Below, piece after piece: positions 1 through 51,773 of a stretch of 51,773 nt of DNA. The translations under genes and the position numbers were made by a program. The stretch is from Colwellia sp. Its GTDB lineage: Bacteria; Pseudomonadota; Gammaproteobacteria; Enterobacterales; Alteromonadaceae. The number at the start of each line of letters is the position of its first letter. Positions within the stretch are counted from its first letter, which is position 1. Below the pieces are notes generated by a model. The model saw only the letters and a program-made list of their open reading frames with translations. It was not told the DNA's origin and ran no database searches. The stretch lies in assembly GCA_016765685.1 (NCBI GenBank), contig JAESPR010000063.1, positions 1-51,773 on the forward strand, read 5' to 3'.

Positions 1-481
1 GCCAATCTAAAATGAACATAATAATGATCACCGCCACTAATGATACTAGGCCGCTGAACAAACCCATAAGATCTTCAGCTAATATAGATTTAACTTCTTT
101 TGAGTCATTTACTATGCGTGCGCTAAGCTCTGCACTGTGTTCCTGATCTAAACTTTGGCTTTGGCTGTGCAATAACCGACCAATTAAACTATAACGTAAG
201 CGAAAGTTTATTTTATGGCCTATTTTTCCACTAAACCAGCCTAAAATAGCTTCAAAAAAAGCGGCTGTTAACACGATAGCGATTAACCCTAAAATTATTT
301 TATAATCAATACCTTCCTCGCCAATAGAATCAACCAAGTAACTTGAATATAACGGTAAAACTAGTTCAAGTGCTGTGGTAATTAAAATCAGTAAAGCTAA
401 ATGAATAAATGTTTTGGTCTTGGGTTTGTGAGGTGACAATAATTGCCACAATGATTGGGTATTTCCTGTTGAGTTTGGCAT
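1..481 (-). CDS. ABC exporter, fused membrane/ATPase type (N-terminal part only)
   Basis: The gene starts at 481 on the minus strand and runs off the window edge, so about 160 residues are visible. Translation begins MPNSTGNTQSLWQLL and has hydrophobic segments at about residues 26-50, 62-82 and 138-160. This is the layout of the type-1 ABC exporter membrane domain in MsbA/LmrA-like half transporters, which usually carry the ATPase domain after it. The intracellular-loop stretch with SQSLDQEHSAELSARIVND fits this family. The ATPase half lies outside the window, so substrate and type cannot be judged. It is divergent from a TetR regulator, with operator-like palindromes between them, which suggests a regulated multidrug or lipid exporter. 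Confidence 0.75.
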   Translation of the reverse strand, partial: MPNSTGNTQSLWQLLSPHKPKTKTFIHLALLILITTALELVLPLYSSYLVDSIGEEGIDYKIILGLIAIVLTAAFFEAILGWFSGKIGHKINFRLRYSLIGRLLHSQSQSLDQEHSAELSARIVNDSKEVKSILAEDLMGLFSGLVSLVAVIIIMFILDW

Positions 482-496
482 AAATAATTCCGTAAA

Positions 497-576
497 TGAC
501 GGAGGGGTCATAATGTTGACTGGTATTTTATTATGGTAATGACCGTTCGGTCACGTGTCAAGTGACTGCTTGGTCA
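497..576. promoter_or_regulatory. Cluster of three TetR-type operator palindromes
   Basis: A perfect palindrome, TGACCG-TT-CGGTCA, lies at 540-553. Two degenerate 14-bp relatives lie at 563-576 (TGACTGCTTGGTCA) and 497-510 (TGACGGAGGGGTCA). Centres are 23 and 43 bp apart, close to two and four helical turns. They lie between the divergent ABC exporter and TetR genes, so they are likely operators for that regulator. The sequence is seen; the binding role is inferred. Confidence 0.6.
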
Positions 577-633
577 TTTTGGTTTTTTGTGGCACAATAA
601 ACACATATTGTGATCAATGAAATTATTTACTTT

Positions 634-1524
634 ATGTCTAAAAAAGCTATTTCTAAACGCGAACTTATTATGGCAACGGCTAAATCGATGTTTATCGAAA
701 AAGGTTTTCGAGGTACAACCATCGCTAATATTGCCGAAGCATCAGGCATTGCCAAAGGCTCAGTTTATTCGTATTTCACTAGTAAACTCGACATAGTAAA
801 GGCATTGTTTTTACAGTACGATGAAAAATCTCAATACTTAGTTGAACAGCTATTAGAAAACGCTAATAAAAAAGGTACTTTGTTACTGGAAGCGTATTTA
901 ATGCAGGAATTTCAGGAAGTATTAAATGAACGCGCATTTATTCAGGTGTTTTTAACGGATGAGTTAATGAACATGGACTCTGATGTAATGACGGTTGTAC
1001 AGGAGTGTCGTTTTAATTATCACTGCCTGCAACAAAAAGTACTGTTGCAAGCCTATGGTAGCGACATTGAACCATGGTTATACGATATTGTGTCTTTGGT
1101 GAATGGCTTGCTGCAAGAATACACCATTTACTTAACATTAGACGATGCAAACTTTTCGATAAAACGTTGTGCCAACTTAGTGGCTTTTTGTTTAGATAGT
1201 GCTATCAAAGCATTGAGCACTTCCACATTGTCACCCTTATTAACTAAAGAAAACTGCCCGCTTACCCAAGGCATAGATAGTGAAAAACGCCAGCAACAAA
1301 AAGCATTACAGTTACTTGTTAGTATGAAGCAAGAAGCTCAAGATTTAGCCAAATCTTCGCAAAAATTAGTGCTAGAAACCTTATCGTTAATCGAAACAGA
1401 ATTATCTCAACCAGCAGCAAACGCAACTTTAATACGCGCGCTTATTGCCAATTTACGCCCGTATACTGAACTGAGCGCTTATCGGCGACGCCTTGCTGAG
1501 GTATTAGAGGTAGAGTTAATTTAA
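634..1524 (+). CDS. TetR/AcrR-family transcriptional regulator
   Basis: A 296-residue regulator starting at the ATG at 634; an in-frame GTG at 610 would add eight unlikely residues. The N-terminus has the TetR helix-turn-helix (TTIANIAEASGIAKGSVYSYF at about residues 28-48), including the conserved YxxF end of the recognition helix. The rest is a helical ligand/dimer domain that cannot be assigned to a ligand. It is longer than the usual 190-220 residues; the extra C-terminal 80 residues are predicted helical and rich in Gln and Leu. It is divergent from an ABC exporter gene, with three TGACC/GGTCA palindromes between. It probably represses the exporter and itself. Confidence 0.85.
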   Translation: MSKKAISKRELIMATAKSMFIEKGFRGTTIANIAEASGIAKGSVYSYFTSKLDIVKALFLQYDEKSQYLVEQLLENANKKGTLLLEAYLMQEFQEVLNERAFIQVFLTDELMNMDSDVMTVVQECRFNYHCLQQKVLLQAYGSDIEPWLYDIVSLVNGLLQEYTIYLTLDDANFSIKRCANLVAFCLDSAIKALSTSTLSPLLTKENCPLTQGIDSEKRQQQKALQLLVSMKQEAQDLAKSSQKLVLETLSLIETELSQPAANATLIRALIANLRPYTELSAYRRRLAEVLEVELI

Positions 1525-1651
1525 ACGTTATTTAATTTAACTGCGAGTTACACAAATAATAGCTTTTATTTATGTTAATTTTTTGTCGACAAAGCACTCT
1601 ATATTTTGGCATTATTGCCGCATTACTTTCTTTGATAATAAAAAACACAAA

Positions 1652-4600
1652 ATGAACAAAACCGCTGATTTTATTTACGATGCCGAGCAATTATCTGCTG
1701 TCACCTCTGAGCAAGAATATCGACGAGGGCTGTTTTATTACAAAGAAAATCGTGTTTTTGAATGTTATAAAAGCCAAAACAGTTTATTTGCCGCGGTTGA
1801 GGGCAATGATGCTGAATTTCCGTATAACCTGACGATTTCAATAAAACAAGATAAAAGCTTAGAGGTAAGTTGCGATTGTGCCAACAGCACAGAAGCTGTT
1901 TGCAAACATGCGGTTGCGGCATTGCTAGTTTATAAGGATGACTTTGAACAAGAAAATAGCCAAACTGATTTTCTAAGCCTACGTGAAACGGCGATAAAAG
2001 ATAGAATTAAACGCGGTCAAAATGAGGTTAAAATTGAACATCAAGATGGTCATCCAGTATTTGGGATATTTAAAGCGCAAACAATCGCCAATAATACGCC
2101 GTGGGCACGTTCTTACCAAGTTCAAATTCGCTCACTAACAAATAAAATAAACTATTGTAATTGCCCTGATTTGTTCAACAATCAACTGGGTACTTGTAAG
2201 CATATTGAAGCGGTTTTACATTATTTATCAAAGCAAACAAATACTACGGAGCTGTTGCCCCCACTGCCTTTTATTTATTATGATTGGCAAAGTGAGCAAA
2301 AAATAAAATTACAACGTACCGCAAATATTTCTGAGACCTTGATTGATAATTTACAAACCTATTTTGATCCGCAAGGAAATTTCACCGGTACTTTACCCAA
2401 TGATTTTTTTGCCTTGCAAGATCGTTTATTCGGTAGTAATCAAATTGTTATTGGTGATGATGCTAAACGGTATGTACAGCAATTAGCCAATAAGCAATTA
2501 CATGTTTTAAAAGCGCAAGAGATTAACCAAAAAATACAACAGCTTAATGGTAATGTGCCCGGTATAAATGCGACATTATATTCATATCAAATTGAGGGCA
2601 TGGCCTTTCTTGCTGCCAATGGTAGAGCGTTGCTCGCCGATGATATGGGTTTGGGTAAAACACTACAAGCCATTGCCGCTTCAACTTGGTTGATTAATCA
2701 CGAAAAAGTACAGCGAGTACTCATTGTTTGTCCCGCTTCGCTGAAACAGCAGTGGGCGCGAGAAATTGAAAAGTTTAGTGGTTTATCAACACAAATTATT
2801 AATGGTAATGCGGCTAAACGACACCCGCAGTATAACAATAATGCCACATTTTTTATTGTTAATTATGAACTGATCTTGCGTGATCTCACCGTTATCAATG
2901 ACATTCTTTCACCTGATTTGATCATTTTGGATGAAGCTCAACGAATAAAAAATTGGCGTACCAAAGTGGCTTCAGCCACCAAACTTATTCGCTCTCGTTA
3001 TGCCTTCGTATTAACCGGCACACCATTAGAAAATAAACTTGAAGAATTTTATAGCTTAATGCAAGTGGTTGATGACAACGTATTGGGGCCTTTGTGGCGT
3101 TACATTAGCGATTATCATATTTTAGACGAACGCGGTAAGGTCATCGGTTATCGAAATCTAACTCAATTAAGGAAAATTGCTAGCCCAGTTATGTTAAGGC
3201 GTAATCGCAGCATTGTCAGTGATCAATTACCCGATAGGATCACCACACAAATTGATGTGCCAATGACGAGCAAACAAAAGGAATTACATGACGGTGCTTT
3301 ATCTGCGGCTTCTCGTCTCGCTAAAATTGCCCTTACCCGAGCTTTAACCCCTTCGGAGCAAAATCGCATGATGGCAGCCCTTCAGCAAGCGCGAATGGCG
3401 TGCAATGCGGCGGGTTTAGTTGACAAAAAGACCATTGGCTCACCAAAGTTAGACGAATTACGCACCTTAGTGGAAGAGTTAGCCATTTCATCGGAAAGAA
3501 AACTAGTAGTATTCTCTCAATGGAAAGGCATGACCACCATGGTTGAAGCGATGTTTAAGGACATGAACATTGGCTCGGTGCATCTTCATGGCGGTATCCC
3601 TAGCCATAAACGAGGTGATTTAATTGATAAATTTAACCTCGACAGCAGTATTCGCGTTTTTATATCGACCGATGCAGGTGGATCGGGGTTAAATTTACAA
3701 ACCGCTTCAGTATTGGTCAATATGGACTTACCTTGGAACCCTGCCATTTTAGAGCAACGTAATGCGCGTATTCATCGTTTAGGGCAAAAGCATAAAGTTC
3801 AAATTATGTTATTAATTGCTGCGGACTCTTATGAACAGCGGGTATTAGAATTAGTAACCAGTAAACAAGACTTGTTTGACAATGTCATCAGCCCTGAGGC
3901 TGAGCAAGATGTTGTTGGCATCACTAAAAAGAGCTTGTCGGTGGTGCTTAATGAGCTTAATAAGGAAAAGGGTGCAGAGGAAGAGCAAGCGTTAGATGAA
4001 GCCACCGAGCAAGCAATCGAAACGACAACAGCAAACAAGGCGTTAGCTCAAATTAAAATACCGCCACAGTTCAATCAACATGATCAGCAATTAATCGAAA
4101 CGTTATCTTTATTACAACAACAGTTTGGCGATAAAATTGAGCAGGTGTTAGCAAAAAATGCTGGCTTACTTATTATTGTTGATGCGTTAAATGACGACAT
4201 AGAGCAGCTTGTTAACAGTCTTGAATTAGACTTTTCTATTGCAGTGATCGATCAAAGAACTCAACGTCAACTAGCCAAATTGGGTTTGGATAATCCGCTC
4301 ACCAATGCTGAGCCTATTGTATTACCTATATTAGAGCCAACATTGAGCCTATGGATACAACAAGCAAACGACAAGCTCAATTCAGCGAAATTTTTGTTTG
4401 AACATGAACAAGATGGTGTTATTGATTTGCTTGTTACCGCAATTTCTGCCTGTATTACCGAGCTTGCTCAGCAAGCACAATTAATAAACGCAGAAGAGGT
4501 GCCGGTATGGTTATTTAGCCAAGGTGTACCGAATAAAAAAATCACCGACACACAAGCTACTACAATGATCCGTACACTTAGTTTAAAACACGCAACTCAT

Positions 4601-4666
4601 ATACCCCGAACATTACAACAGCAAGCTTTAGATGACATACAAGCCCTGTTGGCTGAAATGTGGTAA
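1652..4666 (+). CDS. SNF2-family helicase with N-terminal SWIM zinc finger
   Basis: A 1004-residue DEAD/DEAH-type SNF2 ATPase. The start at 1652 is preferred over an upstream in-frame TTG at 1583, although neither has a clear ribosome site. A SWIM zinc-binding motif (CDCANSTEAVCKHAV) lies near residue 75, and a second C-x-C...C-x-H set (NCPDLF...GTCKHIEAV) follows about 100 residues later. The helicase core shows motif I ADDMGLGKT (about 329-337), motif II DEAQ (about 427), motif III LTGTP and motif VI QRNARIHRLGQ (about 702-712). The C-terminal 200 residues have no recognised domain. Such proteins resemble RapA/HepA remodelers, but the target is unknown. There is no operon partner; flagellin follows after 120 bp. 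Confidence 0.88.
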   Translation: MNKTADFIYDAEQLSAVTSEQEYRRGLFYYKENRVFECYKSQNSLFAAVEGNDAEFPYNLTISIKQDKSLEVSCDCANSTEAVCKHAVAALLVYKDDFEQENSQTDFLSLRETAIKDRIKRGQNEVKIEHQDGHPVFGIFKAQTIANNTPWARSYQVQIRSLTNKINYCNCPDLFNNQLGTCKHIEAVLHYLSKQTNTTELLPPLPFIYYDWQSEQKIKLQRTANISETLIDNLQTYFDPQGNFTGTLPNDFFALQDRLFGSNQIVIGDDAKRYVQQLANKQLHVLKAQEINQKIQQLNGNVPGINATLYSYQIEGMAFLAANGRALLADDMGLGKTLQAIAASTWLINHEKVQRVLIVCPASLKQQWAREIEKFSGLSTQIINGNAAKRHPQYNNNATFFIVNYELILRDLTVINDILSPDLIILDEAQRIKNWRTKVASATKLIRSRYAFVLTGTPLENKLEEFYSLMQVVDDNVLGPLWRYISDYHILDERGKVIGYRNLTQLRKIASPVMLRRNRSIVSDQLPDRITTQIDVPMTSKQKELHDGALSAASRLAKIALTRALTPSEQNRMMAALQQARMACNAAGLVDKKTIGSPKLDELRTLVEELAISSERKLVVFSQWKGMTTMVEAMFKDMNIGSVHLHGGIPSHKRGDLIDKFNLDSSIRVFISTDAGGSGLNLQTASVLVNMDLPWNPAILEQRNARIHRLGQKHKVQIMLLIAADSYEQRVLELVTSKQDLFDNVISPEAEQDVVGITKKSLSVVLNELNKEKGAEEEQALDEATEQAIETTTANKALAQIKIPPQFNQHDQQLIETLSLLQQQFGDKIEQVLAKNAGLLIIVDALNDDIEQLVNSLELDFSIAVIDQRTQRQLAKLGLDNPLTNAEPIVLPILEPTLSLWIQQANDKLNSAKFLFEHEQDGVIDLLVTAISACITELAQQAQLINAEEVPVWLFSQGVPNKKITDTQATTMIRTLSLKHATHIPRTLQQQALDDIQALLAEMW

Positions 4667-4789
4667 CTTTTATGCTAACTCATAAACTTGCGGCACGAGT
4701 AACAAGAAAGTGCTCACAATAATTCGTAATCGTTTAAAAAACAACCTATAATCGAATGGTGTAATCAGGAAAAATAATAGGTAGTTAAG

Positions 4790-6766
4790 ATGATCACAGT
4801 GAGCTCAATGGTCAATAATATTAACGGTTTTATGCAGCTGCAAAAAAGTCAGCAGTCGTTATTTGATGCCAGTGCAAAACTTACTTCTGGAAAACGCATA
4901 AATAGCGCTAAAGACGATCCTGCGGGTTTAGCCATTGCCAATTTAATGACCTCACAAATTCGTGCCAACAATCAAGGCATTCGTAATGCAAATGACGGCA
5001 TTTCCTTTGCACAAGTGGCTGATGGCGCGTTAAGTGGCGCTAATGATGTCTTGCAACGCATTCGAGAATTAGCGGTACAGGCAGGCAATGGCACTTTAAG
5101 CGATTCTAATCGTAGCACTATTCAAAATGAAATTAATCAATTAAGCGAGCAACTCAGTGACATTGGCACCAACACTAAATTTAATGGCATTAATGTTTTT
5201 GATAACGCTGGCTCGGGCGGACAGTCATTAAACATTCAAGTGGGTTTTAATCAAAGTATCTCATTAGAATTAGGTGGTTTGTCGACAGGATCGCTCTCAG
5301 GTGGATTAAGTTCATCATCGGGAGAGTTACAAAGTGGCCGAGTTGATGCTGCAACTACAGGTGTTGCTGCAGGCAGTGTTAGTATTAATGGCGTGGAACT
5401 TAGTGCGCTAGCAGCATCTACCTCAGGACAAGCCGATGTAAAAGCCGATGTTATTAATCAAGCCAGTGGACAAACGGGTGTAACAGCAACGGCAAGCAAT
5501 GTTATTCAAGGAAGCACGGCAAATGCTTATCAGCCGGTTTCTCAAGGTATCAGTGTCACGGTTGGCGGTACTACCACCACGTTAGGTAGTTCGGGTAATC
5601 TTAACGATTTTGTTAACGACTTTAATCTCAATGTTGCCGGCGCACAGGCGCAAATAGATAGCGAAGGCAAGCTGCAAATTTTTAATGATACCGGTAAAGA
5701 TATCACCTTAACTGACAATACCGTGGGTGGCTTGGGCAGTTTAGGGCTTAGCGCAGGCACTTTTTCTGGCAGCATTAGTTTATCAAGCAGTGACGGTAAT
5801 GATATTAATGTAAATACCACGGACACGGGTAGTTTTAGTGATTTACAAGCCTTTGGCTTTAATCAACAACAAGGTGCTTCGTCAATCACTGGCGGTCAAG
5901 TTAGTGGTCAAAATATCACTGCCAATGACGGTATAAATATTAACGGTGTAGCGTTAGGTAGTGTTGGTACAACAGGCAGCAATACTAACGCCAGTGATGT
6001 CAGTATTGCGATTAATGCTATCAGCTCTCAAACAGGCGTCACAGCAAGTGCAAATACTACAGTGGAATTGTCTGCGGATGTCTCGGCTCTGCAAAATAAT
6101 AGTTTAACCATTAATGGTGTTGATGTTTTTAGTAGTTTTACGGGAACAAGTCTTGATGATGCTATTAATCAAATAAACTCAGCATCATTAGGTGATATTA
6201 AAGCCAGTAGTAATAGTGACGGTGAATTAGTATTAAGTTCTAATTCAGGGCAAGATATCAATATTGAAAATGACGCGGCTGCTTTTAGTCAAAATAGCTC
6301 GGCCATTGCCAATAGTTTTACTCAACGTGGCGAATTAAGTTTAAATAGCAGTGACGGTAGTAGCATTAACATTAGTTCAACTGCGGCTATTGGCTCGCAA
6401 ACTGCCGCGTTGGATAAAATCGGTTTAAGTGATGTTGGTGGTTTTTCATCTTCAGCGGGCGGTAATGTTGCCACTACTGCCAATGCGAGTAATTTGATTA
6501 AAAACATCGATAATATCATCAGTCAAATAGATCAAACTCGCAGCGGTTTAGGCGCTACACAATCGCGTTTTTTATCGGCCATTAATAATTTATCGCAATC
6601 GTCAATACTATCGCAAAGTTCACGTTCACGCATTGAAGATGCTGATTTTGCGCGTTCAATATCCGAATTGCTGCAAGCGCGTTTAGCACAACAGGCGAGT
6701 AGCAGTATTTTTGTGAAAAGCCAACAAGCTGAGCGGGCTTTTATCAGTCAGTTAATCGGTAGTTAA
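4790..6766 (+). CDS. Flagellin with enlarged central domain (flagellin_IN repeats)
   Basis: A 658-residue flagellin. The N-terminal D0/D1 region is canonical (LTSGKRINSAKDDPAGLAIA, then IRANNQGIRNANDGIS). The C-terminal D1/D0 region is recognisable (LGATQSRFLSAINNL, SRIEDADFARSISELLQARLAQQA) but ends in an unusual ISQLIGS. The middle, about residues 170-570, is much larger than in short flagellins. It contains at least three units of the form 'xINGVxL...INxxSxxTGVTAS', the flagellin_IN motif, and two copies of a 'SLxSSDGxxINxxT' unit. Such surface loops project from the filament. No other flagellar gene is nearby. The ATG is preceded by an AGG-containing ribosome site, and a TATAAT lies at 4747-4752 without a good -35. 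Confidence 0.88.
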   Translation: MITVSSMVNNINGFMQLQKSQQSLFDASAKLTSGKRINSAKDDPAGLAIANLMTSQIRANNQGIRNANDGISFAQVADGALSGANDVLQRIRELAVQAGNGTLSDSNRSTIQNEINQLSEQLSDIGTNTKFNGINVFDNAGSGGQSLNIQVGFNQSISLELGGLSTGSLSGGLSSSSGELQSGRVDAATTGVAAGSVSINGVELSALAASTSGQADVKADVINQASGQTGVTATASNVIQGSTANAYQPVSQGISVTVGGTTTTLGSSGNLNDFVNDFNLNVAGAQAQIDSEGKLQIFNDTGKDITLTDNTVGGLGSLGLSAGTFSGSISLSSSDGNDINVNTTDTGSFSDLQAFGFNQQQGASSITGGQVSGQNITANDGININGVALGSVGTTGSNTNASDVSIAINAISSQTGVTASANTTVELSADVSALQNNSLTINGVDVFSSFTGTSLDDAINQINSASLGDIKASSNSDGELVLSSNSGQDINIENDAAAFSQNSSAIANSFTQRGELSLNSSDGSSINISSTAAIGSQTAALDKIGLSDVGGFSSSAGGNVATTANASNLIKNIDNIISQIDQTRSGLGATQSRFLSAINNLSQSSILSQSSRSRIEDADFARSISELLQARLAQQASSSIFVKSQQAERAFISQLIGS

Positions 6767-6782
6767 ACAACTAACTAAAAAA

Positions 6783-6810
6783 TAATTTACAAACCTTTAA
6801 TTTACAAACC
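6783..6810. repeat. Tandem 13-bp repeat, 15-bp period, at a stop codon
   Basis: The 13-mer TAATTTACAAACC occurs at 6783-6795 and 6798-6810. On the minus strand it carries the TAA stop of the U32 gene. The 15-bp period is a multiple of three, so the second copy supplies a second in-frame stop. This is probably replication slippage with no function. Confidence 0.7.
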
Positions 6811-9087
6811 ATTATAGTATTGGCTATCAGTTGATTCAGGTACTAGATTATTGATTGTTTTAACAACATCACTTTGACCCGTATTGCCGACAATTAATAA
6901 TTGCTCAAATTGACTAATTAACGCTGCTTTATCTGGCATTGATTTATCACCAGCGCCAATATTGGTTAAATCAATCATAAAACCATCAAACAAATCGCTC
7001 AGATCGTTAATGATCGCCATATTCAAAAATGGATCTTGATTATAAATACTAGGATAGCCGGCCTTTTGTTTATCAATAGCAAAATTATCGCCTTTGAGGT
7101 TGGTGATAGTGGTCGATTTATCGCATGACAACATACAGCCGTTATCTATTCTGGGTTTTTCACAGCCGACACTTTGTTGGAAAAAACACTGTCGGCTAGT
7201 CATCAATAAAATAGGGTGGTAGATACTATAGAACAATTTAAAATTTTTCGGTCGAGCAATATATTGTATTTGCTGTTTATTAATTTCATTGGAAATAAAC
7301 GCGCCGCTGCAATCAAAGTCTTCTTTAAGCGCCATTAGTGCATAAGAGTTAGTGGTATTTAAGAATGGCCCTGCAATCCATTTAATGCCAAGTTGGTAGG
7401 CTTCATAAGCAATGCCAGTATTATTGGTGACGATGAGCTTTGGCTTAACTTGCGCTAAAATATTTACCGCAGCATCATAATCTTTACCAATTAATACTGG
7501 CGGAAACCACGGGATTAACTTTGGGTTTGTTTTGAAAAAATCAATGTATTTAGTACAGCCGCGCTTGTAGGCATCGGGTAATTTAAAATAAACATCTGCA
7601 TTTGTTAATTGGCTTAAATGAATGTCAGCTTCATCGCAAATTAATATTGATAACTTAGCCGGTTCAGCTTTTTGTTTAGGGTGTTTTTTAAGTGCAGGTA
7701 AGCTAACTTCGGGTAGTATTGCTTGCTTATTATTTAATAAGAAGCCGAGCTGTTTTTTCAGCGATGTTAACTCTTTAAAAGGAATACTTAAGCCAGCGGT
7801 TAAGTTGCTAGTATTAATTGAAATTAACTCATAACTACTGTTATTAAAACTTTTGAAACGCTTTTCGATAACATTGTTATCAATGCTAACTTTATCACTT
7901 ATGGTCAATAAGCTTGTTGATTGTACAATAAATTCTTTATTATCAGTGTTGGCAGTTATGATCAAAGCGTGATCTAGTTCACCTGAAAAGTGCAGAGTTA
8001 ACGGCAATTTATCAATGTTAAGACATTTGATTTTATCAAATACGGTCGCTTTAATTTCTTTATTTTGCTGATGTAGATTCTGCTCAACCTCATGAATTTG
8101 TACAACTGAAATCGCTTGCTCATTTTTCAAGGTAAGTTTATCAACGGCATGTTTAGTAGAATTATCACGCGGATTATCAATAAACATTGACTGATTCAAA
8201 TCACCCCGTAAAAAAGCATTAGAAAAGTCGCGATTAAATACTTGATACAATCGCTCGCCATCTTGGGTGAGTTCACCTGTTTCCATAAAGCCATCAATTT
8301 GCTTGCGAAAACTATCAACTACGGTATGTACGTAGTTAGCACCTTTTATCCGCCCTTCAATTTTAAAGGAGTGTACGCCAGCCTCTATTAATGCTGGTAA
8401 GTCAAAAAAGGCTGAGTTATCCTTTATATTTAACGGAAATTTATTGCCCGACTCTGTCGTTTCATATTCTTCACGACAAGCTTGGCTACAACGACCTCGG
8501 TTACCTGAATTACCCACACTGGCTGAGGTTGAATAGCACAGACCAGAAAACGCCACACATAAAGAGCCATGCACAAACACCTCGACTAAGGTATCGTTTT
8601 CACTTGCTACTTTAGTTAAGATGGTGATCTCTTTTAAGTTTAACTCTCTTGATAAATTAACCCGTGATGCGCCGAGTTTTTTTAAGAATGGAACTTGACC
8701 AACGTTATGGGTGGTCATTTGAGTTGACGCGTGAATGTCTAACGTCGGGAAATGTTTTTTAATGAGGTTGAACATGCCAATATCTTGCACTATCACGCCA
8801 TCTAACGTGGTATTGACTAATTTACTTAATAATTTAGCTAAAGATTTAAATTCTCGCTCTAAAATAACAATGTTTAAGGTCAGGAATATTTTACATTGAT
8901 ATTGGTGGGCTAATCGAATAACACCCACGAGTTCATCAAAAGAAACATTAGATGCTCGGTTGCGGGCATTAAAGGTATCTAAGCCACAATAAACGGCGTC
9001 GGCACCGGCAATAATAGCTGCTTTAATGGCATCTACATCACCACCGGGGGCTAATAATTCAATGTCAGTGTTCATGTTACAACCCAT
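6802..9087 (-). CDS. U32 peptidase-family RNA-modification protein (RlhA-like)
   Basis: A 761-residue member of the U32 family. The family's N-terminal barrel begins ELLAPGGDVDAIKAAIIAGADAVY. The diagnostic cysteine set CVAFSGLC...GRCSQAC (Cys177, 184, 200, 204) matches the iron-sulfur ligands of the RlhA/TrhP/UbiU group, and FKIEGRIKGANYV is the family signature. The long C-terminal part has a further Cys cluster (CFF...GCEKP...GCMLSC). Despite the old 'peptidase' name, RlhA hydroxylates 23S rRNA C2501 and TrhP modifies tRNA. Length is nearer to RlhA than to the roughly 450-residue TrhP, so RlhA is the likelier match. The ATG at 9087 is used; an ATG at 9075 is an alternative. It is convergent with flagellin. 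Confidence 0.75.
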   Translation of the reverse strand: MGCNMNTDIELLAPGGDVDAIKAAIIAGADAVYCGLDTFNARNRASNVSFDELVGVIRLAHQYQCKIFLTLNIVILEREFKSLAKLLSKLVNTTLDGVIVQDIGMFNLIKKHFPTLDIHASTQMTTHNVGQVPFLKKLGASRVNLSRELNLKEITILTKVASENDTLVEVFVHGSLCVAFSGLCYSTSASVGNSGNRGRCSQACREEYETTESGNKFPLNIKDNSAFFDLPALIEAGVHSFKIEGRIKGANYVHTVVDSFRKQIDGFMETGELTQDGERLYQVFNRDFSNAFLRGDLNQSMFIDNPRDNSTKHAVDKLTLKNEQAISVVQIHEVEQNLHQQNKEIKATVFDKIKCLNIDKLPLTLHFSGELDHALIITANTDNKEFIVQSTSLLTISDKVSIDNNVIEKRFKSFNNSSYELISINTSNLTAGLSIPFKELTSLKKQLGFLLNNKQAILPEVSLPALKKHPKQKAEPAKLSILICDEADIHLSQLTNADVYFKLPDAYKRGCTKYIDFFKTNPKLIPWFPPVLIGKDYDAAVNILAQVKPKLIVTNNTGIAYEAYQLGIKWIAGPFLNTTNSYALMALKEDFDCSGAFISNEINKQQIQYIARPKNFKLFYSIYHPILLMTSRQCFFQQSVGCEKPRIDNGCMLSCDKSTTITNLKGDNFAIDKQKAGYPSIYNQDPFLNMAIINDLSDLFDGFMIDLTNIGAGDKSMPDKAALISQFEQLLIVGNTGQSDVVKTINNLVPESTDSQYYNGL

Positions 9088-9234
9088 TTTAATAACCTAT
9101 TTTTCTGACCTGTTTTACCAAGTAAAGTTAGCTAAATTCAAAAAAGGTGGATTTTACCCGTATAATCCACCAAAGAATAGCGCTAAAATCATTTCTTAAC
9201 AGCTAAAATAATCGATGAAAGCAATGTCTGAGAA

Positions 9235-9927
9235 ATGAGCCTGAAAAACATACCTGAAACCAATACCTTACCTATACTCTATTCACTGAGAAATTGCCCG
9301 TATGCTATGCGCGCCAGAATAGCGATATTTTATGCCAAGCAGCCAGTAATATTGCGTGATGTGGTGCTGACTAATAAACCTAAAGCTATGTTAACTGCAT
9401 CACCAAAAGGCACCGTGCCATTGTTAGTGCTTTCAGCAACTACACCAAACGTTATTGGTGAAAGCTTAGATATTATGTTGTGGGTATTAGACAAAAACGA
9501 TCCTGAAAATTTGTTACAAAAAAATGATGTTAAGGCTTTACCTGACATGCTTACCTTAATCTCAACTTTTGATAATGAGTTCAAAAGCTGTTTAAACGCT
9601 TATAAATGTGCAAAACGTTACCATGAAACCTCGCTTATTGACTGTCGACAGGCGTGTGAAGTTTATATTCAAGACTTAGAAAACAGGCTAACTCAACATG
9701 ATTATTTACTGTCATCAAAACCCAGTTTAGTTGATATTGCGATATTACCTTTTATCCGTCAATTTGCTCGGGTAGAGCGACAGTGGTACTTGCAATCACC
9801 TTATCCTAAATTAAGAGCGTGGCTTAATCATTATCTGCAAAGTTCAATGTTTACTAAAGTTATGGCGAAATTCCCGTTATGGAATGAGTCAGAAAATTGT
9901 GAAGCGGTTATTTTTGGAAAACTATGA
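9235..9927 (+). CDS. Glutathione S-transferase family protein
   Basis: A 230-residue protein with a thioredoxin-like N-terminal GST domain: LYSLRNCPYAMRARIAI holds the CPYA active-site-like motif, and KGTVPLL and GESLDIMLWVL are the glutathione-binding turns with the conserved cis-Pro and Glu-Ser. The C-terminal half is all-helical, including SLVDIAILPFIRQF, which matches the 'hydrophobic staple' region of GST_C. The stop overlaps the start of the next gene by 4 bp (ATGA), so the two are translationally coupled. The pairing of a GST with an RluA-type synthase suggests a conserved operon, but gives no shared function. Confidence 0.8.
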   Translation: MSLKNIPETNTLPILYSLRNCPYAMRARIAIFYAKQPVILRDVVLTNKPKAMLTASPKGTVPLLVLSATTPNVIGESLDIMLWVLDKNDPENLLQKNDVKALPDMLTLISTFDNEFKSCLNAYKCAKRYHETSLIDCRQACEVYIQDLENRLTQHDYLLSSKPSLVDIAILPFIRQFARVERQWYLQSPYPKLRAWLNHYLQSSMFTKVMAKFPLWNESENCEAVIFGKL

Positions 9928-11636
9928 TCAATCAACAAACTTGTTTTACTGCTTTTAATGCCAGTATTGAAAATTATTCTTTGCCAGAGCGCTTTACTTT
10001 TCCATTTTGTTATCAGCCACATCCATTATGTATATTAGCTAGCCAAGAGTTACAGCAACAACTTGAAAATAATCAGCAGTATCAACAACTTTTTGCTGGT
10101 ACGGGCAAGATGTTTGGCGTACTAATAGTTAAAAATAAGCAAGATGAAATTGGTTATTTAGCCGCATTTTCAGGAAAATTAGTGACTCATGCTCCTCGAC
10201 AAACCTCTCTAGATGTTTTGCTAAACGATAGTACCATTAACTTCGTACCCGCTATTTTTGATATTGATGAGCAAGGTGATTTTTTTCATTCAGAAAATTT
10301 AGTGATTAACCAACTCAATGCACAAGTTGAAAAGTTAGTGGTTAACCTACAGTTGCAAGAATATCAACATGAGCTAAACCAAAGACTTGAGCAACAAAAC
10401 GAGCAACTTGAACAACATCGTCATTTAATGACGATAAACAAACAGGCCAGAAAAATTAAACGTAGCCAAGTAAGAGCTACTTTAGCTGAAGATAAATTAG
10501 CAGAGCGCCTTAAGCAATTAGCACAAGCAAGCATTAATGATAAAAACCAGTTACGTGATTTAAAGCTGCATTGGAGTGATGTTATTACTCAAGCGCAGCA
10601 AAAATTAATGGTATTAACCGATGAAATTAACGCGATTAAAACTCAGCGGAAAAAACTGTCAATACGGTTACAAAAGAAGCTGTTCAAAAAATACCGGTTA
10701 TTAAATAGCGCAGGTATTGAAAAAGATGTGTTTGAATTATTTAAAGAGTCGACTTTTCCGATACCGCCAGCAGGTACTGGTGATTGTGCCGCGCCGAAAC
10801 TATTACAATATGCTTTTCAACAGGATTTAACACCGCTTGCTATGGCTGAATTTTGGTGGGGACAAGCGCCAAAGTCTGAAATACGGCAACACAAAAATTT
10901 TTATGCCGCTTGTTCTGGCAAGTGCCAACCCATTTTACCTCATATGCTGGCTGGGATAGACGTAGATGAAAATCCATTATTAAAAAATCCTGCACAAGGC
11001 AAAGCGTTACCTATAATTTACCAAGATGAGCATATTGTGGTGGTGAATAAACCCAATGAGTTTTTATCGGTACCGGGTAAAAATATAGAAGATTCGGTTT
11101 ATTTACGTATCAAGCAGCAGTTTCCGCAAGCAACAGGTTCGCTCATTGTGCATCGGTTAGATATGTCTACCTCAGGGGTGATGGTGTTGGCGTTAACTAA
11201 ACGCGGCCAAAAAGATCTACAACAACAATTTATTAAGCGTTTGATCAAAAAACGTTATATTGCACTGTTAGAAGGTGATATTGGAAAAATATCGGCAAAC
11301 TTGCAAGGAGAAATAAACCTGCCACTACGTGGTGATTTAGATGATAGGCCAAGGCAACGGGTGTGCTATGAGCAAGGTAAACAGGCGAAAACTACATGGC
11401 AGGTTATCGACACTATTGAGGGGAAAACTAAACTGTATTTATATCCTGAAACAGGACGCACTCATCAATTACGGGTGCATTGTGCGCACCCACAAGGCTT
11501 GAATCTGCCAATATTAGGTGATGATTTGTATGGTCATCAAACTGAGCAACGCTTACATTTACATGCACAAAGGTTAGTGCTAAATCATCCAGTCACTAAA
11601 AAAACGATGACTTTTGAAGTAGATGCTGATTTTTAA
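9924..11636 (+). CDS. RluA-family pseudouridine synthase with coiled-coil extension
   Basis: A 570-residue protein. The C-terminal 220 residues are a RluA-type synthase domain: VVVNKPNEFLSVPGK, then the catalytic motif HRLDMSTSGVMV (Asp about 413), then RTHQLRVHCAH. It isomerises uridine in rRNA or tRNA; the site cannot be read from sequence. The first 350 residues are an extension with a long coiled coil at about 120-260 (rich in Gln, Glu and Lys) and a Cys-containing stretch (YAACSGKCQPILPHML) before the catalytic domain. E. coli RluA is only about 220 residues, so this is the large RluA subtype. The start overlaps the GST gene by 4 bp. Confidence 0.85.
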   Translation: MINQQTCFTAFNASIENYSLPERFTFPFCYQPHPLCILASQELQQQLENNQQYQQLFAGTGKMFGVLIVKNKQDEIGYLAAFSGKLVTHAPRQTSLDVLLNDSTINFVPAIFDIDEQGDFFHSENLVINQLNAQVEKLVVNLQLQEYQHELNQRLEQQNEQLEQHRHLMTINKQARKIKRSQVRATLAEDKLAERLKQLAQASINDKNQLRDLKLHWSDVITQAQQKLMVLTDEINAIKTQRKKLSIRLQKKLFKKYRLLNSAGIEKDVFELFKESTFPIPPAGTGDCAAPKLLQYAFQQDLTPLAMAEFWWGQAPKSEIRQHKNFYAACSGKCQPILPHMLAGIDVDENPLLKNPAQGKALPIIYQDEHIVVVNKPNEFLSVPGKNIEDSVYLRIKQQFPQATGSLIVHRLDMSTSGVMVLALTKRGQKDLQQQFIKRLIKKRYIALLEGDIGKISANLQGEINLPLRGDLDDRPRQRVCYEQGKQAKTTWQVIDTIEGKTKLYLYPETGRTHQLRVHCAHPQGLNLPILGDDLYGHQTEQRLHLHAQRLVLNHPVTKKTMTFEVDADF

Positions 11637-11789
11637 ACGAACCTGAAGGATGCCATACACAACCCTATGTTCATTTTTTTGTATATAAAGTTTAGTGTTG
11701 ATTACTTTTTTTAACACTGGAAAATACGTTTTTAACGACTATACTTCATTGTTAAATGAACCTACCTTACAAATACAAAGGGATTTGAA

Positions 11790-12167
11790 ATGAAAATACT
11801 TGTGGTTGACGACATGCTCTCTATGCGCAAAGTAATGATGAAAATGCTGCGTAGTTTAGGTCATAACAATTTAGATGAAGCCACAAATGGCTTAGAAGCG
11901 TTACAAAAATTAAGAACGCAAGATTTTGACTTATTAATCACAGATCTTCATATGCCTAACTTAGACGGTAAACAATTATTAGAAAAAGTTAGACATGACA
12001 ATAAGTTAGCAGACTTACCTGTGTTAATGGTTTCGTGTGAAGATAACAAAACAAAGATCACAGAATTAGTTGCAGCTAAAGTAACCGGCTTTATTGTCAA
12101 GCCTTTTAATACTCACATTTTAAGACAGCATATCGACTGGATTAAAGAAGAAGTACATATCGTTTAA
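11790..12167 (+). CDS. CheY-like single-domain response regulator
   Basis: A 125-residue receiver domain with no output domain. The acidic pair is Asp7-Asp8, the phospho-acceptor is Asp52 in LLITDLHMPNLDG, the switch residue is Ser82 (VSCED) and the conserved lysine is Lys104 (IVKPF). All receiver residues are present, so it should be phosphorylatable. It resembles chemotaxis CheY, but no cheA or other chemotaxis gene is nearby, so its kinase is unknown. An AAAGGGA ribosome site precedes the ATG. A possible -10 (TATACT) lies at 11740-11745, with no good -35. Confidence 0.9.
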   Translation: MKILVVDDMLSMRKVMMKMLRSLGHNNLDEATNGLEALQKLRTQDFDLLITDLHMPNLDGKQLLEKVRHDNKLADLPVLMVSCEDNKTKITELVAAKVTGFIVKPFNTHILRQHIDWIKEEVHIV

Positions 12168-12296
12168 TTTGGGTCATTAGAAAAGTATAAAAAAGCCCAT
12201 CATGATGACAAGCTTGGTGTTTTTATAAGCGACTGTTTTTTACGTGCCTATGCAGCAGTTGGTTCAGGTAAGGGATGCAAAATAAGAATTTGCTAT

Positions 12297-13022
12297 TTAC
12301 GCTTTAATTTCTGCATTATGATAAACGTTTTGCACGTCATCACAATCATCTAACATGGCGATGAATTTTTCAAAATTATCTAAATCGTCTTCACCTTCTA
12401 TTTCAATATACGTTTGCGGAACCCAAGTGATTTCTTCTACTTCCAAATCAAATTCAGGCATCGAGTTGGCAAACTCGGTTTTGACTTTAAAGAACTCGGT
12501 ATGAGGCGCATATACAGTAATAATGCCGTCTTCTAACTCAACGTCAGTAACGTCAATATCTGCCATCATTAAGTTTTCTAATACGGTTTCGTCATCTTCC
12601 CCTTTAAAGGCGAACACTGCTTGGTGATCAAACATGTGTGAAACAGTACCTGAAGAGCCAATTTTTGCATGGGTTTTACTAAAACATTGGCGAATATCTT
12701 TAATGGTGCGATTGCCGTTATCTGTCAAGCAATCAATAATTACCATACAGTTACCTGGGCCAAAACCTTCATAACGGGCTTCTACAAAATCTTCTCCTCC
12801 AGCGCCAGATGCTTTTTTTATCGCATTTTCAATTACATGGCTAGGTACTTGGTCTTTTTTTGCTTTATCAATTAAGCTCCGTAACGACAAATTACCGTCG
12901 GGATCTATGCCGCCATTTTTTGCACAAACATAAATTGCTTTACCGTACTTTGAATAAACTTTTGTTTTTGCTCCGGCGGTTTTTGCCATGGATAATTTAC
13001 GGTTTTGGTAAGCTCTGCCCAT
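12297..13022 (-). CDS. YebC/PmpR-family protein, YeeN subtype
   Basis: A 241-residue YebC-family protein. The N-terminus [20 protein letters not shown] aligns with E. coli YeeN rather than YebC, and the family core [20 protein letters not shown] and TVSHMFDHQ is intact. Members were named transcriptional regulators; more recent work places YebC and mitochondrial TACO1 on the ribosome, easing proline-rich translation. The YeeN subtype is less well studied. It is monocistronic and convergent with the CheY-like gene across 129 bp. Confidence 0.88.
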
Positions 13023-13182
13023 TATTGTGCTTCTTATTGTGTATTAAAACTAATGAGTCAGATTCTATCAGGGGCAATGGGCAGTTGACTAGTGCTATTA
13101 ACTATTACGCAATTTTTTAACTTTTTACTAATCGACAAATTCCTTTGTTTGCCAAAATACGCACCACTACACCTTTGAATAT

Positions 13183-14442
13183 TTAAGCCGTTAGTGTAGA
13201 CATCAATTCTTTAACTTTATTATCAGATAATATTAGCTTGTTACTGGTTATTTTGGCTACTTTGATGCTGGTGCCATGGTTAAAAGATAAAAATTTGTCG
13301 AGTGTTTTTTTCAATTCAACAATAAATTCATCAATTTTATCTGTTTCAATATGAAGAGTAAGAAGTGTTAAAACGCCTAGTTTTCTATCCATTTTTACAT
13401 CCATTCGTCCTGAAAATTTCCTGCCCCATAAAAGTGGCAGGCTGAAATAACCAAATTTTCTTTTATCTGCCGGCACATAACACTCAATTTGATAATCATA
13501 GTTGAACAGTGCTTTGGTTCTTTTACGTTGGATAAGGAGGTTGTCAAAAGGTGACAGTATTTTCACCTTTGCTTGTGGTGGTGCAATGTTAGCTAGCTTT
13601 GTCTTTATTAGGTCATTAATCGTTGGCAGGGCGAAATACACCTGATTATCAACAGTTACTGTAATTAACAAATCCTCTTCAAGCATTTGCAGACAACGCT
13701 GTTTTATCGGTATTTTAAGCCCCTTTCGCAAATAAGTGATTTGCTGCGGTGTGCCAATAGCGTTAGCGGTCAAATAGTTAATGATTAAGTGTTGAAAGTA
13801 CTCCTCTTCACTGGGCATGCTAGTATCGATATTTGACGGCAATACCCGCTCGGTTAGATCATAAACTTTTTGAAAACCTTGTCTTTTAACCACCATCAGC
13901 TCGCCTTCCATAAATAGCTGATCGAGTGCTCTTTTGGCCGGCTTCCAGTCCCACCAACCAGTATTAGTTTTTCTAGGCTCTTTGAAATCCTTTGCTTGTA
14001 ACGCCCCTTCATCTTTAATTCGTGCTAAAACCAATGACATGATTTTTTTATCTTTTTCGAACCAATGTTCATCACCTTTAACAAAGGCATTTTTTCTTGG
14101 CAGGCTATAGCGGTAATCTACCATAGGTAAATAGGAGGCCGCATGTGACCAATACTCAAAAATCTGCTTATCTGCTAAGAGCTGTTCAAGGTGAATAGGC
14201 GAATAATTTTCTACCCGATTCCATAGACTGTGATGATGCGCCCGTGCCACTACTGAAATAGAGTCAATTTGAACATAATTAATGTTTTTTATGGCGTTAT
14301 AGGTTGCTTGTGTACCAGTACCTAATTTATTTTCTGTATAGAGGCCTTGGCTTAATAAAATCGCTTTTTGTGCTTCTTTTAAACTCAGTGTGTTTTTCAT
14401 GTGTTTTTTCATGTGTTTTTTCATGTAATAATGGGGCTCCAT
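13183..14442 (-). CDS. YcaQ/AlkX-type winged-helix DNA glycosylase
   Basis: About 419 residues of the HTH_42 family. The region NYVQIDSISVVARAHHHSLWNR contains the Q-x-D motif (QID) that separates YcaQ/AlkX enzymes, which unhook DNA interstrand crosslinks, from AlkZ (Q-x-Q). HAASYLPM and the C-terminal GRMDVKMDRK are also family features. The start is ambiguous: ATGs at 14442, 14424, 14412 and 14400 are all in frame, because a 12-bp unit encoding MKKH is repeated. A weak AGG precedes 14442, and GGAG lies 12 nt before 14424. Family members usually begin close to SLKEAQ, so the repeat adds only a short basic tail. Confidence 0.82.
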   Translation of the reverse strand: MEPHYYMKKHMKKHMKNTLSLKEAQKAILLSQGLYTENKLGTGTQATYNAIKNINYVQIDSISVVARAHHHSLWNRVENYSPIHLEQLLADKQIFEYWSHAASYLPMVDYRYSLPRKNAFVKGDEHWFEKDKKIMSLVLARIKDEGALQAKDFKEPRKTNTGWWDWKPAKRALDQLFMEGELMVVKRQGFQKVYDLTERVLPSNIDTSMPSEEEYFQHLIINYLTANAIGTPQQITYLRKGLKIPIKQRCLQMLEEDLLITVTVDNQVYFALPTINDLIKTKLANIAPPQAKVKILSPFDNLLIQRKRTKALFNYDYQIECYVPADKRKFGYFSLPLLWGRKFSGRMDVKMDRKLGVLTLLTLHIETDKIDEFIVELKKTLDKFLSFNHGTSIKVAKITSNKLILSDNKVKELMSTLTA

Positions 14443-14876
14443 AAAGCCTAGAGTTTATTTTATTAATAGACTGTCATTAGCGATGGCTTGGTGTAATGTT
14501 TCTGTGAACTTCGCGATTTATAGTTATGCCTACCAATACCTATGACCTAATAAGTTAAAGTAGTTTATATAAACTTGATATATTTTATTTCGCTCTTGTT
14601 GAAAATGCTACTTTTTAGTTCGTTTACGCAAAGCCTTACTAACTAGAGCCGTATCATGATGTGTTGGTGTTGATTTTAGATTCATTATTATCCAATAAAA
14701 GTTAAATACGACCGTTTGAAACATAACATTCATTATGTGGTGGTCTCAGTAGTTACGAACTCGTACTTTATAAGTTTTGATGTGTAAAGTTTCATTGTTT
14801 CAGTTGAAAAAGTATTAATTATTAAGTAACTAACTTAACAAATTATCAAAGTAGATAAACTAGATAGTTAATATTC
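14443..14876. other. 434-bp intergenic region, no clear gene
   Basis: AT-rich DNA between the glycosylase and the TauE-type gene. The only reading frame of note is a 25-residue basic peptide on the minus strand (14608-14685, MNLKSTPTHHDTALVSKALR and further), preceded by GGATAATA. It could be the end of a lost gene. No tRNA, terminator or strong promoter is seen. Confidence 0.4.
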
Positions 14877-15680
14877 TTAAATGATCGATAGTAGCATTTC
14901 CAAACTAAGTGAAATCAATAACAAAGCAAACACCTTTTTCAATACTTTTACGGGCAAGTGTTGAGCTAGTTTCGCTCCGTAGGGTGCAGTTATAAAACTA
15001 GTTATAGATATAAAACATACCGCTGGTAAGTAAATGAATCCCAGTGAATAATCATAACTAATATCACTGTTCCAACCATTAATTAAGTAACCTAATGTAC
15101 CTGCTACAGATATGGGTAATCCTATTGCTGCTGATGTGCCAACTGCTCTTTTAATATCGATATTCTTTGAAGTAAGATAAGACACGGTTAATGATCCGCC
15201 ACCGATTGAAACTAGCGCTGATATTGCACCAATTCCTGTCGATGAAATAAGTAGGCTGTTATTGTTGATCTCGTTGTTTATGATATTGTTTTGCTTTTTA
15301 AATAACATTTTAACGGCTATGTATCCCATGAACGCTGTAAAGAATATGGCTAAATAGAGCGAACTTAAATATGAAGCAACAAATGTAGAAGCAAAGGTGC
15401 CTATGATCACTCCTAATGACATTAGCTTTACTATTGCCCAATTTATTGCACCATGCCTTTGATGTGCACGTAAGCTTGAAAAAGAGGTAACAATAATAGC
15501 TGCCATTGATGTACCTAACGCTAAGTGCATCACGTTATCAATATCAACGCCTTGCTGTAAAAAGATAGCCGTTAATACGGGCACCATAATACCACCTCCA
15601 CCTACACCAAGTAATCCAGCTATAAAGCCAACCATTGCACCTAATAATAAAAAAGATAGTACCCATTCAAGCTCTATCAT
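14877..15680 (-). CDS. TauE/SafE-family membrane transporter
   Basis: A 267-residue, largely hydrophobic protein with about seven to eight membrane segments. The two-fold family repeat is visible: GFIAGLLGVGGGGIMVPVLT at the N-terminus and ISALVSIGGGSLTVSYLTS in the middle. The Gly-rich signatures are typical of TauE/SafE (UPF0721) proteins, which export sulfite, sulfoacetate or other organosulfur anions; the substrate here is unknown. AGGGA sits seven bases before the ATG. It is divergent from an AraC-type regulator with 90 bp between the starts, so that regulator may control it. Confidence 0.85.
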   Translation of the reverse strand: MIELEWVLSFLLLGAMVGFIAGLLGVGGGGIMVPVLTAIFLQQGVDIDNVMHLALGTSMAAIIVTSFSSLRAHQRHGAINWAIVKLMSLGVIIGTFASTFVASYLSSLYLAIFFTAFMGYIAVKMLFKKQNNIINNEINNNSLLISSTGIGAISALVSIGGGSLTVSYLTSKNIDIKRAVGTSAAIGLPISVAGTLGYLINGWNSDISYDYSLGFIYLPAVCFISITSFITAPYGAKLAQHLPVKVLKKVFALLLISLSLEMLLSII

Positions 15681-15770
15681 TGACGAATCCCTTATAATTG
15701 CTAAAAATTAAATTGTATATAAAAAGGCGGGTGGTAACATATCGACTAATTGACAATCAATGTCGAAAAT

Positions 15771-16568
15771 ATGCCAAAAATAATAAAGATAGCTCCATCA
15801 AAAGAAAGTGAGCAAGTATTAAGTAATCCGATAACTGTTGTAAGCCGATCTATAACTATGAACTCTGTTGTAAGTAAGCACAGCCATAGTTGGGGGCAAT
15901 TTGTTTATGCTCATTCAGGTGTACTAGCTGTTTCAACACCTTCAAATCGTTATATAGTGCCTCCTGAACAAGGTGTATGGATATTGCCTAAGATTGAACA
16001 TGAAGTTACAGCGATCAGTAATGTTCAGTTAACCAGTTTCTATTTTGAGATTGCTTTGCTTAATGTGTTGCCAGTTGAATGCTGTGTATTAAAGGTTAAT
16101 GAGTTTTTAAAAGCATTAATAAAAGAAGCCAATATTATTAAAGGTGATTACCAATGGAATAGCACTGATGGTCGGTTGTTACGCTTAATTTTAGATAGAT
16201 TAACTCAAGCTCCTAACGAAGTATTTCAACTACCTTATCCTAAAGATAAAAGACTACTTACTATGCTAACTGCAATTCAGGCTAGTCCTGAAAATAACAG
16301 TAGCTTAGAGCAATGGGGAAAGGTTGTAGGTGCTTCTGCCAGAACCTTATCAAGATTATTTAAAAAGGAAACAGGGCTAAGCTATAGCGAATGGCGACAG
16401 CGTTTGAATATTCAGATAGCAATTACTCAGTTATCACTTGGTAAATCAATTACCAGTATATCGCTGCACCTTGGTTATGAATCACCGTCATCATTTATTC
16501 ACATGTTTAAAACTAAAACAGGTATGACACCAAGTTTTTATCGAGAGAATACAAAAGTTAAGAAATGA
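15771..16568 (+). CDS. AraC-family regulator with cupin sensor domain
   Basis: A 265-residue regulator. The start is placed at the ATG at 15771; a TTG at 15750 would add seven residues. The N-terminal cupin-like domain includes KHSHSWGQFVYAHSGVLAV and PPEQGVWILPKIEHEV. The C-terminal HTH_18 domain includes GASARTLSRLFKKETGLSYS and SLHLGYESPSSFIHMFKTKT, both helix-turn-helices intact. This is the YdeC/YkgD-like group, often next to the transporter it controls. It is divergent from the TauE-type exporter. A short inverted repeat, ATTGA-CAA-TCAAT, lies at 15749-15761 just before the start. Confidence 0.85.
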   Translation: MPKIIKIAPSKESEQVLSNPITVVSRSITMNSVVSKHSHSWGQFVYAHSGVLAVSTPSNRYIVPPEQGVWILPKIEHEVTAISNVQLTSFYFEIALLNVLPVECCVLKVNEFLKALIKEANIIKGDYQWNSTDGRLLRLILDRLTQAPNEVFQLPYPKDKRLLTMLTAIQASPENNSSLEQWGKVVGASARTLSRLFKKETGLSYSEWRQRLNIQIAITQLSLGKSITSISLHLGYESPSSFIHMFKTKTGMTPSFYRENTKVKK

Positions 16569-16608
16569 TTTTCTAAAGCAGAATAACCAGAAAGTAATCT
16601 ATCAAACT

Positions 16609-16903
16609 AATTTTTATATAAAATTAATCAATCAGTAATACACCAAACTACTTTGATGATATTCCATCTGTTTTATCTGCTATTCACTGATAAGGTTAAA
16701 TAACCTACAACCCAAACCAACTGATATTACTGGTGTTAATACCCAGTTCGGATATTTACACCAGCAACTAATTTACCCTAATACTCAATTCTCCCTAATG
16801 GGGTTTATGCTAAATAGGGTGGATTTTGTGCCTATAAAGTACACCAAGTAACAAATACAAAAAAACCTAACCGAAGTTAGGCCTGCTTGCTTCCATTGAG
16901 GAA
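16609..16903. repeat. Diverged copy A of the tRNA-Thr downstream region
   Basis: This stretch is collinear with 29155-29645, the DNA that follows the intact tRNA-Thr. A 27-nt exact block (16737-16763 against 29278-29304) and an 18-nt exact block, CCCTAATGGGGTTTATGC (16793-16810 against 29456-29473), sit in the same order with mismatches between. The later copy has about 120 extra bases. No gene is seen inside it. Confidence 0.75.
16859..16884 (-). terminator. Terminator after tRNA-Thr fragment
   Basis: Read on the minus strand: CCTAAC-TTCG-GTTAGG followed by seven T. The stable UUCG loop matches the terminator of the intact tRNA-Thr at 29611. It no longer has a transcribed gene in front of it. 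Confidence 0.75.
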
Positions 16904-16953
16904 TGGTGCCGACTGCCGGAGTCGAACTGGCGACCTACTGATTACAAGTCAGT
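16901..16953 (-). pseudogene. tRNA-Thr 3'-half remnant (copy 1)
   Basis: 53 nt identical to 29643-29695, from just outside the encoded CCA through the T arm, variable loop and anticodon arm (TGT), ending at the 5' side of the anticodon stem. The D arm and 5' acceptor strand are missing, so no tRNA can form. An exact 3' half with its terminator is the usual attR-like scar of integration at a tRNA. A perfect 8-bp-arm palindrome (ACACTACT-CTGT-AGTAGTGT, 16980-16999) lies just beyond the breakpoint. Confidence 0.85.
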
Positions 16954-17187
16954 AGCTAGGTGGTATAAAGGTGTTAAATACACTACTCTGTAGTAGTGTT
17001 CACGTAGATGGTTGCAACAATAGTGCTACTGAGTTTTAATTAATTACATTACTAGTAGAATAATTATTTAGTATTGGTTTAATTTATTGTGAAGACAATT
17101 GGTATAGCTTTAAGCCAAATCCGTCTCCCTAGCACTGTTTAAACTAAACTCATTTAAGTCATCATCATGTAATAAACTAAAATAACA
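16954..17187. other. Non-coding stretch inside putative island
   Basis: AT-rich DNA with the palindrome at 16980-16999 and no convincing reading frame, promoter or terminator. Confidence 0.4.
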
Positions 17188-17382
17188 TCAGCTATATAAC
17201 GAATTTAATGTGTCAGGTAATTCTACATATTCATAATAAGGAAAATCGCGTAACCACCTAAGGTATTGAAATAGCTTGCCATTTAATATTTGGCATGAGT
17301 GTTGCGCATATAATTCAAAGGTTAGTTTATTTACATTACCACAGCTTCTACCATTACAACAAGCTCCCTTACAACAAGGCAT
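17188..17382 (-). CDS. Small Cys-rich hypothetical protein
   Basis: A 64-residue frame starting MPCCKGACCNGRSCG, with six cysteines in the first 14 residues, then an aromatic-rich C-terminus (YLRWLRDFPYYEYVELPD). It is not recognised. The closely packed CC...CC...C pattern could bind a metal, but no known motif fits. The ribosome site is weak. It lies 43 bp from the divergent PEP-CTERM gene, inside the tRNA-Thr-flanked region. It may be a real small gene or chance. Confidence 0.35.
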   Translation of the reverse strand: MPCCKGACCNGRSCGNVNKLTFELYAQHSCQILNGKLFQYLRWLRDFPYYEYVELPDTLNSLYS

Positions 17383-17425
17383 TGTTAATATAACGTCTCT
17401 TACAAATTAATAAAAAAGGATTAAA

Positions 17426-18130
17426 ATGGAATATCAAATGAAATTAAAATTTTTTAAAACTATTTTACTAGGCTTATTATTCTCAATAAGTAGTTTAGCC
17501 AATGCTGGATTAATAATCACAATAGGTGACGTAGTAGGGACAAACACTTCTCTTTCTGTTTCACTTGTTGGTAGCGGTACGTTATCGTCCGATCTTGCCT
17601 CGCACCCTGACGGTACTGGTAGCCTAAAGATCTATACCGACTTTAGTGGATCGATTATAGATACCTGGCCAAACACTCGAGTAGGCTTTATTGGAGACGG
17701 CCTAACTCATTTCGCGGATAACAATATTGGAGATTATGTAGGGTTGGCCTACGGTTCATTTACTGCTGAACGGCTAGTAACCGAAATTACTATCAACAAC
17801 TTGACCGACGGCACCGTCGGTTTGGCAAGGTGGCTTGACATAGATGATGATGGGCTTGGTGATGATTTCGCTGTAATTCTTGATTCGATGGATCATTCTT
17901 TATTTGACATCGGAGACTCTTGGTCTGTAAATGGCTTCTCGATATTACAACTCCAACTTGGAAATGCTTCGGACTTTACACTTGGTACATATAGTTACAT
18001 AGACAACGCCTTAGGAGTTGTTACGCTTATTATTCAGAAAAATTCGGTTACTTCTGTCCCAGAGCCATCTACACTTGCTATTTTTGCATTAGGTATGATT
18101 GGCTTGGCATCACGTCGATTTAAGAAATAA
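17426..18130 (+). CDS. PEP-CTERM sorting-signal exported protein
   Basis: A 234-residue exported protein. It has a signal peptide (KLKFFKTILLGLLFSISSLANA) and ends in a textbook PEP-CTERM tail: VPEPST at about residue 211, a hydrophobic helix and the basic end SRRFKK. Such tails are cut by an exosortase/EpsH system that exports proteins with extracellular polysaccharide. The middle is Gly/Asp-rich, low in Cys, with no recognised domain. AAGGA lies six bases before the ATG. No exosortase is in the window, so the partner must be elsewhere or absent. It lies between two tRNA-Thr remnants. Confidence 0.85.
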   Translation: MEYQMKLKFFKTILLGLLFSISSLANAGLIITIGDVVGTNTSLSVSLVGSGTLSSDLASHPDGTGSLKIYTDFSGSIIDTWPNTRVGFIGDGLTHFADNNIGDYVGLAYGSFTAERLVTEITINNLTDGTVGLARWLDIDDDGLGDDFAVILDSMDHSLFDIGDSWSVNGFSILQLQLGNASDFTLGTYSYIDNALGVVTLIIQKNSVTSVPEPSTLAIFALGMIGLASRRFKK

Positions 18131-18163
18131 TCTAAACTCTACACCTCTGATGACCTGAGAAAG

Positions 18164-18190
18164 CACCATACATTAAGTTTGGTGTTTTTT
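18164..18190 (+). terminator. Terminator of PEP-CTERM gene
   Basis: CACCA and TGGTG arms, extended by two more pairs after one mismatch, around a small AT loop, followed by six T. It lies 33 bp after the stop codon. Confidence 0.7.
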
Positions 18191-18397
18191 AGTTTCTACC
18201 ACTACATTTCTCCATCCGTACCTGAAAGCATAGCGATAAAAAACCTTTCACCATGAATCACCTCAGCACACCCCAAAACCTATAAATCAGCAGGTCTAAT
18301 CCATAAACTCAGCATGAACTTTCCAATGCCCTCAAAGCAAAACTCACCAATGTCAGTTGTTAACGCCACTCTAAAAGCGCACTTATTTGACGCACAC
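18191..18397. other. Non-coding stretch before tRNA-Thr remnant 2
   Basis: About 200 bp with no supported gene. It is not similar to the flank of remnant 1 or of the intact tRNA-Thr. Confidence 0.4.
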
Positions 18398-18427
18398 AAA
18401 AAAGCCCCAATATTTCTGCTGAGGCTT
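18398..18427 (-). terminator. Terminator after tRNA-Thr remnant 2
   Basis: Read on the minus strand: AAGCCTCA, a 10-nt loop, then TGGGGCTT followed by a run of T. The stem closely resembles the terminator of the intact tRNA-Thr (29611), but the loop differs. Confidence 0.7.
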
Positions 18428-18433
18428 CGTTAT

Positions 18434-18481
18434 GAATGGTGCCGACTGCCGGAGTCGAACTGGCAACCTACTGATTACAAG
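18434..18481 (-). pseudogene. tRNA-Thr 3'-half remnant (copy 2)
   Basis: 48 nt matching 29643-29690 with one mismatch (GGCAACC for GGCGACC). It covers the CCA end through the T arm and variable loop to the anticodon loop and ends at about 18481. An inverted repeat, TAGCGG...CCGCTA (18483-18510), lies at the breakpoint. Like copy 1, it keeps a tRNA-Thr-type terminator but lacks the 5' half. Confidence 0.82.
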
Positions 18482-18588
18482 GTAGCGGCTTGGTATAGCT
18501 GATTCCGCTAATTATGCAGCTTAACTACATGAATAACAATTTGAAATACAATAATAGCCCTAGAGATTCTTCATGTAAAAGCTCGTTA

Positions 18589-20016
18589 TTATTCTATACT
18601 TAATTGCTCTCTTAGCCAATCAACAGGTGCGCCACCGCGTGATTCAAAATCATCTAAAAGTAATATCAGTTTTTCCCGTCCCTGTTTTGATTTGCTTGCT
18701 TGTCGCGGTGTTTTATTGTCTAACGCTGGCACCGGTTCATCTAACCACTTAACGTAATGTGCTTGAAGAAAATCTTGTTCAATTTTAGCAAGCTCTTCGG
18801 GTAAGAAGTCATCAGATGAAAAATCGTCAGCTGATATATCACCAGTATCATTGAGCTGATTTGTTGCAACCTTATCTCTTAATTCATCCATATCAGTAAT
18901 ATCATCACACATTAACATGGCTTGCTTACCTAAACGGCGAGATATTTTACGTTTAATGGCAGCAGCTCGTTCATCAGAGTTAACATTAATAATTAACATG
19001 TCATCTGTTAGCGTGAGCTCAGCACAACTAATATATTGACCATTAATTCTTTCTAACCAATGCATGGTTGTTTCTGTTATTTTATTGTATTCATCGTCTT
19101 CATCAAAGAGGGCGTTATCTAATCCTTCAGAGGGTTCAAGCTTATTTAATGATGCTAGTTTATCAATAGCGTATTCAATGGGGCAGAAAACTTGATATTC
19201 AATTTGGTGCAAAACAATGAATTCGTCATTATTATTTACCATCACAGGTGGCGCTAACATACGGTCTTTAAAACCGAAATAAAACTCTCTAAATTCAATA
19301 TCACATTGGGCGATTAACTCTGTTGACCAAACTTTATTATTTTTAAGCATAGCTTCTTTAAACGGTATTAAATCTATCGCATAACTGGAAGGAAAAGGGT
19401 AAGGAGCCATGCCAAGCATAAATGAGATACCTTGCAGAGAAATTACGCTAGTAAATAAAACTGAATCAACAACACTTTCGACCGATGCTTGTTTTTCAAT
19501 AACTTTTACTTGTTCACCAGTGAAAAAATCCTCCAATAGTATGCTTTTACCCGCTTCAACAGCCTTAACCAAGTAAAAACTAAAAGGGCTTTTCATTGCT
19601 GTAATAGCGAAATTCTTTTCAAGTTCTGGTAAGTACTTATTACTATCAAGTAAATATTGAGCTGGAATTTTTTCAGGTATTTGACAATCATCAAAGGTAT
19701 CGTGAATGTCTACCTGCCAATGGAAGCGACTAAAGACAGGAAACATATAAACATATTCTGGCTCGTCAAAATCACTTTCTAGATCTTCCTCCTCACCCCA
19801 TAGATTAAATTCATACAAACATTCGCCCATAGCTTCATCTGGATAGTGCTTATCAAAACAGCTATCAATTTTAGCCATTAACTTACCTTCCGTTTCACGT
19901 AATCGACGGTAAAGTAAATCAAAATTCGGTAAGTGTTGCTGTTTTAATAGGCAGCATTTTTTGTGTTTTTTACCACTACCGCAAGGGCATGGATCATTAC
20001 GTCCTGCTTTGGTCAT
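18589..20016 (-). CDS. SEC-C motif protein of unknown function
   Basis: A 475-residue protein. Residues 5-22 are a SEC-C zinc motif (GRNDPCPCGSGKKHKKCC: Cys-x-Cys...Cys-Cys), as at the C-terminus of SecA and in many unrelated proteins. The rest is acidic and unrecognised, with clusters of Asp and Glu at about 75-85, 310-320 and 400-420. SEC-C proteins of this length are frequent in genomic islands and defence regions, but no nuclease or ATPase motif is visible, so no function is claimed. It is the first gene after tRNA-Thr remnant 2, on the minus strand, downstream of the parDE remnant. Confidence 0.7.
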   Translation of the reverse strand: MTKAGRNDPCPCGSGKKHKKCCLLKQQHLPNFDLLYRRLRETEGKLMAKIDSCFDKHYPDEAMGECLYEFNLWGEEEDLESDFDEPEYVYMFPVFSRFHWQVDIHDTFDDCQIPEKIPAQYLLDSNKYLPELEKNFAITAMKSPFSFYLVKAVEAGKSILLEDFFTGEQVKVIEKQASVESVVDSVLFTSVISLQGISFMLGMAPYPFPSSYAIDLIPFKEAMLKNNKVWSTELIAQCDIEFREFYFGFKDRMLAPPVMVNNNDEFIVLHQIEYQVFCPIEYAIDKLASLNKLEPSEGLDNALFDEDDEYNKITETTMHWLERINGQYISCAELTLTDDMLIINVNSDERAAAIKRKISRRLGKQAMLMCDDITDMDELRDKVATNQLNDTGDISADDFSSDDFLPEELAKIEQDFLQAHYVKWLDEPVPALDNKTPRQASKSKQGREKLILLLDDFESRGGAPVDWLREQLSIE

Positions 20017-20065
20017 TTTTATTTTCCGAGTTTAGGTATTATTTTTTTGTACAACTTTGCTGTTA

Positions 20066-20372
20066 TTATTTTGATAACGCAGTGCTTAAATTTTCACTGC
20101 GCAATATACGCATGATATCAACATCATTGTTGTTAATGCGATAATAAGTTGAATGTTGACGGTAAACACTGCGACGATATCCTACCTTTATATGTTCAAC
20201 AGCTTGGTAGTGTTGTGGGTGCTCTGCAATATTTTCAAAACGAAGTGTTAAACCTTCAATATAATTACGAGCTTTGTTGACACCAAAATTATCAATGCCC
20301 CTTACTTTAACAATAGGCAAATAAATGCTCTATATCTGTTGCTGCAGCTTGGTTTAATTTATAGGTAGGCAT
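20066..20372 (-). pseudogene. parE: ParE/RelE-type toxin, frameshifted
   Basis: Starting at the ATG at 20372 (1-bp overlap, TAATG, with the antitoxin stop), translation gives MPTYKLNQAAATDIEHLFAY, a normal ParE beginning, and then stops at 20307. The rest of the toxin (GIDNFGVNKARNYIEGLTLR, GYRRSVYRQHSTYYRI, DVDIMRIL) continues in another frame to 20066. Thirteen extra bases at about 20300-20312 account for the shift. A shorter product from a TTG at 20320 would lack the first helix. The toxin is therefore probably inactive while the antitoxin remains intact. Confidence 0.8.
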
Positions 20373-20647
20373 TATTGAAAATTATTAGCCTGCTTAGTTT
20401 TTTGTTCACTTCTCTTTTCAATAACGGCATTCATAATATCGGTAGGAGTTAGGTCAGTAAAACCTAACTTTTCTGCTTTGCTTAACTCTAAGCGAATGGT
20501 ATCTATTTCAGTATTTCGTATCTGCTCTTTACGAATTAACTCTCTAAGCACTTCACTATCGCTAGCATAGTGACCTGTTGCCATTTGTGAATGAATCCAC
20601 TGATTTTGTTGATCTGTTACTGTGATGCTTTTTTTGACCATTGCCAT
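20372..20647 (-). CDS. parD: ParD-type ribbon-helix-helix antitoxin
   Basis: A 91-residue antitoxin. The N-terminal ribbon-helix-helix (MVKKSITVTDQQNQWIHSQM...YASDSEVLRELIRKEQ) binds DNA; the acidic, flexible C-terminus would bind the toxin. ParD neutralises ParE gyrase poisons and represses the operon. AAGG sits seven bases before the ATG. Upstream, ACTAT...ATAGT arms (about 20679-20696) may form the operator. The partner toxin is frameshifted, so this may now act only as a repressor or an orphan antitoxin. Confidence 0.83.
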   Translation of the reverse strand: MAMVKKSITVTDQQNQWIHSQMATGHYASDSEVLRELIRKEQIRNTEIDTIRLELSKAEKLGFTDLTPTDIMNAVIEKRSEQKTKQANNFQ

Positions 20648-20750
20648 AATAAAACCTTAATATATTATTTAATACTACTTTATCCTACTATAGCTAATGA
20701 TAGTGTATAAATCTAAATTATTGATGTGATTTTTTATTTGAAAAACATTA

Positions 20751-20915
20751 CTATTTAAATTTCACAACCACTCTTCGCCCATCTTTAGTCAGCTCTGCGA
20801 AATCTTCATCTCTAAAAATTGCAGATAAATGGCTCGCATATTTAGGTGACAGTGAACTATTAAACTCAGATCTGGAATATTTTCGGATATAATATCCTAA
20901 ATATTGTGGTTGGTT
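20751..20915 (-). pseudogene. C-terminal gene fragment (unrecognised)
   Basis: A 54-codon open stretch without a start codon, ending SHLSAIFRDEDFAELTKDGR and a short basic tail, bounded upstream by a stop. The composition looks like a real C-terminus, so it may be the tail of a lost gene. Family unknown. Confidence 0.35.
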
Positions 20916-21028
20916 CTATAGCATTAGCTTTAGGTTTTACTGTAAATTTTAATGCTAATAGTGGGCTGGTTTGGCTCATGGTAATTCTATTGTTGAATGA
21001 ACTTATAGCATCTGACCTTTTTCAATAA
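20879..21028 (+). pseudogene. Membrane-protein C-terminal fragment
   Basis: About 49 codons with no start, reading IFGYNILNIVVGSIALALGF, then VWLMVILLLNELIASDLFQ and stop. Two hydrophobic helices suggest the tail of a membrane protein. It faces the minus-strand fragment at 20751-20915 and overlaps it slightly, as if two gene ends had been joined by a deletion. Chance cannot be excluded. Confidence 0.3.
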
Positions 21029-21058
21029 AGCAGCAACAGTTATTATAATTAGATATAT

Positions 21059-21083
21059 AAATGCCAGTGATTAGCTGGCATTT
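21059..21083. terminator. Hairpin after lipoprotein gene
   Basis: AAATGCCAG-TGATTAG-CTGGCATTT, a perfect 9-bp stem 27 bp beyond the minus-strand lipoprotein stop. The A/T ends give short U tracts in both directions, so it could serve both strands. Confidence 0.65.
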
Positions 21084-21109
21084 ATAATTTACTTTGCTAC
21101 TTATGTAGG

Positions 21110-23401
21110 TTAATCAATAGTAACTGGTCGTTCTGCAATTTTGTGGATGGTTCTAATATCCCATTGCTGTAAGTCGAATTGATAAACTTCACTGTTTGGA
21201 TATAGATCATCCCAGTCATGATGTTGAAATAATAAGTATTGATCATTGCTAGTGCTGATTAAATTCCAAGTACGTGTATTAAATAAAAAACATTCGGTGT
21301 TATCAGCGTTACAGTCTGGTGAAAAACCATTTGTTTGCTTATCTTTATAACGTGTTATCGCTAAAGTACCATCGCTGTTTATTTTCCAATCACCCGTAGC
21401 TGTTATTATTTCGTCGGTGGTGATTGTGCCATTTCCATCTTTATCACTAATTCCAACGGTTAACGCAGTATTATCAGCATTCAATTCAATCCAAAATTGA
21501 TCTAAGGGGCTATCAAAAATAGCATTGTCGTACTTGTAAATGCCGACAATATTATCATTTGTCCAAGTAGCGGTTTCTGAAACTATATTACCTTCACCAA
21601 CTGTTTTGCTGATGATATTACCGCTTGCATCAATATGTTTCACCATTAAATGGCTCGCCACGTCATTTTTAGTATTAACCTGAACAATAATTATTTTTGA
21701 ATTATCACCAAACGAAATTGTTAATTCATTAGCCTCTTTTTGCCAAGTAAAGTCTTTAGGCAATACTTTAGTTGAACCCGTACCATCGGCATTAAAAGTA
21801 AATTTGTCAGCAAAAACATGCACAGTCAACTCGTTATATTGACCTGATGTTTGCTCATAAGGCAAAGTTAAATAAACGGCAGAGAGTGTATTTTGATTTG
21901 ATGGTAATTGTTTGGTGCTTTTTAATGCGGTATGTATTTGTGACTCACTACTGTTTTCATCAGAAAATTCACCATTTGGGTAATGTTTTAAGATGTTTTG
22001 AGTGATCACTAAATCATCATATGTACCATGTGATGAATAACGCTTAATTTCATAAGTTAATACGGTAGTTTCTAAATTAACTAGTTTTTTCACGCCACCA
22101 ATTTCAACAGTTACCTTACTAGCAACGGTTTCAGGTGAATTTAAGTTAACAGTAATAACACCTTCTGTTTCAGTCCAAGTGAATGCTGATTGTGCCTGTT
22201 TTATTGTTTTCGTTAACGTATTAAACCAAGTACCAGTACTGTCATCATTAAATTGAATTGAACCTAAGCTTTGTGTAAGGGGGTTGGTTGGTAGTAGATG
22301 ATAATTATCAGGAGTATTGTAAGTTGATGAATCTTTTAGTTTATCGCTTGATAAAATGTTTTGCTGAGTCTGTGAATATTCATCACTATCTTGAACATCA
22401 CTGACATAAACTTTAGCTTGTTCTATATCACTTACTAATTCTAAGGTATCACTAACATCTGCTGGTAAATCCGTATCTCCAGTTATTTTACTGTTTGAGG
22501 ATGAAGTACTTCTACTTACTTTAATTATTGACGTTTTTTGTACTTGTTGCCCTGTTTTTGCATTAATAGCGACATCAATTGCGGTTGCTAGAGTTAGTAC
22601 TGATTCATTGCTAACTTGCAGTTTACGCTGTGTAAACTCGGCATCGGTAAGTATATCGTTATTTTCACTGGCAACTTTAAGTAATCCATAATTTGCAGTG
22701 GTTATGTTACTAACATTTACAGCAAAAAATTCATCAGAAGTAAGTAATTCATCATTACCTGCCTTTTCACGAAGTAATGCCATACTACCTAACACTGATT
22801 TATAAGCGGCAATAGCATTATTACCTGTGCCTTTAGCTACAACATTAATGAAGCTATCTTCTAGGCTATCATCAAGTGTGATAAGCGCTTGATAATATCC
22901 TGTGTTATCAATAGTTGTAGTGAAGTTACTGTCAACACCCGATGCTGAAACAGTAATTTCTCCACCAAATAAGGCTTGATGGCTAACATAACCTTGAAGT
23001 GTGGTTGCTATGGTTAATTGTTTAACATCAACAGTCACTTTTTTACTTGCTATTGCGCCATCATTATCTGTGACGGTTAATTCAAGTTCAGCTTGGGCAT
23101 CTGCCATTAACTCAGGAGCGGTAAAGGTAAGAGTATTTGTATTATTACCTGATAACTCTAAATTGAGTTGCGACAATTCTTTCCATTGATAGCTTGATAT
23201 AGTGCCATCGCTATCACTAACTGTAGCTGTGATACTAAATGTTTCTTTTTCATTAATGGTTTTATTTTCAAGGGTTATGGTTGGTGCTTGATTAATTGGT
23301 TCAACTTTTGTTGTTTCTCCACCAGAGCCGCCACAACCAGTTAATATTACCCCCATAAGGGCTAAAGAAATTGCTGAGCTAAGTTTGTTTTTTATGATCA
23401 T
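21110..23401 (-). CDS. Lipoprotein with N-terminal PKD/Ig-like domain
   Basis: A 763-residue predicted lipoprotein. The ATG at 23401 is preferred because GGAAG lies five bases before it; an ATG at 23413 is in frame. The signal peptide ends in the lipobox LTGC, followed by GGSGGE. Residues about 35-130 (APTITLENKTINEKETFSI, then SSYQWKEL and ELTVTDNDGAIASKKVTVDV) are a PKD-like beta-sandwich. The remainder is not recognised; DKDGNGTITTDE near residue 665 looks like a calcium-binding loop. It lies downstream of the hybrid regulator on the same strand, and both share an upstream 21-bp-spaced repeat, so this is a likely regulatory target. The substrate or partner is unknown. Confidence 0.78.
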   Translation of the reverse strand: MIIKNKLSSAISLALMGVILTGCGGSGGETTKVEPINQAPTITLENKTINEKETFSITATVSDSDGTISSYQWKELSQLNLELSGNNTNTLTFTAPELMADAQAELELTVTDNDGAIASKKVTVDVKQLTIATTLQGYVSHQALFGGEITVSASGVDSNFTTTIDNTGYYQALITLDDSLEDSFINVVAKGTGNNAIAAYKSVLGSMALLREKAGNDELLTSDEFFAVNVSNITTANYGLLKVASENNDILTDAEFTQRKLQVSNESVLTLATAIDVAINAKTGQQVQKTSIIKVSRSTSSSNSKITGDTDLPADVSDTLELVSDIEQAKVYVSDVQDSDEYSQTQQNILSSDKLKDSSTYNTPDNYHLLPTNPLTQSLGSIQFNDDSTGTWFNTLTKTIKQAQSAFTWTETEGVITVNLNSPETVASKVTVEIGGVKKLVNLETTVLTYEIKRYSSHGTYDDLVITQNILKHYPNGEFSDENSSESQIHTALKSTKQLPSNQNTLSAVYLTLPYEQTSGQYNELTVHVFADKFTFNADGTGSTKVLPKDFTWQKEANELTISFGDNSKIIIVQVNTKNDVASHLMVKHIDASGNIISKTVGEGNIVSETATWTNDNIVGIYKYDNAIFDSPLDQFWIELNADNTALTVGISDKDGNGTITTDEIITATGDWKINSDGTLAITRYKDKQTNGFSPDCNADNTECFLFNTRTWNLISTSNDQYLLFQHHDWDDLYPNSEVYQFDLQQWDIRTIHKIAERPVTID

Positions 23402-23502
23402 AATATCTTCCATTTAGGGTTAATGTACCGCAGAACCTTCCAACCTATTGTTAGAAAAGAAAACAGTGTATTAACCATAATTGAAAGCTGCTTTTTTCGT
23501 GG

Positions 23503-23538
23503 TAACGTAACCGACTTTATGATGAACATAACCGACAA
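23503..23538. promoter_or_regulatory. 21-bp-spaced direct repeat upstream of lipoprotein gene
   Basis: TAACGTAACCGAC (23503-23515) and GAACATAACCGAC (23524-23536) repeat with a 21-bp period, or two helical turns, about 100-135 bp upstream of the lipoprotein start. The same pair occurs at the same distance and orientation before the hybrid regulator (27698-27734). AraC-type HTH domains bind such tandem sites, so this is probably the regulator's operator. Confidence 0.6.
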
Positions 23539-23590
23539 AAATAGATTTAATGTTTATATTTTAGTCGATTATTGTTTTTTGGAATTGTTG

Positions 23591-26500
23591 CTAGGCGACT
23601 TTTTCTTGAATATATTCAGAAGGGGACTGCTCAAAGGATGATTTAAAACTACGGCTAAAATAGCTCGATGAATTAAAGCCAACTAAGTCAGCAACATTAG
23701 AAATTGATTTACCAGCAAGCAATAACTCTTTTGATTTTTGTAAACGGAAGTAACGAATGAATTCGGCGGGTGTTTGATTGAATATCGCCTTGAGTTTACG
23801 TTGTAATTGGCGTTCACTCATCGCTATTTGATCTACCAATTGTTCAACGGTGAAAGTGCTATCAATATAGTTTTTCTCGACAATATTGTTGAGCTTTTCA
23901 ATAAAGTTTTTATCACGATCGGAAGTGTATTGAACACTATGTTTATTAGCGGCATTAGTTGTATCTAATATTAATTGCTTTTTAGTTAAGATGTTTTTAA
24001 CTTTAAGTAATAACTCCTTGGCATCAAATGGTTTGGTGATGTAATCAATAGAGCCAAGCTCTAAGCCTTTTAATTCGCTTTCTTTATCCGCTTTTGCCGT
24101 TAATAAAATAATAGGGATATGACAGGTATTATCGTGTTGTGTTAATTGTTCAACCAATTGATAGCCATTAAGCTCAGGCATCATTACATCAGAAATTATA
24201 AGGTCTGGTATTTCATCGATAGCGCTATTTACCCCTAACAAACCATTTTTAGCGGTTGTTACTGTATACTCAACAGAAAAAATATCAGCTAAGAAGTCAC
24301 GCAATTCAGCATTATCTTCAACAATGAGTATTGATTGTTTATTCTTCTCAGTAGTTTTTTTGTTTTTATTAACAGCTAGCTGATTGATTTGTCGTTGTGC
24401 TGGTGTAGCATCATCTTCAAGTAGTGAATAATCATCAATAGTTAAAATAAATGATACGGAACTATTTTTGTTATTCAAATCTTGATTACTTTTACACTCA
24501 ATATGCCAATTATTTTGCTGGCATAACTCTTTAACAAATGCCAAGCCTAAACCAAAGCCTTGTTCACTGTCTGATTGCCCTAAGCGTTCAAAACGTTCAA
24601 ATACTTTTTTAGTTTCTTGCTCTGTTAATCCTTGGTGAGAGTTTTCAATTATAAGTTGATATTGACCGTTTTGAATATTAGAAGTTAACTTAACCCAGCC
24701 AGTTTTAAAGGTATATTTGAGTGCATTAGTTAGTAAGTTTTCAATGATGGATGCTAAATCATCTTTATCAGCATTAAGAGCGGCATTGCTAGTTAAGTCT
24801 TTTGATAAATGAATGTTTTTTGCTTCTAGAAGAGGTTCAAAGGCAATGATGTATTTTACTAATTGATCATCAATGACGATGTTTTCTTTATTTTTACTCT
24901 TTGTTTCTACAAAAGTTAAATTTAGTATCTTTTCTACTAAATGAAAAAGACGCTTACTATTGTTATTTGCTAGCTTAAGTAATTTATTTTGTTTGGTTGT
25001 TAGTGTTTTATCATCAATTAGCTGCTCTAAAGGTGCGGATATTAACGTAAGTGGTGTGCGTAGTTCATGAGAGATATTAGCAAATAAATTTTCTTTTTGA
25101 ACAAGTAAATTATTCACTTCAGCAGTACGTTCTACTACTTTGCTTTCAAGTTGTTCTTGGTGTTGTTTGATACGATTTATGCGAATTTTATAGCCAGTAA
25201 ACAGTATCAATAGAATAAGGAATACATAGAATAAGTAAGCGGTAGTTGTCTGCCAAAATGGCGGTATGATATTGATAGATAACTTAGTTGTGCTGTTTTG
25301 CCAGTTACCTAAATGATCTGATGCTTGTAGTTCAATGTTAAGTGAACCAACTTCTTGGTTAAAAAATTGAATTTCACGGGTATTAACTATTTCATTCCAA
25401 TGAAGATTATTAATACGGTATCTATATTTTAATTTTTCAGGTCTACGGTAATCGTTTACGGCAAATGACAAAGTAAAATTGTTTTGGTTTGCTTGAAGAT
25501 CAAGCTTACTCGGTTTGGTAAGTTTTTCAGTTTCATCATTTTCTAAAAAATTAATTTCTGTAAAGTTAATCGTTGATTGAAAATGAGTTTGTTTACTTTG
25601 CTGAGTATTAACGCGTGTTACACCATCAATACCCGAAAAATATAACCAACCATTGTCAGGGTTAAAAATACCTTTGGTATTATATTCATTACCTTGAGTG
25701 CCATCTTCTTTATTAAACTTAACAGCACTTTTATTACTTAAGTTAACTCGATATAAACCATTAAATGTAGTGATCCAAAGCATGTTTGTTGATTCTTCGG
25801 CAATAGCTTGAATGTAATGACTATCTAGCTTTAACGGAAATGATTTGAATTTATTTTCTGATTCTTGATAGTGATATAAGCCAAAATTTGTTGCGAGCCA
25901 AATGCCACTACTCCCTTCAAAAACATGATAAACAGTTGCTTTAACATGATTATTATTTAAGAGTGAATAATTGATTATTTTATTACTTTTTTGATCAAAC
26001 TTGTCTATGCCACCACGAGAGCCAATCCAAATATTTTCATTTTTATCTTCGAGTAAACTGTAAATAGCCAAACTTTGTAATTGACCCCTTTGATCATTAG
26101 CTAATCCAATTAATTCAAATTCAGCAGTACTTTCATTAACTAGTTTGCTAAGTCCTCCCTCCCAGCTTGCCATGAATATATCGCCGTTTTTAGATTCAAT
26201 TACGTCAAGTACAGCATCTTCTCTGATATATTGATTGGCGAAATCTTTCTTTGTGAAACGAGATATCTCTTTTAGACTACTATCTAAGTGAATTAACCCT
26301 TTATCTGATGCTAACCAATAGCTTTGATCATCAGACTTTAGTATTTTTAGTACAAATGACTGGCTAACTTCATCTTTGAATGTGAGTTGACCATTTGCAG
26401 CAAGGGTGTAGCGGAATAACCCTTCCACCGAACCTGTCCATAGTTGATTGTTTTCAACATAGATAGAGTTTATATCACTTGATTTTAAAGCAGTATCATC

Positions 26501-27592
26501 TTGAGCATACAGATAATTTTGAAATTTAAAACCGTCACTGGGTATTGATACTAAACCAGTTTGATAATTTCCAAGCCATACTGTGCCATCATTACTGGTG
26601 TAAGCTGAGCGAACATATCTTATGCCTGTACCAAGTTCATGTTCTTTAAGTAATCTATATCGTTGAAAGTTATCTTTATTTCTATTATAAGTCACTGCCC
26701 CATAATTAGTACCTAGCCATAGCTTCTTCTGATTGTTTTCAGTAAAAGCAATAACCATATTGTTTGACAGTGTTGTTAGATCACTATCAATTGCATTGTA
26801 TTTTTTGAAGCATTGACATTTTGTAGAGTATTTATTTAAACCTTTGAGTTCAGCTCCAATCCAGACATCATCATAACTATCTACAAATAGGCTTGTTATT
26901 TGATTACTGAGTATAGAATTTTGTATTTGGGCGTTGTGCTCAAAATAAGTAAACATTTTGGTTATTGGGTTATACATATTTAGCCCACCGCCAAGTGTAC
27001 CTATCCAAATGTTATTTTTACTGTCCTTACTTAAAGATGAAATTTTTTGATGATTAGTACCTAAACCATTAGTTGAATTAAAATCAATGCGTTGAATGTT
27101 ATGGCTGTGAATATCTAATTTTGAAATGCCTAAGTTTGTAGCAATCCACAAAAAGTGATCATCACTTTCTAAAGCGTTTATAGCATTACTGCTTAATGAG
27201 TTTTTATTTAAAGAGTCATAGTAAAAATTAATAAAGCTGTCAGTTTCTGCTCTATATAAGCTTAATCCACCTGATTCCGTACCAATCCATAGTTGATTGT
27301 GTATATCTACATGTAAACTGGTAACTCTTGGGCCAGCTAAACTGTTTTTTTGATCTGGATGGTAGCGATAAATTTTAAAGTTTTGACCATCAAAGCGATT
27401 TAGACCATCTTCTGTGCCAAACCACATATAACCATTATTATCTTGTGTTATTGCTGTAACAATATTATTAGATAAGCCATTTTCTGTGGTGTATGAAATG
27501 TAATTTGGATCAGGTAAATAGGTGCTGTCTAATTCGCTTGCAAATGACACTTGAGAAAATACGAGAAGAAAGCAGAAAAATATTTTTGGCAT
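23591..27592 (-). CDS. Hybrid two-component system regulator (sensor kinase + AraC output)
   Basis: A 1333-residue single-chain sensor and transcription factor. A signal peptide (MPKIFFCFLLVFSQVSFA) is followed by two-component-regulator propeller repeats to about 720 (ITQDNNGYMWFGTEDGLNRF and many similar units), a Y_Y_Y domain at about 730-800, one membrane helix at about 780-800, HisKA (FANISHELRTPLTLI, about 837), HATPase (GFGLGLAFVKEL), a receiver (ILIVEDNAELRDF, with Asp in ISDVMMPE at about 1134), and a C-terminal HTH_18 domain with two helix-turn-helices. In Bacteroidetes these HTCS proteins sense oligosaccharides in the periplasm. No polysaccharide-utilisation genes are adjacent; the only likely target here is the lipoprotein gene. 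Confidence 0.9.
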   Translation of the reverse strand: MPKIFFCFLLVFSQVSFASELDSTYLPDPNYISYTTENGLSNNIVTAITQDNNGYMWFGTEDGLNRFDGQNFKIYRYHPDQKNSLAGPRVTSLHVDIHNQLWIGTESGGLSLYRAETDSFINFYYDSLNKNSLSSNAINALESDDHFLWIATNLGISKLDIHSHNIQRIDFNSTNGLGTNHQKISSLSKDSKNNIWIGTLGGGLNMYNPITKMFTYFEHNAQIQNSILSNQITSLFVDSYDDVWIGAELKGLNKYSTKCQCFKKYNAIDSDLTTLSNNMVIAFTENNQKKLWLGTNYGAVTYNRNKDNFQRYRLLKEHELGTGIRYVRSAYTSNDGTVWLGNYQTGLVSIPSDGFKFQNYLYAQDDTALKSSDINSIYVENNQLWTGSVEGLFRYTLAANGQLTFKDEVSQSFVLKILKSDDQSYWLASDKGLIHLDSSLKEISRFTKKDFANQYIREDAVLDVIESKNGDIFMASWEGGLSKLVNESTAEFELIGLANDQRGQLQSLAIYSLLEDKNENIWIGSRGGIDKFDQKSNKIINYSLLNNNHVKATVYHVFEGSSGIWLATNFGLYHYQESENKFKSFPLKLDSHYIQAIAEESTNMLWITTFNGLYRVNLSNKSAVKFNKEDGTQGNEYNTKGIFNPDNGWLYFSGIDGVTRVNTQQSKQTHFQSTINFTEINFLENDETEKLTKPSKLDLQANQNNFTLSFAVNDYRRPEKLKYRYRINNLHWNEIVNTREIQFFNQEVGSLNIELQASDHLGNWQNSTTKLSINIIPPFWQTTTAYLFYVFLILLILFTGYKIRINRIKQHQEQLESKVVERTAEVNNLLVQKENLFANISHELRTPLTLISAPLEQLIDDKTLTTKQNKLLKLANNNSKRLFHLVEKILNLTFVETKSKNKENIVIDDQLVKYIIAFEPLLEAKNIHLSKDLTSNAALNADKDDLASIIENLLTNALKYTFKTGWVKLTSNIQNGQYQLIIENSHQGLTEQETKKVFERFERLGQSDSEQGFGLGLAFVKELCQQNNWHIECKSNQDLNNKNSSVSFILTIDDYSLLEDDATPAQRQINQLAVNKNKKTTEKNKQSILIVEDNAELRDFLADIFSVEYTVTTAKNGLLGVNSAIDEIPDLIISDVMMPELNGYQLVEQLTQHDNTCHIPIILLTAKADKESELKGLELGSIDYITKPFDAKELLLKVKNILTKKQLILDTTNAANKHSVQYTSDRDKNFIEKLNNIVEKNYIDSTFTVEQLVDQIAMSERQLQRKLKAIFNQTPAEFIRYFRLQKSKELLLAGKSISNVADLVGFNSSSYFSRSFKSSFEQSPSEYIQEKVA

Positions 27593-27697
27593 TTATTATT
27601 TTCATCCATAAGTAAATAAACAAGTTACAGCTTGGGAAGCATACAAATATGTAAGAACGTTAACAAGTTATCTTATGTTATTTTGCATATTCGAGCA

Positions 27698-27734
27698 TTA
27701 AACAAGCCGACATTAAGTTGAACATACCCGACAA
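27698..27734. promoter_or_regulatory. 21-bp-spaced direct repeat upstream of hybrid regulator
   Basis: CCGAC cores at 27707-27711 and 27728-27732, each preceded by AACA, are 21 bp apart and about 106-142 bp upstream of the regulator start. The layout matches the site at 23503-23538, so the regulator probably controls itself. Confidence 0.6.
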
Positions 27735-27821
27735 TTTTTAATTTTGGCATTCAGCTAGCTAATTTGTTTTTATTTTATTGTGTTGGTTAGATGGTAAGTG
27801 TAGATATTTAAGGAGATTTCT

Positions 27822-27971
27822 ATGCTTACATCATCACAAATAAAACAGCTGGCAAGTTTATACATACCTATCTTAAAATTTATATTTCTATCACGCTTGA
27901 GGGGAGGAAGCGCCATAGAAGTAATACTCTACTTTATGTGGGTATTGGGTGATTCTTATGTCCGCTTTTGA
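27822..27971 (+). CDS. Possible small protein (49 residues)
   Basis: Begins MLTSSQIKQLASLYIPILKF and continues with a hydrophobic, aromatic tail. A near-perfect ribosome site, AAGGAG, lies seven bases before the ATG, which is the main reason to list it. No family is recognised and no promoter is evident. It could be a remnant of a larger gene. Confidence 0.3.
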   Translation: MLTSSQIKQLASLYIPILKFIFLSRLRGGSAIEVILYFMWVLGDSYVRF

Positions 27972-28111
27972 TATTAAGCATAAAGTTATCCGTAAAACTT
28001 AGGGTAAAGTTTTGTATAAACAAATGAAAAATTTTGAATTAAAATGGCTGCTATAGGCACAGTTAACATCAAGTGATGGAAGGTCATTATGGAAAAACTT
28101 AGTATCAAAAC

Positions 28112-28282
28112 TTAGCTTTTTTTCTCAAGAGTCACTTCAATTGTTTTACTATTGCCGGCAAACCACTTTTGCACATAGATAGAACCAAGTATGGGGGGCA
28201 TTCCTTCTTTAGCAATTTCTTTGAAGCGCACACTATTTTTGTTTTGTTTCTCAAGTTCAAAGGTGATGGTAGTTTTTGTCAT
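28112..28282 (-). CDS. Small conserved-looking protein (56 residues)
   Basis: Encodes MTKTTITFELEKQNKNSVRF, then MPPILGSIYVQKWFAGNSK and a basic end. The alternating beta pattern and the 'PPxLGSIYVQKW' segment resemble short uncharacterised proteins that I recall from gammaproteobacteria, but no function is known. It lies 57 bp downstream of the YgjP-like metallopeptidase gene on the same strand, so the two may be cotranscribed. The ribosome site is weak. Confidence 0.6.
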   Translation of the reverse strand: MTKTTITFELEKQNKNSVRFKEIAKEGMPPILGSIYVQKWFAGNSKTIEVTLEKKS

Positions 28283-28339
28283 ATGATTTTGATATGTGGT
28301 TAAGTGAAGAATAAAATATTGCTGTCGAGATGAATAACT

Positions 28340-28846
28340 CTAATAGATAGTGCCGTAGGCATCTATTTGAGTAAGGTAAACACGTAAATCTAATTCTACT
28401 TGGTGATAATCATCCATCATGAATTTGCATAATTTGTAAAAAGCTTTGTTATGCTCTTTTTCTTTTAAATGTGCTAGTTCATGCACCACAATCATGTTTA
28501 AAAATGCTTCGGGTGATTTTTTAAATAGACTAGCAATGCGCAATTCATTTTTGCTTTTTAATTTGCTACCTTGTACACGAGATATATAAGTATGCAAGCC
28601 TAATGCGTTGTTAATAATGTGGATTTTATCATCAAATTTTATTTGGCTTAAGGGATCTGATTTTTTTAAATAGCTATTTTTCAAGGTCAACACATAGCTT
28701 CTGAGCATCTTATCATTGCTGATATCGTGAGTATTAGGGTATTTTTCTAATAAGTATTTTCTTAACGTTTTTTGCTCTAACATTTGCTGTACTTGATTTT
28801 GTACAAAAAGAGAATAAGTCGAAAGATATTTTAGGGCACTGGACAT
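28340..28846 (-). CDS. YgjP-like zinc metallopeptidase-domain protein
   Basis: A 168-residue protein with the zinc motif HELAHLKEKEHNKAF: His122, Glu123, His126 and a third His132. Spacing HExxH-x5-H followed by NKAFYKL is the signature of the YgjP/WLM-type M48-like group. The N-terminal 100 residues are helical and basic. These proteins are thought to be soluble; their substrates are not established. It lies near the tRNA-Thr end of the putative island, with the 56-residue gene downstream. Confidence 0.8.
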   Translation of the reverse strand: MSSALKYLSTYSLFVQNQVQQMLEQKTLRKYLLEKYPNTHDISNDKMLRSYVLTLKNSYLKKSDPLSQIKFDDKIHIINNALGLHTYISRVQGSKLKSKNELRIASLFKKSPEAFLNMIVVHELAHLKEKEHNKAFYKLCKFMMDDYHQVELDLRVYLTQIDAYGTIY

Positions 28847-29154
28847 AAGTTAATTTTGAGAATAGCTGTATTGGCGTAAACATCATACCTATTTTTTCAT
28901 TTTATACTCGCATTTATTTTTTGACCGTCACTAATGTAAGTTTCCAATAGGTTTTTAACCCAATCAGGACGTTTTCCACTTCACCCATAACGTTCTCAAA
29001 CTATTAGTTACTCCTTATATTATTATAGCAACTGAAACATGCCTGTGATTTCCTTGTTTGGTATAGGTAATGAAATGAATTAAGGAAGTAAAAACAAAGT
29101 TAACCTACAGAAAAAATAGAGCAAAAGAATCAGACAGTTATTTCTTAACTTAAT

Positions 29155-29645
29155 TGATATAAACTTAATTAATCAATAATACACCAAACAAGTTTAGCAA
29201 TAATCAATCTGTGTTATCTGCTATTCACTGGTCAATTTAAAGCAACCACAGCACAAACCAACGGATATCACTGGTGCTAATACCCAGTTCGGATATTTAC
29301 ACCATCAACTAACTCACCCTAATAAATTTCACCCGCAGTTATAGCGGCCTATACGTCAACCCATACACCCTAAGCAACGGCTTAAATCCTTTTTTCTCCG
29401 TAAAACCGCCAGATAAAGCATTAAAACAATCGAATTTACCCTAATATCAAATATGCCCTAATGGGGTTTATGCGAAATAGGGGGTATTTTGTGCCTATCA
29501 GGTATACCAATAAATTATTGAAACGTGTGTGTAGACCACTAATAATGCAGGGTAGTTAAAATATTGGTGTAAGTGATATTTAGGAAATAAATTAACCGAG
29601 CGATAAATACAAAAAAGCCCCAACCGAAGTTGAGGCTTGAATGAA
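29155..29645. repeat. Diverged copy B of the tRNA-Thr downstream region
   Basis: Non-coding DNA directly downstream of the intact tRNA-Thr. It is collinear with 16609-16903 and carries about 120 extra bases around 29325-29445 and a longer spacer before the terminator. No gene is seen from 28850 to 29645. Confidence 0.7.
29611..29637 (-). terminator. Terminator of the tRNA-Phe/tRNA-Thr operon
   Basis: Minus strand: AAGCCTCAAC-TTCG-GTTGGGGCTT followed by T6, a 10-bp stem with one U-G pair and a UUCG loop, nine bases after the tRNA-Thr CCA end. Confidence 0.85.
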
Positions 29646-29721
<76 letters not shown>

Positions 29722-29796
29722 ACACGAAAACGTGTGCAAAGAATCTATTTTCTTCTGGCACCGATTGACAAGAAAAACTCGTCAACCCTTTGTAAA

Positions 29797-29872
29797 TGGT
29801 GCCCCGACCCGGAATTGAACCAGGGACACGAGGATTTTCAATCCTCTGCTCTACCAACTGAGCTATCGGGGC
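29797..29872 (-). tRNA. tRNA-Phe (anticodon GAA)
   Basis: 76 nt with encoded CCA. Starts GCCCCGATAGCTCAGTTGG; anticodon arm GAGGATT-GAA-AATCCTC. It is first in a two-tRNA operon. Identical to the tRNA-Phe at 49913-49988. Confidence 0.95.
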
Positions 29873-29962
29873 ATTTTAGTTACAAGCTTGAAGTCTCAAG
29901 TTATAAGCTAATATCTTATGAGAAAGTTATAGTGTTTTCGCTACCTCATTAAGACGGGGCGT

Positions 29963-29991
29963 ATTAAACTGTTTTTCTTTATTTCAGTCAA
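29963..29991 (-). promoter_or_regulatory. Promoter of the tRNA-Phe/tRNA-Thr operon
   Basis: TTGACT (29991-29986) and TTTAAT (29968-29963) with exactly 17 bases between, followed by a GC-rich ACGCCCCG discriminator typical of stringently controlled tRNA promoters. The predicted leader before tRNA-Phe is about 80 nt. Confidence 0.8.
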
Positions 29992-30079
29992 CACTTTTTT
30001 TAAATTAAATCACTGTTTGGCGCTTTTTTCTGCGCTTTGTTGCTTTAAAAACCGTTTTGTTATGAATTTAATTACTTTA

Positions 30080-30499
30080 TTAAAAATCAGACCAACTTTG
30101 CTTCAAACCAATTAAATGAATAATGCCGAAGCTAAGGCAAATAATAGAACTCCAAACCCAAAATTCTGGGCTTCGACCTAGTGGGTTAGTGATAAAGAAA
30201 AACCCAGCAATACCTCTAAGCAAATAAATAAAAGTGATTGCGCCGAGTGCCCATTTTAATAAAGGTAATTTAACAATGATACCAGCGCCAGATAAAGCAT
30301 ACAGCGACCAAGTTGTGAGTACTAATACTATAGCGGAAGTGATCAACGTTGGTTGAATACTGCCTCGTTCGGCTAGTATGGCCATTTGCTCACCAGCACC
30401 AAAAAAGCGATACCAAGGCGCGCCAAAATAAATACAACCAAGATGTAAAATTGCGACAACAGCGCTTAGCGTGGCACCAACAACGAGAAAAATATTCAT
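30080..30499 (-). CDS. Small integral membrane protein, unknown function
   Basis: A 139-residue protein with four predicted membrane helices (about 3-25, 50-72, 80-102, 112-132) and short loops. The sequence YFGAPWYRFFGAGEQMA after helix 1 and GFFFITNPLGRSPEFW before helix 4 look like conserved motifs of an uncharacterised family. No catalytic residues are evident. It is monocistronic, just upstream of the tRNA operon promoter region and divergent from the amidohydrolase. Confidence 0.65.
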   Translation of the reverse strand: MNIFLVVGATLSAVVAILHLGCIYFGAPWYRFFGAGEQMAILAERGSIQPTLITSAIVLVLTTWSLYALSGAGIIVKLPLLKWALGAITFIYLLRGIAGFFFITNPLGRSPEFWVWSSIICLSFGIIHLIGLKQSWSDF

Positions 30500-30774
30500 T
30501 TAGCTTCCATGTTTATTTGAATGATTTAAGCAACAGCTTAAGTAGTTAAGTGGGCTAATCATACCTTGCTTAAGTCATAAATACTTATTGTCAGCGTTTA
30601 AAAAAAATTAACATTCAGGTTTTATGTCGATTCAAAGGCAAATAATGTTAGTTCATCCAAAGCATACCGACAAGGCTGTGCTGAGACGGTAAATTCACAC
30701 CATCAACACGCAAACGTTGCCACGATAAAAACACATCACACACGATAATTAATTAACAAGATAAAGGAATAATT

Positions 30775-32634
30775 ATGATCCTAACAATCGCAAAAGTAGC
30801 TGGCGTAATCATCTGTATTAGTAGCCTAAGTGCACAAGCCATTGATTTACGTATAGACAACGTGCGCTTATACCAGCCTGAACAAAGTACCTTTAGCTTG
30901 CCAAGTACTTTGTATATTGATAACGGAAAAATAATTGCAGTATCGAGCAACCAAGAAAAAAGCAAAGCCGCTGATACGATTGTTGATGCCCATAATAATT
31001 ACGCTTTACCTGGTTTGATTGATTTACATGTACACCTTGGCGCGTCAGGCAGTAATTACGGTAAAGAATTTCAATATTTGCCGGTGCAATCTTATTTTAA
31101 CTCAAACCTTTATCTTGGCGTAACTAGCGTTGTCGATTTATTTTCATTTGACAGTACGCTCAATGAAGCACGTCAATTAATAGCAACAAAAACGTCACCA
31201 AACCTATTCTATGCAGGGACATTATTTACTAATCCTGGTGGTCATGGCACACAGTTTGGCGGTGCGGCGTTAGAAGTTACTAATGATGCTGCCATTGATG
31301 GTTTATGGCAGCAACATATAGCACGCAAGCCCCATGTAACCAAAGCGATAATAGAAACTTTTGGTGGTCATGGTACGTCATTAACTGATAGCCAATTAAC
31401 TGAAATTGGCAGACGTTCAAAAGCAGCAGATTTACCTTACTTTGTTCATGTTTCTACTTTAGTTGACGGAAAAAGAGCCATTAAAGCGGGAGCGACAGCA
31501 TTAGCGCATGGTATCAATACTGAGGCTATAGATGATGAATTTATCGACTTAATGGTCAAGCATAAAGTGGCATATATCCCTACTTTAGCGGTTTATTATA
31601 ATCACAGTGCCGAAAAAAATCACCGTGAAGTAAGCGCCAATAAGGCCCTATTAACAACTGTGCCAGAAAAGCTGCAGCACTGCTTATTTAATAAAGTACC
31701 AGAGCCAGCGAAGTGGAAAGATATTGCGTGGCAAAAAAGACAATTAGCATACCAAAACCTTAACTTACTTGCCCAAGCAGGTGTCGTTATAGGTGCAGGC
31801 TCTGATGCGGGTAATCCTTATACTTTACACGGTAGTGGTCTTCATAATGAACTGCAAGCGCTGGTTAAGTCAGGCCTTAGCCCTGCGCAAGTCATTAATG
31901 CGGCAACAATCGATGCGGCAAGTATCATTAATGCACCAGAGCTTGGTCAACTAAAGCAAGGATTTCAAGCGAGTTTTATTTTACTAACACAAAATCCACT
32001 TGACGATATTACGCAGTTAAGCAATATACAAGCGGTTTATAAATCAGGACATAAAGTGGATAGAAAAGACTTAATTGCCCAAAACAAGCAAATTATTCCT
32101 CATGGTGAACAATGTGATCTTGAAAATATTATTGCTAGTAAAGCGGGCAAAGGCATTGATGATTTTAGTGGCGAAATACAATGGCAAGCGATAAGCGACA
32201 CTATGATGGGTGGGCAATCAAGTGCAAAGCTAACTCAAAAACAACAGGTACTCACTGTAGCTACCCAATTAGGTAAACCCGCTGGTTTTGGTGCTTGGGC
32301 AGGCATGCAAGTAATGTTTGAATCACCCGTAGATGCTTCTCAATTCCAAGGCATTAAAATTACCTATAAAGGCTCACAAATACCGTTTGGCATTTCTGTT
32401 TATCACAGTGAGGTAAAAGACTGGGATCACTTTTCTGCAAAGTTGCCGCCAAGTAAAACATGGACTACCAGAGAAGTTCCCTTCACTCAGTTAAAGCAAT
32501 TTGGTTTTGGCAGTCAGAAGCAGTGGTCGGCAAAAAGTGTAGCGGGGCTAAGTTTGGTATGGCGCACATTGTCAGGGCAACAACTGGTTAGTAATGAAAA
32601 CAGCTTACAAATAAGCAACATAAGTTATTTTTAA
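30775..32634 (+). CDS. Exported amidohydrolase fused to a CIA30 domain
   Basis: A 619-residue protein. A signal peptide ends about residue 22 (SSLSAQA). The amidohydrolase domain has the metal motif LIDLHVHLG at about 80, HVSTLVDGKRAI at about 222, ALAHGIN, and GAGSDAGNPY at about 340, which supplies the conserved Asp. It resembles imidazolonepropionase-like exported hydrolases. Residues about 455-619 form a CIA30-type beta-sandwich (DDFSGEIQWQAISDTMMGG at its start), a fold of complex-I assembly factor CIA30 that probably binds carbohydrate or ligand. The fusion is unusual. AAGGA precedes the ATG. A LytS/LytTR pair follows after 104 bp. Confidence 0.85.
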   Translation: MILTIAKVAGVIICISSLSAQAIDLRIDNVRLYQPEQSTFSLPSTLYIDNGKIIAVSSNQEKSKAADTIVDAHNNYALPGLIDLHVHLGASGSNYGKEFQYLPVQSYFNSNLYLGVTSVVDLFSFDSTLNEARQLIATKTSPNLFYAGTLFTNPGGHGTQFGGAALEVTNDAAIDGLWQQHIARKPHVTKAIIETFGGHGTSLTDSQLTEIGRRSKAADLPYFVHVSTLVDGKRAIKAGATALAHGINTEAIDDEFIDLMVKHKVAYIPTLAVYYNHSAEKNHREVSANKALLTTVPEKLQHCLFNKVPEPAKWKDIAWQKRQLAYQNLNLLAQAGVVIGAGSDAGNPYTLHGSGLHNELQALVKSGLSPAQVINAATIDAASIINAPELGQLKQGFQASFILLTQNPLDDITQLSNIQAVYKSGHKVDRKDLIAQNKQIIPHGEQCDLENIIASKAGKGIDDFSGEIQWQAISDTMMGGQSSAKLTQKQQVLTVATQLGKPAGFGAWAGMQVMFESPVDASQFQGIKITYKGSQIPFGISVYHSEVKDWDHFSAKLPPSKTWTTREVPFTQLKQFGFGSQKQWSAKSVAGLSLVWRTLSGQQLVSNENSLQISNISYF

Positions 32635-32738
32635 TTTGCTAAGCTAATGCAAAGTTTTATAAAGATGCCTAAATCAATTCATTAGGTATCTTTTATCATT
32701 AACAGCTCAAAATTTTACCGATAATAGAAGAGAACCAC

Positions 32739-33767
32739 ATGTTACGGCATCCTTTTTTCAAATACAGTTTTTTCATCTTACTTATTGTTGACTTGCTTTT
32801 TACCACAGGGCTAATAATATCGGGAGTATCTACTATTTCCCTAAATACCTTATTAGCAACTAGCATTTGGTTTGTTAGCTTTTATTGGTTGCCTGTTTGG
32901 GCTGCCGCTTTTATTATTTTAACCCTTCGCAGCAAAGGTTTAGAAAACACCATTGTGGAATGGGTTATTGCCGTAGGTAGCCTTACTATGGGCCTTAGTA
33001 TTACTGATCATTTACTTGTTTTAGCTTTTGAAGGCTCTTCATCCATGGGAAGCTTTGTTTTTTGGGGCGGGCTCTCTTGGGGCACACCCATTTATTTTAT
33101 TACGCGTTATATTGAGAGTCGAAGAAAAATATCTCAAGAAAAACAGGCGAGGAAACAAGCACAGCTACAAACCTTGAGGTATCAATTAAATCCCCACTTT
33201 ATGTTCAATAGCTTAAATACTATTTCGGCTTACATTCATAACAAACCTGACTTAGCTGATGAAGTATTGCATGAGTTGGCCGATATTCTGCGTTATTCAT
33301 TAGATACTGGCGAAGCGACTAGTGTTTCGCTGCAACAAGAAATAGATATCATTAACAAATATTTGAATATAGAAAAAGCCCGCTTTGGTGACCGACTTAT
33401 GGTTCACTTTGATATTCCAACTGAGTTACTTAATACTCAGGTGCCGCCGCTTATCTTGCAGCCTATTGTGGAAAATGCCATCAAGCATAATGCTCAGCAA
33501 ACGGCACTGGCTATCACCATAAAAGTAGAAAAAAGTTATAATAAAAAACATCCACATTTGAAAATTTTCATCAGTGACAATGGATCAGGTTTTAGTGATG
33601 AGGTGTTAGCCAAAGGTTATGGCAATGGCGTGGGCATGAAAAATTTGCAACAACGCATGCAACAACTGCCCCAAGGCAAGGTAAGTTTATATAATGGTAC
33701 TAGTGCAAAGGTGACGTCTGCTAACCAAGGCGCAATTGTTACTCTAGAGATGGCCTTATCAGTATGA
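32739..33767 (+). CDS. LytS/AlgZ-type sensor histidine kinase
   Basis: A 342-residue kinase of the His_kinase (PF06580) type. Four membrane helices occupy residues 1-125. The dimerisation/phosphorylation box is RYQLNPHFMFNSLNTISAYI, with His153 as phospho-acceptor. The ATPase region shows PLILQPIVENAIKHN and DNGSGF, then the glycine-rich YGNGVGMKNL. There is no periplasmic sensor domain. The stop overlaps the response-regulator start by 4 bp, so they form a coupled two-component pair, probably linked to the upstream amidohydrolase. Signal unknown. Confidence 0.88.
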   Translation: MLRHPFFKYSFFILLIVDLLFTTGLIISGVSTISLNTLLATSIWFVSFYWLPVWAAAFIILTLRSKGLENTIVEWVIAVGSLTMGLSITDHLLVLAFEGSSSMGSFVFWGGLSWGTPIYFITRYIESRRKISQEKQARKQAQLQTLRYQLNPHFMFNSLNTISAYIHNKPDLADEVLHELADILRYSLDTGEATSVSLQQEIDIINKYLNIEKARFGDRLMVHFDIPTELLNTQVPPLILQPIVENAIKHNAQQTALAITIKVEKSYNKKHPHLKIFISDNGSGFSDEVLAKGYGNGVGMKNLQQRMQQLPQGKVSLYNGTSAKVTSANQGAIVTLEMALSV

Positions 33768-34543
33768 ATGACAGTATGAATGAGTTACCAAATAAAATGC
33801 GCGTTATTTTTGCTGATGATGAAAAGCCAGCTCGTGATAAACTCGCCTATCAATTAAGCCTTATTGCTACTATTAACGTGGTTGGTTATGCCTCCACAGG
33901 TAAAGAAGCGGTTGAGCTTATTAATGCCGAAGCGCCCGATTTAGTATTACTTGATATTCAAATGCCAGAAATTAGCGGTATGGATTTATTAAGTTTACTT
34001 GATTATAAACCTTTAGTTATTTTTACCACCGCCTATGATCAATTTGCTATACAAGCATTTGAGCAGTCGTCTACCGATTACCTGCTAAAACCTTTTCCTT
34101 TGGCTCGGTTAAAAGAAGCGATAGATAAAGCGAATAAACAGTATTTAGCTGGCTTACAGAGTGAAAAAACACAACAAGCACAAGGTTATATACTCAATGA
34201 TGCTGCACCAATTAAACGTTTGGTTAGTAAAAATGGTGAGCGCATGATCCTATTGTCACCGAGCGATTTACTGTTTATTAAGTCTTCCCAAGGTAATTGT
34301 TTGGCTTGGGATGGTGAGAAAAATCATTACTTATCGGAAAAACTCGATTTATTAGAGCAATCATTGGCGTCATCGCAATTTGTTCGCATTCATCGTAGTT
34401 ATTTAATCAATGTTGATAAGGTGAAAGAAATTCAACGATGGTTCAATGGCAAGTTAATGGTGATCATGAATGACAAAGATAAAACAGAGCTCAGCACCAG
34501 TCGTGCTGGCGCTGATAAATTGAAGCAGTTATTAGGTTTATAA
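33764..34543 (+). CDS. LytTR-family response regulator
   Basis: A 259-residue regulator. The receiver domain (VIFADDEKPARDKL, phospho-Asp in LVLLDIQMPEIS at about 67, and YLLKPF) is complete. The C-terminal LytTR DNA-binding domain starts about residue 155 and includes LLFIKSSQGNCLAW and FVRIHRSYLINVDKVKEI. An internal ATG at 33776 or 33797 could serve as start, since the first residues MNDSMNELPNKM are not part of the fold. It overlaps the kinase gene by 4 bp. Promoters controlled by it were not identified. Confidence 0.9.
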   Translation: MNDSMNELPNKMRVIFADDEKPARDKLAYQLSLIATINVVGYASTGKEAVELINAEAPDLVLLDIQMPEISGMDLLSLLDYKPLVIFTTAYDQFAIQAFEQSSTDYLLKPFPLARLKEAIDKANKQYLAGLQSEKTQQAQGYILNDAAPIKRLVSKNGERMILLSPSDLLFIKSSQGNCLAWDGEKNHYLSEKLDLLEQSLASSQFVRIHRSYLINVDKVKEIQRWFNGKLMVIMNDKDKTELSTSRAGADKLKQLLGL

Positions 34544-34568
34544 TTACAATGAATCAGTCACAAGCTTC

Positions 34569-34841
34569 TTACTTACTCGGTGGAACATAACCTTCAATAT
34601 CAGGTTCAATGCCGTCAAATAAATAAGCGACCATGGCTTTTTCTAAAAAAGTGCGATCATCAACATTCATCATGTTCATTTTTTTCTCATTAATTAACAT
34701 GGTTTGTTTTTTTTGCCAGTTCCCCCAAGCTTCTTTACAAATGTTATCAAAAATTCGCTTGCCTACTTCTCCAGGGTAAAGTTGAAAGGCTAAACCTTCA
34801 CCTTCTTTATTAAGGTTTTGGCAAAATACAGTACGGCTCAT
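34569..34841 (-). CDS. yggX: Probable Fe(2+)-trafficking protein
   Basis: A 90-residue protein that matches YggX along its length: [17 protein letters not shown], with the redox-active Cys7, then [18 protein letters not shown] and FLFDG-like [16 protein letters not shown]. YggX protects iron-sulfur clusters and is thought to handle iron. It usually lies right after mutY; here mutY is 5.7 kb away on the same strand. It is convergent with the response-regulator gene. Confidence 0.93.
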
Positions 34842-35141
34842 CAGTTATTCTCCATGACACTACCTTTGCTTGTCTCATATTGAGCATGCTTTGGTTTATA
34901 GGGGGATTAAATGAGGCAAAGTTTATTACAAAATGCTAATGAATGATATTAATTATCCCAAGGTTGCCGCTAAAACTATAATTTTTTTTAACCTCATGCA
35001 AGGCTTTAAATATGCGGCTTTGTGAGGGGGTTACTTAGTACTATAAAAAGAATAAATAAATATTTTTTAATCTTACTGTCAACCAAATCTGCTGTAGCGC
35101 GTTTTAATAGGTGAATCATCTAAAAACCATTGGAGTAGAAT
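34842..35141. other. 300-bp intergenic region
   Basis: Between divergent yggX and the EF-hand gene. AT-rich; no gene, terminator or clear -35/-10 pair is seen. This is the junction between yggX and accessory DNA. Confidence 0.4.
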
Positions 35142-35855
35142 ATGTCAAAAACAACTAAACAATTATATATCACCTTATTTTCTGGGTTAATGAGCGCAAC
35201 CATTGCCTTATCAGCATCGCAAGTTTCGGCTGACGATGGTAGCCGTGGCGATGAACAAGCTAGGGAGCAAGGTCAACAAGACAATGAGCGAGGCAACCGT
35301 GGTGGTGGGCAAGCTAGACGAGGAGAACAAGGTGAACGTGGCGCGCAGCTTTTTATTAGACTAGACACTAATGAAGATGGTCAATTATCTTTAGCTGAGC
35401 TAAGTGAAGCCGCTGCTGTTAAGGCTGAGAAAAAATTCAACCGAAAAGACAGCGATGCTGATGGTTTGTTGACTTTAGAGGAGTTTAGTCAAAATAATAG
35501 AGGCAATAACCAAGATCTTACCGCGATAGCGGAAGAAATTGTGTTATGTGTTGCTGATTTAAAAGCAGACACTGGCAATGAAGATATTATTGTGCCAAGT
35601 GTTGATGATTTTACTAGCAAAGAAGACAAGTTTAATGTCATGGACTCTTCAGCAGACGGTGTGCTTGACTTAGTTGAGTTCCAAACAGCAAAAGCGATAG
35701 CAGTAAGTTACTCTTTTACTTTAATGGATAGTGATGAAAGTCTGAGTGTGTCACTAGAGGAATTTAAGGCTTTTAAAGCCTCACATTATGCCACCCGTCG
35801 CGCGATTTGTCAGTGTATAGATGAATTGACTGACGATGATGCAGAGTTGATTTAA
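35142..35855 (+). CDS. Exported EF-hand calcium-binding protein
   Basis: A 237-residue protein. A signal peptide ends about residue 30 (SASQVSA), followed by an Arg/Gly/Gln-rich low-complexity stretch to about 68. It has four EF-hand loops: DTNEDGQLSLAE (75-86), DSDADGLLTLEE (103-114), DSSADGVLDLVE (168-179) and DSDESLSVSLEE (196-207). The last lacks the central Gly and may not bind calcium. GGAG lies six bases before the ATG. An IS4-family element sits 28 bp after the stop and seems to part it from its terminator at 37445. Confidence 0.82.
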   Translation: MSKTTKQLYITLFSGLMSATIALSASQVSADDGSRGDEQAREQGQQDNERGNRGGGQARRGEQGERGAQLFIRLDTNEDGQLSLAELSEAAAVKAEKKFNRKDSDADGLLTLEEFSQNNRGNNQDLTAIAEEIVLCVADLKADTGNEDIIVPSVDDFTSKEDKFNVMDSSADGVLDLVEFQTAKAIAVSYSFTLMDSDESLSVSLEEFKAFKASHYATRRAICQCIDELTDDDAELI

Positions 35856-35882
35856 TTGTTTGAGTATTTAACCTGATGTATG

Positions 35883-37433
35883 AGATCTTCATCAGTGTTC
35901 CTTTCTTTTTCATACTTGTGGGATCAATCGTGCGACCAAGGCTTCCATAACCGATACCAACGACTTTCCTGTCATTATCGCGTTTTGAACTAACCGAATA
36001 GTATACGAGCTTATACGTACGATCCTCGATTGAAAATGTAACGGGTTAACAAAACCACCTTCTTTTTTTGCCGCTTTATCTCTTTTTTCAAGTGCTTTAC
36101 TATACTTTTTATCGGATGGATGTATGTGTTTTGGGGCTTGAGTTTTTGAAACCTCTTCAAATACACGCATTAAATTGTAAGTCATTGTGGTGAGCCGCAT
36201 TTGGTTTTTTAGCGCGTTAAAATTAGATGACCAAGCCTTTTTTTCCTTCAAATCACTTTTACTGTTATTGAACGCCTTCTCAACTGTCCATCGCTTGAAA
36301 TAGAGCATGGCGATCGTTCCTGGATTAACGCACTCTGGTAAAGTGGTTACAAAACGGTGAAGTATGCGTGTTTCTGGATCTCGGTATTCCACAAGACTAA
36401 ATTTTATGCCCTTGTTTTCGTAAATGCTATAGCTTTCAATGCCTATATTGACGTCACTCTTGTCATCGAATGGGATCGATTCAAAAAATGTGGCTACCGA
36501 GTTCTCTTTTAATACTGAGATCATATAATTATCATGTAATTTCTGAGCTTCCCACCACGAATGATCTGTTACGGCTTTGTCGTACACATAGAGCTGCTTT
36601 CCCTGTTTATTCTTGTTGTTATTTTGTGTTTCAATATAATTTCGTAGGGCGGGAATTTCGTGATTTCGCTTTGTGCCATTTGTCACACAGCAAAGAGGTC
36701 TAAGTAGTCCATTTTTAAGATTCATCGCATAAATAAATCCAGCTGCGTAAACTTTTCCATTTTTCGATTTTCCTGTGTGGCAAGCATGATCAATAAAATG
36801 CCCATCAGCCGCCTCTACGGTATATTGCTTAAGCTCAGGAAATTGTTTGAGATAGTCAATACCGCTCTCCTCTAGTGTCTTGGAGTGAAGTTGATAACTT
36901 TGCTCTTCGAGCGCCTCAAGCATTTTTCTACGCCTTAGCGACTTGAGTGAATTAAAATAAGTGGATAAAGGAAGTTGTTCATCATGAACATTGTCTGCTG
37001 TTTGAAGAAAATGACGACCACTGTTAACAGTGCTCATGCAACGCATTAATCCAAAGCGAGTAAAGTCAATGTCACTCATTTCAGGGCATGATCTATCCCA
37101 TAAAGGATAGCGCTCCGCTGAAAGCGCCTTCTCCATGCTTTCATTGCAGTGCGCGATAATGTAGTCATTTAAACTGATGTTTTCGTTCATGTTAGATCTC
37201 CGAGTAGTGCTTGTCAAAACGGTAAATCTTGAAAAAATTTTTGGTCATTGCAAGTGTTTTTTCAAATAAAATGGCATTTTTTCAGTTTAAAGATAACGCC
37301 TCTGATGACAATATTATTGGTTTACTGCATTACTCTAAAAAGGTGATATGGGAGAGTTATGAGCTGAAACAGGATGAAAAACAAAGCTTTTTTTAGCCTC
37401 GCTCTCTTTTAACTGGAACACCGATGGAGATCT
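35883..37433. mobile_element. IS4-family insertion sequence, complete
   Basis: Inverted ends AGATCTTCATCAGTGTTCC (35883-35901) and the inverse of AGATCTCCATCGGTGTTCC (37415-37433) match at 17 of 19 bases. Length is 1551 bp, with one intact transposase. The adjoining 9 bp (TGATGTATG on the left, TGAAGTAAA on the right) agree at six of nine positions, a possible decayed 9-bp target duplication, the size made by IS10/IS50 relatives. About 225 bp between the transposase start and the right end hold a short frame (37270-37395) of doubtful meaning. Confidence 0.75.
35910..37190 (-). CDS. IS4-family transposase
   Basis: A 426-residue DDE transposase starting at the ATG at 37190, chosen because GGAG lies seven bases before it; a longer frame begins at 37217. 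The YREK signature of the IS4 family is exact: Y-x2-R-x3-E-x6-K in YFKRWTVEKAFNNSK at about residue 305. AADGHFIDHACH carries the first catalytic Asp, and VYDKAVTDHSWW contains the second Asp region. The frame is intact and the ends are recognisable, so it may still be active. Confidence 0.88.
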   Translation of the reverse strand: MNENISLNDYIIAHCNESMEKALSAERYPLWDRSCPEMSDIDFTRFGLMRCMSTVNSGRHFLQTADNVHDEQLPLSTYFNSLKSLRRRKMLEALEEQSYQLHSKTLEESGIDYLKQFPELKQYTVEAADGHFIDHACHTGKSKNGKVYAAGFIYAMNLKNGLLRPLCCVTNGTKRNHEIPALRNYIETQNNNKNKQGKQLYVYDKAVTDHSWWEAQKLHDNYMISVLKENSVATFFESIPFDDKSDVNIGIESYSIYENKGIKFSLVEYRDPETRILHRFVTTLPECVNPGTIAMLYFKRWTVEKAFNNSKSDLKEKKAWSSNFNALKNQMRLTTMTYNLMRVFEEVSKTQAPKHIHPSDKKYSKALEKRDKAAKKEGGFVNPLHFQSRIVRISSYTIRLVQNAIMTGKSLVSVMEALVARLIPQV

Positions 37434-37444
37434 TGAAGTAAAAG

Positions 37445-37475
37445 GGCAGCTGATAATTTCAGTTGCCTTTTTTTT
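37445..37475 (+). terminator. Rho-independent terminator beyond IS right end
   Basis: GGCAGCTGA-TAATT-TCAGTTGCC followed by T8, a 9-bp stem with one G-U pair, 12 bp outside the IS right end. No plus-strand gene ends between the IS and this hairpin, so it most simply belonged to the EF-hand gene before the IS inserted. Confidence 0.8.
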
Positions 37476-37562
37476 GTTGGTATTGAAAACTTATGATTAA
37501 AACATAGAGAAACTGTATTACTATTAATATTACAAAATTAATTCGATCAAATTAGGTTAGCT

Positions 37563-38501
37563 TTGAACATCAATAAATATTCTCCTTTTTTGTTGGCATG
37601 CTCAATGTTATTGCTGTCTCTTTTTACCAAACAGAGCTATGCAAATAGTGTCGGCCTAAGTTATGGTCAGCAGGAATATCAACTTGCTCTTACCGATAGC
37701 ACCGTTGTTTTAAAACCCATGGGCAGTGCGGTATCGCTGTCATTGGATTTAAGCGAAAACTGGCTGTTAGACTTTAATTATCAACAGTGGCAAGACGAAC
37801 AACCGTTTCAACAATTGTCTGTGGTATCGTTAGATAGTCAAACCTTTGGTATTAGTGTTAACTACTATGTTGATAATTGGTCTTATGCGGTGAGTTATAG
37901 CCGTTCTGATGTAGATACCGAAGTAAGCAGTAATAGGCAGCAAAGTAACTTTAGATCAGAAGAAATTATTTCTTCCTCAATTGGCGGCTCAGTTGGTTAT
38001 GGTTTGGCCAAAGGCAATTGGTTTTATAGCGCTTTAGTTAGCAGTTTATATAGTGAATGGGACTTTGATAAACAAGAAGGGGTTACCCTTTTGTCAGAGC
38101 AAGCAATGCTTGCACCGCCAATAAGAGTAGAGAAAATCGCGGGAAATTCCACTAGTTTATCAACGAGTGTATCGGTAGCTCATTTTTGGTCGATAGATGC
38201 TGAGCGTGGAGTTTTGTTGGGTACTTTACTTTCTTGGCATTATTTATTGTCAGGTGATAGCGTATTAATTAGTCGCAATGGCCGTAATGTTAATGCCAGC
38301 CGACAAAATACGAATAACCAAAGAGCATCGGCGAATGCTTCTTTAAATACTATTTCAGGAGATGATAGTTATGGTCAGTTTTCTCTTTATGCCTCCTATG
38401 ATTTATCACCGTCATGGTCAATAGACGTTGATAGCTCGATAAACATTGCCAGTGACTATAACGCTCGTACTTGGTCGATAAGTGTTGGTTATTTGTTTTA
38501 A
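37563..38501 (+). CDS. Predicted outer-membrane beta-barrel protein
   Basis: A 312-residue protein using a TTG start at 37563, supported by AGG six bases before it and a complete signal peptide (cleavage about residue 27, QSYA). The rest alternates polar and hydrophobic residues with many aromatic girdle positions, and ends in ...WSISVGYLF; a terminal Phe is the BAM recognition signal. The size suggests 10-12 strands. The family is not recognised; autotransporter-barrel-like and OmpA-like proteins are possible. It is convergent with the ECF sigma operon. Confidence 0.72.
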   Translation: MNINKYSPFLLACSMLLLSLFTKQSYANSVGLSYGQQEYQLALTDSTVVLKPMGSAVSLSLDLSENWLLDFNYQQWQDEQPFQQLSVVSLDSQTFGISVNYYVDNWSYAVSYSRSDVDTEVSSNRQQSNFRSEEIISSSIGGSVGYGLAKGNWFYSALVSSLYSEWDFDKQEGVTLLSEQAMLAPPIRVEKIAGNSTSLSTSVSVAHFWSIDAERGVLLGTLLSWHYLLSGDSVLISRNGRNVNASRQNTNNQRASANASLNTISGDDSYGQFSLYASYDLSPSWSIDVDSSINIASDYNARTWSISVGYLF

Positions 38502-38550
38502 CTTATGTTTTAGTTTAGGTTTTAACTTAAGTTTAAGAAACACAAACTGA

Positions 38551-38997
38551 TTAGCCACGTTTTCTAGTTTGTTTTTGATTTTTTCGCATCATTTTTTGAC
38601 GATTTTGTTTGTTAAATTTTTCCATTAACTGTCGCTGTTTATTCATTGGTAGCCGTTGAAAATTTTTATGGGCATCACGCAATTGTTGCTGTTGCGCCGT
38701 GGGTATGCGTTTAAATTTGTCGAATTGTTGTTTAAGTTTTGTTTGCTGTGTTGGCGTTAATTTTTGCCATTGCTCAAACTTATTTACTAATAGTTCACGC
38801 TTTTGACTGTCCATAGCAATCCAGCGATTGGCACCTAGTTGCAGTTTTTGTTGTTTATCTGCCGGCAATTGTTGCCACTGCGTTGAAAACTGTTTTAGAA
38901 CGGTTTGTTCTTCACCCGAAAGCGCATCCCATGTTACCGCTTGAACTGCAGGCACGAAAATGAAACTAGCAAGTATGATTCTGAGTGATTTAAGCAT
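38551..38997 (-). CDS. DUF3106 exported protein
   Basis: A 148-residue protein starting at the ATG at 38997, nine bases after a perfect AGGAGG; the ATG at 39006 is too close to that site. A signal peptide ends about residue 18 (VPAVQA). The mature part repeats 'W..L...Q...L..F...W..L....' units (EEQTVLKQFSTQWQQLPADK, KRELLVNKFEQWQKLTPTQQ) characteristic of DUF3106, and ends in a highly basic tail. DUF3106 genes commonly lie in ECF sigma operons; the role is unknown. It overlaps the upstream gene by 8 bp. Confidence 0.85.
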   Translation of the reverse strand: MLKSLRIILASFIFVPAVQAVTWDALSGEEQTVLKQFSTQWQQLPADKQQKLQLGANRWIAMDSQKRELLVNKFEQWQKLTPTQQTKLKQQFDKFKRIPTAQQQQLRDAHKNFQRLPMNKQRQLMEKFNKQNRQKMMRKNQKQTRKRG

Positions 38998-39325
38998 TAA
39001 TTTCATCCTCCTTGTTATTACTTTTGATCGTATTATTAGATGGATTCGTTTTAACCTTAGAGCCAGCTTTATCTTCGTCTGGCTTTGTTGAACTCGGTTT
39101 ATTTGCCTTAACTTGTTCATCTTTAATGTGTCCGCTATCTATTTCGTTGTCTTGCGTTTTGGCTGGCACCGCCTTAAAATCTAACGGCCCTACTAATTCG
39201 CCATTAACTTCAACCAACTCCGCCAAATATTCCAAAAAGGCCATATTAGGTTGCTTTTCAGCAGCTTGCACCATAAAAAAGCAAGTTGCTGTTAATAAGA
39301 TGCTATAAAAACGCATCTTGTTCAT
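38990..39325 (-). CDS. Small exported protein of ECF operon
   Basis: About 111 residues. A signal peptide (FYSILLTATCFFMVQAA) is followed by FLEYLAELVEVNGELVGPLDF and then a long Lys/Asp/Asn-rich tail with low complexity. The FLEYLxE...GELVGPLDF core resembles small proteins found between an anti-sigma-like gene and DUF3106 in related operons, with no known activity. The start could be the ATG at 39316. It overlaps both neighbours (23 bp with the membrane protein, 8 bp with DUF3106), so translation is tightly coupled. Confidence 0.65.
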   Translation of the reverse strand: MNKMRFYSILLTATCFFMVQAAEKQPNMAFLEYLAELVEVNGELVGPLDFKAVPAKTQDNEIDSGHIKDEQVKANKPSSTKPDEDKAGSKVKTNPSNNTIKSNNKEDEINA

Positions 39326-39782
39326 TTTGTGCCAACCAAGTAACAAAGTCTAAATCCTCTAATAATGCTAAATCTTCATTAGGTATGTCTAAATTGAACA
39401 TCGCTGAGGGGAGTGCGGGTATTGGCGCTACTTGTAATGCTTTAAACGACACAGTAACCACAAGCGCCAGTGCTATCGGCGTTATTATTTTTAACCCTAA
39501 GACTGAAAAGTAACGATTCAATATTGTTTGAATTACTGGTTTAACTACTTCTTTAACTATGCGGATATCCAATGAAAACTTTGATTTATTAGATTTTAGT
39601 TCGTCAGGTTTTAGTTTGGCTAAAGCGTTATTCCTCGCTTGGGCAAGGTCGGCTAAAACCTGCTCAGGTAACTTGTCAGCTGATTGTGTTAGCGCTGCGT
39701 TCACCTGTTTTGAAATGATTTGTTCATCATTACTTGCGTGGTTTTGCTTGTGTTTATGGCTGTTAGAAGGCGATTTCATCAT
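39303..39782 (-). CDS. Single-pass membrane protein, probable anti-sigma factor
   Basis: A 159-residue protein. Residues 1-90 are polar, charged and probably cytoplasmic; one membrane helix (ITPIALALVVTVSFKAL) lies at about 101-120; a short periplasmic end contains DLDFVTWLAQNEQDAFL. Its position directly after an ECF sigma gene with a 17-20 bp overlap, and its topology, are those of anti-sigma factors, though no ZAS zinc motif (HxxxCxxC) is present. DUF3619-like is a possible family. ATG at 39782 or 39779. Confidence 0.65.
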   Translation of the reverse strand: MMKSPSNSHKHKQNHASNDEQIISKQVNAALTQSADKLPEQVLADLAQARNNALAKLKPDELKSNKSKFSLDIRIVKEVVKPVIQTILNRYFSVLGLKIITPIALALVVTVSFKALQVAPIPALPSAMFNLDIPNEDLALLEDLDFVTWLAQNEQDAFL

Positions 39783-40398
39783 CTTCCCCCATTAAGGTTC
39801 TTAATTTGTTTAGCGCTCTAAAATAATGGGTTTTTACACTACCTGCAGAGCAGCCCATTATTTCTGCTGTTTCCTTTACTGATAATCCTTCCCAACTGCG
39901 CAGTAAAAAACACTGCTGCTGTTTTTCTGAGAGCTGCTGCAAACTTGCTAACGCCAACCCTTGCTGCCTTATTTTGGTTAATTCATCTTCTGGGCTAGTA
40001 TTGTCGCTGCCAAAATCAAGTGTTACAGGCCATGGTTCGCTTTCTTCTGAAACCTGAGGTGACTTCCAAAAAAATACTAAACTCTTTACTTTTTGGTGCC
40101 GGTGCCAATCTCTGATCTTGTTTTTTAATATTTTATAAAATAGCGGTTTCCATTCATTTGACGGCCGATTTTGATACTTAGTCACTAACTTAATCATGGT
40201 ATCTTGCAACAAATCTAAGGCATCGGCATGACTACCCACAGATAACAAAGCTAAGTGATAGGCTTTTTTTTCTATCTCTTGCAGGAACACCGCCATGGAA
40301 ATATCTGACGCTTTTGCTGCAAGGGTAGAATTAGTTGTGGTCAAAGGAATCGTTTCAACTTCATTTAAGTTAATCTTTTGACAATAATCTTGATCCAT
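39763..40398 (-). CDS. ECF-type RNA polymerase sigma factor
   Basis: A 211-residue sigma-70 of the extracytoplasmic-function class. Region 2 (ADALDLLQDTMIKLVTKYQ) binds the -10 element, and region 4 (LSEKQQQCFLLRSWEGLSVKETAEIMGCSAGSVKTHYFRAL) is a clear helix-turn-helix. The start is uncertain: the ATG at 40398 gives about 33 extra residues before the domain, and the ATG at 40296 gives almost none. It leads a four-gene operon with the membrane protein, exported protein and DUF3106. The operon lies between mutY and yggX. Confidence 0.87.
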   Translation of the reverse strand: MDQDYCQKINLNEVETIPLTTTNSTLAAKASDISMAVFLQEIEKKAYHLALLSVGSHADALDLLQDTMIKLVTKYQNRPSNEWKPLFYKILKNKIRDWHRHQKVKSLVFFWKSPQVSEESEPWPVTLDFGSDNTSPEDELTKIRQQGLALASLQQLSEKQQQCFLLRSWEGLSVKETAEIMGCSAGSVKTHYFRALNKLRTLMGEDDEIAF

Positions 40399-40514
40399 AA
40401 AAGCCGTAATTACAATAGAGAGTGCTAAACAAGTACTAAACAAAAATATAACTTTTCTTTGTCACTACTTAATTAAACGTGTCAATATAGTTTTGGTTGA
40501 CAGCTAAGTGAACT

Positions 40515-41621
40515 TTATTTCATGTCAAGTTGATGGTTATTGGTTAATACCGTCAATATTTTTTTGGTTGAAGCGGCAAGGCCAACGGATTCTTCTTTAT
40601 TTAAGTTATACCATTTTTGACTGTTAGGCTGTTGTATCTCTTGTTTATCTATTAGTTGGCAATCAATAACAATGGGCTGAATATCTAAATGGAAATGACT
40701 AAAAGTGTGTCTAAAAGCCGTTAGCTCCAATTGTTGAGTTGCTTTTAAACCAAGGCTAAACAACAGTTTAGGGATTTGTGCTTGCTCGGTTACTTCTAAA
40801 AAACACCAAAGCCCTCCCCATATGCCTACTGGCGGGCGTTTATCCATTAATACTTTGTTGATGTTTTTGTCCATGAGCCGAGGAATAACCATAATAGTGC
40901 TTTTCTCTGGGATTTTTTTCTTAGGCTTTTTCTGTGGAAAATTGGCTTGTTCAGAGCTGACAAAAGCTAAACAACTTGTTTCAAGCGGGCATATTTCACA
41001 CTGTGGTTTGCTGCGGGTACAAACGGTGGCGCCTAAATCCATCATTGCTTGGGTATAAAAACCGGTGTCGGTTGCCGGCGTTAGCACTTCAGAAAGTTGC
41101 CACAATTTTTTATCAAATTTGGCTAAGCCATTATAACCTTCCACCAAATAATTTCGCGCAAGCACACGCTTTACATTGCCATCTAAAATAGGGTGATGTT
41201 GATTTAACGCTAAAGCTAAAATAGCCCCCGCGGTAGAGCGCCCAATACCGGGCAAGGCGATCACTTGTTCTATTTGCTCTGGAAAAATGCCTTGATGCTC
41301 ATTAATAATTAATTTTGCCGCTTTATGCAAATTGCGGGCGCGGGCGTAATAACCTAAACCGGTCCAGTGATGTAGTACGGTATCTTCATCAGCATTAGCT
41401 AACGCTTTTATAGTTGGGAAACTTGCCATAAACCGTTGGTAATAGGGAATAACCGTGGTTACTTGGGTTTGTTGCAACATAATTTCAGAAACCCAAACAC
41501 GGTAGGGCGTTTTATTTTGCTGCCAAGGTAAATGCTTTCTGCCTTGCTGGTGATACCAAGTCACTACTTGTTGACTAAATTTTTTTGCCGAATCAGCGGA
41601 TATGTTAGTTTTTGTTTGCAT
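40515..41621 (-). CDS. mutY: A/G-specific adenine glycosylase
   Basis: A 368-residue MutY. Catalytic Glu46 lies in [13 protein letters not shown], the helix-hairpin-helix is [13 protein letters not shown] (about 123-135), catalytic Asp147 lies in [12 protein letters not shown], and the [4Fe-4S] cysteines are Cys201, 208, 211 and 217 (C-x6-C-x2-C-x5-C). The C-terminal NUDIX-like domain, about 235-360, recognises 8-oxoguanine. It removes A opposite 8-oxoG. It is divergent from yggL-trmB, as in E. coli, but yggX does not follow directly. Confidence 0.95.
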
Positions 41622-41795
41622 AGTTAGTCAGGTTAATAGTGTGGTTAATTCGATTTTGAACGCTAGTGTAACTAACTTAACTGCTGTCCTCAATATTTGA
41701 AAAGAGCACTATAAAAAATCTGTTTGTTTCTTTAATACAGTCCGTCGTATAATGGCGGCATTTGATCCATGTGTATAAATTAATAAGGTGTTCCG

Positions 41796-42134
41796 ATGAA
41801 ATTAGATGCAAAAAATCGTAGTCGTCGTTTACGAAAAAAATTACGTGTAGATGAGTTTAAAGAATTAGGCTTTGATGTTGCTTGGCAGCTAAAAGACGAT
41901 ATTAATGGAGATGAGCTTGATGCTTTTATCGACAAATTTTTTGCTGAGGTTATTCAGCCCAATGGTTTAGGTTTTGGCGGTGAAGGTGATACTTTATGGC
42001 ATGGTTTAATTTGCACCCAAAACTTAGGTTCATGTACCGATGAAAATCGTGCAGCGGTTGAAAAGTGGTTGAACGATAATGGCGCAACTTCAGTGGCAGT
42101 GAGTCCTTTATACGATGTTTGGTGGGCTGAATAA
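41796..42134 (+). CDS. yggL: YggL-family ribosome-associated protein (DUF469)
   Basis: A 112-residue protein matching YggL throughout: RSRRLRKKLRVDEFKELGFDV at the start, NGLGFGGEGD in the middle and SPLYDVWW at the end. YggL binds the 50S subunit; its precise role is not settled. AAGG lies before the ATG. It is first of a yggL-trmB pair, divergent from mutY. Confidence 0.92.
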   Translation: MKLDAKNRSRRLRKKLRVDEFKELGFDVAWQLKDDINGDELDAFIDKFFAEVIQPNGLGFGGEGDTLWHGLICTQNLGSCTDENRAAVEKWLNDNGATSVAVSPLYDVWWAE

Positions 42135-42259
42135 CTTTATTCGTTATAAATGAACTTTAGTCGGCATTGTCGGCAATATTTATTTAGAATAAAGAGGTGG
42201 TAGTAAACGTCAACTTTCAAGTTGTAAGTAATGAGTTTCAAAGTAAAAGATTAGATAAA

Positions 42260-42994
42260 ATGACAGATAAAACAGAAAAAAAACATAAAACCTTAGAGCA
42301 AGCACAGCAAGAAGGTAAGTATATTCGCAAAGTGCGTAGTTTTGTAAAACGTGAAGGTAGGTTAACCAAAGGTCAAGAGCGTGCTTTAACCGAACATTGG
42401 CAAACCATAGGTTTGAATCATGGTGACGGCTTAATTGATATAAAAGCATTATTTGGTAATGACAACCCTGTGGTGCTAGAAATAGGCTTTGGTATGGGTA
42501 AGTCATTAGTTGAAATGGCAAAAGCGGCTCCGCAGATAAACTTTATTGGGGTGGAAGTGCATAAACCCGGTGTCGGCGCTTGCATTTCATTAGCCGTTGA
42601 GCAAGGTGTTGAAAACTTGAAAGTGTATGAGCACGATGCTATTGAAATACTTGCTGACTGTATTCCTGAAAACTCGTTAACTACTGTGCAGTTGTTTTTT
42701 CCTGATCCTTGGCATAAAAAGAAGCATCATAAGCGCCGCATTGTTTCTGCTGATTTTGTCGAAACACTTCGTAAAAAACTTAACGTTGGTGGCGTTTTTC
42801 ATATGGCGACAGATTGGGAAAACTATGCAGAATGTATGTTAGAAGATATGCAAAGCGCGCAGGGTTATAAAAATTTATCGACCAATAACGATTATGTGCC
42901 ACGTCCAGATTCGCGGCCACTAACCAAATTTGAAAATAGAGGGCAGCGCTTAGGTCATGGTGTTTGGGATTTACAGTTTGAGCGTGTAGATTAA
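42260..42994 (+). CDS. trmB: tRNA (guanine-N7-)-methyltransferase
   Basis: A 244-residue TrmB, starting at the ATG at 42260 rather than at a GTG at 42197. [21 protein letters not shown] is the family N-terminus, [16 protein letters not shown] binds S-adenosylmethionine, and [18 protein letters not shown] is the diagnostic TrmB motif; TKFENRG lies near the end. It methylates G46 in the tRNA variable loop. It lies 125 bp downstream of yggL on the same strand. Confidence 0.95.
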
Positions 42995-43052
42995 AAAGTT
43001 GAAAAACTTAAAAATCTGACAAAAGGTAACTATAGTAAATAAAGAGGTGTTT

Positions 43053-43784
43053 ATGCGAAATACTATAAAGAGTACTCTTTGTTTATTATTGGTCTGCTTT
43101 TTAGCAAATGGTCAAGCACAACCAATACCAGAATTAAGTAGACCTACGATAGTTTTAGGTACTACTAATGCTATTGAAACGCCTTTGTATCAAAAGGCTT
43201 TTCGAGTACTTACTTCGGCATTTGATGCGCTTGGCTATCGTTTAGTGATAAAAACATTGCCAAATAAGCGTAGTTTATTGTGGGCGAACTCAGGTAAAAT
43301 TGATGGCGAGCTTTTTCGTATCAGTGAGCTAAATTTAACTGAGTTTGATCAGCTAAGCCAAGTAAATGAACCATTATTTGTTATTGATCAAACAGTTTTC
43401 AGTAAACAAAAAATTAACGTGTCGGGGTGGGATAGCTTAAAAGAGTATGTACTAACTTATGAGCGTGGTACTAGATTTATTGAAAAAAAGCATGATAAAT
43501 TTAAAGGTACAATATTAGTTAACAGCACACAGCAAGCAATGGCGTTGATATACCATGATCGCGCTGATATCACCATCACTAGCCGTGAAACAGGTAATAA
43601 AGCGTTATTGAAAAACAAGTTGTTTGCCAAGGTTGTTTTACCGCAATTCCCCCCATTAACGACCATTACTTTACATACCTACATTAACAAAAATAATCAC
43701 CCCTACTTAGCGCAAGAGCTTAGTAAACAATTGGTTGCTATGAAATGTGATGGCTCATTTGAACGCTTAATTTCAAATCAATAA
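43053..43784 (+). CDS. Periplasmic solute-binding-like protein
   Basis: A 243-residue protein with a signal peptide ending about residue 22 (LANGQA), then a SBP_bac_3-like fold: IVLGTTNAIETPLYQKAFRV and the hinge/ligand segments DQTVFSK and RADITITSRETGNKALL. No transporter genes are adjacent, and such stand-alone proteins in Colwellia relatives often act as sensors or have unknown roles. AAAGAGG lies five bases before the ATG; a GTG at 43047 is less likely. There is one late Cys. Confidence 0.72.
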   Translation: MRNTIKSTLCLLLVCFLANGQAQPIPELSRPTIVLGTTNAIETPLYQKAFRVLTSAFDALGYRLVIKTLPNKRSLLWANSGKIDGELFRISELNLTEFDQLSQVNEPLFVIDQTVFSKQKINVSGWDSLKEYVLTYERGTRFIEKKHDKFKGTILVNSTQQAMALIYHDRADITITSRETGNKALLKNKLFAKVVLPQFPPLTTITLHTYINKNNHPYLAQELSKQLVAMKCDGSFERLISNQ

Positions 43785-43792
43785 CATTTTCT

Positions 43793-44137
43793 TTAACGTG
43801 ATGTTTTGTCTTGTTCGATAAAAAATAAATGTTGGCTATTGCGTAAGTTTCCTGTGCTTTGTAGCCATTGCTCATCAATTATTTCTCTATTTAAAGCCGC
43901 TTGTAATATGCGGCTTTGGTATTGAGTCCAGTAAAAAATAGTGGCAGCTTGGTGACAATCATTATTTGGGTATAAATCACTGCGCGTTTCATTTAGCTCA
44001 TTAATAATGTCGCTAATCACCTTATCTTTAAGTTCGTCTTCAATTTTTCGTTTGAAACGGGTAAAGCGCTTCGCTTTAACTAATTGCCAGATTAGCCATG
44101 CTAAAGAAGCTAGTGCAAGTACTGCGATAATTTGCAT
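43793..44137 (-). CDS. Hypothetical membrane-anchored protein
   Basis: A 114-residue protein with one N-terminal membrane helix (IIAVLALASLAWLIWQLV) followed by a basic KRFTRFKRKIEDELKDK stretch and a soluble helical part with many Tyr, Trp and Gln residues. It is not recognised. It is convergent with the solute-binding gene across only 8 bp. Topology suggests the C-terminal part is cytoplasmic. Confidence 0.6.
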   Translation of the reverse strand: MQIIAVLALASLAWLIWQLVKAKRFTRFKRKIEDELKDKVISDIINELNETRSDLYPNNDCHQAATIFYWTQYQSRILQAALNREIIDEQWLQSTGNLRNSQHLFFIEQDKTSR

Positions 44138-44219
44138 TTGTGTTCTCTAAAAATAACGATAGAAGAATAATAACAATTTTTGCCGATAAAATATCTGATC
44201 TGCTGCATTTTATTCATTA

Positions 44220-44699
44220 TTAGGGTTTAAACTGAGCGCCTTCATGCATTAATAATTTAGCTTTCAAACCTAAAGCACCTGCGTAACCGGTTAATTTACC
44301 ATTGCTGCCAATCACTCGATGACAGGGCACAATTAGCCCTATGGGGTTGGCGCCATTGGCACTGCCTACTGCTCTTACCGCTTTTTCATTGTTGATTTCT
44401 TTAGCTAACCAAGTATAAGTTTTGGTATCACCTTGTTTAATGCTGCAAAGAGCCCGCCATACTTTTTGCTGAAAAGGTGTTCCTTGCGGAGCTAATAGCA
44501 AGTCAAAAACTTTCCTTTCACCCTTAAAGTATTCTGTTAATTGCTGACAAACAAGTTTGAATTTATCTGGACGTTTTTGATGTGCTGCGGGCTGGATAAA
44601 TTCTTTTTTACCTTCCATAAAGGTGAGCGAGGTTAAGCCTTGCTCATTTGCGGTTAGCGCTATTTCACCCAATGGCGAATTATAAAAAGTGTAATACAT
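44220..44699 (-). CDS. ogt: Methylated-DNA-protein cysteine methyltransferase
   Basis: A 159-residue Ogt. The active site is PCHRVIGSNGKLTGYAGAL, with the acceptor Cys126, and the DNA-binding HTH precedes it (TKTYTWLAKEI...AVRAVGSANG with the arginine finger). It repairs O6-methylguanine by suicidal transfer to the cysteine. The ATG at 44699 is preferred over a TTG at 44711. It is monocistronic; a pair of 17-bp direct repeats lies about 80 bp upstream. Confidence 0.93.
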   Translation of the reverse strand: MYYTFYNSPLGEIALTANEQGLTSLTFMEGKKEFIQPAAHQKRPDKFKLVCQQLTEYFKGERKVFDLLLAPQGTPFQQKVWRALCSIKQGDTKTYTWLAKEINNEKAVRAVGSANGANPIGLIVPCHRVIGSNGKLTGYAGALGLKAKLLMHEGAQFKP

Positions 44700-44780
44700 G
44701 TTAAATCTCAAAAATCATTCTATAAATTACTCATTACAATGACACTATTTCGCTATTTTTTAAATAATCAGGCAATCATT

Positions 44781-44818
44781 TTAACAATTCGTCAGCGTTT
44801 TTTAACAATACGTAAGCG
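44781..44818. repeat. Pair of 17-bp direct repeats, 21-bp period
   Basis: TTAACAATTCGTCAGCG (44781-44797) and TTAACAATACGTAAGCG (44802-44818) match at 15 of 17 bases, with starts 21 bp apart. They lie between ogt and the cytochrome remnant. Two-turn spacing suggests a dimeric regulator site, target gene unknown. Confidence 0.45.
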
Positions 44819-44886
44819 ATTAAGGTAACCACTGACATATAGTTAAAAGTGAAATTAACAAATACAAAAACAAGAGAAAAAATAAA

Positions 44887-45063
44887 ATGTACTTTACTCA
44901 GGTTTACACCGCATTAACCACATTTCAAACCAGTTTGATTTCGCTTAATAGCCGTTATGATCGTTATGCGCATGGTTATCATCACGCGTTAACTGAAAAT
45001 GAAGTGAAAGGTTTTAATATTTTAAAGCTTTACTGCTTCTTTTTCAGGCGGAAAGTTTGCTAA
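44887..45063 (+). pseudogene. Fragment of a MauG-like di-haem cytochrome c peroxidase
   Basis: The frame from 44887 reads TALTTFQTSLISLNSRYDRY, then AHGYHHALTENEVKGFNI, which matches the segment just before a CxxCH haem site in MauG/cytochrome c peroxidase relatives ('LNSRYDxYAxGxxxALTxxExxGxxxF'). After about 45020 it loses similarity and runs into the DUF4136 lipoprotein's end, stopping at 45063. No signal peptide or haem motif remains. The ATG may be fortuitous. Recognition is from memory of the family. Confidence 0.55.
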
Positions 45064-45588
45064 TAAGCGTTTAACTGTTGTCTGAACGGCGTGATTTTTT
45101 TGTGTCATTGAAAAATCATTATTCGACTCATAACTATCACTTCCATGCCAAATGGCTTGATTTTTATCACTTATATCAATGATTATTTTAGTTACCAGAC
45201 CTGCCTCACTACTAATAGGCACACTAGTAGCAATACCAATACTTGAATGACTGCCTATTCTTGCCGTACCAAAACCAATGCTAAACGATGAATTGCTCTG
45301 TTTTTCTTGTTGGCTAAAACTCACCTTTATGGTTAAGTCTGCGCTGTAATTATCAATGAAGTTATGCTTAGTTAAACCTTTGGCAATTAAGGTGGCATCA
45401 ATTGCTGTTTGAATTCGGTTTATCATAATAGGGTTGGCATCAATAGAGGTATCAGTTTCAGGACTATATTGATAACTGGTCAATAGTTGAAAGTTTGTCT
45501 TGGGATTAAAATCAATATGAGTCGTTGGCTTAACACTACAAGCCGTTAATAAGGTGAGTAAAAGGGAAATAATAACACGCTGTTTCAT
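45022..45588 (-). CDS. DUF4136 lipoprotein
   Basis: A 188-residue lipoprotein starting at the ATG at 45588 (a TTG at 45600 is in frame). The signal peptide ends at the lipobox LLTAC. The mature part, with HIDFNPKTNFQLLTSYQYSP at its start, GIGTARIG-like Gly-rich strands (SFSIGFGTARIGSHSSIGIA) and a C-terminal helix, matches DUF4136. The function is unknown. Its 3' end overlaps the cytochrome remnant frame, so the remnant was probably cut here. Confidence 0.8.
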   Translation of the reverse strand: MKQRVIISLLLTLLTACSVKPTTHIDFNPKTNFQLLTSYQYSPETDTSIDANPIMINRIQTAIDATLIAKGLTKHNFIDNYSADLTIKVSFSQQEKQSNSSFSIGFGTARIGSHSSIGIATSVPISSEAGLVTKIIIDISDKNQAIWHGSDSYESNNDFSMTQKNHAVQTTVKRLLANFPPEKEAVKL

Positions 45589-45747
45589 AAACGAGACCAA
45601 ATAGATTGCCTTAAAAAATCATCATAGCGCTAATATGTTATTTTATAAACCTAACTTTGTTAAATTACTTTTTGTTGTTGTTAACATCTTGTTAAATATA
45701 TTTATTACGGTTGACTTTTAGTTTTAACACGCCTTAAATGGGAGTAT

Positions 45748-46060
45748 ATACCCAAGCCACTTCAAGATGCGAGTTTCAGGTCGACTGAGAAAATCATGAT
45801 CAAGGCGCATCTTTTTATTAATGGTTGCTCCCTTAAAAAATGATGCAACGATGAGCAAGTTTTGCTCAGTCGTCCCCGTAGTGCTGGTTTAGAAACGTTT
45901 TATGCTGCGTTATTGATTTTGACAAGGACGCTACACGGATGTAGCTTTTTAGAGAATGCAGGAGCATATTCTCCTGAATAACCATTCTCTTCAATCAATG
46001 CCTTGCCTAAAAACGTTTCTAATTCCAGCTGAATCCTGCATCTTGAGGTGGTTTGGGTAT
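45748..46060. mobile_element. Non-coding foldback element with terminal inverted repeats (MITE-like)
   Basis: Ends 45748-45770 and 46038-46060 are inverted repeats matching at 21 of 23 positions; the outer tip is ATACCCAAGCCACTTCAAG. Inside, GCTGGTTTAGAAACGTTTT (about 45884-45902) pairs with its near inverse at about 46005-46025, and hairpins AGGAG...CTCCT and GAGCAA...TTGCTC occur. No protein is encoded. Such elements recur in Alteromonadales genomes (recalled, not checked). A two-base TA target duplication is possible at the ends. Confidence 0.75.
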
Positions 46061-46097
46061 TAAGGATAAGAATTTACCGTTTCAATGAGTAGCATTA

Positions 46098-47669
46098 ATG
46101 AATAAAGCAGTTGAAATCAATGACAAACTGACTAAACGATTATTACTCTACATATTATTATGTAGTGCTGTCGTTTCTGTGTGCTCAACACTGGTTCAGC
46201 TATACTCATTTTTCCATGATGATTTAACGTTATTAGAACAACGTTTTGATAATATAGAAAAAAGCTACATCCCTTCTATTGCAAGTAGTTTATGGGACTT
46301 TAATAAACCACTGGTTGCTCAACAAATTCAGGGGATTGTCGATTTACCTGACATTGGATTGGTTAGGGTTGAGAACGATTTTGATTACCAAGCACAATTT
46401 GGCAACACAGAAATTGTCGCTGAAAAATTTGTTGAGTTCCCTATTGTTTTCGATGGAAAAAGTGTCGGTAAATTACTTGTTTATGCCGATTACCAAGATA
46501 TTTACCAACGTTTATGGCAACAAGCCGGTTTTATTCTTACTTCAGAATTTATTAAAATATTTATCATCGCATTTTTTATTATCGCCATCGTTGATAAATT
46601 AATTACGCGACACTTATTTCAAATTACCCGTTACGCCCAAGAATTAGCAAGTCATAATTTAGATGAAGAGCTTATTTTGTTTAATCGCCACAAATCTGAG
46701 GATGAACTCGATTATTTAGTTAATGCAATCAATAGTATGCGGGTTAAGCTTCAAGATGAAATTATTAAGCTAGAAAGTGCCGAAAATGCTCTGCTAGTAC
46801 TCAATGGTGAGTTAGAAGTTAAAGTACATGACAGAACAGCAAAATTAGAAGACAGTAATAAACAGTTGCAAACCTCACTTGATAATTTAACACTCGCTCA
46901 AGAGCAATTGGTGCAGTCTGAAAAAATGGCTTCGCTTGGGCAGTTAGTTGCCGGAGTTGCTCACGAAGTTAATACCCCTTTAGGCATTTGTGTTACCTCT
47001 ATTACTGCCTTGAAAGAGAAAGTTGATGAATTACAAAAAGCGCTTGACTCACAAGAGTTAACTAAATCGTTCCTAACCGATACGTTAAGTTTATTGCTTG
47101 AATATGAGCAAATTATTGAGCGCAGTCTGAATAAATCAGTAGAGTTAATTCGTAGCTTTAAATCTGTTGCGGTTGAGCAACACACTGACCCAGAAATGAA
47201 TATTAACTTACATCAACATGTTTATGATGTGGTAAATACGGTAAAAACACTCTTTAAACATAAAAAATATCACATCAGTATTGAGGTAGATGAAAACTTT
47301 ACTTTAGTCACTTATCCTAGTGCTTGGAACCAAATTTTAACTAACTTTTTAATGAATTCTCATATTCACGGTTTTGAAGATCGTCGTGAAGGAGAAATTT
47401 CTATAAAGTTTACCCAAAGTAATGGTTATTTAACGTTAGTATATTGTGATAATGGTAAAGGCATAGCTGATGGCTTTAAAAAACGCATATTTGATCCTTT
47501 TGTAACCACTAAACGTGGGCAAGGCGGCTCTGGTTTAGGTTTGAACATTGTTTTTAATCTAGTGAATGCTAAATTAGGTGGCACCATTAAGTCAGTAGAC
47601 GCAGAAAAAGGCGTTTGTTTTAAAGTGAAAGTACCCATCGCTGCAACAAAAGAAAAAATCATTAGTTAA
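46098..47669 (+). CDS. Orphan sensor histidine kinase
   Basis: A 523-residue kinase with two membrane helices (about 15-38 and 150-172), a periplasmic domain containing YIPSIASSLWDFNKPLVAQQ, which is typical of a short cache-like sensor, a HAMP-like linker and coiled coil, the phosphorylation box GVAHEVNTPLGI (His289), and an ATPase domain with DNGKGI and GGSGLGLNIV. There is no fused receiver and no adjacent response regulator. A 313-bp foldback element ends 37 bp upstream, so its native promoter may be altered. The ribosome site is weak. Confidence 0.88.
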   Translation: MNKAVEINDKLTKRLLLYILLCSAVVSVCSTLVQLYSFFHDDLTLLEQRFDNIEKSYIPSIASSLWDFNKPLVAQQIQGIVDLPDIGLVRVENDFDYQAQFGNTEIVAEKFVEFPIVFDGKSVGKLLVYADYQDIYQRLWQQAGFILTSEFIKIFIIAFFIIAIVDKLITRHLFQITRYAQELASHNLDEELILFNRHKSEDELDYLVNAINSMRVKLQDEIIKLESAENALLVLNGELEVKVHDRTAKLEDSNKQLQTSLDNLTLAQEQLVQSEKMASLGQLVAGVAHEVNTPLGICVTSITALKEKVDELQKALDSQELTKSFLTDTLSLLLEYEQIIERSLNKSVELIRSFKSVAVEQHTDPEMNINLHQHVYDVVNTVKTLFKHKKYHISIEVDENFTLVTYPSAWNQILTNFLMNSHIHGFEDRREGEISIKFTQSNGYLTLVYCDNGKGIADGFKKRIFDPFVTTKRGQGGSGLGLNIVFNLVNAKLGGTIKSVDAEKGVCFKVKVPIAATKEKIIS

Positions 47670-47709
47670 TGGTAAGTCACTTGCAGGTATGTTTTTTTGC
47701 TATTTTATT

Positions 47710-47810
47710 CTGGTTGTAACAACCAGACAATATTGACTTCTATCCGTTAAATCTATAGTATTCCCGCGCTTTAAAATCTAATATCACCTAAGCTTATAAA
47801 GCTTAGGTGA
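47710..47810. promoter_or_regulatory. Two palindromes upstream of SulP gene
   Basis: CTGGTTG-TAA-CAACCAG (47710-47726) and a 12-bp perfect stem, TCACCTAAGCTT-ATA-AAGCTTAGGTGA (47784-47810). The second has no T-run, so it is not a classical terminator. Both lie in the 206-bp gap between the kinase and SulP genes. They may be operators, or the second may end kinase transcripts. A TTGACT...TATAGT pair with 15-bp spacing (47733-47759) lies between them. Confidence 0.45.
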
Positions 47811-47875
47811 CTTCTTGCTATTAACTTTATGAGTGCCCTTTATTTGAGGCGTTCAATATAATCAACGAGATAACA

Positions 47876-49432
47876 ATGTTTGAATTACACGCCAGTAAAG
47901 TATCGAATCTAAGAAATGATGTTTTATCAGGCTTAACTGTCGCTTTAGCTTTAGTTCCTGAAGCTGTTGCTTTTGCTTTTGTTGCTGGTGTCGAGCCTTT
48001 AGTTGGCTTATATGCAGCCTTTATGGTCGGTTTAATTACCGCCATATTTGGTGGTCGTCCAGGCATGATTTCTGGTGCAACAGGGGCTATGGCTGTTGTT
48101 ATGGTGAGTTTAGTTGCTATTCATGGCGTTGAGTACCTTTTTGCCACGGTTGTGCTCACAGGGCTATTACAAATAATAGCTGGGTTGTTTAAATTGGGTA
48201 AATTTATTCGTTTAGTGCCTCATCCAGTCATGCTAGGTTTTGTTAATGGTTTGGCTATTGTTATTTTCTTAGCTCAGTTAGGGCAATTTAAAGTAACTAA
48301 TAGTGCTGGCGAGCTTACATGGTTGCAAAGCACACCTATGATGATCATGGTAGGACTTATTTTCTTAACCATGGCTATTATTCATTTGCTACCAAAGTTA
48401 ACCAAGGCGGTTCCATCATCGTTAGTTGCCATTGTTGTGGTGACTTTATTAGTACAAAGTTTAGGGCTTGATACCCGTACTGTTGTTGACTTTCTTCGTG
48501 ATATGACTAACGATCCCGCGGCATCTATTGCCGGTGGTTTACCTCAGTTTTCTATTCCTAATGTCCCTTTTGACCTTGAAACATTAAAAGTTATCTTCCC
48601 TTTTGCCATAGTACTTGCTGCAATTGGTTTAATTGAGTCATTATTAACCTTAACGTTAATTGACGAGTTAACAGGCACCCGTGGTCGAGGCAATAAAGAG
48701 TGTATTGCTCAAGGCGCCGCAAATACTGTTACCGGATTTTTTGGAGGTATGGGTGGTTGTGCCATGATTGGACAGTCAATGATCAATGTTAACTCTGGTG
48801 GACGTGGTCGAGCATCAGGAATCACTGCTGCATTAGCATTACTTGGCTTTATTTTATTTGCCTCAGGTTTAATTGAAATGATCCCCTTGGCGGCATTGGT
48901 TGGTGTAATGTTTATTGTCGTTATCGGCACCTTTGAGTGGTCTAGTTTTCGTATTTTAAGTAAAGTCCCTAAAGCGGATGCTTTCGTTATTATTCTAGTG
49001 TCAGGTGTTACTGTTGCTACTGATTTAGCGCTTGCGGTTATCGTTGGTGTCATTGTTTCAGCGTTAGTTTTTGCATGGGAGCATGCCAAACATATAAACG
49101 TAAGTCGTAGTAGCGATAAAAAAGGCTCAACTATTTATGAAGTAACGGGACCAATTTTCTTTGGCTCAGTGACTACTTTTTTAGAACAGTTTGATATTGA
49201 AAAAGACAGTGATGATGTCATTATTGAGTTCAAACGCTCACGTGTTGCTGATCATTCTGCCATTGAAGCTATTGATACACTAGCAGAGCGTTATTTAGCA
49301 AAAGGTAAAACATTACATTTAAAACATTTAAATCAAGAGTGTAAGCAGTTATTGAAAAAAGCAGGTAATCTAGTGGAAGTTAACGTGATAGAAGATCCCG
49401 ATTACCATATTGCTACAGATAAGCTAGAGTAA
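47876..49432 (+). CDS. SulP-family anion transporter with STAS domain
   Basis: A 518-residue transporter. About 10-12 membrane helices occupy residues 15-410; [20 protein letters not shown] and [14 protein letters not shown] are the SulP N-terminus, and [21 protein letters not shown] is the conserved middle motif. The C-terminal STAS domain covers about 420-510 ([17 protein letters not shown]-like segment). The family carries sulfate, bicarbonate or other anions; the sequence resembles marine BicA-type bicarbonate transporters, but the substrate is not proven. It is followed by a DUF1289 gene 31 bp downstream. Confidence 0.88.
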
Positions 49433-49463
49433 AAGTTGTTGTTTGTGTAAGGTCATATAATTT

Positions 49464-49784
49464 ATGCAATTAGAGTTTTTTGATGTTCCCAGCCCTTGTG
49501 TAGGCGTATGTCAGTCTAATGTTAAAGGTTATTGCCTTGGCTGTATGCGCACGCGTGATGAAAGGCAAAATTGGATTAATTTTGATAATGACAATAAGCA
49601 AAAAGTAATTAAACGTTGTATTCAAAGAAAAAAACGTCAAAAAAATAAAGAGCTAAATAAAATAGATAAAACTGTAGTTGACCAAGAACAACCTCACGTA
49701 GAACAACCCTCACTCTTAGACCCACCCAGTAAACCTAAATTAACGCAGGATAGTGATTTAGACTTTGGTGATTTTGAGTTATAA
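49464..49784 (+). CDS. DUF1289 protein
   Basis: A 106-residue protein. The N-terminal 50 residues are the DUF1289 motif SPCVGVCQSNVKGYCLGCMRTRDERQNW, with four cysteines (C-x3-C-x7-C-x2-C) that may bind zinc or an iron-sulfur centre. The C-terminal half is basic, then acidic and Pro-rich, and probably disordered. The function of the family is unknown. It follows the SulP gene by 31 bp and may be cotranscribed. A tRNA-Phe with its own promoter follows. Confidence 0.85.
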   Translation: MQLEFFDVPSPCVGVCQSNVKGYCLGCMRTRDERQNWINFDNDNKQKVIKRCIQRKKRQKNKELNKIDKTVVDQEQPHVEQPSLLDPPSKPKLTQDSDLDFGDFEL

Positions 49785-49835
49785 CTTTAGCTATTTTTGT
49801 CTTTTAAAAACATAAGCAAAAGTGAAAAAAAACGG

Positions 49836-49864
49836 TTGCTAGCTAGAGAAATTCTAGCTATTAT
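49836..49864 (+). promoter_or_regulatory. Promoter of tRNA-Phe with internal palindrome
   Basis: TTGCTA (49836-49841), 17 bases, TATTAT (49859-49864), then a GC-rich ACGCGC discriminator. A perfect palindrome, TAGCTAGA-GAAAT-TCTAGCTA (49840-49860), fills the spacer, as if a repressor or a cruciform controlled it. Confidence 0.75.
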
Positions 49865-49912
49865 ACGCGCTCTTTGAAGCATTGTTTTTTGATAAATGCC
49901 TGTTTTAAAAAT

Positions 49913-49988
49913 GCCCCGATAGCTCAGTTGGTAGAGCAGAGGATTGAAAATCCTCGTGTCCCTGGTTCAATTCCGGGTCGGGGCACCA
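49913..49988 (+). tRNA. tRNA-Phe (anticodon GAA)
   Basis: 76 nt with encoded CCA. Same sequence as the minus-strand copy at 29797-29872. It is a single-gene transcript here, unlike the operon copy. Confidence 0.95.
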
Positions 49989-50014
49989 TTTAATTCTCCT
50001 AGGAAATCAAAAAC

Positions 50015-50051
50015 GCTACAAATAGAAACCATTGTAGCAGGTGGTTTTTAT
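50015..50051 (+). terminator. Probable terminator of tRNA-Phe
   Basis: GCTACAA (50015-50021) pairs with TTGTAGC (50032-50038), followed by AGGTGG and a T-rich run. An alternative stem AACCA/TGGTT ends right at the T-run. Confidence 0.4.
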
Positions 50052-50073
50052 TTGTTAATCTGTGCTGTATTTA

Positions 50074-50379
50074 TTAATAATGAAATCTTGCAGCAAATAT
50101 AACTAAATCACCGTTAACGCTTTTATAAATTAACCGATGTTCTCTGTCTATTCTACGTGAGTAATAACCTTTTAAATTACTGGTTAGCCTCTCAGGTTTA
50201 CCAATACCACTATGTAATGACACTTGTGCAGCTTCGATAAGCTCATTTAACTTAGTAAACTTTGCTTGATCAGTGGTGCGCCAGTATTGATAATCTTGCC
50301 AACCGTTTTTGGTAAAGACTAATTTTCGTTTATCTACCTGGCTATCAAGGCTATCAAGCTTCTTTTTTATATTCGCCAT
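50074..50379 (-). CDS. yoeB: YoeB/Txe-type mRNA endonuclease toxin
   Basis: A 101-residue toxin. The core KLVFTKNGWQDYQYWRTTDQ, GIGKPERLTSNLKGYYSRRI, REHRLIYKS and C-terminal AARFHY match YoeB; the RxID...EHRL segment and terminal HY contain the catalytic residues. YoeB cuts mRNA at the ribosomal A site. The start is the ATG at 50379, inside the antitoxin gene (26-bp overlap); about 20 residues precede the usual YoeB beginning. No other ATG is closer, so this extension is probably real. Confidence 0.9.
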   Translation of the reverse strand: MANIKKKLDSLDSQVDKRKLVFTKNGWQDYQYWRTTDQAKFTKLNELIEAAQVSLHSGIGKPERLTSNLKGYYSRRIDREHRLIYKSVNGDLVIFAARFHY

Positions 50380-50626
50380 TATCACTACTTTCAGCTGTTA
50401 TTGTGCTGCCTTGCTCAAACTGTGCTATAGACTCCATCAAGTGAAAGGCATTGTTAGGTGAGCTTAATAAATACATAGTTTCTTGCATACTATCAAAATC
50501 GACTTTACTCATCATAACGACATCTGCTGTCTTGTTAGTAATTACCATTGGTTCATGGTGTGTTGATACAAACTGTATGGCGGCTTTAAAGTTAGCCCTA
50601 GTTTCACTTAATGTTTGCACTTGCAT
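50354..50626 (-). CDS. yefM: Phd/YefM-type antitoxin
   Basis: A 90-residue antitoxin. MQVQTLSETRANFKAAIQFV and PMVITNKTADVVMMSKVDFDSMQETMYLL are the YefM DNA-binding and dimer parts; the acidic C-terminal end covers the toxin. GAGG lies eight bases before the ATG. It precedes and overlaps yoeB. A 26-bp palindrome with GTAC ends lies 29 bp upstream and should be its operator. Confidence 0.9.
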   Translation of the reverse strand: MQVQTLSETRANFKAAIQFVSTHHEPMVITNKTADVVMMSKVDFDSMQETMYLLSSPNNAFHLMESIAQFEQGSTITAESSDNGEYKKEA

Positions 50627-50654
50627 AGTAGCTACCTCATAAATTGAATTGTTA

Positions 50655-50680
50655 GTACAGTATATTACAATATATAGTAC
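50655..50680. promoter_or_regulatory. Operator palindrome of yefM-yoeB
   Basis: Two 12-bp arms, GTACTATATATT and the inverse of GTACAGTATATT, are separated by two bases and match at 10 of 12 positions. Location just before yefM and the GTAC cores resemble the TGTACA cores of the E. coli yefM operator. Confidence 0.6.
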
Positions 50681-51121
50681 AACTCTAGTTGCTATTGCTA
50701 AACATCTTTTTATTTTTCAGGGTTAAAGCTGTTATACAGCTCAAATATAAAAACGTAAATCGTAGAATATTTGACAAATGGTGACTCAATGGATGTCTAA
50801 TAGTTAATCTCTTCGTTTGCCCTGCCATTCATTTTATAGCATTGACACCTTGTTGTGGATAAGCTTTAATCAATAATTATGCTCTATTTGCACAAGGGCA
50901 CAAGTAATGAGAAAAATAAAGTTTTTGGCTTTAATTCTAACTATATTAATAGTAAATACAGTGGTGCAATATTGAGGAAAAATGAGTATACAACTGAGTG
51001 CTAGAGGAGGAGATTTCCTACAGGTTGTGAATACACCAAGCATTTCAGTAGTATTCGTGAAATTAGGAGGGTGTTCAGTAATTGTTATTCTAAAACATCT
51101 ATTGTTTAATCATTTACAAAG
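50681..51121. other. 440-bp region, no confident gene
   Basis: Holds a 22-residue leader-like frame (50908-50976, MRKIKFLALILTILIVNTVV) and a 47-residue frame after GAGGAAAA (50982-51125). Neither resembles a known family; together they may be the wreck of an exported protein. Confidence 0.35.
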
Positions 51122-51643
51122 TTAACTTAGTGAATGAAATAGATTGCTACCAACTTTGGTTATATAGTACTTTTGCTTTGGGCTTCTTGGCGAATTAGGC
51201 TCTGTCATTGCTATCAGTTTTGCTTCTATGGCTGGTGTAATGTAGTTCTTTTGAAAAGTTGGTCGATGCTTTAATGCTAAACCACTCATAATCATTGCAA
51301 GTTTTTGCGGTTCATTATTATTTAGCCAGCTCAATAGGGATTTAACTTGATCGCTTACTTGCACTGTTGCTTGCTCGCTTTGCTCAGAGATTGCTTCATG
51401 CATAGCGCAATGTAATGCTTTGAGCATGAAGAGTATAAATACCGTTGAGTCACTGGATTTATCTGACGCAGACAATGCTTGATAATATTCATTTTGTTGA
51501 TCTTTAATGACGGTCTCAACAGGTAGATAAGCAAATATAGGGTGCCACTGGCTAAGATATAAGCTTTGCCACAGCCGCCCCATTCTGCCATTACCATCAG
51601 AGAAGGGATGGATAAATTCAAATTCATAATGAAAAACACAACT
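51122..51643 (-). pseudogene. Fic-domain protein, N-terminally cut off
   Basis: About 173 residues remain. HPFSDGNGRMGRLW, the Fic catalytic motif HPFxxGNGRxxR, lies near the start, after SCVFHYEFEFI; the C-terminus has a winged-helix-like end (QKNYITPAIEAKLIAMTEP). Fic enzymes transfer AMP or other groups to protein hydroxyls. The usual 150-200 residues before this motif, including the inhibitory and flap regions, are missing. Upstream DNA is unrelated and looks like the end of a mobile element, so the gene was probably broken at about 51643. Confidence 0.75.
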
Positions 51644-51773
51644 GCCCGCATTCCGCACGAAATTAAAAAATAAAAATAATTAAAATCCAACCAAAAATCC
51701 ACAAGCTCACTTGAAAGTGAATGGTCAATAGATCAAACCGCTATGGTCAATAGATCACAGAAACTATGGTCGA
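51643..51773. mobile_element. End of an unidentified mobile element, with tandem 15-bp repeats
   Basis: Sequence from about 51643 (tip TGCCCGCATTCCGCACG) is unrelated to fic. ATGGTCAATAGATCA occurs at 51721 and 51743, and its start (ATGGTC) again at 51766, giving 22- and 23-bp spacing. Iterated sites of this size at a TG-tipped end occur in Tn7-like and IS21-family elements. The window stops inside it, so no transposase is seen. Confidence 0.5.

Follow-up and report, generated by a model that had tools for sequence, protein, structure and literature searches.

A pair of tandem-repeat sites in the window (the whole 51,773-nucleotide stretch of Colwellia sp. DNA analyzed here) probably serves as the operator for the hybrid two-component regulator (HTCS) whose gene lies between the two sites, and which would activate its own gene and that of a neighboring lipoprotein; we put the probability of this reading at about three in four. 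A self-regulating HTCS with one lipoprotein was taken as the best reading because an HTCS-type motif precedes both genes and because its core and spacing are enriched at other HTCS loci.

Tandem-repeat sites in the window

The pattern CCGAC-N16-CCGACAA matched the window twice, at 23511-23538 and 27707-27734 on the + strand, and was absent from 100 dinucleotide shuffles of the window, so the 21-bp tandem motif described in an earlier note on this DNA is real. Among the matches listed, TGAACATANCCGACAA was found without mismatch at these two places only, and the next best match had two mismatches. The HTCS and lipoprotein genes both lie on the − strand, and in their orientation the operator reads TTGTCGG...GTCGG. 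The copy preceding the HTCS gene (27700-27734, − strand) is TTGTCGG-GTATGTTCA-N..-TGTCGG-CTTGTTT, and the copy preceding the lipoprotein gene (23504-23538, − strand) is TTGTCGG-TTATGTTCA-N..-AGTCGG-TTACGTT, each comprising two half-sites 21 bp apart. Counted upstream from the HTCS start codon at 27592, the first copy lies at 108-142 bp. The second lies 91-125 bp before the start of the lipoprotein ORF (23413), or 103-137 bp if translation begins at the second Met (23401), which is preceded by GGAAG. With this second start, the equal distance and orientation pointed out in the earlier note are borne out.

As direct repeats with a period of about 21 bp, the two copies qualify as predicted HTCS binding sites, and in form the motif matches what is expected of HTCS (AraC-type) operators. 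The architecture itself is already known from Bacteroides, where the published motifs of HTCSs are repeated directly at an average of 21 bp, which has been put down to dimers separated by two turns of the helix (PMC3878776). The half-sites given for them measure 16+5, 12+9, and 14+6 bp, and the Bacteroides HTCSs with predicted regulons, such as BT1754, BT4124, and BT4663, are the closest known systems (PMC3878776; PMC11253607).

The tandem arrangement of the neighboring HTCS and lipoprotein genes would allow for a local duplication, in which case the common element might be left over from a copied promoter region and have no operator function. The likeness of the two copies falls at the operator edges, however, with identities of 28/36 inside the operator against 14/40 on the distal and 12/40 on the proximal side; the half-sites keep an exact spacing, and other loci share this core and spacing, so that we consider such a remnant very improbable. 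The best common 36-mer of the two regions had 28 matching positions, compared with a maximum of 26 in 3000 dinucleotide-shuffled pairs.

The HTCS and its proposed mode of action

The HTCS (1333 aa; 23591-27592, − strand) contains a signal peptide (by eye), a Reg_prop propeller, Y_Y_Y, a transmembrane segment (by eye), HisKA, HATPase_c, Response_reg, and an AraC-type HTH_18. As is characteristic of HTCSs, the N-terminal part, predicted to be periplasmic, combines Reg_prop (112.2 bits; Pfam cut-off 20.4) with Y_Y_Y (E 8.2e-6; 26.1 bits, slightly below the cut-off of 26.6), and the kinase, receiver, and HTH domains follow in the same chain at residues 832-1329, all above their Pfam cut-offs. Of the 11 HTH_18 matches in the genome, this one alone falls within a large ORF. 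The closest solved structures are 4a2l and 3v9f, both propellers and the PDB matches of the propeller region, and 12aw, a receiver-HTH structure. A CHIP-D-K inhibitory motif was also found (CHIP at 1157, D1227, K1266), whose D-K spacing of 39 residues is the same as that given for BT4124.

The window HTCS thus shares with the Bacteroides HTCSs the domain order, the inhibitory motif, and direct-repeat operators about 21 bp apart. It differs from them in its apparent autoregulation, in having a PKD lipoprotein as partner, and in that no susC/susD or other sugar-utilization gene was seen beside it. A link to a polysaccharide-utilization locus, which is usual for HTCSs and not obligatory, was likewise not found in the window, where no TonB receptor, SusD, or glycoside hydrolase was matched at the thresholds used among the 27 proteins scanned (of 43 listed ORFs).

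In the proposed mechanism, the periplasmic propeller would sense a ligand and the kinase would phosphorylate the fused receiver. Judging by the CHIP-D-K motif, the AraC-type HTH is predicted to be kept inactive at rest, and phosphorylation of the receiver would release it. The tandem half-sites could then be occupied by two protomers, which would sit two turns apart on one face of the DNA, just upstream of the promoter; each half-site consists of a TGTCG box and, about one helical turn on, a T..AA box. The bound HTCS would activate its own transcription in a positive feedback, as well as that of the putative outer-membrane lipoprotein. Activators of the AraC/XylS family have tandem 17-bp half-sites (AraC I1-I2), and the window HTCS resembles them in its two-HTH DNA-binding domain, in direct repeats two helical turns apart, and in promoter-proximal placement. 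Whereas these activators are soluble ligand-binding proteins, the HTH in the window ends a membrane sensor kinase.

The lipoprotein gene and its surroundings

The lipoprotein gene (21110-23413, − strand) encodes 767 aa, or 763 aa from the likely start at 23401. By inspection, its translation has a signal peptide and a lipobox, LTGC, which supplies the Cys and is followed by GGSGG. A K319L-like PKD/Big_9 domain occupies residues 41-130, and the protein is called a PKD lipoprotein here although the remainder has no family assignment. A single-sequence AlphaFold model of it was set aside at a pLDDT of 34.

Weak candidate -10 hexamers, each agreeing with TATAAT at four of six positions, were TAAGAT for the HTCS promoter (27670-27675, − strand) and TATGGT for the lipoprotein promoter (23474-23479, − strand). 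Both have the same offset (+59), a coincidence that was equaled near there in 12% of shuffles, and the promoter scan found 29 candidates against 35.7 in shuffles. Directly after the lipoprotein gene lies a terminator-like hairpin with a 13-pair stem (21056-21086, listed on the + strand); the region contained four hairpins of this kind, with 3.7 expected from shuffles.

Occurrence of the motif in the draft genome

The genome scan for CCGAC-N16-CCGACAA, proposed beforehand in the earlier note, revealed no scatter: the 3.0-Mb draft (3,015,852 bases; completeness 76.85%) contained two matches, both of them the window sites. Exact CCGAC-N16-CCGAC occurred three times, the third time on contig C122 with an unrelated spacer. 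One further match to the wider consensus described below was obtained at one mismatch (C118:3434).

The regulon of this HTCS may be larger than two genes, in which case a normal regulon has been seen in part, with more targets behind diverged operators or in the 23% of the genome that the draft lacks. The incomplete draft leaves room for this, and two HTCS-rich genomes (G335 and G364) had nine and seven wider-consensus matches at no more than one mismatch, spread over several contigs, against zero and one in the reversed control. On the other hand, a 19-position pattern built from both window sites recovered just these two sites at up to three mismatches (reversed control, two), the three further sites found with a 15-position pattern at up to two mismatches stayed within the control level (five in total vs. 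nine), and C118:3434, which falls within an ORF of 165 residues, appears to be a chance match. We therefore regard a larger regulon as a serious possibility at somewhat less than even odds. Of the autoregulation and single partner predicted in the earlier note, the former is kept, together with control of the lipoprotein, as the best reading. With a draft that is about 77% complete and a scan that would pass over diverged sites, neither the word "single" nor a regulon of exactly two genes is established.

A proposed wider operator at gammaproteobacterial HTCS loci

HTCSs have been studied mainly in Bacteroidota as sugar sensors. For comparison, 45 AraC-HTCSs of Gammaproteobacteria from 43 loci, window included, were collected; a near-duplicate locus (L203, of L202) was dropped before the 5-mer and half-site counts. 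The other proteins were about 25-32% identical to the window HTCS (best BLAST segment) with a similar recognition helix, for which most of the 45 aligned sequences fit the pattern S-[ED]-RQ-x-x-RK (by eye), and S/CHIP was found in 33 of 45.

When 5-mers at distances of 12-40 were scanned without bias in the non-coding DNA of the 42 loci, CGACA/TGTCG at 21 bp came first, which is new here, with 11 occurrences in eight loci (10 in seven without the window) against an average near 0.2 for the other distances. All the words listed after it had distance 14 and came from one or two loci. The same core showed some excess at distance 21 in 33 control loci as well, with five occurrences (two in L063, two in L123, one in L064) against a mean of 0.7 and a maximum of three elsewhere. 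In 18 Bacteroidota HTCS loci it was not notable (1-2 matches at spacing 21). TGTCG-N16-TGTCG operators occur in part of the other gammaproteobacterial loci, as in the window. Self-comparison of the 45 HTCS upstream regions gave no clear period-21 excess.

Scored with the full half-site, spacing 21 gave 13 matches at a threshold of 14/16 against nine summed over 16 other spacings, a comparison that is partly circular. At a threshold of 13 there were 20 matches in 13 loci, two of them within coding sequence, against 0-8 at other spacings, and 29 of the 42 loci had no match even then. The HTCS operator of the window scored 15/16, while the lipoprotein operator is a weaker copy, absent from the matches scoring at least 13. 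The window motif appears to be an instance of a more widespread operator with the consensus WTGTCG-N6-T-N2-AA at a period of 21 bp, which a group of gammaproteobacterial HTCSs may use. Outside the loci from which the consensus was built, it was matched perfectly five times, always outside ORFs of at least 150 aa and 70-214 bp upstream of ORFs. One-mismatch matches numbered 30, and the surroundings were inspected for 10 of them, for C118, and for those in loci already compared.

Another regulator of the same cell could instead bind the operator, with the HTCS merely one of its targets. One candidate is a 272-residue AraC-family protein (15750-16568): AraC-type proteins in general commonly bind tandem direct repeats, one of the 11 HTH_18 matches in the genome besides the HTCS lies inside the window, and an operator-like site (15740-15776, score 13) overlies the start of that gene. 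That site, however, covers the start codon rather than lying 90-140 bp upstream, and its score is also reached at other spacings. Around the AraC-HTCS genes of other genomes, TGTCG-N16-TGTCG is overrepresented, and the perfect wider consensus was present in four of 29 genomes chosen mainly for their HTCSs and in none of 20 without an HTCS match. We hold another regulator to be unlikely, and the HTCS remains the preferred binder.

Among operator matches in HTCS loci, the HTCS gene itself stands behind the operator in the window only; elsewhere the operators precede neighbor genes, often secreted-looking ones such as lipoproteins and double-glycine-leader peptides. Six of 368 HTCS-neighbor upstream pairs, window included, shared a 36-mer with at least 26 matches, compared with none of 528 cross-locus pairs; three of the six exceeded the window's 28 but resemble palindromic or repeated elements. 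Signal-peptide-like N-termini were found in 13 of 18 operator targets of at least 90 aa against 228 of 535 same-locus genes of at least 100 aa, which by a crude hydrophobicity rule is suggestive only; shorter targets were left out, having been listed only if secreted-looking or with a double-glycine leader. For six of the 28 non-coding operators, the rule applied identified no gene in the forward direction.

Neighbors of the related HTCSs were rarely sugar-uptake genes. Of 102 neighbor proteins (280-1300 aa, within 2.5 kb), 96 were scanned together, leaving four of L203 and one each of L196 and L184, the last two scanned separately. No TonB-receptor family with at least two members occurred among the 96, and a lone TonB receptor was in L188. 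These family counts cover 25 of 136 families, beyond which single sugar-enzyme members are possible. The earlier note had set a new minimal version against the usual sugar loci. This is contradicted in part by these neighbors and by the published Bacteroides operators, and the contrast is weaker than claimed.

Tentatively, and at slightly under even odds, a group of gammaproteobacterial HTCSs may have left the sugar-locus role and may use one operator code for single, dispersed genes of secreted lipoproteins, surface proteins, and double-glycine-leader peptides. The window would be its smallest form, an HTCS switching on itself and one outer-membrane lipoprotein. Such a sequence-readable code would allow likely targets of uncharacterized gammaproteobacterial HTCSs to be listed, and it points to secreted proteins and peptides, not sugar enzymes. 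The window pair would then amount to a small, naturally occurring sensor circuit with just one output, in which a reporter could conveniently be used to find the ligand.

Relatives of the window genes

The literal CCGAC-N16-CCGACAA was not enriched genus-wide, with 10 matches in 39 genomes against 22 in the reversed control (six of the 22 in one genome). Twenty propeller loci from the own and congeneric genomes were tried for footprinting and set aside, as only L132 had a window-like HTH on the propeller ORF. An HTCS-M4 peptidase pair footprinted across three genomes showed conserved stretches and no 21-bp repeat by eye, and a tRNA-island test via the amidohydrolase flank found no tRNA in the stretches of five relatives.

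The lipoprotein search matched 68 of 99 genomes, mostly in the PKD part, and neither this search nor 11 fetched homolog loci yielded a second HTCS-lipoprotein tandem. Because no orthologous tandem was found in the congeners searched, the two window sites cannot be footprinted. Among the 11 fetched loci, one, from the congener G023 (L063), had a propeller fragment next to the lipoprotein homolog. This truncated propeller sensor is divergent to the PKD lipoprotein homolog (34% identical), and between both, upstream of the homolog, lie four consecutive half-sites at 21 bp.

The HTCS gene, its lipoprotein neighbor and their putative shared operator

The hybrid two-component system (HTCS) regulator of 1333 residues is encoded on the minus strand at 23591-27592, and the gene for a 767-residue lipoprotein lies 178 bp downstream on the same strand (21110-23413). 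The HTCS matched the Pfam domains Reg_prop (propeller repeats), Y_Y_Y (just below the cut-off), HisKA, HATPase_c, receiver, and AraC-type HTH, and a signal peptide and a transmembrane stretch near residue 790 were recognized by eye. Its closest solved structures were the HTCS propellers 4a2l and 3v9f and the HTCS receiver-HTH structure 12aw. Eleven HTH_18 matches were found in the draft genome (3.0 Mb, 76.85% complete, with the window as contig C5), of which the HTCS was the only one within a large ORF. The neighboring protein was assigned as a lipoprotein from its LTGC lipobox; it has one PKD/Big_9 domain, and the remaining ~630 residues matched no Pfam family above the cut-off. Its start is likely the second Met, at 23401, which is preceded by GGAAG. 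A PEP-CTERM protein gene is located near the pair at 17426-18130. The window also has a DDE transposase gene at 35910-37217.

Both genes are preceded by a putative operator of two half-sites spaced 21 bp apart. On the plus strand the pattern CCGAC-N16-CCGACAA matched twice in the window and never in shuffles. The earlier note, which regarded the two genes as a minimal autoregulated regulon, had proposed a genome scan with this pattern, and in the whole draft genome (76.85% complete) only these two matches were found. In gene direction both operators read TTGTCGG-K-TATGTTCA-N7-GTCGG, with a T-rich B box next to it on the downstream side. The copies are identical at 28 of 36 positions, with 14/40 and 12/40 identities in the flanks; 28 was also the best common 36-mer of the two upstream regions, and the maximum among 3000 shuffled pairs was 26. 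When up to three mismatches were allowed, a 19-position pattern derived from the two sites found no third copy in the draft genome (reversed control, 2). A 15-position pattern with up to two mismatches gave three extra matches, which is within the control level (five in total vs. nine in the reversed control). A -10-like hexamer occurs at an equal offset in both promoters, but this is weak evidence because an equal coincidence arises in 12% of shuffles.

The operator agrees in form with Bacteroides HTCS sites. In the part of PMC3878776 on HTCSs, the predicted motifs are all direct repeats averaging 21 bp apart, a spacing explained there by two monomers binding one DNA face two turns apart. PMC11253607 describes a receiver-HTH inhibitory motif of HTCSs. 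Since this motif is present in the window HTCS (CHIP at 1157, D1227, and K1266, with the same D-K distance of 39 residues as in BT4124), the protein is predicted to be inactive at rest. The best reading of the sequence is that the HTCS activates itself and a surface lipoprotein: the propeller would sense a ligand, whereupon the regulator would turn on its own gene and the lipoprotein gene.

Recurrence of the operator motif in gammaproteobacterial HTCS loci

The receiver-HTH region was searched against 394 genomes of the order (E <= 1e-25), giving matches in 57, the own genome included; the nearest match beyond it had 51% identity. Forty loci from the matching genomes, together with the window and loci L072 and L132, provided 45 HTCS proteins (>1200 residues, receiver and HTH both present) in 43 loci, and 42 were scanned after L203, a near-duplicate of L202, was left out.

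Prompted by boxes spotted while reading the sequence of the congener G023, we counted every 5-mer at each distance from 12 to 40 in the non-coding DNA of the 42 loci. CGACA (TGTCG) at distance 21 ranked first: it occurred 11 times in 8 loci, one of them the window, vs. a mean of 0.2 at other distances. The next-ranked 5-mers listed were at distance 14, in one or two loci, and apparently stem from a tandem array. Over entire HTCS loci CGACA occurred 13 times at distance 21 (elsewhere mean 0.96, maximum 4), and in 33 control loci 5 times (elsewhere mean 0.7, maximum 3), with two of the five from the G023 array.

Alignment of 28 half-sites yielded the consensus WTGTCG-N6-T-N2-AA. Paired half-sites scoring at least 14/16 gave 13 matches at spacing 21 in HTCS loci vs. 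9 summed over 16 other spacings, and 4 in control loci (three in the G023 array, one in L123) vs. 1 elsewhere. As the half-site came from these HTCS loci, the test is in part circular. Eighteen Bacteroidota HTCS loci gave only one to two such matches at spacing 21, so that the TGTCG core seems to be a property of the gammaproteobacterial group. Against the proposed circuit, 29 of the 42 HTCS loci had no operator match scoring 13 or more, no clear period-21 enrichment was found in HTCS upstream regions as such, the lipoprotein operator scored weakly against the wider consensus, and within the set only the window had an operator ahead of the HTCS gene itself.

The array in G023 lies at 7883-7961 of locus L063, between the gene for a 632-residue PKD-containing homologue of the lipoprotein (34% identity over residues 27-336) and a divergently oriented 274-residue propeller fragment. 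It comprises three exact TGTCG boxes and a fourth, TGCCG, in 21-bp steps. Their orientation relative to the lipoprotein gene matches that of the window's operator. The fragment stops just short of the start of an apparent insertion-sequence gene, recognized by eye, near the contig end, and seems to be a propeller sensor cut by the insertion sequence.

Across 49 genomes the consensus with up to one mismatch gave 41 matches vs. 28 in the reversed control, and therefore most of the one-mismatch matches are noise. Perfect matches numbered 11, in 4 of 29 genomes picked mainly for HTCSs, and none was found in 20 genomes without an HTCS match in the receiver-HTH search; six of the 11 had already been used in building the consensus. 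The other five (four in G335, one in G364) were outside ORFs of at least 150 aa. Each is followed after 70-214 bp by an ORF (193, 969, 600, 264, and 623 residues) with an N-terminus that resembles a signal peptide, lipobox, or membrane segment. Among ten one-mismatch matches fetched, those of G060, G399, and G065 and one of G364 were within coding sequence and look like chance. So do a one-mismatch site of the own genome inside a 165-residue ORF (C118:3434) and the sole other operator-like site in the window stretch scanned (15740-15776, 13/16), although the latter, over the start of an AraC-family gene (15750-16568), leaves a small possibility of a link to that gene.

Genes beside other HTCSs

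In L171, operators precede two peptides of 64 and 56 residues that carry a double-glycine leader (the second operator scoring only 13), and in L184 a score-13 operator precedes a 65-residue peptide with a similar leader. C39 peptidase ABC exporters are nearby, with a C39 match in L184 and L194 and by sequence likeness in L171; HTCS control of exported peptides is possible in L171 and L184. Operators also precede a protein of 186 residues that looks secreted and a lipoprotein of 194 residues (both L180), small related proteins (several operators, L177), and a 1267-residue protein (L181). Among the titles listed in our searches of the open-access literature, none dealt with a TGTCG operator or with HTCS control of secreted proteins in Gammaproteobacteria.

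Among 96 of the 102 HTCS neighbors, no TonB, SusD, or glycoside-hydrolase family was listed with at least two members, and one TonB receptor was located near the HTCS of L188. Since sugar-uptake genes are thus rare beside the other HTCSs as well, the contrast with large sugar loci is not peculiar to the window. Further neighbors included M4 and M9 peptidases, RHS proteins, and FG-GAP, cadherin, and Big_9 or PKD proteins. HTCS genes adjoin very large proteins (2200-2400 aa) in L072, L185, L190, and L209, with RHS repeats by Pfam in the first two and homology to the L072 protein in the others. In L199, L202, and L203 the HTCS gene forms a tandem with a downstream gene for an M4 metallopeptidase that has two CBM5/12 stretches (by Pfam in L199 and L202).

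Repeats around the pair

No integrase was found among the proteins scanned around the pair, which may be within a tRNA-flanked island. The 3' part of a tRNA-Thr gene (29646-29721, minus strand) has further copies at 18434-18490 and at 16901-16957, the latter with 98% identity to the copy in the gene. From the DNA beyond this part, 29154-29324 and 29433-29510 are repeated at 16613-16847 with 83-85% identity.
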